64,000 bases of DNA, from the NCBI GenBank assembly GCA_963971285.1, contig OZ020248.1:6696001-6760000 (forward strand). The letters are read 5' to 3'. Below, one piece after another: positions 1 through 64,000 of the stretch (position 1 is the stretch's first letter; each line of letters starts with the position of its first letter). Under the pieces are notes generated by a model that did no database searches, was not told where the DNA came from, and saw nothing but the letters and a program-made list of their open reading frames with translations. Position numbers and translations under genes: made by a program. Source of the DNA: Astropecten irregularis. Taxonomy: Eukaryota > Echinodermata > Asteroidea > Paxillosida > Astropectinidae.

Positions 1-63
1 TGCAACTGTAGGCTTACAGCTTGCACCATGTCAATAACATTTTCTCAATCTTATCTTAAAGAG

Positions 64-355
64 CAAATTGGCTGGAACAGGATTCAAACTTGTGACACCG
101 GAATACCACACTGGTGCTCTACCAACTGAGCTAGCCAGCCCTACATCTGGGGCCGGATTGTTTCAAGAATGCGATCAGTGATCCTGCTGATCGGGATCCC
201 ATTTTTAGCGTATCCTGCATGGGACATGGATTTGCAAGATCACTGATTGCGTGCCTGAAACAAACAGGCCCGTATATATGTTGGCGGTGTCCCTAATAGT
301 CAATTATCTTTGATCGAATGCCAGTCAGAAGCCATGAAGCCGCTCACATACCACT
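64..355 (-). repeat. SINE-1 (tRNA-like core) copy, interrupted
   Basis: Minus-strand copy with A box (TAGCTCAGTTGGTAGAGC) and a diverged B box. Its upstream arm (CAAAGATAATTGACTATTAG) resumes at 272-318 after a MITE insertion at 149-271, so the SINE-like copy is older than the MITE. Confidence 0.75.
149..271. mobile_element. Tourist/Harbinger-like MITE
   Basis: 123-bp fold-back element ending in AAACAAACAGGCCC, with inner arms GCGATCAGTGATC and GATCACTGATTGC. Same family as copies at 1289, 46606, 47094 and 47492. Inserted in a SINE-1 copy. Confidence 0.7.
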
Positions 356-448
356 CTAGCAATAGATATGCTTTCGTTTAGATTTAAGCCAACAGTACTC
401 AATGCTGCACCTCTCAAAAAACCATACTACAGTATTGTAAAACTGTTT

Positions 449-563
449 AGCCTTCGATAAAGATCCTGCAAGGATTGAAATGTGTCAGGCCCTCCTAACT
501 CAAAGCATTTTATAAATTTCAGGTCATTATTTTGGCTGATGAGCAGTTTGTAGCAGTTTATTA
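449..563 (+). repeat. GATCC-hairpin dispersed repeat
   Basis: Contains GATAAAGATCCTGCAAGGAT, GTCAGGCCCTCCTAACTC and TTATTTTGGCTGATGAGCAG, shared with seven other copies in the window (1853, 3849, 5463, 21505, 33965, 55605, 59097). Probably the 3' end of a retroelement; identity not established. Confidence 0.6.
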
Positions 564-1288
564 CTTTTTATTACAGTTTTTTTAAAACCATGCACCACCT
601 CACCTGTTCACTGAACAACCAACATTTGTCTAAATTCTGAAACACAAAAGTGATAGATAGGCTCTCACAATTGCTTTAAATGTACCGCTAACTTGATAAC
701 TTAGTCTATTCAGCCTCAACTCTTCCAAATCCTGCAAATCCTCTCCGAGGATTTTCAAGGATTCACGCCAGTTGGTGTTTTAAAAGGGTTGTTTTGTTTG
801 ACGATTTGCCAATCTATAATTAGGAAGTAATACGATTCTCGCGTGCATTGGGTATGTTTGCACTGTTTGCAAAGGCTTTGTCGGCCAACCACTTACAACT
901 ATTGCAGATGACATTGACTTCATTTCACCATGGCAACGCCCAACCATCGCAGTTGCATCGGAAACCCCCAGGGAGTTTTTGGCCCAAAAGCGCTCCAATC
1001 CCTGTTTTTTGAGATTTCGTCTTCTAATGACGTGCCATTCCCTGAAGGCCCGAACTTATTGCCTTGCCTCCCCAATGGAGATATCAGATTATGAAAGGTC
1101 CATGTCCTATTGACGCTTTCCTCAGAGCTGAACTGGGGCATCAGCAATCTTCTCCCGACTCAAATTGCAGGTAATCCTTGTTCAGAACTGTCTTCTAGCT
1201 CAGAGATCTTGCTCCCAATCTATTTTTTTAAAACATAATTGGATCAATTTCACCCCGGACGGATCGCTACTTTCCAAGTCACTTTATA
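564..1288. other. No gene recognised
   Basis: Mostly non-repeat sequence. A 75-codon minus frame (920-1147) looks slightly coding-like but has no start or splice support. Confidence 0.4.
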
Positions 1289-1406
1289 GGGCGTTTGTTT
1301 CTGCATGCGATCAGTGATCTTGCAGATCCATGTCCCATGCAGGATACGCTAAAATGGGATCCGGAGCAGCAGGATCACTGATCTTGTGCCTGAAACAAAC
1401 AAGCCC
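1289..1406. mobile_element. Tourist/Harbinger-like MITE
   Basis: Ends GGGCGTTTGTTTC and GAAACAAACAAGCCC, with inner inverted GCGATCAGTGATC arms. It is followed by TTA and preceded by ATA, an imperfect trace of a TWA target duplication. Confidence 0.7.
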
Positions 1407-1852
1407 TTAAGCTTCTTAACTCTCTTTACGTCATTTTCCTTGTTTTCCCATCAATTGGCATACAAAACAAATTACAATTTAAGAAACTGAACAATAAAAA
1501 AAAAGCGATTCTGGAGAATTATTGGAAGATGAACTGAGTTTCAATTTACATCTAAGTACTCGTTACAAGTGCTGTGTTCTTGTAATTGATCTCTGAATGA
1601 TCTCTGATACTATTCAGATGTCCATTTGATGCGAGGGGATAAAAAATACAATGTACTCCCCCCAGGAATTATTTACATTTACATGTTAATGTATTAAAAT
1701 AAATAGCCCTCATCTGCCATTATTCTTTCAAGATCCTTTTATGAAATGTTCACTAAGTGATAAGAGTGTCAATTGTTGTCTGATTGCTACAGTCAACTCA
1801 TGACGTAGTAAGCACTTAAAACAACTAGATAGGCCTACTAATTGATACAAGT
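1407..1852. other. No gene seen
   Basis: AT-rich sequence without repeats, splice-flanked frames or RNA gene signatures that I can identify. Confidence 0.4.
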
Positions 1853-1968
1853 AATAATCTGCTGCATGCAAACTGCTCATCAGCCAAAATAATGACCTGT
1901 ACTATCACTACTATGCTATGATAAAGATCCTGCAAGGATCGAAATGCGTCAGGCCCTCCTCCAAGCAG
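1853..1968. repeat. GATCC-hairpin dispersed repeat
   Basis: Two parts of the family in rearranged order: CAAACTGCTCATCAGCCAAA, then GATAAAGATCCTGCAAGGAT and GTCAGGCCCTCCTCCAAGC. Confidence 0.55.
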
Positions 1969-3848
1969 ACACTAATTGAGTTTGCTCTTCTGCAATCCTG
2001 CAAAGGTGACACTTGTTTTCAGTTCGTTCACGAATTTCAAATTCATATTGTGTAATAAATGTAACAAATGAATTAGGAAATTGGAGGGTTAGGGGTTTTT
2101 GGTATGATTTTTTCTTTGATTGTACAGTATTTGACTTTTATTTAAATTTGTAAATGTTGATCAAATGTGTGTAATTTTTCATAGTCATCCAATTTCGCAA
2201 TGTGAATACAACTTAACAAAATTAATTGAAGCAGACATAGTATCCGGTTTAGCTGTTGAGATGCACTCCTCCAACCCCCTCCCCCTCAACAATCCAGAGG
2301 CTCTGAGAAAGTAGAGTGCATGTGTGTATATCACGTTTCAAACCATAAATGTATTTGATTGTGTGCAATTGCAACTTGTTGCAAAATGTCTTAAATGGTG
2401 CGTGCCGTCATCGCGGCAAGAGGGTCTTTGGCTTCTGACTGGCGTCATCATCCCTGAATAACCTGTTAGGAAGTCGCTATGTCATGCGTGAGCAGCGTGG
2501 GTTGTTTGTGCGAGCCCCTTCCTAGCACCTCTGGTCCCTAACACCGGCAAAACATCTACAAAATATTGTAGCCTCAATGTCAAGTCTCCATAACCTTTAC
2601 ACTAAAGGACGTTTCACACGAGACCATATAGCAAGCTTTTAACAAGGGTCCCTTGATAAAATCGCATCTACACTATATTCACTGATACAGTACCTCACAA
2701 AGAGCTGCTTATCACACATTACCACAGTCTCCACTGGGGAACTGAATCATAAACCGATGACTAACCACATAAACCACACTGCGGGGAATTAGCAAATTAA
2801 AATTGAACAATATCTGGTACACTGAATTTTTTCACTGTAAGTAAATATCAAAACCTAAATTCTTCAGACTAAAAACACCGTTGCTATATCACATGATTCG
2901 GGACAAGCTTTTGCTTAGTTACAGCGTACATAACAGACGTCTTGCACCAATGCACTGTTCATAATGGATAAGAATGGGACAAAGGAACCAGACCATTCCA
3001 GAGATGGGTATCACTATGTAAAAGCTTGCCCCAAATTATTGCAACAGAGTCTTTAGTCTGGGAAATTCAAACTGGTCTATTTATGTGCAATGAAAGAAGT
3101 CTGTGTGCCAGATACTATTCAGATTTAACTTACAAATTGCTTATTGTGGTATTCAGGATAACACTTACCCCTGAAAAAATAAACGATTTTTGCAGGACCC
3201 TGGATAAAGGGAGTCAACTGCTGACATGAAATAAAAAATGGCTGCCCTTGGTTACTGTGTCATTCTTGCTTGTGTACGGCCTAAAAATACAATCAATGAC
3301 TACAGCCCTTAGCCAGATCATCCATCCTTTTCCAAACTTGTTTAATAATTTGCCAAGCCATTTATCATGTCTTTGTCGAGAGAATGACACGCTAGTACAA
3401 TAAAAACACGGAAATTAAAACTCAAGCTGACAGTTCTGACTGCTTAATACTACAGTACGTGTAATTCCAAAACACAAGTTTCTATTGATGCTTCCTGGAT
3501 CCTAATCACAAGAGAGGCCAGGGTGACGTTGTCGTCACTTGTACGTACATGTACCACCTTGCTAAATCTTCAGAGCATTGAGAAGGTGCCAGAGGATGCG
3601 TTTACGAATCTGGAATCACCCGAGTGTATTATTCTTGACTACGTGCGTAGTAATTAAAACAAACAGCCCGTATAGCACGTATGCGTTTCTGACGACAGAA
3701 AGAGATCAGCACACGTACCACACGTTTCCACGTACTGCTTCGCTTTGGTAAACCCAGCGTGGTGCATGTTTCCCTTGAATGTACGTGTACGTTGTTTGTG
3801 TACGTCTACAGATAGTCAATCTACAACCTAGTTTTAAGAGGAATATCA
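1969..3848. other. No gene seen
   Basis: 1.9 kb with only short open frames. Nothing is splice-flanked or family-like, and no clear repeat boundary is visible. Confidence 0.4.
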
Positions 3849-3972
3849 ATTGCCTGGAGTTAGGAGGGCCTGACATTTTGATGCATGGGAAAGATCCCAC
3901 TAAAAAAAAGTTCAGGTCCTCCTACTGCAAACTCCAAATATTTGATATAATTCAGACAGGTCATTTTGCAAC
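3849..3972. repeat. GATCC-hairpin dispersed repeat
   Basis: TGGAGTTAGGAGGGCCTGAC is followed by a GATCC remnant and an inverted CAGGTCCTCCTACTGC arm, so two partial copies face each other. Confidence 0.5.
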
Positions 3973-5197
3973 AGATTAATTACTATTTCAAAGGAATACC
4001 AATTCCTATTCTTTGACTCCCCGAATTATATTTTTCTGTTGCTCCGTACTAAGAGCATGGAGATATTCAGTACCTCCATGCTAAGAGTGGCTTTCAGTCA
4101 TGTCAGGGAAAAACTGGCAAAAAATAAAATTTAAATTTGGTGATTGAAATTGAAATACAGGTATACCTTTACGGTAATTATAAGGATAAGTTAACTTTTT
4201 AGATGCACTTTGTTGATATGGGAAGATAAATTTTCAAAATAATTATACTGTACATCAATTCTCGTTTTCACAAAAAGTCATCTTGCTAAGATACTTATTG
4301 CGACAAGACAATTTTTTCCACTCCAAAAACCGAAGTACATGTAAACATGTACATGTGCAGGTGTATGTGCACAGTATTTTGAACTGCTGGAAACTGGATA
4401 CCTTTGATTTTCAACGATGACATTTGGTGCACTTATAATAATATGTTCATACAATTTTACACATGCATGAACCATACATGTACAGACTACAGAAGCATCA
4501 TCTTCTATTGAAACCCGAGACAATTATGGGCGGCTTTTCTCAATGGGATAAATCAACATGATGTTGCCATAGCAACGGTGCCCTGGAGCTCACAATGCCT
4601 GGCCAATTTCCGATCATTTTGAAATGCCAGACCAGTGGGCAGATCACCAATGTCCAGATATGCGTGAAAGAGTGTTGTACATATGTACAGTAGGCCAACT
4701 AGCCAAGCTGAGCCTAAAACCCCTTATACATGTAACAACCTCAACACCTCAAATTTATCTGACCAAATCAAACAAACTAACAAACAAACAAACAGACACC
4801 CACAACAAACACCATTCATCATCACACAATGAGACACATACAAAACACCAAGCTACAACCCATCAACAGGAATCAAAGGACCAACCAGCAGAACCGATAC
4901 AACAACTCAGCTTGACTTGGTTGGACAATAGCTTGGTATTCCCTCCAAAGAAATCTGCCTTATTGCACCAGCCCCCAGTGGGCTGAACTCATCAATAAAA
5001 CCCACAAAGGTCTCCCACAATGAAACAGGGGAATGGGCACCAGGCTTCTGACTTCTCCATTACAGATTAAAAGATCTAGGACTTAGAAGACAGTTAGAAT
5101 CTCAAGGATTGTTTGTTCAAAGTTTGCTTTTAGTAGACTGCATGTATGGTAGACAACAAAAGACTGAAGTAAATTTGCAGGAGCAGAGTTGAGCTTA
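3973..5197. other. No gene; A/C-rich low-complexity tract
   Basis: 4740-4900 is rich in CAAA and ACA repeats and produces a Thr/His/Gln-rich 120-codon frame on the plus strand that is best read as low complexity. ACATGTA palindromes cluster at 4335-4360. Confidence 0.4.
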
Positions 5198-5462
5198 AAG
5201 GTACTATCATACTTGGGCAAAGTTGATAGAACAGCTATGGTCTGTTCATAATTTTTTTTGCCATGAAAAAAAAAAAAACATGTGAAATTTTCAGCTCAAT
5301 TGATCAGTGGAAACAGTAGAAAACAGCAAAAACCGTTGCAATTGTTCTGCGAAATTGCGAGGTAGTTGTAATTGTGCAGTTTTGATTTTGGAGATCAAAA
5401 CTGTTTTCAGTAAGTTGTGTTTTACTCATTTCTGGAAAAATATAGCATTTCAGGCAGACACA
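5198..5462 (+). mobile_element. AAAGGTA fold-back element, left part
   Basis: Starts TAAAGGTACTATCATACTTG and shares interior words (TTTTCAGCTCAATTGATCA, GAAAACAGC) with other family copies. The right end is missing; a GATCC-hairpin repeat abuts it. Confidence 0.6.
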
Positions 5463-5530
5463 TGATTGGAGTTAGTAGGGCCTGACCATTTCGATCCTAT
5501 TCCTATCAGGATCTTTATCAAAGGCTAAAA
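5463..5530 (-). repeat. GATCC-hairpin dispersed repeat
   Basis: TTGGAGTTAGTAGGGCCTGA ... ATCAGGATCTTTATCAAAGG. Abuts the truncated fold-back element, suggesting insertion with loss of its right end. Confidence 0.55.
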
Positions 5531-5734
5531 TGACAAGAGGACAAGAACATGCAAGTACAAATTTTAACAGGATGTTTATATCAAGTCTATAGTTAATACG
5601 TAAATATGTGAAGGTGTCTGTTTAGGTTTCAAACCAAAGTACATGTATGATAGTAACACATTCATTAGGTCTGCTGGTCCTAAAGAATGAAGCGACAATG
5701 TTGGAGGATAGATGCATGCTTGTTACGGTTTCAG

Positions 5735-6714
5735 GTCAACTCGGTCCGTAACCAACTCGGTCCGAGTCAACTCGGTCCGTGACCAACTCGGTCCGTAACC
5801 AACTCGGTCCATGACCAACTCGGTCCGTAACCAACTCGGTCCGAGGCCAACTCGGTCCGTAACCAACTCGGTCCGTGACAAACTCGGTCCGTGACCAACT
5901 CGGTCCCTATGGGAAAATGCACGCAAAAATGTCTGGTAATTTTGTTGCAGCAAAACGAGTTACGTAGTCTCGCAAATTGCGTGAATTTAACTATTTATTG
6001 AGGCCTATTTATTTATTTATTCATTTATTATCTTAAAAACATTAAAAGAACGAAAAATACATTGGCAGGTGCTGCCCAGGGCCTGAAAAAAAGTAAAAAA
6101 CAAAAAACAAACAAAAAAACCTGTCATCAAAAGACGTGCCTTCCCAACCTGCCAATTATAAATCTTATATTAAATTATGTTATGTATATACACAGATTAA
6201 TTAAAACAAAGCTAAAAAATAAAAAACAAAAACACAAAACAATCATCATTATTATTCATTAATTGATTTATTAATTTTAAACATAAAAAGCATTGCATTT
6301 GACTTCGTGTATAATTTAATTGATATTTTAATTAAAATTGTATTGTGCCATTTTATCAAATAATTATGGTATCAACATAATAAGACATAATTTGTTTCCT
6401 CACGGTTTCAGCCACAAGCAAAACATATTATGTTATGATGACATTAAAAAACATTAATGCAAGTAGCCTACATGTTGTACACTGCTGCTGCAAACTGGAT
6501 TCTTGTTTGTGTACGTTTTCCCATAGGGACCGAGTTGGTCACGGACCGAGTTGGATACGGACCGAGTTGGTCACGGACCGAGTTGGCCTCGGACCGAGTT
6601 GGCCACGGACCGAGTTAGTGACGGACCGAGTTGGCTTCGGACCGAGTTGGTCTCGGACCGAGTTGGTCACGGACCGAGTTGACTCGGACCGAGTTGGTTA
6701 CGGACCGAGTTGAC
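5735..6714. mobile_element. Fold-back element with tandem-repeat inverted termini
   Basis: Left arm 5735-5907 is about eleven copies of a roughly 16-bp unit (CCAACTCGGTCCGTAA type). Right arm 6527-6714 is the same unit inverted. The outer 60 bp of the two arms are perfect inverted repeats, and both arms meet the interior at an inverted TCCCTATGGGAAAA. The 620-bp interior is very AT-rich with no gene. No clear target duplication flanks it. Confidence 0.8.
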
Positions 6715-8675
6715 TGGCACCCGGTCTACACTACAGTTTGAACACCGTGTAAGCTACCAGCACTCTCAGCAAACTATCCGCAATCGTGATACATATACCT
6801 GATGACAAACCCTGACAAGTCTATGAATCACGTCGCCATGGAAATTGGGTCTGTGTGAAATGGCGCTACACTACATGCTCAAAAGACCATCAAATTTATT
6901 TAATGCGTTGCGATTCAACGATTCCCTTCTGGCTATTTGTAATAAAGGTTCTGACAAACAAAGCAATAAAAGCAACAACCGGCAGAAAATCAATCCCGTC
7001 AAATTCAGTAAAAAAAAAATCGTATTCATGTCAAGATGGCATAAATTTAAAAACATGTTGCTGGCAAGTGGGATGTACTTGTAAACTACATGTACTGTAC
7101 ACGTGTACATAACGTGTACATGTACATCATGCACAGAAGCATACTGTACATGTACAGTACATTACAGGTGTACACGATACAGGTGCAAAATTACATGTAC
7201 GGTACATAGAATATGATCCATGATGCCTGACAAACACCCAAACCTGAATTTGTATCCTTGTGGAGACATGGCTCCAAAGAGCAGAAAATTTGAAATTGCT
7301 CCCATTTGAACTAGAATCTCGTTCCTGGGGTGAGATTTCTAGCGGACATCCATAAATATAAAATACTTTGCGACAAATACTGGTAGGTACCTTGGAAATT
7401 CTTCCTTTTTGAGTTATTTCCAAATATCAGTTTCGTGAAAACCTTGTGGAGACCCACATGTATACATGTAATGTACATAAAGAACAAACATCTGTACATT
7501 TTACACCTGTAATGTACACCTGTAGAATTTCCCTGTGGCAAGTTGGAAACATATTCAACCTATTGTATTAGCTCCACACAAAGCACCAGATACTGTATTA
7601 TGCATGCATTCATGCAAACGGAAGATGTTCAACATACATAACATGTAACATACAATACGCAAGTACATGTACATTGTATGTAATTGTATGTACCTGGTAT
7701 GTATAACATGTTCTGTATGTTATAACATGTACAGTGTCTTCCACATGTAGGCCTACAACTGTACAGTTACATGCAGTGCTTTATGGTCAGTGGAGAACAG
7801 TCTACAGTTATATGCATACATCACAAAGGCATGTAAGCATGAATGTGTTTCCAGTCAGGTGTATGTGTACTGTAGACTCACTCCATGTGTTTGAACAAGG
7901 CTGAAGGGCCCCCTCCCTTTATGCGGAATTCCGGGGAGGGGGGCAGGTAGTGGGGGATACCTTATTGGGATAAGTCTGAGGGAGGGGCACAGGAGGGGAT
8001 TGGGAGTTCTGAACTTCACAGATGCAACAGTGGTACAGTACACAAAATGCTTCTAGGTTTCTTCATCAGCCTTCCTAAGCACCTCCTGCAGTAGGCCTAC
8101 TAACAAAAGGCAGTAAGCTGATCTGTCCAGTATCCTGTAAGACTATATTCATTTCAACTGTATGAACATTACTGAATGCCTGGGTACTGTACTGTACACA
8201 TTATACATGTATTCATATCTAGGCAAGGTGGAGGGAATGCAAGGGGCTCAATGAAGCTGAATGTACAATGTACATGTACAGGTAGGAGCTGTGTGGCCAA
8301 TGCGTAGTTCATTATACTTGGGGTACCGGGCAAATCAACTGCTTGCTCGCTCAAGTCTCACATCCTTAATCAAGGATATGGTTTATAAACTCATCAAAAC
8401 CTTAAAGTGCAACTAATTCAGAAAACCTTGGTAAATCTGTAATACATGTAACTGTTAGTACACTGATTCCTCTGTTTGTGTACCATGGACTCCAAGCAGG
8501 ATTATACCCTGGCTGGACCAGTTATAAGCCTTTTTCTAAAACTATTATCTGAGATGCATATTCCATACAGTATACAGTTGTATTTATATTTAGCTCTTTC
8601 TTTTAAATCTATTGTGCAAACACAGGAAGGACTGATCCTTGGATTATTCTATGTACATAGCACAGGCAATCTGTG
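6715..8675. other. No gene; dense ACATGTA palindromes
   Basis: 7080-7200 and 7440-7770 are packed with TACATGTA, GTGTACA and related self-complementary words. Open frames here are short and cross these words. 7905-8000 is C/G-rich. Confidence 0.4.
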
Positions 8676-8757
8676 CCCTAGTAGTCTGGTGTGCCGTACT
8701 CAAGGTCTTGTGGTCAATCTACAGATTGTGGGTTCGAATCCAGCCATGGGTTAGTGG
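8676..8757 (+). repeat. SINE-2 (tRNA-like) 5' fragment
   Basis: B box GGTTCGAATCC follows CTACAGATTGTG; the 3' body is missing. It runs straight into a SINE-1 copy at a shared GTGCTT word. Confidence 0.7.
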
Positions 8758-8975
8758 TGCTTGTGGTGCTTCTGGCTGCCAAACGAACAAAGATAATTGA
8801 CTACCAGGGACACCACCAACATGTAGCCTACATGTAGGACTGGGTAGCTGAGTAGGTAAGACCACCGGTACAGCATTCCGGAGGTTGCAGGTGCATATCC
8901 CCGCTCCAGTCAATTTGACTTTGTTCACTTGTCAATGAGAGTCAGTTTCCTTTGTGGTTATTTGATGATTATTAA
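8758..8975 (+). repeat. SINE-1 copy
   Basis: GCCAAACGAACAAAGATAAT, then the tRNA-like core with decayed A and B boxes, then TTTCCTTTGTGGTTATTTGA at the 3' end. Confidence 0.75.
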
Positions 8976-9594
8976 TACAACCTGAAATCTTACAAATGTG
9001 TATATCAACTACACTATCAAACTAATTAAAGAAACACAACAAAACTCTGATAACACATTCACAAAATTGTTTTCTTTTTATGTAGGCTACTTACAAATGT
9101 ATTTAATCATAATAATGGAAGGACATATTTCTTCAATTTGTTTACATGAATGTCCGAGAATAAAGCATTGTCTTGTCTATTGTCCCTATACCTTACTTAT
9201 TCCCATAGACTAAGCACACATTTGTAGATACGTACACATATGTTCGAGGCCGACATTTGAACAAAAGGAGCCTTCAATTCGAGGACGAGAATTGTTTCTT
9301 TTACATGTATATCCTCCCGTCCTTGCGGTCTTAATACAGTGCACAGGTTCACAAAATGTGACTCATCTTAGCTTCTAAGCATGTAGGCCTATTGCAAATG
9401 TTTCAAGCGTTGCCTTTTCAATCAGAAATTGGGGGGGGGGGTGTGAGTAATGCTATGAAGTGAACATGCACGTGTACATTTGTACGTATGTTCTCACAAA
9501 TTTGATCATTTCGGGGACATGCATAAATGTACACTGTATATGTATTTCTTCAGGTTGCCTGATGCAACCGATGCATATTTTGGTCGTTGTTCGT
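8976..9594. other. No gene; short G-run
   Basis: Only a homopolymer G run (near 9430-9440) stands out. Confidence 0.4.
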
Positions 9595-9745
9595 TCTCTT
9601 TTCTGGAGAAATAAATCATTTCAGGCAGAACAATTGTAACGGTTTGTTTCCACCATCACCATCTTTACACCCTGTAAATTATAGGTTAAACTATGAAGAT
9701 TTCTGTTTTGATGTGCTAACTAAGTATGATGTTACCTTTAGGGGG
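9595..9745 (+). mobile_element. AAAGGTA fold-back element, right part
   Basis: Shares TCATTTCAGGCAGA, CACCATCTTTACACCCTGTA and the terminal AAGTATGATGTTACCTTTA with complete copies at 24929 and 25506. Confidence 0.6.
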
Positions 9746-10409
9746 AATAAAATAGACAATGTACAGTACATGTATATCAATCATGTATATTGCATACATG
9801 TCGATATAAAAAATTGCTTGGAAAAAGAAACCGATTCAAAATGACTAATATCGTGCTGGCGGTGGCCGCTGTAAGTTCCACTTCGTCATCCTGTGATCTC
9901 AAAGAACCACTCCGCTAGGAAATACAATAAATCTGGTCATTCATCATTTTTTATCCGTGGCTGTTTATCTTACAACTTTACGATGTTTTTCTAAAATTTA
10001 ATTTGTTATTTCTTGCGTTCATCTTCTTGGCGGGCACCTTTCCTAAACCCTGACATTTTTTTTTTACACTTGATTATGTTTTTTTTTTCTCTTGGTGCTG
10101 GTTTTATGTTTCAGTCATGAGTCTTTTTGAAGAGCCATTTGGCAAACTACATTGTACACAAAGTCTGAAGATGGTTAAATTAATTTAATTCAATCACAAC
10201 ATTTTCAAGAAAACGTCTGATTACTGTAAACAGACCTTTTTTATTACAAACTTTTTTTTCTCATTTGGCCTAAATGGAGGGGACTTGCTAAAAGCTCAGA
10301 GCATATTCCTAAATGATGACACAGACAAACAAACAATTCAACACAAACTGAAGAGCCCTCCCCCACCCCCTCCCCGGCAACCCCCATCTCCTAAAATACG
10401 TCAAATGAC
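9746..10409. other. No gene seen
   Basis: Poly(T) runs and AT-rich sequence; no supported feature. Confidence 0.4.
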
Positions 10410-10558
10410 CAGTGCCCTATTTCATGGAATCCGTTATCGTATTTAACAAATATTCTTCGCTTATAGCAAACTTAAAAAAATACATGTAGATTTCACGCAT
10501 AGCAGTGCCAGTAAGCACAAAAATAGGCCGTAATGGATTCCATGAAATTGGGCCCTGC
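10410..10558. mobile_element. GGGGCC(A/G)ATTTCA fold-back MITE
   Basis: Ends AGTGCCCTATTTCATGGAATC and GATTCCATGAAATTGGGCCCT are inverted copies; interior is short and AT-rich. Confidence 0.65.
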
Positions 10559-11770
10559 AGATCCGGGGAAAATACGTGTAACAGGATTTACCCACAAACA
10601 AGGCCCTTTAAGATGCATACAGAACATGTACAGTACATCGCTCTAAAAATGAGCTTATCCCAACCATTCATTAGCTAAAGTGATTTGCACGGTTAGGAAG
10701 GAAATCAATTAAATTTAAAAGGCAGTCATAAATCTTCTTGTAAGGCAGACAGTCAAGCTGTTGTACATGCATGAAAAAAAACAACATTTTTGTCACTCAT
10801 TGTGTCTCCAAGTACATCACGATTGAACATGTTCCACTGACTGAAAAGATGTACATGTAGGCCTACATTTTTGGTTTTTCCTTTTAACCGGTTTTATTGA
10901 AAGGAGATGAAACTTTAAATGGATGGCTCCTGCTCTGTCTTTGCTTATTGCACAAGAATTCATTTTAAACAGGCACGGAAATGGCAAGAAAATGAAGCCT
11001 CATCTAGTCAACTTCAACAAAAATTCACAACTCGTACAGGTTTTTTTTCCAATAAAATTAAAATTAACCCAGTCAGTTTCCCTTGTGGTTATTTGATGAT
11101 TAGGCGGGTTTTTTTTATGGCTCTCCTAAACTCCCGAAAGCCCAACTTACAAAAAGTGTTCACATTATAGATCTGCTACCAATTTGATAATGTTTGTATG
11201 TTGGATATATACATGTATGCACTGTAATTCTAAAATGGATCTGCAGTTACAGTAATTTAAACGTTATATCTCTTCAGACGTTTCGCACTTGGTTTCCTTT
11301 TGAATTGTGAAGCGAAGCAAACACACATGCATGTATAACGTCATTGATTTGCCACCAGCAAAATTGCTCAAGTCGAAATGTGTTCAAGTGTTTGCGAACT
11401 TTCGCGACGGACGTCCTGTTGTGACGTCAATTCCGCTGCCAACGTACTGTAGCATTCCAAGGAAACATTAACGGGGGGAATTAAATTATTACCTTTTTAA
11501 TGAAAGCGTTCCACATGATTCATGGTCATCTGATTAAGTTCTGTCTCATGAATATATTGCCCTTTTGCTGTTCACAGCCAAATACCCAAGAAAATATACA
11601 CTAGTAACAGGCTACATCTGGACCATGTTAGTTTTCACAAGTTTTTTTTATACTTGTCTGACACAATTTTGACTGGTGTTTCACTAGCAGAACCAGTGTA
11701 TGCAAGGTCGAATCCAGGAAATGCTTTGTGAATACACCAATTAATACTTTTATCAATTAACATGTGCACT
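10559..11770. other. No gene; SINE-1 tail fragment
   Basis: CAGTCAGTTTCCCTTGTGGT at about 11070-11103 is an isolated 3' tail of SINE-1. Otherwise no supported feature. Confidence 0.4.
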
Positions 11771-11935
11771 AAAAGAAGGTGGGTTTGCGGTGACAACAAC
11801 ATGTTATCTCTTCTGTGAGAGTGTGTGGTTCTGAGAAGAACCGGTGGTATTATCTCAACACCGGTTCTTCTCAGAACCACACACTCTCATAGAAGAGATT
11901 ACATGGTGTCACCGCAAACCTGTACCTTCTTTTAT
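11771..11935. repeat. Long hairpin of a dispersed repeat
   Basis: Two arms of about 75 bp face each other, with a perfect inner stem GTGTGTGGTTCTGAGAAGAA over CACCGGTTCTTCTCAGAACC. The right arm and its flank resemble 19510-19625. Confidence 0.7.
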
Positions 11936-11955
11936 TACTTCCACCATGCATAGCT

Positions 11956-12195
11956 TCAAGTCTTATTTAACATGTGTGCAAACTGTTTCGATAAATGCAA
12001 CAAATTGGAGTCAGGCCGAGGGCCAATGCACCACGGACACCCAATACCACATCCTTTACGCATGGCATTGCACATGACAAAAGATTCAACCGCAGGTATC
12101 ATACGGGGACAAAATTCAAAAGTGGAAGACACCGACACTCCGACAGAGATGAAAACAAAAATTATAATTAAAAATTTAATGTCAACAATCCCCAT
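11956..12195 (-). CDS. Possible small secreted cysteine-rich peptide
   Basis: A 79-residue ORF with an ATG start (12195) and an in-frame stop nine codons upstream. It begins with a classical signal peptide: a lysine, then the hydrophobic run FLIIIFVFISVGVSVSS (about 8-24). The mature part has five cysteines spaced C-x12-C-x6-C-x3-C-x2-C, including GCGIGCPWC, then a Pro/Asp/Asn stretch and the stop. No family recognised. It lies about 1 kb downstream of KirA on the same strand, and its 3' end touches the repeat-derived hairpin at 11771-11935, so the last residues may be repeat sequence. An odd cysteine number suggests either dimerisation, a missing exon, or a chance ORF. Confidence 0.3.
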   Translation of the reverse strand: MGIVDIKFLIIIFVFISVGVSVSSTFEFCPRMIPAVESFVMCNAMRKGCGIGCPWCIGPRPDSNLLHLSKQFAHMLNKT

Positions 12196-13242
12196 ACAAT
12201 GGATATATTCCTATTGCAGAAGATGTGCTTGAAAGCACGGTGTACAGTAGATTGCATTTTCCGGTGGAATGAACTGGAAGGCCCCAAATTCATTCTGTCT
12301 GTAGGACGCATTAGAATTCTGGCCGGATAAATTGCATTTGATCAACGCCTCCCACTGTACAGTATAGCCGTTGAACCCCTAAATATGTGTACATTAGTCT
12401 GTATGAGTACATGTTCAATGTAACATACCGGGCACATGTAGCCTGCACTCCGGCTTATTGCAAACTCAGGCAAAACATCACTGAAAGTTGTGTGTTTGAT
12501 TGAGAAATTCAATGTTTCTATTTTTCTTAAATTTGCAATTTGAAATTGAAAAAAAATTACAAATAACAATGAGCAGAGAAAAATGAGTGCTGAAGTTTTT
12601 CAGATCTTTTTGGATGTCCAAGGACAACCATGTCAGATTTTTGGTAAATCATACTCGACTGACGAATTACCATGAGGTTTGCACATTAAATTAATAATAC
12701 ATGTAGGTGCAACATTTTTTTTTTGGTGGTCGCCAAACCTTAATATTCATGCGTATGGCCTACGTACAGATTGTCAACATGAAAACAAAACTAGGTCTGC
12801 ATTTGGTGTGATGTTTCCGAGAACAAATCTATCAATGATATATGTACAAGGAAGCAATAATCAATGTGAACATGTACATGTAGGCAAACATAAAAACTCA
12901 CATTTGTTCATCCATTTGAAGGTAATGTACAATTACACACATGTTAAAGTAACGAAGACTCAACTCAAGTATAAACTCACAAATCAGTTAAATATTCTGC
13001 GTTATCAACTTGCAATTTACCCAAAAAGAAAATTCTGAAAAAAGTGTAATATTAATAATAACATTGGTTTGTCGCTGAATGGGAAGGGGGTGGGGTGAAG
13101 ATGGGGGTTGCAACCCTAAAAACCATACTTTAGATCCGCCACCGCAAAATGACATTGATTTATTTGTCTGTCTGGTTGAAGAAATCACAGCCACATGTTT
13201 AATGAGACCGATGTACATTATGTAGAAATGCAGCAAATGGAG
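12196..13242. other. Region downstream of KirA, nothing firm
   Basis: Would hold the KirA 3' UTR intron or exon if the donor at 13250 is used. No acceptor or poly(A) site can be singled out. Confidence 0.35.
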
Positions 13243-13259
13243 TGACTCACCTTGTTCTG
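13243..13259 (-). other. Splice donor just after the KirA stop
   Basis: After the TGA the minus strand reads CAGAACAAG then GTGAGT, a full match to the AAG|GTRAGT donor consensus, with the exon end at 13251. The donor lies 9 nt past the stop, so KirA mRNA probably splices to a downstream 3' UTR exon. That distance is too short to trigger decay by the usual 50-55 nt rule. Confidence 0.6.
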
Positions 13260-14834
13260 TCATACATGGGACTCCCTTGATAATGGACTGACGCTGCCGT
13301 CACTGGAATTCCGTCCTGTTCGCCGTCGGTAAGCAGGGTCGTCCGGGGTGCTCGCCATCCTGTCTATGGATTCGCTCTTTGCCGATGTGAGCGGCAAGGC
13401 ATTCTTGCCGAAGCACCGGTTCACCGAGAGGTGCTCGCTACTGCGACTCTTAAAGCGGGTCTTGTCCCTGGATGTCAGTGCCTCCACCCGCTTGTTGTAG
13501 ATTCGATTCCGGCTATCTGCGTCCTGATCTTTGTCCAGTTCGTCAAGCTTGGCTTCCCGCATCACCTTGAGGATGTAATCTCGGATGAATTCCAGCGGAT
13601 CGGTCGGGCTCTCTGATATGGAGGCAGCCTTTCTTGCCATTAAATCCAGGTCTTTGGCACTGTAGCGAGGTGTCTCGGGGACCTGGTACGTGTGGTCAAA
13701 CTTGGAGTAGTCAATGTCGTACTGTTTGTCGTTCTCAGATTTTAAGTAGACCACTGAGCTTGCGAATCGGTGGCCCCAGAGCACCTCGTTAGGTAGGTAG
13801 GACGTACGGGCTTGAGTGGTGAGGCCTGTCTGCTCCACGATGCCTTCCAGGATGACGACAATCTCAAAGTCTGCATTTTCGAGCCCTTTTGCTGTGTACT
13901 CGTACAACGGACTGTCCTCATCAATTTCGTGGCACACAATAATGGGCCACACCAGGAATATCCGGTCTTCGCCCGTGTCAAAATCCAAGTCCATGTTGAA
14001 AGTGTGCAGTGGAATGATTTCACCTTCGACAGTCACCCGGGGTTTGATGAGATATGCCCGGACGTGGGCTTCAAACAGGTGAGAGTTGCGAATGTCGCCC
14101 AGCCGGAACATGAAGCAGAACCGGCCGTCCCTCAGGGCGATCACGCCATTTTTACTGAACTTCAGCGTGGCTGCGCGCTTCTTGGGCCGGGCTATCTTGG
14201 CAAATATACATCCAATCATGACGGCGTCTATCAGGCAACTGACAACGGACTGGATAACGACAACTATAATCGCATGAGGGCATGCTTCAGTCACGCTCCG
14301 ACCGCCGTAGCCAATTGTGGTCTGCGTCTCCACCGAAAACAGGAACGACGCGGTAAAAGAGTCCACATTGTCAACGCACGGCTGCCATTCTGGGTCAGTT
14401 ATGTTCCAGCTCTGGTAGTGCAAGTCCCCGTGCGCGGCCGCGATGATAAACCACAAGATGCCAAAGAGGAACCAGCTGAGCACGTAGGCTAAGGTAAAGA
14501 CGCTGAGGTTGTACCGCCACCGCAGGTCGATCAAAGTGGTGAAGAGGTCGGCGATGAGACGGTAGCCCAGGTTTTTGACATGGGTGTGGGCCACGTTGCA
14601 CACTCCGTCCTTGCTGACCAGCCGCTGCATCTGCTTGCGGCGCCGCAGCTTTCGTCGCAGCCGGTACGACCGCACCGACTCCTTCCGCTCGTGGTGGTTT
14701 GGCAGGCTGGCCGCCACGCCATTGCTGCTGTAAGCGCTCTCCGACGAGTCGCTGATGTTGCTGCCTCTCCGTTCCTCCAAAGATTCATTCTTGACATCCT
14801 CCAGCATATTCAAGCATTCCTCTTTGCCCTGCAT
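13260..14834 (-). CDS. Inward-rectifier potassium channel, Kir2/Kir3-like (KirA)
   Basis: Tetrameric plasma-membrane K+ channel subunit that passes inward current and sets resting potential. The 524-residue frame starts at the first ATG (14834); an in-frame stop lies upstream at 14877-14879. Seen: basic N-terminus (about 55-70); TM1 about 109-132 after DLRWR; extracellular sequon NIT at 144-146; pore cysteines C153 and C185; filter TIGYG 173-177 with salt-bridge partners E169 and R179; TM2 about 187-212 with rectification aspartate D203; PKKR 217-220 for PIP2. The cytoplasmic domain retains acids matching Kir2.1 E224, D255, D259 and E299 (E255, D286, D290, E330). D247, in FRLGDIRNSH, matches the GIRK2/GIRK4 sodium-site aspartate; Kir2.1 has Asn there. 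The C-terminus ESHV is a class I PDZ ligand. The coding region has no intron. Cytoplasmic sequence reads closer to Kir2 than KirB or KirC do. Function is inferred from family motifs. Confidence 0.97.
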   Translation of the reverse strand: MQGKEECLNMLEDVKNESLEERRGSNISDSSESAYSSNGVAASLPNHHERKESVRSYRLRRKLRRRKQMQRLVSKDGVCNVAHTHVKNLGYRLIADLFTTLIDLRWRYNLSVFTLAYVLSWFLFGILWFIIAAAHGDLHYQSWNITDPEWQPCVDNVDSFTASFLFSVETQTTIGYGGRSVTEACPHAIIVVVIQSVVSCLIDAVMIGCIFAKIARPKKRAATLKFSKNGVIALRDGRFCFMFRLGDIRNSHLFEAHVRAYLIKPRVTVEGEIIPLHTFNMDLDFDTGEDRIFLVWPIIVCHEIDEDSPLYEYTAKGLENADFEIVVILEGIVEQTGLTTQARTSYLPNEVLWGHRFASSVVYLKSENDKQYDIDYSKFDHTYQVPETPRYSAKDLDLMARKAASISESPTDPLEFIRDYILKVMREAKLDELDKDQDADSRNRIYNKRVEALTSRDKTRFKSRSSEHLSVNRCFGKNALPLTSAKSESIDRMASTPDDPAYRRRTGRNSSDGSVSPLSRESHV

Positions 14835-14850
14835 CGTCCCGTGAGGTTTC

Positions 14851-14874
14851 TCACGCCTCACTTCCAAAGAGCAT
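14851..14874 (-). promoter_or_regulatory. Short upstream ORF in the KirA leader
   Basis: An ATG at 14872-14874, in a different frame from KirA, opens a seven-codon reading frame (MLFGSEA) that stops at 14851-14853, 16 nt before the KirA ATG. If the mRNA leader includes it, it could lower or condition KirA translation. Whether it is transcribed is not known from sequence. Confidence 0.3.
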
Positions 14875-15383
14875 AATTATTATTCCACAACAGGTGGATA
14901 ACCAACACCATCCAAGGTGCGCTTTACCAGCAAACCAAATCAACAAGCCTCACGTAGCTCGAGCCGTGCAAACTATTCCTTTCTGTTGGCCCTCCTGGAC
15001 AAAACTCAATTTAACAGCAGCTGGTGGGATCTGTTGAATGAGAAATTGAAACGATTGTTTTAATTGGACAAATTTACAAACAAATTGGATTTACAATTTA
15101 ACAGGATTAGTGCAGGAAGGTTAAGTGGATAGCCAAAAACGTATTTACATTAAAAAAATCCACAGTGCTTGTCAAAAAGCCCTCAAGTCAATTTCACTAA
15201 ATTATTCAATGATTAACTTGCTAAACAGTAAAAAATGCTGGTATGGTATGGTGGCTAATTTGAATAGTTAAAGATTTATAACCAAGTACTGTGTATATGT
15301 ATGACACATGTACATGAATATGTACAGTAACGTCAACATGTACAGTCAAGCTGTAACAAAACACCAGTTCCAACTTCCCTGAG
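14875..15383. other. KirA upstream flank, no clear feature
   Basis: AT-rich. A minus-strand TTTTGTCCAG near 14998 could be a 3' splice site for the KirA coding exon. Confidence 0.3.
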
Positions 15384-15494
15384 TGGTCGATTTCATAAAA
15401 CTTATGACGCGTCCCAGAGTTAAGACGCATCCTTTCTCTATGGACTCACCGCATAGATGCAATGCGTCACAGCGCTTTATGAAATCGGCCCCTG
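15384..15494. mobile_element. GGGGCCGATTTCA fold-back MITE
   Basis: Begins GGTCGATTTCATAAAACTTA and ends TATGAAATCGGCCCC; interior contains GACGCGTC and GCATAGATGC. An inverted relative lies at 15702-15846. Confidence 0.7.
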
Positions 15495-15895
15495 GTGTAT
15501 CAAACTCAAGATCTTGTGGTCAATCTACAGATTGTGGGTTCAAATCCAGCCATGGGTTAGTGGTGCTTGCATCCTTGGGCAAGATGATTTGTCACATATT
15601 ACTCCTCTTCACCCAGGAGTAATTGGGTGGCTGTGAGGGTAGAGACTATGGAGACTTACAGCAGCCAGGGCTGTAGGCATAAACTCAGAAAGTTGAGATG
15701 AAACCGATTTCATAAAGCTCTGCGATGCGTCGCAACTCGATTTGCAAAGCGTCATAGCTGCGACGCGTCGCATCTATGCGGTGAGTCCATAGAGAAAGGA
15801 TGAGTATTAACTCTGCGACGTGTCGTACGTTTTATGAAATCGGCCCCAGGTTTAAGAAATAAAGGTGGAGCCCAATGACCAGGGAAAATAATAAT
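15495..15895 (+). repeat. SINE-2 copy split by a MITE
   Basis: 5' part to about 15701 has a B box (GGTTCAAATCC) and the body. The 3' end (CCCAATGACCAGGGAAAATA) resumes after the MITE at 15702-15846. A second MITE borders the 5' end. Confidence 0.75.
15702..15846. mobile_element. GGGGCCGATTTCA fold-back MITE inside SINE-2
   Basis: CCGATTTCATAAAGCTCTGC ... TTTTATGAAATCGGCCCC with GACGCGTCGC inner repeats. It interrupts the SINE-2 3' end, so it inserted after the SINE. Confidence 0.75.
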
Positions 15896-17974
15896 ACACA
15901 CATCATCAACACACATTGATTGTGCTATGTAAAAACGGTTCATTATAGAAATTGCCAACACAAACATTAATCATTCGCAATTTTTAATCAAACAAAGTAG
16001 TCACAATATAACTATCTAAACACCTTTGTCAACATTTTCAAAGAGCGCCATGATGCACTTCAAATAGATCAATTCAGTTATTGCCAGGTTTTTTTTTTTA
16101 CCCACCGGTGCACTTTACATTATATCTAATGGCTTCAAAAAGCAACTATCAGCCTTTGATGTTTACCTGTGATAAGTTACTTAATAGAGCTATAAAATAC
16201 ACCCCTCCCTTGGGTACAAACCCAGGGGAGATTAAAGCCGTTGAAGAATGCTGACAAGGGTTAAAAATAGCCCCTGGTTAAGGTGTTGCGCCCCATCCGC
16301 CCCATCGCTCAAGAGACAACACATACATATCACCTCTTAGCGCTAAGTAACCATTATCAATTATTCACGGGCATCATACAAGCAGTGCACATCTCAGGGG
16401 GCGGATGTTACAAAGTGCTGGCTCTATCGATTGCTGCATGTCACAATAAATAAAGGTAGGATTAGCACTGCGACAGCCACACCGCGAAAAAAAGAAAAGG
16501 GTCCATCATGATCAATCTATAATGATGACATTCTTATTAACTCTGCCTGACAGCTCTTCACTTTTGTCAAAGGGATTCGGCGTAAAGACGGATGCACAAT
16601 TCGGGAGAATTCATTTCAGGTGTCTTGCCAAAATTGATCCAACCTTTCAACAGGAATAAGGATTTAGGATTAGGATATCTACCATCTCAGTATAACACTA
16701 AAGAAAACAAACAGCAAAACATTAATTACCACCAGTCAAAGTTGCTACGCACACCCATTTAACTCCGTAAATATTATTTCAAGGCTGGTACAATTGAATT
16801 TGAGAGCCCGCACCAATATACAGCTTGTGGTTTTTGGGTGTCCAAAAGACTTAAGTTTCTGGCACAAATAAGTCACAAATGACACTGTGCATACAGTACA
16901 AATTGAAAAGTAAGACAGTACTTGGATTTTAAAAATTTAACAGCTGCTTTTCCCAAAACCCACTGGGTTGTTTCTCCCAAAAGATTTCAATTTACCAAAT
17001 ATCACCCTGATCCACATCTCTCCCCAATCATGCCAATGGAATTTTACAAGTTAAAAAGGTAGAGACCCTTCCGGCCTATTCACGAAAGGGTCCAAGAAAA
17101 AAAAATGATTTCAGCACCTCTAGATGTCTAAGACTTGACAAATTGTCCCTGGGCATTTTCTCTATAGATACGGAGAGTATAGGTTGTTTTAGAATGTTAG
17201 AAGAAGAAAATGTTTTTATTGCAGACAATTCTGCAATTTCCAAAAGGTCGTTCACAAGACAATGTACATGTACAGTATGTTGATATTATCATATAAATGA
17301 GCAAACTTAATTGCTACAGATGCGTATACCCGGGCTGTGTTTCAGCCAAAGCTCAACACAGCTCCTTGCAACATCATTGTACTCTGCAAGGTCCTCGGCT
17401 TTGCATTTATGTACATGTATTCTCCAATAAAGGATGTGCAATTATGCACAATAGAGAACTTCTAAATAAAAATGGTATGCACAATACATTAAATACATAT
17501 TTATACAATGTTAGATAATTGTATTGTATTGTAATTGTATTCAATTGAGTATTGAACACCTGTCGGAAAGCTAATTTGATTGGCAGGTGTGAAAAAGGGC
17601 TCCAGATGTTATTTGATTGGGAAAAGTCCAAAACAATTTGCAAAAGCTTAGGTTTATTATTCTACAGTAACACCATGTTACAGCCAGGATATGGTATACT
17701 GTACATGTATGTTCCTCCCGTTCAAGTGGGAAATAAATTCTGCATCGCAAACACAGATTACTTGTGCATCCCTACTGCTGGCATTTCCGTCCTGTCAATG
17801 TATGAGATGCACTAAAGCACGCCACAGACAAAAACAAATCCACTTGCTTTCAAGACTTGTTTTCAAGTATGTACATGTAGATGTATGGTTCGCCGGACAT
17901 GTGAATGACAAGAGAACTTTGTGGATGGTTCTGAGAGAACGTTAGGAACAAAATAATACATTGTATCATTATAT
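15896..17974. other. No gene seen; partly unique CpG-bearing sequence
   Basis: 16200-16650 looks single-copy and has several CpGs; it might be regulatory for KirA, but nothing specific is visible. Confidence 0.3.
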
Positions 17975-18114
17975 AATATTGACTGGCCTTGAGGGAGATA
18001 CCACATATATTTCCCGAACTAGTCTCATATTGCCCCGAGTCGAAGACGAGGGCAATATGGGTCTAGTGAGGGAAATATATGTGGTATCTCCCGAAAGTAA
18101 CGCCAGTCAATATT
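17975..18114. mobile_element. 140-bp palindromic MITE
   Basis: AATATTGACTGGC at both ends in inverse orientation, with an inner perfect stem GGGAGATACCACATATATTT. Central loop GAGTCGAAGACGAG. Confidence 0.75.
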
Positions 18115-18177
18115 ATTATTATTACCTGTTCAACTCTTTCTGGTGCATAAGAATAGGAACAAGAAAGCCTAACCAAG

Positions 18178-18246
18178 TTGAACCATAGATATCGGAAGAA
18201 AAAACAAAAATCATAATTATTCTTCCGCTATCTATGGTTTCAACCC
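18178..18246. repeat. Inverted repeat AACCATAGATATCGGAAGAA
   Basis: A 19-20 bp arm pairs with TTCTTCCGCTATCTATGGTT with one mismatch, around an AT-rich loop; probably another small fold-back element. Confidence 0.6.
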
Positions 18247-19326
18247 GTTCAACGCGTAACGCGCGTTGAAGTTATGTGTTCAACGTGCTGAGGTGAATAT
18301 AGATATTATGGACCGCTAATTATTGTACATTGGCGCAATAGGAAAATAACTCTTTTTGCGGAGGAGGGGTGTATGAATATTATGGTCACTCGTCATTCAG
18401 CTGAGCCCTGACAGACAAAATATACGTTTATATCTTGTCTCCAAAATGCCTCATTCAGGTAATAATGTTCTGTATTTAACCCTAATCCACCACCATATCA
18501 CAGTTTACCACTCAGTTTTTCCTGTGGTACATGTAAGTGTGGTATCCTGAATACCACAAGACACTCACTGTGTGGTTTATGTTCCTGTTCCCCCAGGAGA
18601 CTGGCAATGTAAGCAGCTCTTGTCTTGTGTGGTACAGTGTGTAAGTATAGAGGGTTAGAGATAATGTAACTCTTAGAACTTCCACGGTTTTCTATATGGC
18701 CCACATTTCACTTTTATTGAAGTTGGTCCCGATAGCCAAAATCTTGCCACAGCCAGGAGTCTGGCAAGAAAGTATAGCAGCATTGCAAGAATCGTGTGAT
18801 AGCAGAGACGATTTTCGTCGCAACATCTAACGACTTGTCTAGAAGTCTAAACATGGCCTGAAAGACCACTCACTCTTCACAAAGGATGCCCTGTATGCCG
18901 CATTATTTGATGGAAAGATTCAAACCTTATTTAATTTAAAACATGAACCTGTTTGGTCCTAACCAAGAAGTTTTCAAAATTAAAAGCAAGTCTCTGCAAA
19001 TAAAAAAAAATAAAAAATCAGGTGTAAATGTACAGTTTCCTGAATCTGCCGAAATGATGTGATGCGAATTATCCTCCCTTTAAATTAATTTTAATGGGTC
19101 AAATAATTTGAGCCGGCGAGCCACACTTCATTGAATGCTTTAAAATCCTACAATACTAGCAATAGATTTACTTTGGGGTTCTTTGGAGTTTGGAATATAT
19201 GTCAAAACAGGTGCCATCTTGTTAGCAGAATCCTCAGGTTTATTTAAGGATAGCTCCTCCTTGTACAAGACCTGTATAGTATTTAGGATTTGGCTGGCTG
19301 GCTGGCAACATCGGTACGTGTACGAA
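18247..19326. other. No gene seen
   Basis: Short frames only; AT-rich, without splice-flanked coding-like stretches. Confidence 0.35.
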
Positions 19327-19625
19327 CATGTCATGTACGAAGTGTAACAAGAGTTACATCGGTAAATACTGCACTGATCATATTCCTGGAATAACAAATT
19401 CCTCTGAGACCGAACTCACTTGGGAAGAGGACAGTGACCATTTGCCAACATCAATCAACATTCTCCTGAAGATGGCCAGAGCATCTAGACCTACTGGCCG
19501 GAACATCGAGTTAACCCGGTTTTTCAGAGCCATCCCATACTCACAAAAGAGATAAATATGTCAAATGGTGTTACTGCAAACCTATCACTTTATGTAATTC
19601 CGCCATGCATAGCCTTAAATCTAAG
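19327..19625 (+). pseudogene. Possible Penelope-like retroelement 3' remnant
   Basis: The frame from 19328 reads MSCTKCNKSYIGKY, resembling the C-x-x-C...YIG start of GIY-YIG endonucleases. It is followed by CTGAAGATGGCCAGAGCATC and CCGGAACATCGAG, a tail like those of Penelope-type elements, and then by a stretch related to 11858-11965. No reverse transcriptase is left. Assignment rests on short motifs. Confidence 0.3.
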
Positions 19626-19951
19626 CAATCAACATTCGCTAACCATGGCACCATGGTATTGTTGTTTCTTATTCCAAGTATTTGTGGCATTCACAGGTGC
19701 ATTTATTTCCCGCTTCAAGAGCTGTGGCACTACGAAGTCTTTCCAAGTTAGACCTAGAAACTTAAAGATTCAACATTTATTCAATAGCGCTCTGCACTAA
19801 AGACGTCACAAAATCCCCGGATGTCAGACAAACATTGTCTCACACATGTAGTGTACATGCACGCGCACACACGTTTGCACACATGTTTGTCTGAGATCTG
19901 GTGCTATTTTTAGCGCAAGTGCGGATTGCTATTATTGATGCGGGGAGTACC

Positions 19952-20234
19952 CAGGGCTCGAAATATCCACTAGACCGAGGACCGAGTCTAGTGATTTCAG
20001 TGTCGGTCTAGTGAAGTGTGTACCGCACAAGTCCGGTTGTCTAGTGATTTTGTTTTCCTTGCACAAATAAAATGGTTCCTAAAAATGATGATTGTTGACA
20101 CATTATTGCATACAATTATGGTTTTCCTATGTACATGAAAGCTACAGGTCTAGTGAAAAAAGTTCAGGTCTAGTGAAATGCTTCAGTTACTAGACCTGCT
20201 GTCCAGTGCTTTTATTCACGAAATTCGACCCCTG
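19952..20234. mobile_element. 283-bp non-autonomous DNA transposon, 5-bp TSD
   Basis: Termini CAGGGCTCGAAAT and ATTCGACCCCTG are inverted; GTACC occurs directly on both sides (19947-19951, 20235-20239). Interior repeats GGTCTAGTGA at least five times. No coding capacity. Confidence 0.65.
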
Positions 20235-20446
20235 GTACCTGTACAATGTTCACGTGTAGGCCTACAAACATTAACGGCTTCAAGTTAGGGCTCCATTGAT
20301 TCAATAACTGAAATCTCAAATGTTCACTTTTCAACTTGACTGAAAAATCAGATACCTTTTAATCTCTGACTGCAACACAACCCTAATTAAAGGTTTGATC
20401 ACATACTGTACATGTGTGCATGTATTGTATACATACAGTAGAGTAG

Positions 20447-20575
20447 AGGCCTTTCCCCACTAGAGCACTCATATTCGGGTTGAACTCACCCTGGAGAAAG
20501 GGCAATCTTGATGGGGTGGGGTGACAGAGGGGTGAACATTTCAAGTGGGAATCCTGGTTTATTTAAGGCTAACTT
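20447..20575 (+). mobile_element. GGCCTTTTCCCACT MITE, left part
   Basis: Matches 34595-34839 in GGCCTTTCCCCACTAGAGC, AGGGGTGAACATTTCAAGTG and GTGGGAATCCTGG. The right end is lost. Confidence 0.6.
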
Positions 20576-21504
20576 TGAGTAGGATTAGAGCTTACATGTA
20601 AATTGGTCTGGTCATCTGAAAAGGTCAAGATATTACTTAGTTGGGACGGAATCAGACGAATTTAAATCACATTTAGAATTGGGTCACAGTATGACCCAGT
20701 GATTTAACTTGATTATTTTCATAATTATCTCTTTTTAAGTCACAGCAGTGATATGTACACCTTAAATATTTTACTGAATATATCAGTGCAATATGATTTC
20801 CATCTTCTGTTCTTCGCAGGATTTAGTATGAAGTTATTCCTACGTTCTCAAATGAACAACATACTTTGACATGGGTGAAGTGCTACTATGCCAATGCTAA
20901 AGTGCCCCTCTATATGATGTACATGATGTATTAAAATTAATGTGAAGTGAACTCCTTGTGCTGGTAGGCCTATAGCTTACATGTAAGTGTCTGTGGGTTG
21001 ATGGATGTCATGATGCTTAACAGCTGAAAGAGAATAGCCCTCAACATTATTTTACTTTCTGAGTGCTAAAGTGTACCTGTCAACTCATCTTCAAAAAAAG
21101 AGAGAAATGATCCAAGGAAAAGTTGCATGCCATTGTTCTCTATTTTGTATTACACTGTATTTCCATTTTCACTTCATTCAAGTGCTTTGAGCACTTATGT
21201 GGATATTGCACTATATAAGAAACCATTATTATTATTATTATTATTATACTGTATAATGCTTGAAGTCACAGCAAAGTATGTAATAAATGTACCTTTAACT
21301 ACCAGGGTAATATCTTAAATATTATCAATATGTACATGTATCAGACTATCAGTGCAATACAATTTCAAATTTATGCATGACTGCAGAACATGTACGTGTA
21401 GTACAGTGGCATAGATAGGTCCTCAGACCTGGGGGAGGGTGGGGGGGGGGATTGATCCTGTAGCTGGGTCGTACGTTCATATATGTTTGTGCACAAATAT
21501 ACAA
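20576..21504. other. No gene; (ATT)n microsatellite
   Basis: A short ATT run at about 21226-21246 and a G-run near 21440. Otherwise nothing supported. Confidence 0.4.
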
Positions 21505-21640
21505 GTAATAAACTGCTGCAAACTGCTCATCAGCCAAAATAATGCCCGGAAATTTATAAAATGCTTGGAGTTAGGAGGGCCTGCAAGTTTAGCAGGATCT
21601 TTATCAAAGGCTTAAAGCCTTCCTGACTCCAAACAAATAT
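21505..21640 (-). repeat. GATCC-hairpin dispersed repeat
   Basis: AAACTGCTCATCAGCCAAAA, TGCTTGGAGTTAGGAGGGCC and AGCAGGATCTTTATCAAAGG in the same order as at 59097. Confidence 0.65.
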
Positions 21641-22413
21641 ACAGAAATATACAAAATGAAATTCTGGCCAAACACCCCCCCCCCCACATCTACTCCCCTG
21701 TGTAGTACATGTTATTCCTACAATCTCATTTGAAAAATACTTGTAAATTCGATACACATTATCAGTAAAGTGCTACTAAGCCAAAGCTAGAGTGTAGGTA
21801 CCGTGCGATCGAGATATGTCTGCCGTTGTGTAGCTCTGTCGCCCGTATGCCCTGTGTAAGATTTATGCTTCAGTGCGTTTTGTTTCCCGGCGTTTTACGG
21901 CAGAAAAGGTATTCCACTTTTATTGATATATTTCTGGGTGATTTTTGTATTAATTAGAAAGTTCTATATGTGATGTAATAAATTATGGATAAAGGGGCTC
22001 ACATTTTCAATTATTTTGACTGGTCCACGATCCACTGGACCACTTCAACAAGGGTTTGACTGGTGCGCATTTCTTAAACAGGAAAAATTAGGCCTGTTAT
22101 ACCAAAAACTTGAAAAGAAAGCCAGGCAAGAGTTACTGGCGCAGGCAAACAAAGGTAGGCCCTTGTCACCATGGGTCACCATTGGGCATTAGAATCAGCC
22201 ATGCAAATAATGTATGGTTATGGCATTACGATACAGCCCCTGGGCCCTGCATGCACAGCGACTGCATGGATTGAATAGCTCAGCCTCCGTATGGCTAAAT
22301 CCTAACTGCTTCTGAAAAAGTGAGATTAGACAATCGACTGGAAATTTATGGACATCATTGATAAACTGTCTGTCTATGGTAATACCAGTGGGGCCTAAAT
22401 AGAGACAGGGACC

Positions 22414-22496
22414 AGCAGCCGATTTCACGAAACTTTACGCCGTGGCGTAAGTCCAACTTACGCCATGGCGTAAAGTTTCGTGAAATCGGCTGCAGA
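22414..22496. mobile_element. Short near-perfect palindrome, GGCCGATTTCA family
   Basis: GCAGCCGATTTCACGAAACT faces its complement around a three-base loop; the inner stem contains TTACGCC. It looks like a minimal member of the fold-back MITE superfamily. Confidence 0.75.
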
Positions 22497-22738
22497 AATG
22501 TTAAACCAGAGCATAACCTGGACCGTGGACGAGACGGAAGTCAGTGGACAAGTCGTGTTACGTGCAGTGCTGGCCTACCGTGCTACGACTCGATAGCCCC
22601 GTACTTTGTTCCGTCTTCACATCGCTGCCCGGTCGAATTAAAAGAAATACACCTCGGTACACTTTCAATTCATCTCCTGTCAAAATCAAAAGGCCAACAA
22701 ATTCCACAAAATACCCACAGCAAGAACTCTTCACTCAC

Positions 22739-22789
22739 CTATGATACCGCGTATTTCACTCGATAACTTGTAAGAATCCTGGTATTTTC
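22739..22789 (-). other. Candidate 51-nt internal exon
   Basis: On the minus strand a pyrimidine-rich acceptor (CGTCTATTTTTGCACAG) is followed 51 nt later by ATCATAG|GTGAGT, a strong donor. One frame is open across it. It could be a 5' leader exon of KirA, 7.9 kb downstream, or an exon of an unseen gene. It lies about 0.95 kb from the divergent plus-strand exon at 23737. Confidence 0.3.
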
Positions 22790-23736
22790 CTGTGCAAAAA
22801 TAGACGATCAACGTTGAACGTATTATCCGTTCATACAACAATCTAGTACTAAGTTAAAGTAAACCATAATACGAACTGTACACACTGTATAGCCTATGCA
22901 TGCAGTACACGTGCCAATGCTGTGTAATTTTCCATTGTTAGCTAGCTCTAGAAAAAAATCTTGTAGCGCGCGCTATTAGAAGGCACTGCTTGTAAGTTAT
23001 CACAGCTTCCTCTTGATAGCGCGCCTTTGCCCGTGTAGATACACATCACACAACATTTATGCACGTATAATAAGTGCATTCTGCATCCGGTACAAATTAC
23101 GTTTACTTACAGGCGATCCATTTGGGCTGATTCATTATGTAGAGAGGGGTGGAAAACTGCTGAGAGGGATGACTCGTCATGGTGACGTCATTCAACTGAA
23201 GTAAGATTTACTATAATTCTAGATCCGGAATCATTCACCCCTTGAGTGTCTCAAAAGAGATATTTCCGTGGTTTCCAGAAAGAAACATATACAATTCAAT
23301 CGAACATATGTAAAGTAAGTAAATTGTCAACACTTGAGTGAAGTTAGGCTATCATCCACCCCCATTCAGTAAAATGACAGTGCCTTAAACTTTAGTTTTG
23401 GTTTTATCGTGGAAGGAATATTTTTTATACCATGAAGTACTAAGGAACATTACACAATTAATACTATTTTTCTTTAAAAATGAGCAATACGCAATGAATA
23501 GCTCACAATGTGAAAGATAGATAAGTTGAAACTCAAACGTGTGGTCAAATGTCCTCATTAAAACTGCATGAAATAATATTTACCGCTAGAAACATTCGAG
23601 TACAAGTCTAAAGACAATGAACAATAGAGGGCGCTATAGCAGAATAACAAGCTGAGCTCTAGAGTGGCCACGTGGGTGCGACTTGTTGACACTGTTGACA
23701 ATGACAGCAAGTGTCACCTGTAATCCTGCTAAGATC

Positions 23737-26700
23737 ATGGATCGGTGGCTTAGTTTATTATTGTTGAAGAATGAAGGTATGTGTTACTTAAAAATCCTGT
23801 CATTTATATTGGTTATGGGGTTAGTGTGCTTTAGTCCACAAAGATTATTTCACACCCCGTAATTTCCCTTAATATTCAAAGCCCTGCCCTCTAACAGTTA
23901 GTCTAGGCTCTTTCCACAAATTTAACTTTGCTACTGATGTTTAGTGTTATAGATCAGCGCGGACATCCGGGTACTTTCATTCTCATAATTGACAACCGAT
24001 GAAAATTAACGGACAAATCACGCACAAACCGCCCGTCGTCGAGAATTGTTTTCCGAATATTTTTGTCAAGAAGCAAAAATTGTATTCTGTATGACTTTCA
24101 TTGTCGAGTCATCATAGTTTTTCCGCAGACAATAATATCTTTCTTTGAAGTAGGGGCCTAAAGTACCCTGTAATAAATTAAAAGATTCTGGCAGCTTTTT
24201 GTCTTAAAAACCAAACAACTAAATCATTTTAATGTTTTGTTTTCATCGGCTCCAAGGTCGACGAGATGGAATTACGTCACTCCGCGCTGATCTATAGCTG
24301 CAGTAACTGTAGCCCTATATTACTCCTTGTTTACAATTCTGACATTGTCGTCGTATATAGGGCTACAGGAACATGTATATGAAAATCAAAAGTCGAAAAT
24401 TCCCCACCCCTAAAATTACTTTTTCGGCGATCTGTGGCATAATGACTCACCCTGGTGTTCCTGATGTTGTGAAGAAGCATTCAGAAGATACGAAATTCAA
24501 TTATCATTTCGGATGTCAACAAAACGAGCAATTTTCAGCCCAAATCTCAGTACATACAAAAAAGTCTCAGATTCTGAGACAATTCCCATGGTGCTTTGCG
24601 AAATAATAATAAGGAAATACATAAAAATGATCTCTACCCTGTCCAGTCTACATTCAATTTACGCGCAACGGTGCGAATGGGACCAGTCTGATCTACATGT
24701 GCGCAATTCTCCATCTACTCATGTACGTCATGAGTGCAGAACGCTATTTGGCAGTTTTAGGGTTATTTTTCTTTGGATGGTCTATTCTCAAAAAGTCATT
24801 GGTTATGCCTACCCTCTAGAAAGTGACAATTGAAGTTTTCAGCTTCATTTTGGTGTATGGCCTGATTGCAGGAGTATTTCCAATATATTTTTTAAATTGA
24901 CCAATATTGCATGGGAGCCTTTGGGAAATTATTTAAAGGTAGTATCATACTTTGGTTTTTATCAAAGAAATACAGATTCATGGGTAAAAATATCAAGGAA
25001 TATACAGTAACAGTCATCGGTGAAAATTTCAGTCCCATACGTTGCTCACTTTTGGAGAAAACAACTGGTGAAAAACAGCCACAGTATTTCTTAAGTCTTT
25101 TCTCTTTTATTTTTGATCTTTTAAAAGATAAAAAAGATTTTCAGTCGTTTTACTAATTTCTGGATAAATACACCATTTCAGGGGAAAAGATTTTAACAGT
25201 TGGTTTCTACTAGCATCATCTTCATACCCTGAAAGTTATATTTAAATCTGTGATCATTTCTGTTTTGGTCTCTTACCAAAGGATGATACTACCTTTAAGT
25301 GGTCTGCACCCCATAACGTCCATGTCCTAATTTTCTTCATTCTAAAGAGAGCCCTCTTGTGTCAATGAAAATCAAGCACTGACTAAATAAAATTTAATTC
25401 ATTGTAGCAGCTAGTGTATTTGCTTTGATTTATTTCTGCATGATTGATAATTAGATTATGATGTTTGACCAGTCATATCCTGTGTCAATTTCAAAGCTGA
25501 ATGATTAAAGGTAATATCATACTTTGGTTTTTGTCAAAGAATTACAGTTTCATGGGCAAAAATATCAAGAAAGATACAGTAACGGTCATCTGTGAAAATT
25601 TCAGTCCCATAAGTTGCTCACTTTTGGAGAAAACAACTGGTGAAAAACAGCCACAGTATTTCTTAAGTCTTTTCTCTTTTATTTTTGACCTTTAAAATAT
25701 CAACACTAATTCTCGTCATTGATTTTAGTCTTTTCTGGATAAACACAGTATTTCAGGCAGATAAATGTTAACGGTATTTTTACCATTTTTTTATACCCTG
25801 TAAGTTCAATAAGTAAATCTGTGAAGATTTTTGTTTTGTATGCTACCAAAGTATGATACTATCATTAACCATCTAGGCTGAAAAATGTCTCCATGTATTT
25901 GGCCGGCAAAAGGAATACTCTGAAGACAGAACAAATCTTCAGTGAGTTTAGGACTATGATTTTGCAACAAGAACTAATTAAGATTTCTAATTTCAGGAAC
26001 TGTATGTATCAAAACAGAAGAAATGTCATACCCAGCATTGTATTAATTTTGGGGTTTTTTAAAAGGCATAATGCAGGATTGGTAAAGGTGTAAACAGAAC
26101 AGCTGCAAACTGTTCATAATTTTCAAGTTTTTCTTATGGTCGGTATTCAAAAGCTTTCTAAAAATCATTTAAGCTTCCGATGAATTTGCTGATTTAAATT
26201 TCTGTGAACCTTTAGGCCTATTAAATGAAGTGAATGTAAAGCTCTCCATTTCCGTGTGGAATTCTTATTTTAAGATAGTGGTTTTGTGAAGTGGGGGAGG
26301 GGGAGGGGAGGGGGGCAGGAAGGGGGAATCACGGGACAGGCAAATCCATGAGGATGAGTCATAGAGGACTTGCGTCATGGAGGCCTCCCTAAAATTGGCC
26401 GTTCTCTCAGTGACGTATACCGGTTCATATTAGCACTGGTGACCTTTATTTAGATCAACTGACACTTTGCAATCAGTATTTCAGCGGTCTCCAACCCTTT
26501 TATACCCTCTTAGACATGGGCTCTTGATAGGCACTAGCTGTAGTGACCGTCCCCCCTCACAACCAACCAAAACCAATCCAGTATTTTGTCTTGCAGTACC
26601 TCCAGCTGCTCTGTGATGCCACCTTACACCTGCTTACACTGACATACCAAAAACCTTGTAGAGTTACCAAGTCGGGTTACGTATCAGCCCCACTACGCTA

Positions 26701-29059
26701 GCGAGTTGCTTGCACAAGCGCGCCCTCTGCTATCCGCAGCTATTATTTTATTATTATTATTATTATTTATTTCTGGTAATGATAATAACGATTCCTAAAA
26801 AGTGACCAGGGCACTGAAGCTCGAAAGCCTGATGAAACCTGTTATGGAAAGATGATGAGAAGAAGGTACAGTTTTAGAGGTGGGAGGAAAATCACAGAGT
26901 AATATTCTGGGTAGAACCCACGGAATCAGGCAGGGACTGAAAACCCAATCGGAATCCACTTGTGAACCGAGCCGGACTTGAACCCGGTCCACAGAGGTGA
27001 AAGGTGGGGAAAGAACTGCTACGCCAACTCCCCTTGTCTCGCAATACCCAACAAGCTGCGATCCAACAAGCTGACATGGAGCTGACACTTGGTACAAGTC
27101 TAAAAACCCTGGAGAAAGACCCCCCACCCCCTACCTAAAGTAATATAATTCAATTGAATCTCAGTTAGTAAATTTGTTCTAACATTGTAAATGCCTCGTA
27201 AAATCAGACACAATATTGTTTGAAGGAAACACAACTTCAGGGAGAGATTAAGCCCTGTGTTTTATTGCCCCACTTCAGAAACACTTGAACTGCTGAAACC
27301 AATCACTGTTCTTTGTTCAAGGAGGGACGGTTGTTGGTTTCTCCCAAAAAACAATTATTCCAAAACATGCCACCTGATTATAAAACTTCACCTGCTAAGT
27401 CAATTAGATGATTGGAATTTTGAACTCTGTACTTCAAAGATTAGGTGAGGAGATGTGTACTTGAACTTACCTGATCTGCATTATGTATTTTTTGGGGGGT
27501 TGTCTTATCTTTTGGATCGACCTTTAGATGGTTAAATGTGATCAGCTGTTTTGGCATTATGATTTAACAAAAAAATTTAATTGTTTGTATGGATTTGTGT
27601 ACATTCTAAGTTCAAGCTCGGTGTTTTATTTAGTATTCATGTTTGCTGAGAGAGGAGTTTTGCCCTCTAAGTTACCCTCTAATGTTGGCGTTTGTCTGAG
27701 CTCTACTCGTCCATCAATTCATATAATTTGGTAATAAATCAGGCCTGTCTGCATATCAGTACACGTATGTTAATCTGCGTCTGTCTACATATCTCTTTAT
27801 GTTTACAATCTGGCTGATGGATGATTGGATTTCATCCACTGTTTCTGTAGGGAAATGATTGAGATATTTTTTTTATGTTAAAAAGTGATGACCCCCCAAC
27901 AACAACAAAGCTTTCCAAACCCCCCATGGCCCCCAAAAGAACAAACAAAAACAGAGATATTTGATTAGTACAAAGTAGTAGGGAGACCACCAACATAGGG
28001 CTAGATTGCTCAGTTGGTAAGAGCTCCAGTACCGTATTCCAGAGGCCGATCGAGGTTGCTGGTACCAGTTTGAATTTCACTCCAGTCAATTTTTATTTGT
28101 TCACTTTTTTAAAACAAAAACAGAAACAAAGCAGACTTGTAGATGTTAATGTTTGCACTGATTTAAGCCAACAATGCTGCATGTTTATCGGACAGTTGTT
28201 AATACCATGTGACATCTTTGGCGGTGCTCGGGGGGGGGGGGGGGGGGGGGGGGGAGTGGTGCTTTATGTAGCTCAAGGTCTGTACAATAGTTTAGCCAAC
28301 CCACAAAAACACAAAAAGGTGAAACGACCTATTATACCCAAGAACAATATTATTTATTTATTTCTGGTAATCAAACCAATGTTTCCTCAAAAGCACCTCA
28401 TACACGAATCCGATGAGCAATTCAAGTAGTTGGCCCTGCAGTGTATCCCCAACAGAAATAGTGCGGCAGGACACAAAAGGTGGACAGGGACACTGCAGCA
28501 ATGGCTTATGGTATGACGTGCCGTCGGATCAGTCTATAATAATAATAATAATTTGGGAGGCTAATCATCCTTACTGGCAGCTGGGGAGCTGAATTTTCGA
28601 AGGATGCGACTTCAATGTGATCGAGTAGCAGGCTTTCATGGGCGCCCTTAGCTGCCAGACACATCAACACATATATGATCACGGAGTACTAGTGATTTTT
28701 TTGATTTGTTTGATTTGTTTGATATTTTATAGGCACTGTGGCTCTAGATTTCCCCCAAGAATTAGAGAAAAATAAAAACACACTACATGTACTTGTCAAC
28801 TTTAACATAGATCTCTCAATTGATATTGAAAAATCAAAATCACAGGAGTGTTAATGAAGCCCAACCCCCAGGACAAGCAAGACACGGGCCATGGTCTTAG
28901 TCATCCTTCTAGGCACTTTGGGAGGTATCATCTCTACATGAATTATCGCCCCCACCTGCTTGGACTGAGGCACATGTTACAAGGATACCATCCAGCCAGG
29001 GTCATCCTGAGTGATTCACAGACCAACATGAGGTCATTTCCCAAACACGACTTTATAAG
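23737..29059 (+). CDS. Unrecognised plus-strand gene, two exons seen, 3' end missing
   Basis: Exon A 23737-23776 encodes MDRWLSLLLLKNE and ends in GAAG|GTATGT. Exon B 28846-29059, after ...ATCACAG, encodes about 70 residues and ends in ATAAG|GTAAGT. Exon A ends with one base and exon B begins with two, so they join in frame (GGA, Gly). Exon B is coding-like and has motifs such as HFGRYHLYMNYRPHLLGL. No known domain was recognised. Exon B has a weak polypyrimidine tract, and extra exons between A and B are possible. A candidate next exon starts at 30765 after GGGTTTTTCCTCAG and stays open in the needed phase, but it is unconvincing. The intron contains a TATAGATCAGCGCGGA-ended element, two AAAGGTA fold-backs and two SINE-like copies. 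Confidence 0.4.
23948..24296. mobile_element. MITE with TATAGATCAGCGCGGA termini
   Basis: Perfect 16-bp inverted ends 349 bp apart; the TA may be part of a target duplication. Lies in the proposed first intron of the plus-strand gene. Confidence 0.7.
24929..25297 (+). mobile_element. AAAGGTA fold-back element, complete
   Basis: Begins TAAAGGTAGTATCATACTTT and ends AGGATGATACTACCTTTA, with interior TTTTAAAAGATAAAA. Nearly tandem with the copy at 25506. Confidence 0.75.
25506..25870 (+). mobile_element. AAAGGTA fold-back element, complete
   Basis: TAAAGGTAATATCATACTTT ... AAAGTATGATACTATCATTA. Its left half is almost identical to 24929-25105, so the two look recent. Confidence 0.75.
25871..26744. 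other. No gene; G-rich purine tract
   Basis: 26290-26325 is GGGGGAGGGGGAGGGGAGG-like. No coding support. Confidence 0.4.
26745..27075 (-). repeat. SINE-3, third tRNA-derived family
   Basis: Minus strand reads TGGCGTAGCAG (A box) and GGGTTCAAGTCCGGCTC (B box), a body, then a (TTA)n tail at 26733-26757. Core order is that of a classical tRNA-derived SINE. Confidence 0.65.
27241..27446 (+). other. Exon-like open stretch, phase mismatch
   Basis: One frame is open from ACACAACTTCAG to ATTAG|GTGAGG. Its phases do not fit between the exons at 23737 and 28846, so it is either a separate gene's exon or chance. Confidence 0.15.
27988..28120 (+). repeat. SINE-1 copy, partial
   Basis: ACCACCAACATAGGGCTAGA, A box TTGCTCAGTTGGTAAGAGC, a disrupted B region, then CTCCAGTCAATTTTTATTTG. 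Confidence 0.7.
28230..28254 (+). repeat. Poly(G) run of 25
   Basis: Uninterrupted G homopolymer; length is likely unstable in vivo and unreliable in sequencing. Confidence 0.9.
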
Positions 29060-29276
29060 GTAAGTTTTTATCATCTTAATATTTTTCTTTAGTCTTTCCG
29101 TTGTCTTGTTCTTTTAGACAATTGCAAGTTTTCAACAGGACTAAGTTTGTTTGTTTTTTGAAGGGGGGCCTTGTATTGCCAGACTTGTTTGCTTGTATTG
29201 CTTCGAGTGCAGTTTTTTAAATATTTTTTCCTCCAGCTCCTCAATTCTTGTAAGTTTCATATCTCTTAAGATCCTA

Positions 29277-29647
29277 TTAAAGGTGGTATCATACTTTGGT
29301 AAGAGACCAAAACAGAAATGTTCACAGATTCATGTATAACTTACAGGGTATGAAGATGGTGGTGGTAGAAATATACCGTTAAAATGTTTTCGCCTGAAAT
29401 GGTGTATTTATCCAGAAATTAGTAATTAAAACAACGACCGAAAATCTTTTTGATCTTTTAAAAGATCAAAAATAAAAGAGAAAAGACTTAAGAAATACTG
29501 TGGCCGTTTTTCACTATTTTCTAAAAAAGTGGGCACCGTATGGGACTGAAATTTTACACAGATGACTGTTGCTGTATCTGTCTTGATATTTGTGCCCATG
29601 AATCTGTATTTCTTTGGTAAAAACCAAAGTATGATATTACCTTTAAA
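29277..29647 (-). mobile_element. AAAGGTA fold-back element, complete, inverted
   Basis: TAAAGGTGGTATCATACTTT ... AAAGTATGATATTACCTTTA. Interior matches the reverse complement of 24929-25297. Confidence 0.75.
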
Positions 29648-31045
29648 TCATATCATTATGGGGAATCAATTAGGCCATTGGTTTGTCACTTGTGTAGTAT
29701 TTCTATCAAACTAATCATAAACTATCATTTTGATCTGTTATTTGGTACAATTTTATCCTTAGGTTTAAAGGTTAAGTACACTGGAGTGGTTAAGTTTAGT
29801 TTGGGTCTAAAAGCTTTCTTGTCCAAACAACAACCAGCATTTCTCTAGAATGCAATTTAAAAAAAAAAAAAAAAAAATTGCACCAGCTGATTTCAATTGC
29901 ACCAATCAAAATTAAAAAGAATGACCACACCAAGTCATGTATAAAAAAACACTGACACTATACAGTGCCTGTGGAATGGTGCTTGAACAAATATGGTGGG
30001 ATGTAACTATTGTCCGTTATAGTGGTCGTTTGTTATAATGATTTGAAGATCGAACTCTATTCCGCAATATGTTTTGTACACAAAAATAGAAATCAAGGAT
30101 GACATTCGGTATTTAACCAAATGTTCAGTATAGCGGTGTCCGTTATAGAAGTGTTCCGCTGTATGGTATTCCTCTTTTTCAAGACAACAATGGATAAGAT
30201 CATAATAGTTTCTGCTTTTAAAAGCTACATCACTTTGGAAGTTACAAATGTACAGTCGAAATCAGGTAGTTCAATTTTCAAATGCAAACTTGTTCAAACA
30301 GCATTTCAGAAGGAAATGTTCCAGGGCCAAAATGTGTTTTAACAGGAACTTTCAAAGTGGTCAGCTTTCTGGCAGAAACAAACAATTGATTTGTGTGTGT
30401 TTAATAACCCTATAACTTGTAGGAAATCTACATTTCATGGGTGGTGGGATTTTTCCAAACACCAGTTGTGTAATAATAAGGGAAGCTGTCTTAAATCGTG
30501 TCACGATGACTTTAGTCAAATACATTGGTAGCAGCCCAAAATAGATCTTGTAAAACCATAAAATGAAATGGCGGGAAGGTGCCGTCACTCAATTTCTCCA
30601 AACTGCCTCCTTCCCAGGGGAAAATGAATTAACAGCCAAGCCAAATTAATCCCCCAATCCGCCTTACTGTACGTGAAAACTACGCACCTTTAATTTTTGT
30701 TCTCTTTTGCGGTTGGTCTGTGGCTTGCCGGACTAGTCTGGCTCTTGATAGGGTTTTTCCTCAGGATAAATTGCGTCATTCCTCATCAGACACTCTCAAC
30801 ATCCCAAGACCCTTATAGATCAATCCTTGAGCTATTAATAGTAACGTCTCCGACAAATATAGCCTATGATGTATCACCGACAGTGTATAATCATGCACAC
30901 CTTGACTCCTCAATAGCAAAAATGAAAATCATCAAGAAGAAAAAAGACTCGATTTTTGTTCTTCTCATTTTTGTACACTTTCTGTGTTATGTTCATATAC
31001 ATGTAGCAACAAGTTGTGAGACTTGTTACAAAAGAGTTATTACAG
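29648..31045. other. No firm gene
   Basis: A 130-codon plus frame (30697-31089) starts at TTG and ends in MITE-derived sequence. The GGGTTTTTCCTCAG at 30751-30764 is a good acceptor-like site and a possible third exon of the plus-strand gene. Confidence 0.25.
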
Positions 31046-31291
31046 CAGGTGCCAATTTCACGGCCCTGCTTAGCACAACAATTTGTTAAGCGTGAAATTT
31101 AAAAGAGGATTGACAACCAAATTTCCATGTGTTGTGTATCACTTGTGATTGTTCTTTGACTGTTGTTCGCTCACCATGAATATCAAATGGATGTTTTAAT
31201 GGTGGTTTGTCTTATTGAGAAAGACATTTTGTGGTAAGCAATTTTTTTGGTGCTTAACAGCTCCATGAAATAAGTAAGCCCCAGGGCTTGA
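31046..31291. mobile_element. GGGGCCAATTTCA MITE, degenerate
   Basis: GTGCCAATTTCACGGCCCTG ... CTTAACAGCTCCATGAAAT; internal TGAATATCAAATGGA is shared with 61552 and 63331. Confidence 0.65.
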
Positions 31292-31585
31292 CAAGTGTAT
31301 CGTATATTGTCTTGTAAAAAAAAAGTTGTTGTGAGCTAGTGACTGTTTCTTTCAACTTGGAGAATGATAAATGAAAAAAATATGAATTTATGAAAACTAC
31401 CTGTTGCCTTTGAGATTTGAATTGTTTCCAACATCTTTCCCAATTTTTTTTATTCATGTGTTTTGTTCACTTTTCAATGACTTATCAATTAATTCAGTTG
31501 GTCCTCACAATTACAATTACCTCACAATTTCACATAACAATTGCAATGAATTTTCACATTTTTCTGTTCTTTCCAATGATCAATT

Positions 31586-31724
31586 GGTCGATTTCACCAA
31601 ACTCATCGTAAGTTACTGTAAATCGTAGGACTTATGATGCATTGCAGCTCTATACGTAGGATGACAGGTTCATAACTCGAGCTATGATCGATCTTAGAGC
31701 TTGGTGAAATCAACCCCCGACTGT
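31586..31724. mobile_element. GGGGTTGATTTCACCAA fold-back MITE
   Basis: GTCGATTTCACCAAACTCAT and TTGGTGAAATCAACCCC are inverted termini 139 bp apart. Confidence 0.7.
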
Positions 31725-32313
31725 CCCCAACAATTGCTCTGACTCAAGCAATTCCTTGATTCTAGATTGTCTGACATGAAAGTCATCTTTCTTTTAGCTG
31801 ACTGGTAATATACAATGGGTTTTTCTTGGCACTTTTTGTCATCAAATCGAGTATTGTTGGCCAATCGACTGTTTGCCCGGATCCGGATCCAACTAAAGTG
31901 GAGTTTATTCAAAGACATACATACAATAACAGCGAGGTGATGTTGACCTCTTCAATGTACATAACCTCAGTATTTGTCATACTCCTATGATTTAGAAAAT
32001 CAACATTTCAAATCAACAATCAGTGATTTGTACTTTGACGTGATGCAATCGAAAACGGTATACAAAGAAACCCTTGAATGTCAGTATAGTAGTGTGCTCT
32101 GTGGCTATATATATAATGTGTATTAACTCCATTGTTGGTGGAAAATGCACTTAAAATGAAATCAAAGAATTTGACTGACACACAGTTACTGAACTTTTCG
32201 TAGTGAATGAAAAAAATAGTAGATTTATTTCTGGTAGTGGTTGGAATCGAATCCTCTTCCAGGAATTGACTTTGTTAGATAGTTAGCGGCTGAGTTTCCA
32301 GGGTGATAACTGC

Positions 32314-33150
32314 ATGACTTTCTTAGGTTCTAGCTGTCAGTCTTTCTCATGTACTAGACTGAGAAAGTCATCTAGGACATGAGAAAGTCTACTAGTTAAA
32401 TACTGAGAAAGTTAACTAATATCTCACATTGTCGACTTTCTCAGTAACTAGTAGACTTTCTCAGGTACTAGCTGCATTTTTCAGGTACTAGTTGACTTTC
32501 TTGGTTTCTAGTTGACTTTCTCAGGCACTGGTTGACTTTCTCAGTTTATACTATATGACTTTCTTGGTTTCTAGTTGACTTTATCAGGCACTGGTTGACT
32601 TTCTCAGTTTATACTAGTTGACTTTCCTTGGTTCTAGTTGACTTTCTCAGGCACTGGTTGACTTTCTCAGTTTATACTAGTTGACTTTCTTGGTTTCTAG
32701 TTGACTTTCTCAGGCACTGGTTGACTTTCTCAGTTTATACTAGTTGACTTTCTTGGTTTCTAGTTGACTTCCTCAGGCACTGGTTGACTTTCTCAGTTTA
32801 TACTAGTTGACTTTCTTGGTTTCTATTTGACTTTCTCAGGCACTGGTTGACTTTCTCAGTTTATACTAGTTGACTTTCCTTGGTTCTAGTTGACTTTACC
32901 AGGTATTAGTTGACTTTACCAGGTACTAGTTGACTTTCTTAGCCTATACTACATAATTTTCACATAGTTTACTAGTTGACTTTCTCAGGTACTATTTGAC
33001 TTTCTCAGGTAAAATCTGACTTCCTAAACTTGTTCTGACTTTCTCAGGTACTGATTGACTTTGCCAGGTACAAGCTGACTTTCTTGACCTGTATTTGACT
33101 TTCCGGAATAGTGATTGGCTTTCTCAGGCAATACTTGAACTTTCTCAGAG
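32314..33150. repeat. Minisatellite with 63-bp higher-order unit
   Basis: Repeats of a TTGACTTTCTCAG-containing unit of 20-23 bp. Three kinds of subunit recur in fixed order, giving a 63-bp super-repeat from about 32508 to 32900. At the left edge (32358-32413) the unit is inverted (GAGAAAGT). Confidence 0.85.
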
Positions 33151-33507
33151 AGATAAACTTTGTCTCATGTCTACAGTCATGTGCTAAAGTGATGAAACAT
33201 TAGACATTACCCTGGTAATTGTACAAACGTATTTGCTGAACCAGTTGAATGACCAAGTACAAGTACATGTGACATGGCTAACCTTGGGAATACAAGTGCT
33301 GAACTATAGGGAATATGCAGAAGCAGTGACTCACTGCCTAAGCTAGATCTTCATGCAGTCAGGGTTCTGAATATTATTTGAACTTAAAGAGTTTTTGGAA
33401 GTTTGGTCTGGGGCAGATTTGGCCTTTTGGCGCCTTTTTGGGGCTCCAGTGCAGTGTTTGACTCACAGTGAGAAGGCAGTTATTCCCAGGTCCCTGGATG
33501 CGGATGT

Positions 33508-33735
33508 TACTCTCTAAATGCAAAAGAGTGAAAAGCTGCTCTTTGAAGAGCCATATGAAGGACAACTATTTTCGAGCTGTCTTCCACTCTTTTAGAGTCA
33601 AGTTTGCATCGTTTTTAGTGGTTTTCACTCTGTCCCAGAGTGAAAACCACTCCAAAAGAGTGAAATATCCACCACTTTTTTTCAAGAGCCATAATGAAGG
33701 ACTACTCGATTTTGAATTCTTACATTTAGGGAGTA
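33508..33735. mobile_element. Fold-back MITE with TACTCYCTAAATG ends
   Basis: TACTCTCTAAATG and CATTTAGGGAGTA are inverted ends. A perfect inner palindrome AGTGGTTTTCACTCTG lies in the middle, and GAGCCATA-TGAAGGAC occurs twice directly. Confidence 0.7.
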
Positions 33736-33964
33736 TAGACCTCCAGAACTCTGGCAGATATTCATCCTTCAAAATGTGAGGAAAATAATTTTTTAAGACC
33801 CATGATCGGTTCTGTATAATTTCTTACCATGTTTTTCAATGAATATGTATTTGAACCAACTCATGAAAATGTTACGTCCAATAGAGATTAGCAATTAAAA
33901 GCTAGCAATTGAGTAACTGTTATATTCTTAGGAAGTAGAATATTTGCTTGAAGTATAAAAAGGA

Positions 33965-34080
33965 GGCTTTTAGCCTTTGAGAATGATCCTTCTAGGATCA
34001 AAAACTCAGCCCCTCCTAACTTCAAGCATTTTATATTCTGTCATTATTTTGGTTGATGAGCAGTTTGCAGCACTGAGTTC
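33965..34080 (+). repeat. GATCC-hairpin dispersed repeat
   Basis: AGCCTTTGAGAATGATCCTT, CAGCCCCTCCTAACTTCAAG, and TTGGTTGATGAGCAGTTTGC. Confidence 0.6.
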
Positions 34081-34594
34081 TTGATTACCGGTACTTGCAT
34101 TGAAATAGAATATTTTAAAGTCTTTTCTGTATTAGTTCACAACCAATACTTCACAATCAAGGCAAAACGTTTAGATTATGATAACTTGTTCTTATTAGAA
34201 CTGCTTAACATTTGGTTGGCTAACTTAATTTAATTAAGGCACATATTATAATGTGTGAAGTCTGTGGGTTCTGTCTTTTATAGGCCCTATATCATGGCGG
34301 TATTTTGAAAAGTTTTTCGTAGTTTTCTCAATACACTGTGAAGAAATGTGAACTATTTCTCAAGTGTCAAACATATCTTGTATAAACAGTGAGGCTATGG
34401 TAGCAAAGAATCTCCTTTTATTATCTGTTTTATTACCGGTATGCATACAGTGCAGCTTGAATGGCAGAGCACTGGTTTAAGGTCTTATAAACATTAAACC
34501 ATGATGATGATGTTAGCTCAGGATCTCTTATAAAGTAGGGCAAAGTGGAGTGGGGTACACACTCACTGTAGCCCCAGTTACAACACACCTATAA

Positions 34595-34839
34595 GGCCTT
34601 TTCCCACTAGAGCGCTCATCCCCGGGGCGAACTCACCCCGGCACCACTCTGGGGTGAAAATTTCAACCCTGGTCCCGAGCAGGGTTGAACTAACCCCGGA
34701 GATAAGGCAATCTCGGGGGTGGCTCAGGGGTGGCTCGGGGGTGATGGAGGGGTGAACATTTCAAGTGGGAATCGTGGCTTATTTTCACCCCTGCGTCACC
34801 CCGGGGCCACCCCCAAGATTGGTCAAGTGGGAAAAGGCC
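34595..34839. mobile_element. 245-bp GGCCTTTTCCCACT MITE
   Basis: Inverted ends GGCCTTTTCCCACTAG and CAAGTGGGAAAAGGCC; GC-rich interior full of GGGGTGA/TCACCCC words. Copy at 20447 is truncated. Confidence 0.8.
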
Positions 34840-35096
34840 ATATGTGGGTGAGTGAGATTTGTACATGAATGGTGTTAGGTGAGAAGTTTATCATCAAAAC
34901 TTGAAGGTTTAATGATAACAGGCAGCGTTGGGCTGGCTTTGGTTGTCCTTTGGTCCACTCTCAGTTGCTTGTAGTTCACCTTTGACACAGTAGTAGCTAG
35001 AGCACAGTCTGCATGTGGTTGAAATTTTCCCTCGTATTTCACAAAGCCTATGATCAATCATAAGTCAAATTACGAGGAATAACCTCTCCTATCCTA

Positions 35097-35350
35097 TGGG
35101 GGTTTACAAAATGGCGGATGAGACTCAGGCTCAGGCTCCCACTCCAGCTCTGTCATCCATATGCTGAAAATATAGGTTGTGGTTTTCCATTGAAGCTGAA
35201 GCTACGTTTTCCCTTTTTAAACTAGCGAATCTACTTCAGAACCGCAGCCAAAAGGCTCTATGATGATAGATTCACTCTATTTAGAATGGATTCACGAAAT
35301 GGAGCTGGAGCCTGAGCCTGAGTTTGAGCCTCCATTTGGTAAACCCCCTA
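35097..35350. mobile_element. MITE with GGGGGTTTAC ends
   Basis: Inverted GGGGGTTTACAAAATGG and CCATTTGGTAAACCCCC. Shares the core ATATGCTGAAAATATAGGTT with the element at 57918, though the outer ends differ. Confidence 0.75.
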
Positions 35351-35764
35351 GGCGTAGGGCTGATGCAATATGATTGACTAAGTTACAATGAGTTGGGTGA
35401 AATCGAACCCCGGTCCTGCAGTTGTGTTTCTGCTGAGCTGCATTCAATGTTCATTCCAACCATGCTCCAATCATGTGGGTTTGTTTGTCTAGGCTAGCAT
35501 TCAGCTACAGTGTACACATTCTCACACTAAAGTTGGTGGTATGGTTTTTAAGAGAACAACAAATAACTCTTCCTTTTTTTTATACAAATTTGTGTTTAAT
35601 GTTGATCGCATTTTGGAGGTAAAGTTGAGATAAATTCTGGAATTTTTCTCAATAATGGCAGAACTTAATCCCCATGTATTGTTTCTCAGGTTGCAACATT
35701 GCTAATGTTGCAAGGAGCATTAATCTTTAATGATACTTGGGATGTAGCGGTATGCGAGTGGTTT

Positions 35765-35866
35765 CATGGCTTCTGACTGCCAAACGAACAAATATAATTA
35801 ACTATTAGGGACACCGCCAACACATAGGGCTGGATAGCTCAGTTGCTAAAGCACCGTTATGGTATA
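35765..35866 (+). repeat. SINE-1 copy, 3' truncated
   Basis: TGCCAAACGAACAAATATAA, GGGCTGGATAGCTCAGTTGC, then lost after the anticodon-arm region. Upstream 35700-35764 resembles the flank of the 44506 copy. Confidence 0.7.
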
Positions 35867-36162
35867 CAACGAACAAGAAAGTGGTAATAAACAATAAAAC
35901 ACCTTTAGTATTCCATGTTCTGAAAAGTTGCATAGTATTTATTATTAAGTCTTTGTCAGTTTGTAAGGCACAAATTGGCTGTAACCATAACTTTTTTCTT
36001 TTTTTTTACAGTAAACTTGTACAAGTTATGGTAACCTTTTTATCTGAGTGGAAATTAAATTAGGTATTGCTAGGTTTAAATTTGTTCAAACCACCCAGAT
36101 TGGTTTGGAATGTTTTGTCATTCTATTAGAGTTATGGTTTATGCATCCTTTGGCACAATCTT

Positions 36163-36478
36163 GAGGTTTTTACGAAATGAGGCTTGAGGCTGGGCTTGGG
36201 ATTTATTTTGCTACTGCCATTTTGTGTCCTTAATGAAATGAAGGGCTTGAGATACATGGCGAAGCTGGATCTTTTCTTAGGTTTCGTCATGTGGCCCAAC
36301 CCCTTCATTTCAGTTTGCATGTTGATTGGTTTGCGGAAACACCATGTAAGAATCATTTGCACTTTTGCACTTGAGACCTTACGAGAAGTGCGAACGAAAT
36401 AGAAGTGCGAAAGTATGAACGATTCTTACATGGTGTTTCCACAAATCGATCCACAAACCAATTGTCACCATGCAAAGC
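36163..36478. mobile_element. Fold-back element with AAACACCATGTAAGAATC stem
   Basis: An 18-bp perfect inverted pair (about 36338-36356 and 36420-36438) sits within longer arms holding TTGATTGGTTTG and CAAACCAATTG. The left part holds a second imperfect inverted pair (GAAATGAAGGGCTTGA, CCCCTTCATTTC). Confidence 0.65.
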
Positions 36479-37260
36479 CTCAAATTTCTACACAATTACA
36501 TGTTTAAAACAATTCTCTGTATGTATACAACAGAAAAAACTTTCTTAAGTTGAACCAAAAAATTACAGTGGAAATGAAACAAAATAATTTTACAAAAGTA
36601 AATATCATCAGTCAATTTGAGTTACGTGTAATGATTAAATTTGGAATTAACTTCAATGTTTGTTACTCTTAGCAAATTGGTAATTCCTCGTTTAGCGTAT
36701 TTTCTTGCCTTTTTCTTCAAACATGCAACATGCATTCTGGGATTTTTTAACAGTCATTCACAATCTTGCAGTTATAATTGTCATCAAAAAAATATATCAT
36801 ATATATGAAAAACAATGGCCGGACAGAAATTAAGTGAAACCTGTCACTTTGTTCCTCTCTTGTTTTGTTTGTTTGTTTGTTGTTTTTGCATCAGTCTAAA
36901 TATTGACAAAATTAGTTTTACACTTGAGCACAGCTCAGATGTGTAGGATGAATTTGGCTTTCTCTGAGATCACATTCTCGTGTACAACTTCAGATTTATA
37001 CAGAAATTGGCCATCAAAATATCTGTTACACATTAAATTATACAAATTCTGAATTAAGAAATTAAGAAAAAAACAAACAATAGAAAATAATCCACATTTG
37101 GTCATCTTAGCTCATGTGCCAACCTCTCAGTGAAGTACTTTGTCACTCCACCGGGTCGGAGCAGGATTCGTTACAACCGTTCCATAATTTCCCTTTTACT
37201 GTGGAAGGTACACATGTCGTTCTTCTCGTCGTGATTGCACATTCACAGTTAAGTTATATG

Positions 37261-37890
37261 TACTCAAGGAAAAAAGAAACGCACCACGTAAATTGTAAAA
37301 AAAAAAATTTTAGAAAGTAGGACTGGCGTTGTAAAAATTGTTTATGCTCAAATTTTTAGCGATTTAAACGTCAACGTGCATATATCACATTCTTCTGCCG
37401 GGCTGAGTACGGTAAATTTGGTAAAAGCCAAAAACTGTGTTTTTAGCATTTTATGTTAATGTAGTTAAATAGTGACTTCCAGGAAATATGTTTGACCATT
37501 CTCTCCTGAACACAACCCATGGCTATAAAAAAGACACCAAAATGACGGCAAAAACAGTCGTATCCATGGTGCCACGAATGTTACAACAGGCCCAGCTACA
37601 TGTACTGCAATTCTGGCAATACCGTTGATCCGCGAGGCGACAAATTAAACCTAATCTTGACGTGAGTGGAGATCATGTTAATTATTGAACAGTATACTAA
37701 TATGAGTGGAGGTGCGAACTTGTTTCGTGTTTGTTGTTGTTAAAATTGAAACATTAGATTAGATTACTGGGCTAAAATGCCAAGGACCTATGAGAGATTC
37801 TAACACATACATTACATTTGATTGCACAAAATGCGAGTGAAAACTAAAAACAAATCACTTTTGCATAAATTTCTTTTTTCCTTGAGTGTA
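37261..37890. mobile_element. 630-bp non-autonomous DNA transposon
   Basis: Inverted termini TACTCAAGGAAAAAAGAAA and TTTCTTTTTTCCTTGAGTGTA. No transposase frame inside. Lies 350 bp beyond the KirB stop. Confidence 0.7.
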
Positions 37891-38241
37891 CTTTACTTGT
37901 ATCTTAAGAGAAGGTTGTATGCAACAGGTGTTTAAATTAGAAGATTGACCTGCACGTACAAGGCGGATACCAGATACATACACAGAATCTTACCCCGACC
38001 TGGTAGAATGCTCTACTCCCCTGAATATAATTCCAGTAGATGTCTTCTCACTTGAGCAGTGTCCCCTCATCTTCCACAGTCTAAGATGGTTCACGTCCTC
38101 TGGTCTGCCACTGATTGTATTAAGCCAATATAATTAGGATGGTTCCGCTGATAAACAGTACACAACATATAACCTGAATATAAGTTGCTCTCGCCATGCA
38201 AAAGTACCATTGCCTGGACAACCAGGCAATTGTCATGGTAA
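37891..38241 (-). other. KirB 3' flank
   Basis: Probably 3' UTR. A donor-like GG|GTAAGA on the minus strand near 37990 may begin a 3' UTR intron. No AATAAA is seen on the minus strand here. Confidence 0.3.
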
Positions 38242-39756
38242 TCAGACATCTGATTCTATTGACTCCCATCTGTTCGTTCCTCTTATTGTTGGCGGTGGTG
38301 ATTCAGTCTCCTCCATACCCAGAGTGACTCCGTTATACTCTGGCGGATCTTCGCTTTCCTCCTCGTAGTGGAACTTTTCCTCCATCTTCTCGGCAAACCG
38401 TAGCTCCTTGCTGGGCTTGGCTTCGTAGCCGCCCAGGTTGTCCGGGAGACTCCGTCGGCTCCGCATCCTCCCGTTGCTGATAGAGGGCCTCAGTGACTTG
38501 CCTGTCTTCTTCATGAAGTCCAGTTCGTAAGCACTGTTTCGCGGCGTGTCGGCCACGGGATACGTAACGTTGAACTGCGAGTAGTCAATGCTCAGGTTAT
38601 CTTCCGACTCTGCCATGGAGATGATATGACTGCTGAAACGATGACCCCACTTGATCTCGGAGGGGAGGTAAGAGGTACGGGCCTGCATCAGTAGACCAGT
38701 TTGCTCCACTACACCTTCCAGATACACGACTATCTCAAACGAGTTCTCAAGGAGGTCGACGTAGGAGTATTTGTACAACGGGCTCTTCTCGTTGATGACG
38801 TGAGTGATGATGAGCGGCCAGACGAGAAGGAGGTTGTCTTCGCCGGTTGAAGAACCAACATCCATGGGGTGACTGTACAACGGGATGCATTCCTCCTCCT
38901 TGGTGATCTTAGGTCGAATCAGCTTCGCACTCACCTTGGCATCGAAGATGTGGCTGGTGCGGATGTCGCCGATGCGGAACATGAAGCAGAGTTTGTTGTT
39001 CCGCTCTGCGATCACGGCGTTCCGACTGAACTTTATGGTGGCCGCTCGCTTTTTCGGACGAGCGATCTTGGCGAACACACATCCGACCAGGATGGCATCC
39101 ACTAGGGCACTGAAGACCGATTGGATAACAACTAGGGAAGCACCGATCCAGCATGCTTCGGTGACAGATCGGAAGCCGTATCCAATTGTTGTTTGCGTCT
39201 CCACAGAAAACAGAAACGCTCCCATGAAGCTGTCCACGTTGGCCACGCACGGCTCGAAATCTGTGTCATTACGGCTCAAATATCCAAGATCCTGATGCCA
39301 CCAGGCAAGGCAGTACCACAGCCCGCTGAAGCCGGCCCAGCCACTGAGGTACGCCAGGCTAAAGAACAGCAGCATCAGACGCCATCGCAGATCAATAAGA
39401 GTCGTGAATATGTCCGTCAGGAAGTCAATTTTGTACGTGGCTTTAGTGTTATGGATCACGTTGCAGGCTCCGTCCTTGTTGACTAGCCTTCTTAGTTTCA
39501 TTTTCTTCCTCATGTTGGCCTGGTGAATTATCTTCTGCACCGACCGTCGACGCTGCAGGTTCCTCGGCATGTCATTCTTTGTCACGTCACTGAAGCTCTC
39601 GGACCAGGGCAGGGAGGGTATCGTATGGTCGCTCTCCTCAAAATCTTCCGACACCGAGCAGCTTAAGCAGGGTCTGAGCTGTGCTTGCCCTGGCGGACGT
39701 GAGAATCGGATCACCTCGCACTCCCTACACTTCCTCTCTTCTGACTGGCCCAGCAT
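38242..39756 (-). CDS. Inward-rectifier potassium channel with CxxC/PPxY tails (KirB)
   Basis: 504-residue Kir channel subunit in one exon. Start is the first ATG (39756); an in-frame stop at 39769-39771 lies upstream. N-terminal extension: C10xxC13 and C30xxC33, then PSLPWSES (47-54). Core: TM1 about 127-149; extracellular sequon NDT 163-165; pore cysteines C170 and C202; filter TIGYG 190-194; TM2 about 205-229 with rectification aspartate D220; PKKR 234-237; GIRK-type sodium-site aspartate D264 in FRIGDIRTSH. Of the cytoplasmic rectification acids, the Kir2.1 E299 match is kept (E347), E224 is Asp (D272), and D255 is replaced by Ser (S303). The C-tail holds FHYEEE 462-467, like the Kir2.1 ER-export motif FCYENE; PPEY 471-474, a WW-domain ligand; and terminal ESDV, a class I PDZ ligand. 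Closest relative here is KirC, 10.6 kb upstream in its own direction. Tail functions are inferred. Confidence 0.97.
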   Translation of the reverse strand: MLGQSEERKCRECEVIRFSRPPGQAQLRPCLSCSVSEDFEESDHTIPSLPWSESFSDVTKNDMPRNLQRRRSVQKIIHQANMRKKMKLRRLVNKDGACNVIHNTKATYKIDFLTDIFTTLIDLRWRLMLLFFSLAYLSGWAGFSGLWYCLAWWHQDLGYLSRNDTDFEPCVANVDSFMGAFLFSVETQTTIGYGFRSVTEACWIGASLVVIQSVFSALVDAILVGCVFAKIARPKKRAATIKFSRNAVIAERNNKLCFMFRIGDIRTSHIFDAKVSAKLIRPKITKEEECIPLYSHPMDVGSSTGEDNLLLVWPLIITHVINEKSPLYKYSYVDLLENSFEIVVYLEGVVEQTGLLMQARTSYLPSEIKWGHRFSSHIISMAESEDNLSIDYSQFNVTYPVADTPRNSAYELDFMKKTGKSLRPSISNGRMRSRRSLPDNLGGYEAKPSKELRFAEKMEEKFHYEEESEDPPEYNGVTLGMEETESPPPTIRGTNRWESIESDV

Positions 39757-39785
39757 CGTCACGGCTCGCTATAAAACAACACCAC
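39757..39785 (-). other. Probable splice acceptor before KirB
   Basis: Upstream of the KirB ATG the minus strand reads GTGGTGTTGTTTTATAG and then CGAGCCGTGACG before the ATG. This T-rich tract ending in TAG looks like a 3' splice site, with the exon beginning at 39768. It would place the whole coding region in one exon behind a non-coding 5' exon. Confidence 0.5.
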
Positions 39786-40559
39786 TGGCTGCCTGGAAAC
39801 AGTCGAAAGAACAAAGATCAATTGGAAAATTAGCTCACCTGAGAATCAGAAACAAAGTCCAATTGCTCAAATCATCAATTGGAAACACGAACATTTACGC
39901 TGGCCATTGTCCAATAATACCAAAATATCTACCCTATGCCAGCACCAACAAGTGATTGCTGTTTATAAGTCTTCAACCATAGTTTGTCAGAGTCCAAAGT
40001 CCTCAGAGTCAAGGACTAAAACTGATCCTGGCCAAAGATATCGAGTCATATATCCCACTGATAAGGATGTTTAATTGCCAAACAAGCATGGATAAAATAC
40101 CTCGGCCTCCCAAAGAAACATAGACTTGTTGCGACCTCACAATCCACCAAAATGTTTAGACTGTCTCATCATCGGTCTTTTTTGGTCAGATTTCAGGGCA
40201 ATGTACACTGTACGAGTGTACGTGGTAATCAAAATGCACTACATGTACGTCACTTTGACCCTGCAAGGAAGTTCTCCAAGGAAAAAACCTTGACAAAAAG
40301 ATTGGAAGTCATGTGATTGTCCCCTGGTGTCCTGTATCAGTTCACAACAGCAATATCTCTTATCAAGTTTCATCTTATGAAAAAAACAAACCTCCGGTCC
40401 AGTATGATATGTGTATATAGTATTATGCTTCAAAACAAAAACAACAAAATGAAATTTGATTCCAGTGGTGATAGCACATTTTTTTGTTCACTCTGGTTTT
40501 GCTAATGTTTTTTTAAACACATGACCCATTATCAAAATAGTAAGCACAGTATTACTAAA
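39786..40559. other. KirB upstream flank, no clear feature
   Basis: AT-rich; would be the intron of the proposed 5' UTR. Confidence 0.3.
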
Positions 40560-40820
40560 CTGCTTACCATCGGAGCTAAATTTTATTGCCCTGCTTACCA
40601 CAGAATTCTGCGCTTATAATCCTGCTTGCAGAGCAAGTGCCAAATTTCTACGCTAGTTGAGTAAGTGAGAAATCCTTCGTTCCACAAACTTTACACACAT
40701 GAACATTTCTTAGTACGGTATCCATGAAAAAGGATCTCATACACCGGCAGAATTGTCTGCTTCAGTAAGCACTGATTCCATGCTTACGGTAAGCAGTGCC
40801 ATGAAATTGCCCGGTAAAGT
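40560..40820. mobile_element. GGGGCC-type MITE, diverged
   Basis: GCTTACCATCGGAGC, GCCCTGCTTACCACAGAATT, and ATGCTTACGGTAAGCAGTGC with GCCATGAAATTGCCC at the right; family words but decayed ends. Confidence 0.5.
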
Positions 40821-41334
40821 TACTTCAAACAAATCACCAAGAGAAAAAAAAAGAAAAAAGAAAGAGATATTCAAATCTTTAAAAAGCTGTGAAGAACAGA
40901 AACAGGAACTTGAACTTCCAAATTGTTCCCAGAAAACTATAAATAATTATAAATTTTCTTTTGGTCAGGAATGTTAGCTTCCCAAAACATCAGTCATCTG
41001 CTTGGCTTTTTCTTTTTTGATCTGGCTTGTCATCCATTGCGGCTTGGCTGGAAATTATCCTAATAATTCCCACTTCCTCTGTTAAGGATACAGTGATAAT
41101 TGACACTTTAAAACAAGTCTCAGTCCTCATATGGAAATGTGAGGGTCATTTGGTCGGAAGTTGGAACATAACTTGAGATGGTGTTATACATGTTGCACAC
41201 GTAGGCCTACGTACATGTAGACCTGCTTCCCTTTATACATGTTATACACCTGGTGTTCTTCTTCAAATTGGAATAAAGTCCATCTTTTCATACTAAACAG
41301 GAAGTGGACAACAGAGTTAATCAAGAATCATGAT

Positions 41335-41765
41335 TAAAGGTACTACTTTGGTATTAAAGTTTAGAGAACAGCTGCTGTCTGGTCATAATTTGATTTTGTC
41401 ATGGAATGAAAACAAACCTGTGAAATTTTCAGCTCAATTGATCATTAGAAACAGTAGAAAACAGCGAAAAACCTGTTGAAAAAATTGTGAGGTGATTGTA
41501 ATTGTGAGGTTTTGTGAGATCAAAACTGTTTTTTGTATTTTGTTTTACTCATTTCTGGATAAGTACACTTCAGGCGGAAACATTCTAATGGCATGTTTGT
41601 ACCAGGTCTTTTGAAAATACATTGAGCGTTTTTCCACTGTTTTCTGCAGTTTCCGATGATGATATGAGCTGACAATTTCACAGATTTGTTTTTATTCCAT
41701 GACAAATCAAATTATGAACAGTCTGCAGCTGTTCTGTCACCTTTACCAATCCTGTATTATGCCTT
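41335..41765. mobile_element. AAAGGTA fold-back element, ATTGGTAAAGGT type
   Basis: TTAAAGGTACTACTTTGG ... TTACCAATCCTGTATTATGCCTTTAA. Inverted interior words AAAACAGCGAAAAACC and GCGTTTTTCCACTGTTTTC. Confidence 0.7.
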
Positions 41766-42657
41766 TAAATGGTACATGGGGGATCGCTCAAAAAGGATGC
41801 AGCTTAAATTAGACTTTTTTGTCATTAATTAGTGCATTTTGTTGCCGTCGAGCAACTTAAATATAACAGAGAAAGTTACTGAACCACCTGTTTGGTGATG
41901 ATTACGCAAGTCGTGACTCGTGAGTGAAATTTTAATCTGGCCAGCTTAAAAGAGGATAAGGAGGTAATCCCTTTTTTTTTTATTAGAGATTCAAAAATGA
42001 GCCGAATACCACAGGGTTCATCATCGCACTGGGCCCGGATCATACTGTGCACCAGTTGCTTCGCAAGCGGAGCCCCTTGATGGCCATATGACGTGCATGT
42101 GTGTGTATGTGTGTATACACATGGTGCCAGATATGAATTATGCGGCATTCAACATGGCAAAGACCTGGGGGAAATGACTCAAGAGTCACGCTGAGTTAGC
42201 TCATGATAAAGAGTTGTATAAAGTGTGGCAGCCAAAAGGCCTCCCGTATTTCAGATTTTGTACCCTTTTTTTCTAAGTTTGTTTCAAATTCTGTTTTCAG
42301 GGGGCTGTGTATGTATGTACACTATTTTACTTCCTCTTCACTGGTCTCCTTGCTGTTTGAACACTGTGCTTTGTTCAGGGGAAATATGTCGAAAAATCTT
42401 TATTTATTCCTTTTTACAATTTGTACTTTTAACTTTGCATGCAGTAATGCATTGGGTTGGGTCTTGAACTACATGTAGACGTGTGCATTTTTCCAGTTGT
42501 GTCAAGCTTGAAATTGCAGTTCTATTGCTCTGTCAACTATCACACGCTTCGTTGATCTTTTCTGACTGAATGCCAAATCAATTTGGATTCTATAATAGAC
42601 CCATTATATCCAGAACTACTGAAAGCTATGCTGTGCTAGTGTGAACTTGAGTTTACA
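41766..42657. other. No gene seen
   Basis: Two overlapping plus frames (42203-42478) are short and lack splice support. Confidence 0.35.
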
Positions 42658-42856
42658 CAAACAAACAAAGATGATTGACTATTATATAAGGACACTGTCA
42701 AAATAGAGCTGTTGGTAAGGAGAGTGCTGGTACGGTATTCCGGGGGTCGCAGGTTCGAATCCCACTCAAGTCAATTTTTCTTGGTTCACTTTTCAAGCAT
42801 GACTTAAAAAATCATTTTATTCAGTCAGTTTCACTTGTGGTTATTTGATGATTAAA
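42658..42856 (+). repeat. SINE-1 copy
   Basis: ACAAACAAAGATGATTGACT, decayed A box, intact B box (GGTTCGAATCC), CAAGTCAATTTTTCTTGGTT, and tail TTTCACTTGTGGTTATTTGA. Confidence 0.8.
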
Positions 42857-43095
42857 TGTATAATGAAATGGACTGAAATAAAATTGTAGCACAAAAACTT
42901 CAAAATATGGAGTTCTTGAAAACGAGGTTTCAGGCTTTAGAAGAAAGCTTTCTGATATTATACACATTGGCTGGTAGTGGTATGCTCTTAGGGAGCTGGG
43001 AGGAACTTCAGGGGACTTTAATGGTGCACAGTCAGGGAAAATGAATCCTGTATGGACCTTTGTCATGTTTGTAGCTGGACACCATAAGACCATAC

Positions 43096-43213
43096 CAGGG
43101 GCCAATTTCACTAATGCTTTGCGATCATTGCTAAGACCCAAATCCATCGCGAAATTACAAATTGATCGCTACTTTGTGTAGCAATTTTCTGTTTAGCGAT
43201 GGATTCGGCCCCA
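43096..43213. mobile_element. GGGGCC(A/G)A fold-back MITE
   Basis: GGGGCCAATTTCACTAATGC ... AGCGATGGATTCGGCCCC, 118 bp, with inner GCGATCA / TGATCGC. Confidence 0.7.
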
Positions 43214-44385
43214 GGAAGTTTCTACTGGTTTTCCCCCACACAGAACACGCTTCACACACACCGGGCGTCACACATGCTCAGTCCTACTGTACTGCTGCAC
43301 ACATAGGCCTACTACCGTACTGCATTATAAACATGTACCACACATACAAGCTAAACTTCTCAAACTTTCCATGTAGACTTTCTGTCAACTATATTACCAG
43401 GAAGATGGAACCGTGGAAAGAGGAAACTGGTACCATTAACCAGCCTTGAGCCAGTATTGGCAAGCAAACATGTTAATACGAATAACAACTGTAGTTATAG
43501 ACTATAGAGATAATCAGTGTAACAATACTTACATGTAAGACGATCTTCCTAATCCCCGCTGACGGAACTACAGTCGATGGTAACAAATTCCACAAACAGG
43601 CAGGAAATTACATGTAAAATAAAAGAAGGATTAAGCACCAACCAGGAAAAAGAGAAAGTATTTACAACCTGTTGTTGATTGAGCAACGTGCATAGAATTT
43701 GGACTAGCTGCCTCGTAATGACAACTGTGCGTTGAGATAAAGGAAGTAGTTGTCCATATGTAACCCGTGCTCAGTAAGTGAAGGTTTCGAGGAACTGAGT
43801 CGGCCGGTTTTATCCCGGTGGCTTCCCCCCTAACCTGTATTTATAGTCCGTAATGGTACGTGCCGTATGTGTACGTGATTGCTGATATCCTACCATGTAC
43901 TTGTGCTGGATTGGTGTATATAAAAGCCCCCTCACCGATTGGGATCACTCATGACCTTAGACTGAATGTCTTGTGCATCACATGTCGTTGCAATGAGTCC
44001 GTGTTTAAGCTGACATCCCCTTCTCTTAATTATCCCCCTCCCCCTACCCTGACCCGACATCCCCCCACAAAGTCCTTGTGACTATTTTTATATTCATCTG
44101 GCAGTGTGGCTGAAAAGGCCTCCCTGACTTCTGTGAAAAAAAAAACATGATTAAAAGCCCTGTATTCATATCAAACTAGTCACAAAGTTTGAATAAAGTT
44201 TGAATAACTTAGAACCTGAATTTATCCATTCTGCCAAATTCTGCCCAAAGTGCCAAATTCCATGTTGTATGAATTTCAATTACTTTAAATTCAGTCAGTT
44301 TCCCTTGTTTGTGGTTATTTGATGATTATATTAATTAGAAAGGTTAAGCCGTATCCTCTTTGAGTGATCCCCCACGTACCGTTCC
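43214..44385. other. No gene; possible KirB promoter region
   Basis: CpG-bearing unique sequence at 43540-43860 holds TATA-like boxes on both strands. 44292-44335 is an isolated SINE-1 3' tail. Confidence 0.3.
43838..43845 (-). promoter_or_regulatory. TATA box, candidate KirB promoter
   Basis: The minus strand reads GGACTATAAATACAGG, a TATAAATA element 4.1 kb upstream of the KirB ATG, in a CpG-bearing non-repeat stretch (43540-43860). A donor (CAT|GTAAGT, exon end 43533) follows about 280 nt downstream and could splice to the KirB acceptor at 39768. A plus-strand TATATAAAAG lies about 75 bp away (near 43917), so the direction is not settled. Confidence 0.25.
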
Positions 44386-44600
44386 CAGGTTGCATTATTG
44401 CTGCGCATATCGATGAAATGATCCTTGGGATATGGCGGTGTGGTTTCATGAGTTCTGACTGCCAAATGAACAAAGATAATTGACTATTAAGAACACCACC
44501 AATGTAGGGCTGGATAGCTCAGTTGGTAGAGCGCCTGTACGGTATTCAGGAGGTCGCCGGTTCGAGTCCCGCTCCTGTCAATTTTTCTTTGTTCACTTAA
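44386..44600 (+). repeat. SINE-1 copy, best preserved
   Basis: A box TAGCTCAGTTGGTAGAGCGC, B box GGTTCGAGTCCC. The tRNA-like core is bracketed by inverted TGAACAAAGATAATTGAC and GTCAATTTTTCTTTGTTCA. The acceptor arms do not pair, so this is not a working tRNA gene. Confidence 0.85.
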
Positions 44601-44868
44601 AAAAAAACCCAAGCAGTTACGCACTGCGCACATTGTGCATCATGTTACCTGGTTGTGACTCCAAGTAATAAAGAATAAAAATTACGAGTTGAATCGTGAC
44701 TGTTGACTGATCAGTGTGTGTTGATCCAGGAAATCCCCTATCATGAAACAGTTTATGTATTAAATGAACTGAGCTATTACAGTACTTATCCTAAGTCATT
44801 CCCTTCCCCAGTCTACACATTACACTTGCACATTTTTGTGAGTTACTCATTCATGCACTGTACAATCT

Positions 44869-45098
44869 GGCCATGGGCCAATTTCATGGAGCTGTTAAGC
44901 ACAAAGAAATTGCTTAGCACAAAATATCTCAATAAAACACTAGTCACCATTAAAAATTTCAATTGATATTCATTGTCAGCGAACAACAAGTGATACACAA
45001 TGCATGGGTTTTTGGTTGTTTATCCTCTTTTTATTAAGACAGAAATTTCATGGTTAGGAAGTTTTTGTGCTAAGCAGGACCGTGACATTGACCCCAGT
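44869..45098. mobile_element. GGGGCCAATTTCA MITE
   Basis: GGGCCAATTTCATGGAGCTG and GTGCTAAGCAGGACCGTGAC; interior GTGATACACAATGCATGGG matches relatives at 31046, 61552 and 63331. Confidence 0.65.
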
Positions 45099-45189
45099 TG
45101 AGCTGGCCAATTATACATGTCCACACTTTTAGATCTTTTCTTCATCAGATCACAATTTGTGCTCTCTCCAACCCCCGAAAAACTAGAAG

Positions 45190-45475
45190 AAAGTTCCCGA
45201 ACTTGTCGTTCGCAGGATTAAACTTGATGTTGGGGCAACAGACTTAATCAGAATGCAGCAAGAAAAACATTCAGAAGTTAAAAATTCCATCTCCTTTGGA
45301 AGTGACTAATTGTAGAAACTAAAGTTCCTGAACTTGTGGCTGACAGGGAACTTGACGAGAACAATCTTGGAAAAGCCCGGAGGAAGAGGCAACAGACTCA
45401 ATCAGAATGTAGAAAGAAAAATATTCAGGAGTTATAAAATCCCTGTCCTTTGGATGTGACTAATGGGAGACTATT
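45190..45475 (+). repeat. Diverged tandem duplication
   Basis: Two units of about 140 bp both contain GTTCC-GAACTTGT, CAACAGACT-AATCAGAATG, AGAAAAA-ATTCAG-AGTTA and CCTTTGGA-GTGACTAAT. No frame is kept across both. Confidence 0.65.
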
Positions 45476-45904
45476 TATAGTCAGTGTCCAAGTCAATTTC
45501 TTTTCTTTTTCTGAACAGGTTATGACTTTTACTAAATGAGGCCATCTATACATGTATGTAATGTGTGACTGGCACTGTGTTATTCGGATTTATTTTTGCC
45601 ACAAAGTCAGATAGCAGTAGAATTGAACAAAAATTAATTTGACCTATTAAAGACGTGCTGTGTATGCTTTTGTGATTCAAAGATTCTTCGGATACAAACA
45701 ATTATGGCTAAAACTCAAAACTAATTTAGCTTTTTCAGAATGCCCTTTTAATAAAACCAGCCCTTTTTTGCACATCGAAAATCTGGACTCATCCATTATT
45801 CAAATTTGAATTTAATATCTCATCATCTCCATCACCCCCATTTTAACCTTTGTCAAACCAGCTATCCTGTCCCAGTCCTTCACATCCCAGTCAAAACTGG
45901 CTAA

Positions 45905-46035
45905 CGGGTGAACATTGTTCACAGTAATGTGAAGGTCGCTGTTTTGAATCCCGCTCCAGTCATTTTTTCTTTGTTCACTTTTCAATGACTTTAATTTATC
46001 CAGTCAGTTTCCCTTGTGGTTATTTTATGCTTACA
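45905..46035 (+). repeat. SINE-1 copy, 5' decayed
   Basis: B-box remnant TTTTGAATCCCGCTCCAGTC, then TTTTCTTTGTTCACTTTTCA and TTTCCCTTGTGGTTATTTTA. Confidence 0.65.
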
Positions 46036-46605
46036 ATGTTTTTAGAATTATTGTCAAATACTCAACATTACTCATAACTTGTTTGTCCGAGTCGTTGCAT
46101 TCAATCTTCAGGTAAAGAAATAATATATAAATACATAATTAAACAGTGTGCCAGCTGTGCCCTATCCAAAAAAAGAAAACACCCCACAATTTTATTGTAA
46201 AGTGAACTTTATTGTAAAGTACACAGTGAATGCAAGGACCAACTGGCAACAAAAGACCCAATACAAAGTTGACACTCAGTAACACACTCAACTACTTTTT
46301 CTTTCAATTTATTTCAAGGCCAACTTTCCTTTATAATAGTGTCATGTTCCTCACATGCAGTATTGTGGGAGGCGGATCCCCATGCAGTTATTTGCATACA
46401 AATACAATATTACGGAAGGTACAGAACTGAATCCATGGGGTTATTTGCATTGACGTAGGATCCAGTAAGCCCCGCCCACCATTGTAGAGTCAATGACTAC
46501 ACATTTTTCTCTTTAATGCCAAAAACTGCCATTGCCAATGCCAAGTTCCTGTCGGGCACTTCAAAGTTTGTACCCGCCTTGGCTTGGCACACTTGTTGAA
46601 ATTTA

Positions 46606-46728
46606 GGGCCTGTTTGTTCACAACGCACAGGATCCCCCGATTTGCGGATCCACGTCCTATGCAAGGTACGCTAAAATGGGATCTGGATCAGGAGGATCCG
46701 TGATCTTGTGCGTTAAACAAACAGGCCC
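46606..46728. mobile_element. Tourist/Harbinger-like MITE with TTA duplication
   Basis: GGGCCTGTTTGTTCACAACG ... GTTAAACAAACAGGCCC; TTA directly on both sides (46603-46605, 46729-46731). This is the PIF/Harbinger target signature. Confidence 0.8.
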
Positions 46729-47093
46729 TTAGTGTAAAACAAAGGCCGGACATGAATTCATGGCTGTGATTGGCCACAAGAAAACGAGGCGGAGCTTAAC
46801 GGATCGGTCTATTGACATTTTAAAGCGTTGTTTAGGCAGTAGCCAATCATTAAATGGCTCAATCTAGATTTCTGACTGAGACTGAGTGAATTTAATGTCT
46901 TATTTATTTACCAACATAAACTTGTTTTCAATATTTGGGAAATAGTTTTGATGTTGATGTGTACGTTTCGGACACAATCACATCATGATAAGATTACATG
47001 GCCTGGTTTTGTTTGAAGGTAGCATACAGGATTCCAATTGGTCAGTTTTGGTCACATGTTTTTGTTGAAGAGAACATTTATTCCAATCATAAA

Positions 47094-47231
47094 GGGCCTG
47101 ATTGTGATCATCAGGCATGCGATCAGTGAATGGTGATCCTACATGTACTACTCCGGATCCAATTTTAGCGTATCCTGCATGGGACGTGGATCTGCAAGAT
47201 CACTGATCATGTGCTTGAAACAAACAGGGCC
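47094..47231. mobile_element. Tourist/Harbinger-like MITE
   Basis: GGGCCTGATTGTGATCATCA ... GCTTGAAACAAACAGGGCC, followed by TTA. Inner core is in the opposite orientation to the 46606 copy (TTTTAGCGTATCCTGCATGG). Confidence 0.75.
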
Positions 47232-47491
47232 TTAGTTATCAAAATTGACGCCATACAACTGTAAAACTGTTAAAGTGTCAAAATATCTGTGATTGTGTTT
47301 TTGACGAAAAGATGGTGTCTCGTTTAACATTTATTGCTACAAGCAGAATTAGCTTGTGCAGTTTTTCATGTTTTTCAAGTGCTGTTTTCTGGAATGTCAC
47401 AGCACTACAGAGGGATATATTTCACAGAATTATTGGCTTTTAGTGTGATTGTATGAAGTTACCTTCTACTTCCAGTGTTAAGGGCAACTTA

Positions 47492-47613
47492 AGGCCTGTT
47501 TGTTTCAGGCACGCGATCAGTGATCTTGCAGATTCACAGTCCCATGCCGGATAGGCTAAAATGGGATCCGGATCAGCAGGATCACTGATCGCGTGCCTGA
47601 AATAAACAGGCCC
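47492..47613. mobile_element. Tourist/Harbinger-like MITE
   Basis: AGGCCTGTTTGTTTCAGGCA ... GCCTGAAATAAACAGGCCC with long inner arms CGCGATCAGTGATCTTGC. Third copy within 1.1 kb. Confidence 0.75.
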
Positions 47614-47899
47614 AACAGAAGTGTCTCAGGCCAAATCCAGCGTTCGGTGAAAAAAATTGAAATGCTCTGGCACCTAAAAATGGTTTGAAAATAATGCACA
47701 AAAGCTGCATCTTTTGTTACTGACTGCAAAGCCTGTTAGTACAGGCCTAGCTGGTTTACTTCCTTTCCTTCTTCCCTCTATTTTATTTGTTTTAATTATG
47801 CATTATTGCTCAATTTGTTTGGCTCACATTACAACTTTTTTGCTGAAGATGAAGAAAAGTGCTGACTCAAATTCTCAAAACTGAGTCATTTTCATAGTT

Positions 47900-48243
47900 T
47901 TAAAGGCTTAATACAGGATTGGTAAAGGTTACGGAACAGCTGCTGCTCATAATTTGTTTTGTCATGGTATAAAAACAAACCTGTGATATTTTCAGCTCAT
48001 GCCATCTTTGGAAACAGTTGAAAACAGTGAAAAACCCTCACAGTATTTTCAAATCTCGTCCCGAGATCAAAACTGTTTTCGGTCATTGTTTTACTAATTT
48101 TTAGATAAATACAGCATTTCAGCTGGAAATGTTTTAATGGCCGCATGTTTTTACCAGCACCATCTTCATATCCTGAAAATTTTACGTAAAAATGAACATT
48201 TCTGTTTGGTTGGGTATGTTACCAATCCTGTACTGTACCTTTA
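47900..48243. mobile_element. AAAGGTA fold-back element, ATTGGTAAAGGT type
   Basis: TAAAGGCTTAATACAGGATT ... TACCAATCCTGTACTGTACC-TTTAA. Confidence 0.75.
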
Positions 48244-49561
48244 ATCATGTTGAAAAGTCTAATATTCTAAATTGAACATCAGACACCATGGAAAGTACAC
48301 AAATTCTGTCCAATAAACTATTGCCATGATAATGCACAGACTGATATATCTTATTCAACAATTTTTCAAAAGACGCAAATATGTCAGCAGTGAATGACTA
48401 TAAAATTGTGTTTTTACGGCTCTAAAGAATATGCCCACATGTTATAATATTCAACTGAATTTAGATTGTATTACTGTTTGTGCACTTTAATACCAACTAA
48501 TAAAGTTTAAAATACAAGATTGTGTTTCAAAAAACACAGTTTAGTGCAGATGTTTGTCATTTGGAATGCATCAATACAAAACTATTTGAAAAAATAAATT
48601 ATATACGAATAATGGAAATTTCCTCTTAATACCACATTATGGGCCCTATGGTCCTATGGAATTGTGTTGAACTCTCTATACAGTATACTTACAAGATATT
48701 GTACAAAATGTTCTGATGCCGCAGCATGCTTATCAAAAATTGAGTAAAAAAGATAAAGTTTGATATGAATGTGGAAGATCCTGATTCCTGATGAAGGCAC
48801 AAGTATTTTTAATGTGAAAACAAAGATTTCACAAATTGTTTGTTTACTAAGCAAATTGTAACAATTGATTCATTCTCATTTGACAATAGTTATTTCGGAA
48901 AATCCCACTGTGCTTTATTGTTATTGTTTTTTGTTTCTATTGTTTCCATTTTCCTTTTGGCATTGTTTTTGCCACCTGTGTACAGTGGAAATCCTTAAAT
49001 GAAAAGATTAATGATTCATTTATCAACAACAAAAACAATAACTCTAATTTAAAAAAAACACATCCAGGGTTTCTTTGATGAAAAGGCACAGTAACTTTTT
49101 GTGGTGTTTTTTTTAACCGTGTGCCAACTTCAACAGCTTGCTGTAATATAATTGCAAAGTTCTGTCTACCAAACTAAACAAAGTTACTGAGCTGATAGTC
49201 ATGATACTCAGCAAAAAAAAAAAGGTAAATACTAGATCAAATTGTTATAATGTGTAGGCCTACATGACACAATTTTGGATTTGGAATTTGGGGTTTGTAC
49301 AAGAACCAATAAATCTTTTTTTCTAATATTCCTCAGGGCTTCTTGACTAAACATGACCGACCTCACTGCTTTGCACAAGAAGATTTATACACACACAAAA
49401 ATGCCCTGATCAAGTAGGATCATTGTGATGTGAGCTTAACAGTACAGTGTACTGTACTTACATAAATCATACCAGTGGTTTATTTTGCTCCACAAGGAAG
49501 TTGAATCAGTGATGTGAGAGTTCAGATTTAAATCTGATTTCAGATTTTCTTATTAAGATTT
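48244..49561. other. No gene seen
   Basis: AT-rich; could contain a KirC 3' UTR exon. The minus strand has AATAAA near 49478, without further support. Confidence 0.3.
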
Positions 49562-49768
49562 TAAAGGTAAAATACATGATTGGTAACAGCCTCACACTTG
49601 GTCTGATCCAAATTTTCACAGGCTTATTATTTCTTGTACAATACATGAAATAATAAGCCTGTGAACATTTGAGCTCAATCAGACAAACTCTGAAAGTTAT
49701 TTCGTAAATCTGTGAACATTTCTGTTTGGGTATGTTTATGTTACCAATCCTGTACTGTACCTGTTAAG
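49562..49768. mobile_element. AAAGGTA fold-back element with strong hairpin
   Basis: TAAAGGTAAAATACATGATT ... TACCAATCCTGTACTGTACC. Inside, a perfect 19-bp stem (49615-49633 with 49647-49665, TTCACAGGCTTATTATTTC) that the relatives lack. Confidence 0.75.
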
Positions 49769-50363
49769 TCTAACTCAGAATTTCAGCTTTTTTGTACACC
49801 TGCTCTGTACAAAAGTATAGGAACTTTCAAATTTCAGCTTTTTTGCTTGTCGTTATCAGAAATTTTTTTTTGTGGCCACTCACATCCCTGTAAAAATGAT
49901 ATTGAGGAAATTCATGGGAAATTAAAAAATGCCAAGAGATTCAGGCCAGATTTTGTCTTTTAGGATGCTCTAGTCAGCTGCTTGGTTAATGAACACTTTT
50001 TGAACTTGCAAAATCATTATGAATCTTTTTTTTATTTTAAGTTGCAGTTGAGAAAAATGCAACTATATATCTTTTGAAAAAAATATATTGAAAAATGTTA
50101 AGCATGCAAAAATATCTGCTTAAGACATTGCTTTTGTTAAGCATGCATTATATATGTAATGAAATCAAAATGTTCTTTGTTTTACAAGTTAACAATATAA
50201 TGCTATTACTGTATTTTGTCTTGTTCAATGTTTTTGGTTGAACTTTCAGTAGTTTTAGTCAGTCAGTTTATACAGAAAGTGATATTTGCCATATCAGATG
50301 ATATTCTCAGTCATATTTTTGTTTCTTTTGGCACCTTTTGGAAAATTTCCCCGACATTCTTAT

Positions 50364-50375
50364 ACTTACTTGGAA
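50364..50375 (-). other. Splice donor just after the KirC stop
   Basis: Immediately after the KirC TGA the minus strand reads TTCCAA then GTAAGTATAAG, a near-consensus donor 6 nt beyond the stop. With the KirA donor it suggests a shared 3' UTR intron position. KirB lacks a comparable donor there; its nearest good candidate is GG|GTAAGA near 37990. Confidence 0.5.
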
Positions 50376-51899
50376 TCAGATGTCTGATTCTGGGAACTCC
50401 ATTGTCTGTGTTGCTTTGATTCGGGGCACAAGGGGCGGTGAGATGCCGCTGTCAGAGTCCATGGATGTAATCCCGACATAGTCTGGAGGATCCTCGTCGA
50501 GATGCTGCTTAGCCTGTAACTTTTCAAGTTGTAGTTGATGAGGGCATTTGAAGTCGTCCGAGTTGTTGTTCTTCTTTGTCTTGCATTTTCCGTTAACGTG
50601 GTTCCCGTCTGGCAAGCTGTTTGTTGACGATGGAGTGCTTGCGCCAGAGGAGAGTTCCAGCTGGTAGGCGCTGCAGCTCGGCGTGCCGTCTACCGGGTAG
50701 GTGATGTTGAACTGCGAGTAGTCAACGCTGAGTTTGTTCTCTCTCTCAGCCATGGACACGATGTGACTGCTGAAACGATGACCCCACTTGATCTCCGTGG
50801 GAAGGTAGGATGTACGGGCCTGCATCACCAACCCGGTCTGCTCCACGACACCCTCGAAATAGACGATGATTTCAAAGGAGTTCTCAGCCAGGTCGGCCTT
50901 GGAGTATTTGTATAAGGGGCTCTTCTCGTCGATGACGTGGGTGATGATGAGGGGCCAGATGAGAAGGAGGTTGTTCTGGCCCAGTGACGATCCCACTTCC
51001 ATTGGGTGACTGAACAGCGGGATGCATTCCTCCTCCTGTGTGATCCGAGGTCGGATCAGCTGCGCCCGTATCCTCGCGTCAAAGATGTGGCTGGAACGGA
51101 TGTCGCCGATGCGAAACATTAGGCAGAGTTTGCCGTCCCTTGCGGCGATCACGGCACTGTGGCTGAACTTGATGGTGGCGGCACGCTTTTTGGGGCGGGC
51201 AATCTTGACGAAAATGCATCCGACGAGGATGGCATCCACCAGCGCGCTGAAGACCGACTGGATGACGACCAGGGTAGGCCCCACCCAGCATGCCTCGGTG
51301 ACGGAGCGGTAACCGTACCCGATGGTCGTCTGTGTCTCTACCGAGAACATGAATGCAGTCATGAAGCTGTCCACGTGGGCCACACAGGGCATGAAGGTCT
51401 CATCCTCCATGTCCATATAACCCAGATCCCCATGCCACAGCGCCAAACAGTACCAAATGAAGCTAAACACCAGCCAGCCCACAACATATGCCAGACTGAA
51501 AAACAACAGTAACAGGCGCCAGCGCAAGTCCACAATTGATGTGAAGGAGTCAGAAATGAAGTCGGTGGCGTAGGAGGGCTTGATGTTGTGGATGACATTG
51601 CAGGCGCCGTGTTTGTCCACCAGACGTTTGGACGCGATCTTATTCTTCTCCTCCTCATGCTTGGCCTTATTAATGGACGTCTGTGACGAGAACCACTTAG
51701 GCACCCAGTCCCTCCTCGAATTCTCCACGTAGCTCTCTGACCAAGGCAGGGACGGCTCCACTCCCCGTTCGCAATCCTCAAAACTCTCCGACACCGTGCA
51801 GCTCAGACAGGGCTTCAGATGATGCCTGTGCCCCACGGTAGTCCGTGAGTACTGCACCACCTCACACTCTCCACACTTTTTCCCATTTGGGGATGTCAT
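50376..51899 (-). CDS. Inward-rectifier potassium channel with CxxC/PPxY tails (KirC)
   Basis: 507-residue single-exon Kir channel, start ATG at 51899 with an in-frame stop upstream at 51945-51947. Same plan as KirB: C9xxC12 and C31xxC34, PSLPWSES 49-56, TM1 about 129-151, pore cysteines C172 and C204, filter TIGYG 192-196, TM2 about 207-231 with rectification aspartate D222, PKKR 236-239, sodium-site aspartate D266 (FRIGDIRSSH), PPDY 471-474 and terminal ESDI (PDZ class I). Differences: no sequon between TM1 and the pore, no FxYExE export-like motif, and both acids matching Kir2.1 D255 and D259 are lost (S305, N309), while the E299 match (E349) is kept. Weaker cytoplasmic polyamine block than KirA is therefore likely, by inference. 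KirB and KirC look like a tandem duplication, and may co-assemble since Kir channels are tetramers. Confidence 0.97.
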   Translation of the reverse strand: MTSPNGKKCGECEVVQYSRTTVGHRHHLKPCLSCTVSESFEDCERGVEPSLPWSESYVENSRRDWVPKWFSSQTSINKAKHEEEKNKIASKRLVDKHGACNVIHNIKPSYATDFISDSFTSIVDLRWRLLLLFFSLAYVVGWLVFSFIWYCLALWHGDLGYMDMEDETFMPCVAHVDSFMTAFMFSVETQTTIGYGYRSVTEACWVGPTLVVIQSVFSALVDAILVGCIFVKIARPKKRAATIKFSHSAVIAARDGKLCLMFRIGDIRSSHIFDARIRAQLIRPRITQEEECIPLFSHPMEVGSSLGQNNLLLIWPLIITHVIDEKSPLYKYSKADLAENSFEIIVYFEGVVEQTGLVMQARTSYLPTEIKWGHRFSSHIVSMAERENKLSVDYSQFNITYPVDGTPSCSAYQLELSSGASTPSSTNSLPDGNHVNGKCKTKKNNNSDDFKCPHQLQLEKLQAKQHLDEDPPDYVGITSMDSDSGISPPLVPRIKATQTMEFPESDI

Positions 51900-51930
51900 T
51901 ATAATCTCTCTCTTCCACGTACAAGTCCCT

Positions 51931-51945
51931 GTAAGTTTTCTTTGT
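51931..51945 (-). other. Possible splice acceptor before KirC
   Basis: The minus strand reads ACAAAGAAAACTTACAG before GGACTTGTACG, with the KirC ATG about 32 nt further on. The AG is well placed for a 5' UTR exon join, but the tract is purine-rich, so it is weaker than the KirB acceptor. Confidence 0.35.
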
Positions 51946-52516
51946 TATAAATCACAGATTAGCCAGCCACTTCTTCCCAATGAGATTCTGAAAAGACAAA
52001 CACAAACATTCCACTAAAATCCATTACAGACAAAAGTTCTCAAACAATCAGAATTATGACTTTTCTCTGTGTCATGCAGTAGTTAGCCTTGTGTTCCACT
52101 GTATAAGTAGTTACATCCACAGTGCTGTTTATATAAAGCACACTCAACAGTTGTGGTGGAGCGCTCAGAATGCAGTAAGGTGGCCCAACATCTGTTTATA
52201 TACCCAAATTCAGAAGCTTGGATTTAGTATGGGGAGGTCACAGAGGTCATGGTTACCACTCCAGTGCTAGCATATAATAGCAGGCACACAGGGCCTACAT
52301 CTAAGTTCTTGTATTTAATTGTGCACACAATCCTTTGGTGGAGGGGATCAAATTATTTCCTCCTGTTCCTTGATAACAAAAGGCTCAATGAAAGACACTT
52401 TGTGCTGAGTGCCAAGAGAACTGGCTGGCCTGTGCTGTGTTCTAGCAGACAATGGGACATAAAAACTTGTTTCAACCAATCAGGGACATTTTGGCTGCTG
52501 TGAAATCGGGCCGATC

Positions 52517-52830
52517 ACGTACTGGCAACCGAACCACCTGTTGTCTGGGTCTTGAATTGGCAATTAAATTAGTTTTCTCTTGGATTTCTATTTCTTTTTT
52601 GTTCAATTTTACAAAATCTTTGATGTGAATACATGTATCTCCTAGATCGGGAAAACTTCTCACATCTATTGTGAAAATCTTACCACCAACCGAACAAATA
52701 AACCACCTGTTGTCTTGCATGGTTTAAATTGGCAAATGAATGATTTCTTTGGTACTTTTTCTTTTTTATGTCTGGGTTTAAATTTCCTTCCATTTGCAAG
52801 GTCGGAAAAACTTTCTTCACATTTTGAAGG
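52517..52830. repeat. Diverged tandem duplication upstream of KirC
   Basis: Two units of about 165 bp share AACCGAAC, CCACCTGTTGTCT, TTGGCAA, CTTTTT, GGTCGGAAAAACTT-like words. Lies in the proposed KirC 5' intron. Confidence 0.6.
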
Positions 52831-53129
52831 AATGGTTATTTGTAGTTTATTGTTAAGGAATGATCTAACTTAGACATGCTGTGCCATGTTCCAATTACAT
52901 TAAGATATTGGGGTCAGCCTAGTGAAAACAAACTACTGCAATGTACATCCAGCCAGCTGTTATTTTTGTCAACACGTACGCCTTTCAAGAGCCTCATCGG
53001 TATGGTATTAATTCCTGAATTGTTGTCACTCAGTCATAAGAGCTCGTTATGCACAATTCAGTGTTCACAAACCCAACAAACAGATTTTAATTTTAATCAT
53101 CAAATAACCACAAGGGATTTTAGTTTAAT

Positions 53130-53264
53130 TGAAAAGATAATGACTATTAGGGACACCACCATCGTAGGGCTGGATAGCTCATTTGGAAAAGCGCCTGTAC
53201 GGTATTCAGGAGGTTGCAGGTTCGAATTCAGCTCCAGTCAATTTTTCTTTGTTCACTTTTTAGA
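53130..53264 (+). repeat. SINE-1 copy with inverted 5' tail
   Basis: ATGACTATTAGGGACACCAC, GGGCTGGATAGCTCATTTGG, GTTCGAATTC, TCCAGTCAATTTTTCTTTGT. Just before it, AATCATCAAATAACCACAAG is an inverted SINE-1 3' tail. Confidence 0.75.
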
Positions 53265-53455
53265 TTTTGTTTATGTTTGTTCTGCAAGCAGTATACATCT
53301 GTTTCATTTTGTAAGCTCGTGAACTTTTCCAAGGAGCAACCCTGTTTAATGTTAAAAAAATTATTAATTTGAATAATTTAGATATTTATATGGCGTACTT
53401 ATCTGGAAACCCGCTCAAGGTGCCTAAATTATTATTTCGTGGTCAGTGGGCTACA

Positions 53456-53690
53456 TTAACATTCCTGAAACCATCTCAACTCCCCGGGGAGTACAGCCCT
53501 GGCTGATATAAGCGCACAAAGGCTAATCAACCACAAAGCCATACCCTTACAGTTACAGGTACCCGTCACTAGCCCATGGATGGATTCGAACCCACAATCT
53601 GTAGAATGTAGAGTGACCACAAGATATCGAGTACGACAACGCCAGACCACTAGGCAACAGCACCCCACAGTATGCCATGTTTGATAATTC
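53456..53690 (-). repeat. SINE-2 copy, internally deleted
   Basis: Minus strand carries TGGTCTGGCGTTG, GGGTTCGAATCCATCCATGG and the 3' CCCCGGGGAGTTGAGATGGT. The middle (CCTTGGGCAAGATGC to CACCCAGG) is missing. Confidence 0.75.
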
Positions 53691-53743
53691 TTACTCACAT
53701 TTGAAAATTTTGAACAAAAGATCTGTTTTCCAAACCTACTTAC

Positions 53744-53872
53744 CACAGTTCCAACTGACTGACACATCACATAGCACGTACATAGCTGAGAGGACCATCA
53801 ATTTAAGTCTGTCACGCACGTACCTATAACATGCCACAACAAGGAAGTTATGCCAAACCAACAAAGAACTTT
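53744..53872 (-). other. Candidate non-coding first exon of KirC
   Basis: On the minus strand, about 30 nt below a TATATAA box, a stretch of roughly 125 nt ends in GAACTGTG then GTAAGT, a strong donor (exon end 53744). Splicing to the acceptor near 51931 would give KirC a 5' non-coding exon across a 1.8 kb intron. Transcription start is estimated from TATA spacing only. Confidence 0.35.
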
Positions 53873-53900
53873 GCTAAGCTCAACTAGCCAAGCATGCCAT

Positions 53901-53907
53901 TTATATA
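53901..53907 (-). promoter_or_regulatory. TATA box, candidate KirC promoter
   Basis: The minus strand reads ACTATATAAATGG here, a consensus TATA element about 2 kb upstream of KirC and positioned ahead of the candidate first exon. In AT-rich DNA such a word can occur by chance; the matching donor downstream is what raises it above background. Confidence 0.35.
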
Positions 53908-54689
53908 GTTCCCAAACCTCAACCCCTCCCAAACAAATACATATGCAAATGAGTGTCGCGGAATCAAAATGAAGTCAGGCAAAACTGTAACAACATTTTT
54001 GGAAATAAAATTCCTGAATGTGAAAAAAAATATGATAGTTTAATAATGATACGTTTAGGAAAAAAATCTGGAACTTGATTTTTTTCTTATGAAGGGAGAT
54101 TTCAATCAGAAAAACTTTGTCAAGCTTAACTGGCCAAGCATGCCATACATATTCAAATTATGTTGACTCAAACAAAATGGAATCTAGCGAAACTAATGAA
54201 TAAATGATAATATAATTATTCAGAAAAAAAGTTGCACGTTGGGTCTGTTTGACAACATGGAGTTTGTTTCATAGTGCTAACCAACTCTGCTAGTCCCGTT
54301 CAGAGATCTCAAGTTTACTCCCCATTTCAGTCAAAAATATTTTTTTGCCCCTTGCTTGATCACCTCCGGCCCACCCCCAAAAAAATATGTAAAATGGATA
54401 TCATGATCAGTTAAAAATTATCGAGAAAACTATCTTCCTTATATTTGCAACATTTTAATCTTGTTATTTTCTTCTTAGTATGTAACTGTATTAAGAAATC
54501 AAGTCAAATTTTAAGTTCAAGAGGTTTTAGAGGCCTATAGTAACAGAAACCATTTCTTCTTCTCTGAAAAACTTGAATACTGAATTTGATGAAACTTTCA
54601 CAGGCTAGTTTTATGATGTGTATTTTGAAAGCTAGGTGACTACAGACTAAAACCCCAGCATAATGTATCCAATGACTCTTTAACTTGAA
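53908..54689. other. No gene seen upstream of KirC promoter
   Basis: AT-rich; no repeat or coding support. Confidence 0.35.
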
Positions 54690-54990
54690 GAGTGGGGTGT
54701 TGTGGCCTAGAGGTCTGGTTTGTCGGACTCAAATTCTTGTGGTCAATCTTTTCTACAGATTGTGGGTTGGAATCCAGCCATGGGCTAGTGGTGCTTGTGT
54801 CCTTGGGCAAGATGCTTTGTCACATATTGCTCCTTTTCACCCAGGTGTAAATGGGTACCTGTGAGGGTAGAGATGGCTTTGTGGTTTGATTAGCCTTTGT
54901 GCTTTACAGGGGGGGGGGGGCTGTACACTCCCCAGGGAGCTGAGATGGTTTCAGGAATATAAATGACGTCCAATGACCAGGGATTCACAT
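54690..54990 (+). repeat. SINE-2 copy, near full length
   Basis: TGTGGCCTAGAGGTCTGG, GTGGGTTGGAATCCAGCC, CCTTGGGCAAGATGCTTTGT, GGTACCTGTGAGGGTAGAGA, and a 3' GGGAGCTGAGATGGTTTCAG. Confidence 0.8.
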
Positions 54991-55604
54991 TGTGATAATG
55001 TGCTAAGAGCTGCATTCTCTTATGATTTAGTATATTATCTAAAAGTGCTTGACATTTGGAGAAGGCATCTCATGTGAGTAGTTTCACTGAGGTTAGCTGA
55101 AGGCTGGTTTCACTTTTGTTTTCTCTTTTGTTGAGCAATCACATGTTTTTCTGGGAATTTTTTAACCTGATTTGAAAAAAAAGAAAGATTTGGACTATCA
55201 TAAACCTGGGGTTTAGTGAAATCCAGACCTGTACCACTTAATTGAATACTAGGTGGCCGTGCTAATTAATACTCCAGTTTTCTTCCTAAATGGGTGAACA
55301 AATAAAACAAATTGTATTCTATTTGAAGAGCTGTCATAAAGTTATCAATACATTGAATTACAAATGCAAAACAAATTACAAATGATACATATTAGAGTTA
55401 GGGAACATTTTTTAACCCAGGTTAAACATATTGCAGTGTGAAACTTGGTTTTATAGTGGTCAGTGTAACAAATGGGAAAAGAATGCAGGGTTTAAGAACC
55501 CTGGTTTAGAAAAGAAATTTTAACCCAGGTTAAGCAGCCACCTGAACCCTTCCAAGGCAGCTTTTTACTCATGTGTGAATAGGAGCAATCCTGAACTTAA
55601 AAAA

Positions 55605-55668
55605 ATTCTTGGAGTTAAGAGGGCCTGATGCTTTATGATCCTAGCAGGATCTTTATCAAAGGCTAAGT
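55605..55668 (-). repeat. GATCC-hairpin dispersed repeat
   Basis: TTGGAGTTAAGAGGGCCTGA ... AGCAGGATCTTTATCAAAGG. Confidence 0.6.
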
Positions 55669-55761
55669 AAAGATAAAGATCCTTTGGCCAGTTTGCACCA
55701 GTTTATAACTTGTATCGTTACTTGCATTGAACTTTGAAAAAGTTTTAAATTGAAAAAAGTT

Positions 55762-55986
55762 GGCTTTCTGAGTTTGGAGTTTGCAAGGAATGGCTCAGCG
55801 GACTTCCAGGGGCTGGGTCCGAATCAGAGAACCCCAAATCTGTCCAGTCATCTCAGCCAAGAATTAATATACCGTATGACCCACGACATTGAACATTTGA
55901 TTGCCCATATCCGGCAACATGCAGTCCTTTCTATAGAGCATTTCTCATCAGAGGTGCATGCACTTCCAGATCTTTCTTATATTTGA
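55762..55986 (+). other. Exon-like open stretch, unassigned
   Basis: About 220 nt of balanced base composition sits between AT-rich repeats. One frame runs to a TGA at 55984 and reads ARNGSADFQGLGPNQ then HLIAHIRQHAVLSIEHF. A second frame is open for about 40 codons (ending INIPYDPRH). A weak acceptor (GGCTTTCTGAG) precedes it. Two competing frames and no donor make this a weak candidate terminal exon. Confidence 0.15.
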
Positions 55987-56369
55987 TACAAAAAACTTGA
56001 ATCTGTCACTATATGTACACATAGAGTGGATATACTGAGTATCCTGTGTTCATTGACATTAATGTTATCAGTGCTAATGCTGTTTCCTGTGCGTGTATTT
56101 CTTAATGCCCCTAGCTTGGTATTTGTTAGGAATTATGCAAACATTTGTTCATTTCCTTTTATAAATGGGTGCGGTCTATTAAACAATATGTCTCATCGAA
56201 AGCCAGAATGTTACAAAGGCTTAAGATGATAATTCGCATGTAATTCTCTTAAGCGCACTAAGTCACACAATATTGATATTCACATTTTAATGTGAAAAAT
56301 GGCCATTTAAAAATGGCTGTCAATGGAGGTCTATTTTCACAATTTTGTTTGAGAGGCAAATTTGCCAGA

Positions 56370-56512
56370 TCAAAATAATATTGATGAAGAATTCAACAAC
56401 AGTGAAAGGGGTGACAGAGACATATTTCTTACATTATGGAAATCTGTTTTTGTTAATTTGTATTTAATACACCATTTCAGGCGGAAATATACCAATCCTG
56501 TACTGTACCTTT
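56370..56512 (+). mobile_element. AAAGGTA fold-back element, right part
   Basis: ACACCATTTCAGGCGGAAAT then TACCAATCCTGTACTGTACC-TTTA. Left end missing. Confidence 0.55.
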
Positions 56513-56815
56513 AACTTGGAAGTTCGAGCTAGTGAACTGAATAAGATTAGAAGCTGATGTAGGCCTACTACTACACATGTTATTCATGATTCAGGATCCT
56601 GTGCTACACAATTCAGTTTAGTATTGAAAATTAACAGATGACACAAAACTGACAATACATACATTTTGAAATAAAAGTGTTTAACAAGTTGCCTTAAAAA
56701 AAATACAATACTCATGAATGGCTGGTACATATACTTCACCTTTTTTAGCAATCCCAAATCTTGTCTGCAGAGACCGTCATCAGTTCACAGGTAGAGACAG
56801 GTAGTATAGGCCAAC

Positions 56816-57154
56816 ATGCAGGTTGTGTCGTCGTTGGTGCTAACGGTTTGGCTGTTTACGCATCGTAGCTGCTTGTTCAGCATAGCAGAGAGCCTGACTT
56901 CCGATGTGGAAGTGCGGAGACGGGGGCTAATTCAAATTTCCTCTGTTGTACCCCAATTGTTTTTTTCAATCATGCATAACAACGAAACCATGCCCCTCAA
57001 CCCCCCCTCCTCTCCTCCCCAAGCCCCGAAAAAAAATAATATGAATAATACTGTACGTGCTTCCATGTGGAAAGTCACAAACATGATGACTCATTGTCGT
57101 CTAGGTACTCCTCTCAGAAAGATTCCTTTCAGTATATTTTCCCATGGAAAATGA
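56816..57154 (+). other. ORF with signal-like start, doubtful
   Basis: A 112-codon ATG frame opens with MQVVSSLVLTVWLF, resembling a signal peptide, in a CpG-bearing stretch. The later half becomes low-complexity (Pro/Ser, then Asn/Met) and runs towards SINE-2 DNA. It could hold a real first coding exon, perhaps ending at CTAG|GTACTC (near 57105), but nothing else supports it. Confidence 0.15.
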
Positions 57155-57232
57155 TTTTCAAATTTTCTGTAGAAAGAATGTAAAAACTAATATATTGTGC
57201 ACTGATGACAGTATACCGCCTTTCTTCCTAGC

Positions 57233-57515
57233 AGTGCTGTGGCCTAGTGGTCTGGTGTGTCTCAATCTTCAAATTGTGGGTTCGAATCCAGCCATGGTTT
57301 GTAGTGCTTGCGTCCTTGGGCAAAAAGACGCTCTGTCACATATTGCTCCTCTTCACCCAGGTGCAAATGGGTACCTGTGAGGGTAGAGATGGCTTTGTGT
57401 GTTTGATTATCCCTGCGTGCTTTGCAGGCAGCTGGGGGCTGTTTACTCCCCAGGGAGTTGATATTGTTTCAGGAATGTTTATGGGGCCCGATGACCAGGG
57501 ATAATAATAATATAG
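57233..57515 (+). repeat. SINE-2 copy, near full length
   Basis: GTGGCCTAGTGGTCTGGTGT (A box), GTGGGTTCGAATCCAGCC (B box), body, 3' GGGCCCGATGACCAGGGATA and an ATA tail. Confidence 0.85.
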
Positions 57516-57917
57516 TAATTGCTGTGATTTAGTTGACTAAAAAGAGCATTTCAAAAAATTATTAACATTGAAAACAAAAGTAATATTAACAGCAAATATC
57601 AGACAAAATCATGCTCATTTTATTTTTCTCAAAAATATTGTTATTTTTATTCACCCCAGAACTTTACAAAATGTCTAAATATTTACAAATGGATACATAC
57701 ATACATAGACACTGAAATTACAGGTTTATGATCATGATGCAATAGGAAAAAGATGTCAAAAGCAAATTTGGCAGCATACAGCGGTACTTAGATTTTATTG
57801 CAATCCGTCGTCATTGAAGAAATAGAAGACATCATTTCCACACATAAAACGTGAAGTAAAGTCAGGAAAAGACTTTCCCACTGGCAAAAGAGTTTAATCA
57901 AATAATCTAAAACTGAG

Positions 57918-58141
57918 GCCTTTTCCAAACCTCGGCTCCGGCTCCGGCTTTGTCTCTGTCATCTATATGCTGAAAATATAGGTTGTTGTTTTTCATTGAA
58001 GCTGTAGCTCTGTTTTCTTTTTCAAACCAGAGAATCTACTTTCAAACCACAGCAAAAAGCCTCTATTTTGAAACCTATTATTTTAAAATGGATTTTAAAA
58101 AATGGAGCCGGAGCCTGAGCCAAGATTTTGGAAAAGGCCCC
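57918..58141. mobile_element. MITE with GGCCTTTTCCAAA ends
   Basis: GGCCTTTTCCAAACCTCGGC and GATTTTGGAAAAGGCC are inverted; next inner arms CGGCTCCGGCTCCGG / GGAGCCGGAGCC. Core ATATGCTGAAAATATAGGTT shared with 35097. Confidence 0.8.
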
Positions 58142-58734
58142 TTGTATGTTGTGCGGGAGATTTTGTGCACTGCAAGATATGCTGATTAAAAGTAATATAT
58201 ACATCACATTTTTGAAACTTAACTTTCAAATTGCAGTTATAATCTTTTCCCCCCAAGTTTGACATTTTGAAGTGAAGGTCGTAAAAAATGGCAGAATAGG
58301 AAAATGACCTCCTCAGTAATGTATGTAACTTCACCTTTGATCCAAGTATATAAAGGCACATGCTCCCCTAAAATGAGCAGGTTTTACACTCTAGGGGTCT
58401 GAAGTTTTGAAGAAATATCCTTTCTTCAAGGGCTAACACAAAGACTGCCATCTGTAATTATTCTACCCAGTGCCCTCATTTCATTATTTAGCTAATAACA
58501 AAAGAAGCAACTTTAGCCTACTGTTAATTTTGTTCATTACAAAATGTACAAGAATTAAAAACCATTGGGTTCTTAGTATTTCTGCAGAAAAAGGAACATT
58601 TTTAATAAATAAAGCATTTAGTTCAGATGAAAAACAAAAATCACCTTTCAAATCATCATTGGTGTCCTTAAATCATCAATATGCTTCAAAACAAAACAGG
58701 TTGAATTTTTTGTGAGCATTTTTTTATACAGCTT

Positions 58735-59071
58735 TCAGGCAAAAATATATTAACAAAACCTTTCCCTTTCGTTTTTGCCAACGAAAATTAATGGGCAAAA
58801 ATATCAAGAAAGATACATTAATTGCAGTCATCTGTGAAATTTCCATTCCCATACGGTGCCCACATTTTGAGAGAACAGTGAAAAACGCTCATGGTATTTT
58901 AAAATCTATTCACAGGTCAACAGGTCACAGGTTATACTATTTTCTGGCAGAAAAATATTAATGGTGTGTTTCTAACCTCACCATCTTTATACCTTGTATG
59001 GGCATGGAGGTAGGTAAATCTGTAAAGATGTCTGTTTTGGTACACTACCAAAGTATTATGTTACCTTTATA
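58735..59071. mobile_element. AAAGGTA fold-back element, left end decayed
   Basis: Interior ATCAAGAAAGATACATTAAT and TCATCTGTGAAATTTCCATT; right end ACCAAAGTATTATGTTACCT-TTA. Confidence 0.65.
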
Positions 59072-59096
59072 ACACTGTTAAACAGAAAATATACAA

Positions 59097-59292
59097 TACA
59101 AGTAATAATAAACTGCTGCAAGCTGCTCATCAACCAAAATAATGACCTGAAATTTAAAAAATGCTTGGAGTTAGGAGGGCCTGACAAATGTTTATTCCTA
59201 GCAGGATCTTTCTCAAAGGCTGAAATTTATTTAGCCTTTGATAAAGATCCTGCTAAGATTGAAACACATCAGTCACTCCTAACTCCAAGAAA
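59097..59292. repeat. GATCC-hairpin dispersed repeat, two facing copies
   Basis: CAAGCTGCTCATCAACCAAA, TGCTTGGAGTTAGGAGGGCC, GCAGGATCTTTCTCAAAGG, then inverted AGCCTTTGATAAAGATCCTG and CAGTCACTCCTAACTCCAAG. Confidence 0.7.
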
Positions 59293-59603
59293 ATACACTA
59301 ATTTGCTTAGCTTTACTGGGTTTCTGTACATTATAGTTTGGGATCAGATTCCTGCAGAAAACAGTGTGAGCCAGTTAACAAAATGCAAATTTACTGGGCA
59401 AAATGAGTTTCGAATTGATGCCAACTATTATAAGCAATCACAGCACACAATCACTATCCAGCAGTGTTATAAATTATTCAAACAAAGATAAATTCTGTTC
59501 TTTTTGCCTCAAACTAGTATTTCAGTGAGACAGAAAACACACACACACTCACAGTCAACAGATATTAACATATCAAACTATAAAAGGAAATTATTTACAT
59601 GTA

Positions 59604-59609
59604 TTTATT
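59604..59609 (-). terminator. Polyadenylation signal AATAAA
   Basis: The minus strand reads TAATAAATAC about 180 nt after the stop of the two-exon small membrane-protein gene. This is a plausible poly(A) signal for it; the word also occurs by chance in AT-rich DNA. Confidence 0.35.
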
Positions 59610-59789
59610 ACAATTGTACAACTTTTATAAATAGTTCACATTTTCATCAGTTAACGATGTAATATTAATAGTGTATGTTTATCTACAAATTCGTCTAATT
59701 TACATAATTTTACAATTTTTTTTATAATAAAACATGTGGCAGATTTGTTTTAAAGTACTTGATTTTAGTGTCTTTTCAGCAATCGGTGG

Positions 59790-62700
59790 TCATTGGCTTT
59801 TGTTCCTCTGTGTTCGCCATTGGTTACTCTTCTGTGAAGAATAAACCCTGTAAAAAAAGAAAAATAAGTAACTTGTAAGATAGACATTATAAGTAGTGCT
59901 CATGCTAGGATTTAAAAAATATTGTATCAGATGTCTTAAAAAAAAGTACCATTACAAAGACACATTATAATGGGTACTCTATGAAGAATGTTGTTTTTCC
60001 AAACTTTGTTGCTCCGATATAGGGACATGTTCATGCACTGTAAGAACTGTTTACTCACAGTTTTTTTGGCTTTCTTGACAATGTCAAAATTGCCTTTGTT
60101 TTTGTTTAACGTCATTTTGCTTTGTTTAACAGCATTTCATGTTTTGCTAAATGTTATTTGCACACGAATAAGTAAAGGGTGTAATAACAAAATTTTCTTT
60201 TAAAAGTGCATAAATAGTTTTTACTGTGTTATATCCTATGTATAGCATTTTGGCATAGCTTAGCCATAATGACTCATGTGAAATGTTTTGTACTTTTAAG
60301 TAAAGTTCTGATTCCAAAATATGCAACTGCACCCACAATGTTAGGCGGAAAAGTGACTGAATTTGAAAAAGGATTTACCATAGGCTTATGCAGAGTTGCA
60401 TGTAAGCCCCTAAGCTCACAAACAATATTCATTACTCCCCATAAAAACCAAAAGATGAATGGTGAAAAATCAGTGACTCATGTCAGAAAATTTTATGAGC
60501 TGATACAAATAAAACAAGAACAACAAAATCACAACTCAATTGAGAATTGCCAAGTTCATTAGTTCATAAAACTTTTCATCCGTAACTTGACTTCTACATG
60601 TATGTATGAGTGGTTTGTGGTAATTGTGATGCAGTATATACATGTAGTGCTGAGGGATCTTGTACATACATGTACGTAATATACAGGGTGTCCCAAAAAA
60701 TGCAACACTTTGTGTCGAGAACTATTTTTATGAAAATTGAACTGTTTGCCACTTCGAGATTCAGGTATGTGATACAGCCATGTCTCGGCTATCACCATGT
60801 AGAATTTGAGCAAAATTGGAATGAAATTGAAGGAAAAAACTAAGACTGAATCTTTCATCTTTCTTTCAATGCACATTATGTGTGTATTGACCACTTATTC
60901 TGGAATACTGCAAATTTGTTTTAAAAGAGTACTCTTTCAATTTGTCATATTTCTGCCAATTTCAGCCTGATTTTGCTTAAATTGTACAAGGTGATAGCCA
61001 AGACATAGCTGTATCATAAAGCTGAATCTTGAAGTGATAAACAGTTTTTTCTGGGACAGCCTGTATAGGATTGAACAGTTTTTTTTCCATAGCACACCAC
61101 AATGTCCTGTCCAGCATTGCTGTAATCTGTTTTCACTGAAGCTGTTAAGAAGATGTCCCCAAATCTGTAAATTGAGAAGGCTACCCTAAGTTGGTCTTAA
61201 AAACTCCCCACCTAGCCTAGACTGTTTGGCATTAGACAAGAGAGAGTCTTTTCATGTCAGAGATTTGTCACTCTTTTGAAGATGGATTTTCAAGATTTTC
61301 TCTTAAACCTATTAGTGGATAGTTCCTGTTTGAGTTTCCAAACATCTTTTGAGTTTTACACAGACAAATGTTTTTTTTCTCTGAGCTTAATCTCTTTAGG
61401 AGAGGATTGGATGGGTATTGTATGTCAGGATGATTAGGTCTACCCACATTTTTCCAAAAGTTGCTAAATTTTGGGCTCGGAGCAGAAAGTTGTGCACAGC
61501 GAATACATTTTCGCACTTTCACACTACCATGTATAAAAACGGCCTGTTGTGGGGCCAATTTCACAGCCCTGCTTAGCACAAAAATTTGCTAACCATGACA
61601 TTTCTGTCTTAATAATAAATGCAGGATTAAAAAACAAATGTCCAATGTTTTGTTTATCACTTGTGATTGTTCTTTGGCTGTTGTTTGCTGACCATGAATA
61701 TCAAATGGAATGTTTAATGGTTGTTTGTTTTGTGCTAAGCAATTTTTTTTTCTGCTTAACAGCTCCATGAAATTGGCCCCAGATTGATTGATAAAAGAAC
61801 AAAATATTAAGCAGAGATCAGATGTGCTTAGTAGTAAACTCAATAACAGAAGTGACCCATCATGCCTGTAGGTCTCGTTAATCCTCCAATTGACTGCCCG
61901 TTATTAAACCCCCAAACTCTCTTTGGCAAAGTGCCAACATTGCTGACCTTACTACTGACAGTACCCAGTCAGTAGTAGGTGGGTGTGCGCAGGCCTTTTG
62001 TTGGCAATTTCTGCAACCCATCGACTTTTCATCGGCCGTCCGCCAAACCGATCAATAATCTTTTTCAAAAGATGCACATCATCTTTAAACCAATGAGGAT
62101 TAAGCATTCATGGGTCATTCCACTAGGCAGGGTCGGTGAATTTATTTTCAGGGTGTCAATGTTGCATAAGCAAAGATGTACGTTATATTCTGTTTATGTA
62201 CATTTAATTACGACTCTTAATTGGCATTGTTATGTTTTGATTATTTTCCTGTTGAACATGTTTAGAGATAAATTTCATTCCAGTTTTAGGAACATAAAAA
62301 TTATGCACTTCATTCAAAACAATTTAAGGACTGTATAGATATCGAAGGCCATACATGTACCACTATTACAAAATGGTGCCTCAAACAGCTTCACTGTGAG
62401 TGTATGGTTTCTTGCAATTTGCACACTCTAACTTTGTCTGTTTTTATTTATTTGGACCCCAACAGAAATAATTGCCTTGGAGTAAGCACAGACATGAAAT
62501 TGGACCCACAGTCAAAAGCTGGTTAAAAGTTGTGGTGGAAAATGTATTGTGAAATCTGCAAATTTTCAGGCCACAAAAAAGTTCTAAACCTCAGATATGC
62601 ATAGATTTTCTGGGAACCTTTCTACTTAAAAAAATTTCAATTGTATTGGAATTATTCATGGGAAAATCCCCCAAATAAACAGCTCCATTGTGAAATCTAA

Positions 62701-62995
62701 TATGCAATATGAAAGTGAAATTAAAAGAAGGTCAGGGAAACTGTGGACATTCGTAGAAGTATTTCACTCTCACTTCCTTAAAGTCCCTCGATCTGTCTTA
62801 ACCGCAGAAGCACATGAACCGTAAACACAGTTACCTCTGGTACAAGACTCGGTCAGGCAGGAAGTAGGCTTGTTTGCTCTGCAGAGCAGTCACAAAAGTG
62901 CAGCCAAAGAAGCCAAAGAAAAACCTTTCCCCGTCTTTCGCCACATTAAAAGCCACTGAGACCAATCTTTTCAAATATCGACCAACAAAGGGCAT
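59790..62995 (-). CDS. Small single-pass membrane protein, two exons (unrecognised)
   Basis: Exon 1 coding 62995-62835 ends in CCAGAG|GTAACT; exon 2 coding 59847-59790 follows a very strong acceptor (TTATTTTTCTTTTTTTACAG). Phases match exactly (AG|G, an Arg codon), giving 72 residues and a TGA stop. The start MPFVGRYLKRL has A at -3; two in-frame ATGs 13 and 18 codons upstream are alternatives. The protein has a basic amphipathic start, a hydrophobic aromatic stretch (FFFGFFGCTFV, about 25-35), an ending to exon 1 of YFLPDRVLYQR, and a polar, basic tail. AATAAA lies at 59604-59609, about 180 nt past the stop. The shape recalls small mitochondrial or ER membrane subunits, but I do not recognise the family. 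The 3.0 kb intron holds two fold-back MITEs. Codon-like sequence, two good splice sites and phase agreement are the support. Confidence 0.6.
60681..61066. mobile_element. MITE with TATACAGGGTGTCCCA ends
   Basis: Inverted ends TATACAGGGTGTCCCA and TGGGACAGCCTGTATA (two mismatches) with long inverted inner arms (GATTCAGGTATGTGATACAG / CTGTATCATAAAGCTGAATC). TA may be the target site. Lies in the small membrane-protein gene's intron. Confidence 0.75.
61552..61789. mobile_element. GGGGCCAATTTCA MITE, best copy
   Basis: GGGGCCAATTTCACAGCCCT ... CAGCTCCATGAAATTGGCCCC, 238 bp, with GCTTAGCACAAAAATTTGCT and TTTGTGCTAAGCAATTT inner arms. In the same intron. Confidence 0.8.
61790..62834. other. Intron of the small membrane-protein gene, nothing else seen
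   Basis: A 119-codon plus frame (61979-62338) has no family features or splice sites. Confidence 0.35.
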
Positions 62996-63330
62996 TTTCC
63001 TTGCGTGACTTGACAGTGCTCACTGGAGCACATTGGGTGGGTCATGGCATGAATGAAAAGTACGGATTGCTTTTTTTTAGTCGGTTACAAAATTGGGGTT
63101 TTGTGTAAACTACACCACAAACATTGGAACAGGGTTCTGCATACTAACAAGCTGTCCTATACAGTACTTGGAGAAAGCAGATTCCCAACAAAAGCACTTG
63201 ACTCGGACATGCTAAAGTCTCCCCCATCCCCTTTACTCAAGGACCCATCCATGACAGGAATCTGCATTTCAAAAGATGTGCTGTAAATTGCTACATCTAC
63301 CTGGATCACCTGCTCGGTCCTCTAATGACC

Positions 63331-63571
63331 TGGGGCCAATTTCATAGAAATGCTTAGCACCAAAACTCGCTAAGCATGACATTTCTGTCTTAGTAAAAAC
63401 AGGATTAACAACCAAATTCCCGTGTGTTGTGTATCTCTTACAATTGGTCTTAGGCTGTTGTTCGCTGACCGTGAATATCAAATGGAATTTTCAATGGTGC
63501 TTTGGTTTATTGGGCAAGTTATTTTTGTGCTAAGCAATTTTTTGTGCTAAGCAGCTCTATAAAATTGGACC
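63331..63571. mobile_element. GGGGCCAATTTCA MITE
   Basis: GGGGCCAATTTCATAGAAAT ... AAGCAGCTCTATAAAATTGG-ACCC; interior GACCGTGAATATCAAATGGA. Confidence 0.75.
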
Positions 63572-64000
63572 CAGTCTCTGTGACAGAGACTAAATATTTG
63601 GAGTTTGCTCTTGGGTGGTTCTCTTGAAGACCACTTCATTCACAGTACATCACTGTGATGGCTTTGTGTGTATTGCTTTAAGCATGCAATTAGACATAGT
63701 TATTAGTTCAATGGTCTTGGACAGTGTACACATGTACTTCAATTTCTTTTAATCCGAGCTTACATGCATGTAGGTACTCAATCCAGGACCAATCAAGAGA
63801 TGTAGGCTTACTTGTACCTTGATTATTCTGGTGGACTTGGAATACAAAAAAAAAACCTGATCAAGTTGACTCTGAACCCAATATTGGAGTTTTTAATAAT
63901 TGGAGCATTTTGGGGTTATGCTGAAAGAATTCATCGTCACTTGCTGTTGTTAGATTCCAGTATTCAAATGTGAATTCACTGTGCATTTTGTTGATTTGTC
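63572..64000. other. No gene seen
   Basis: AT-rich end of the window with no supported feature. Confidence 0.4.

Follow-up and report, generated by a model that had tools for sequence, protein, structure and literature searches.

Two Kir channel genes in the analysed DNA, KirB and KirC, were found to begin with a module of two CxxC pairs and the motif PSLPWSES, placed ahead of a complete Kir core. The pairing of CxxC in the two N-termini is beyond chance, and functional constraint on the module was supported by comparison of the two genes. We tentatively favor, at slightly less than an even chance, the reading of this module as a tethered cytoplasmic Cys4 knuckle that would bind zinc and have a docking or assembly role.

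The module and the Kir gene cluster

The window, that is, the whole stretch of 64,000 nucleotides analyzed, corresponds to C11:6696001-6760000 in a host genome of 475,729,200 bases and 168 contigs, which was searched as well. The window carries three Kir genes (KirA, KirB, and KirC), all on its minus strand and each encoded in a single uninterrupted stretch. Both the IRK transmembrane domain (PF01007) and the IRK_C cytoplasmic domain (PF17655), by which the Kir family is recognized, were matched in KirB and KirC. The features concerned are the following:

50376..51899, minus strand: KirC coding sequence, 507 aa plus stop (ORF; Pfam IRK E 2.4e-48, IRK_C E 2.1e-64)
51864..51875, minus strand: first CxxC of KirC, C9-G-E-C12 (sequence)
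51798..51809, minus strand: second CxxC of KirC, C31-L-S-C34 (sequence)
51732..51755, minus strand: PSLPWSES of KirC, residues 49-56, 8/8 identical in KirB (sequence, alignment)
51627..51731, minus strand: variable linker of KirC, residues 57-91, from module to channel core, 6/34 identical to KirB (alignment)
51987..51990, minus strand: acceptor-like 3' splice site ahead of the KirC ATG, putative exon start at -88 (pattern only)
38242..39756, minus strand: KirB coding sequence, 504 aa plus stop (ORF; Pfam IRK E 2.8e-51, IRK_C E 2.9e-63)
39718..39729, minus strand: first CxxC of KirB, C10-R-E-C13 (sequence)
39658..39669, minus strand: second CxxC of KirB, C30-L-S-C33 (sequence)
39595..39618, minus strand: PSLPWSES of KirB, residues 47-54 (sequence, alignment)
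39792..39795, minus strand: acceptor-like 3' splice site ahead of the KirB ATG, putative exon start at -36 (pattern only)
13260..14834, minus strand: coding sequence of KirA, a paralogue that lacks the module (ORF, Pfam, sequence)

KirC (M1 at 51899) starts with MTSPNGKKCGECEVVQYSR...HHLKPCLSCTVSESFEDC...PSLPWSESY and carries the cysteines C9/C12 and C31/C34, while KirB (M1 at 39756) starts with MLGQSEERKCRECEVIRFSR...AQLRPCLSCSVSEDFEES...PSLPWSESF and carries C10/C13 and C30/C33. The spacing is CX2C-X18-CX2C in KirC and CX2C-X16-CX2C in KirB, and in both proteins the module runs from CxEC through 16-18 residues to PCLSC, an acidic VSExFE stretch and PSLPWSES, followed by some 35 residues of variable linker and the core. 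In KirC the cysteines lie in a hydrophilic stretch some 95-120 residues ahead of TM1, the most hydrophobic 19-mer beginning at residue 130. A preliminary description of this DNA had given the cysteine positions in both proteins, which proved exact on re-reading of the sequence, as did its coordinates (51798-51899 for KirC M1-C34 and 39658-39756 for KirB M1-C33). It had also placed PSLPWSES after the CxxC pairs in both; the motif is indeed common to the two proteins, but it is not adjacent to the pairs, with 14 residues intervening in KirC and 13 in KirB. Its statement that KirA lacks the pairs agrees with the KirA sequence, in which no CxxC was found.

Behind the module, the Kir core motifs of KirB and KirC are complete, comprising the TIGYG filter, DLRWR, the TM2 aspartate (LVDA), KIARPKKR, and the outer Cys pair, and a C-terminal ESDI/ESDV is present. 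The basic motifs DLRWR and KIARPKKR are presumably the PIP2 site, and ESDI/ESDV was read, on our assumption, as a PDZ ligand. The TM2 aspartate was taken to be at the place of Kir2.1 D172, described as the TM2 rectification aspartate in excerpts of PMC4145359. These features suggested that KirB and KirC are probably otherwise canonical Kir2-like channels, and strong inward rectification would be expected of them.

The Pfam IRK and IRK_C models, with which 9 and 4 candidates, respectively, were scored in the host genome, agreed on at least four Kir genes, all arranged in tandem within a single cluster. The fourth gene, KirD (C11:6765421-6766728), extends this cluster 5.4-6.7 kb past the end of the window and encodes 426 aa from its ATG, with the filter TIGFG and the C-terminus ESRI. 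It has CNC near its start and neither a CxxC pair nor PSLPWSES, so the module is present in two of the four Kir genes found. These two are also the closest pair, with 309/492 identical positions, the remaining five pairs ranging from 141/406 to 220/470. The simplest reading is that the module was gained ahead of the KirB-KirC duplication; alternatively, it may have been lost in the other Kir genes.

At least two copies of the module, those of KirC and KirB, were detected in the host genome (KirC query at E≤0.001, KirB query at E≤10; two candidates scored with each); no donor gene for the module was found there, KirB and KirC being the only genes matched by either query. A tblastn match at 43750-43815 on the plus strand, CNPCSVSEGFEE, was considered as a third copy and rejected as chance level, because 8 of 60 Markov-shuffled windows scored as well. 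The arrangement CxxC-x10-30-CxxC was encountered at four places in a six-frame scan of the window: KirB, KirC, 18523-18582 (+), and 23041-23094 (-), the last two overlapping no Kir gene. The ten further window ORFs of at least 100 aa gave no Pfam match over the family cut-off. In viral contigs, the queries KirC, A2, and A1 gave 8, 30, and 50 pattern-matching stretches, respectively, and query A1 gave 64 in prokaryote genome contigs; none of these was confirmed, and a DNA pattern had no match in either collection. Likewise, no match was obtained in plasmids with the 60-aa module or in phages with KirC. Since these collections consist of viral, plasmid, and prokaryote DNA, absence from them says nothing on animal orthologues.

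Several other features of the same DNA were recorded. A 51-base inverted repeat at 11782-11920 (94% complementary, 12-base gap), each arm of which scores as a histone 3' UTR stem-loop, has no listed ORF of at least 100 aa within about 700 bases and is perhaps a mobile or histone-derived palindrome. A minisatellite with a 16-base unit (CAACTCGGTCCGTAAC) occupies 5737-5906, and about 600 bases past it, at 6527-6712, lies an array whose unit is close to its reverse complement, with one difference; a further tandem array at 32434-33103 has nested periods of 20, 43, 59, and 63 bases. Three tRNAs were located at 69-140 (-), 44508-44580 (+), and 53168-53240 (+), two being tRNA-Thr (ggt) and the third weaker, matched by Rfam only. 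Elsewhere in the genome, a cytochrome oxidase subunit I gene at C131:32162-33484 has no stops when read with the standard code, which sets it apart from the mitochondrial copy on C168; C131 is possibly a bacterial contig within the assembly. A partial COX1 copy with seven TGA codons at C25:9951047-9952018 may be mitochondrial DNA copied into the nuclear genome. The mitochondrial COX1 of the assembly obtained its highest score under code 9, the code of echinoderms and flatworms (503.1 bits, vs 499.6, 495.1, and 488.8 under codes 24, 13, and 5); this is consistent with an echinoderm, although by a modest margin.

Conservation and probable translation of the module

In 20,000 shuffles of each whole protein, two CxxC fell within the first 60 residues 13 times for KirC and 2 times for KirB. 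When the 88-aa N-terminus of KirB was shuffled and realigned 300 times, four cysteines came into register with KirC in 3 cases.

All conservation figures come from one paralogue pair, KirB and KirC, of a single genome. The conserved unit spans KirC residues 9-56, with 26/45 aligned positions identical to KirB, and the divergence of the flanking N-terminal sequence, already claimed in the preliminary description, was borne out by 1/8 identical positions ahead of the module and 6/34 in the linker (57-91) behind it. Identity amounted to 247/324 in the core (92-415) and 28/81 in the C-terminal tail. By Fisher tests the module was more conserved than the linker (p = 0.0004) and the tail (p = 0.015); the comparison with the core (26/45 vs 247/324, p = 0.011) went in the opposite direction, so the module is held less tightly than the channel core. 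Non-synonymous and synonymous differences were pN 0.25 and pS 0.66 in the module (KirC 9-57 vs KirB) and pN 0.53 and pS 0.66 in the linker (57-91). The dN/dS values, rough because synonymous sites are near saturation, were 0.20 for the module, 0.24 for the tail, 0.57 for the linker, and 0.12 for the core, that of the module being near that of the tail.

Both cysteine blocks of the module were kept, as was PSLPWSES, whereas the loop at KirC 16-29 retained 3/12 identical positions and changed in length by two residues. PSLPWSES (8/8) is the longest unbroken identity between KirB and KirC, and PCLSC and VSE were also kept. Positions no more than three residues from a conserved cysteine were identical in 10/16 cases, vs 19/66 elsewhere (p = 0.018). 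All four candidate cysteine ligands were retained in the only two module copies found, paralogues of one genome, and four other KirC cysteines (C43, C409, C439, and C452) are replaced by other residues in KirB, three of them (C43, C439, and C452) outside the core. The functional constraint argued earlier from conservation was supported by the low pN against a high pS and the retention of both pairs despite the change in loop length.

The combination of low pN and high pS is also an argument that the module is translated. Besides the nearest acceptor-like sites ahead of KirC and KirB, pattern matches gave a second one at -82 in KirB and one at -196 in KirA. Between the nearest acceptor-like site and the ATG, an in-frame stop is present in each gene (TAA at -48 in KirC, TAG at -15 in KirB, and one at -45 in KirA), and the same interval up to M1 contains no ATG in KirB or KirC and two in KirA; all three genes have A at position -3. 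KirC has no further Met between residue 1 and residue 162, and the splice patterns applied matched no acceptor or donor within its first 110 codons; this exon could therefore not easily yield a protein lacking the module. For KirB, splicing is excluded less firmly, since the module itself contains an acceptor-like place, near codon 21, and Met codons recur at 63, 82, and 86.

That the KirC module lies in a single coding exon and is translated with it, and likewise that of KirB, is therefore supported but not proven by these sequence patterns. Removal of the whole module by splicing appears unlikely in KirC and, less firmly, in KirB. The view that the module is left partly or wholly untranslated, whether by use of another upstream exon, by initiation further downstream, or by splicing, could draw on the later Met codons and the internal acceptor-like place of KirB, but it is highly improbable in view of the upstream acceptor-like sites, the in-frame stops, and the lack of an earlier ATG, which put M1 first in both genes, together with the intact KirC start and the substitution pattern.

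Readings of the module

The cytoplasm is reducing, which favors a metal over a disulfide, and we take the two CxxC pairs, 16-18 residues apart, to resemble zinc ribbon or zinc knuckle spacing. Kir N-termini are cytoplasmic according to excerpts of PMC11631806. A zinc site with a docking or assembly role is considered the likeliest reading because the N-terminus is cytoplasmic and its four thiols are spaced as in Cys4 knuckles and ribbons. The two pairs would wrap around a single zinc ion as a Cys4 knuckle or ribbon, and the folded knuckle, together with PSLPWSES, may form a docking or assembly element for KirB/KirC tetramers or heterotetramers, or for a partner protein, comparable to Kv T1 zinc but with a different motif. 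We infer zinc, fold, and docking for this module, zinc from the cysteine spacing alone. The zinc reading is favored by both pairs being kept, 18 (KirC) or 16 (KirB) residues apart, across a diverged loop, and by the absence from KirB of counterparts to C43, C439, and C452, unlike the module pairs. Against it count the full identity of PSLPWSES, which zinc does not explain, the comparison of two sequences only from one genome, the lack of a Pfam family, the weaker conservation relative to the core, and a dN/dS little different from the value for the C-terminal tail, with synonymous sites near saturation. The identity of PSLPWSES would suit a disordered tail instead, one carrying two or three short linear motifs (around PCLSCxVSExFE and PSLPWSES) for phosphorylation, trafficking, or docking and no metal, a reading that we regard as possible though rather unlikely. 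Consistent with it are the retention of PCLSC and VSE, serines that adjoin acidic residues, and the absence of a zinc family match in Pfam, but linear motifs do not by themselves explain why CxEC is kept 16-18 residues ahead of PCLSC despite a changing loop.

A redox or nitrosylation sensor, in which the vicinal CxxC thiols would form disulfides or be modified and so alter gating or surface level, is unlikely. The redox cysteines known from other Kir channels (Kir1.1 C49, Kir2.1 C54/C76, and Kir6.1 C43) presumably sit within or beside the channel core, and Kir1.1 C49 and Kir2.1 C54 probably correspond to the core cysteine of GACNV (C100 in KirC and C98 in KirB) and not to the module, which about 35 residues of variable linker separate from the core. 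Such a sensor has a precedent in the single cysteines of Kir1.1, Kir2.1, and Kir6.1, some of them N-terminal, that respond to thiol reagents, oxidants, or NO (excerpts of PMC11631806). S-palmitoylation pinning the tail to the membrane was judged very improbable, the KirC cysteines being far ahead of TM1 in hydrophilic surroundings. Moreover, lipidation needs no strict CxxC spacing. Its precedents are the palmitoylated N-terminal cysteines of AQP4 and the palmitoylation of Kir6.2 at C166, as given in part of PMC9409123. It is also doubtful that the branch of KirB and KirC gained a built-in Cys4 sensor through which cytosolic zinc or oxidant would act on assembly or gating; zinc or oxidant sensing by an N-terminal Cys4 module was not found described for Kir channels in the literature searched.

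Kir channels, which set the resting potential, are under the control of lipids, nucleotides, G proteins, pH, and polyamines. A dedicated N-terminal metal or redox module, if true, would add an input to them. Anomalous (inward) rectification in starfish eggs, an old preparation, was reportedly described by Hagiwara et al. in 1976; if the genome is that of an echinoderm, the four Kir genes, two of which carry the module, are natural candidates for inward currents of the starfish-egg type.

Comparison with known systems

No Pfam family matched the N-terminus of KirB or KirC at E≤10, a search in which HMMER filters drop most weak matches. The PDB matches of the N-terminus (TNF-receptor-16, BiP, and pyrrolysyl-tRNA-ligase, E 0.22-4.5) were rejected as chance level, and the module was accordingly placed in no known zinc-binding family. 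For none of the 59 PDB sequences that KirC matched at E≤0.001 does the best-matching stretch start before residue 81, which, within the PDB, upholds the earlier impression that the module is foreign to described Kir channels; for KirB, the stretches start no earlier than residue 68 (27 PDB sequences matched at E≤1e-60). In literature whose coverage excludes most subscription journals, no paper was found on an N-terminal zinc-binding CXXC motif of Kir channels, the sole match for inward rectifier and CXXC motif concerned the CxxC of thioredoxin, and no paper on echinoderm Kir sequences was among the matches listed. An N-terminal Cys module on a Kir channel is apparently new, not having been found described in the literature searched, the PDB, or Pfam.

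Zinc ribbons commonly have the CPxCG form, which the CxxC pairs of KirB and KirC lack, and the module differs from zinc ribbon and knuckle domains in matching no Pfam model. The T1 zinc site of Kv2, Kv3, and Kv4 is similar as a cytoplasmic N-terminal cysteine metal site in a tetrameric K+ channel, the metal of KirB and KirC being a prediction. According to excerpts of PMC9159280, zinc in Kv T1 domains is needed for assembly or stabilizes it, and the motif, set in a BTB fold, is HX5CX20CC. The two Kir proteins differ in having CX2C-X16/18-CX2C; identity with the Kv T1 site was ruled out, as HX5CX20CC and a CC pair are absent from KirB and KirC and Pfam gave them no BTB match at E≤1. The redox cysteines of Kir1.1, Kir2.1, and Kir6.1 are likewise cytoplasmic N-terminal Kir cysteines (excerpts of PMC11631806), but they are single residues and not a CxxC module. 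Finally, the difference from the Kir2 family (Kir2.2/KCNJ12, Kir2.1/KCNJ2) lies in the module itself, since the best-matching PDB stretches are all behind it in KirC and KirB and none spans it. The likeness is found in the remainder of the protein: Kir2.2 is the top PDB match for KirA, KirB, and KirC, and the filter, the slide-helix arginines, the TM2 aspartate, PKKR, the outer cysteines, and the C-terminal ESxI/V are shared with that family.
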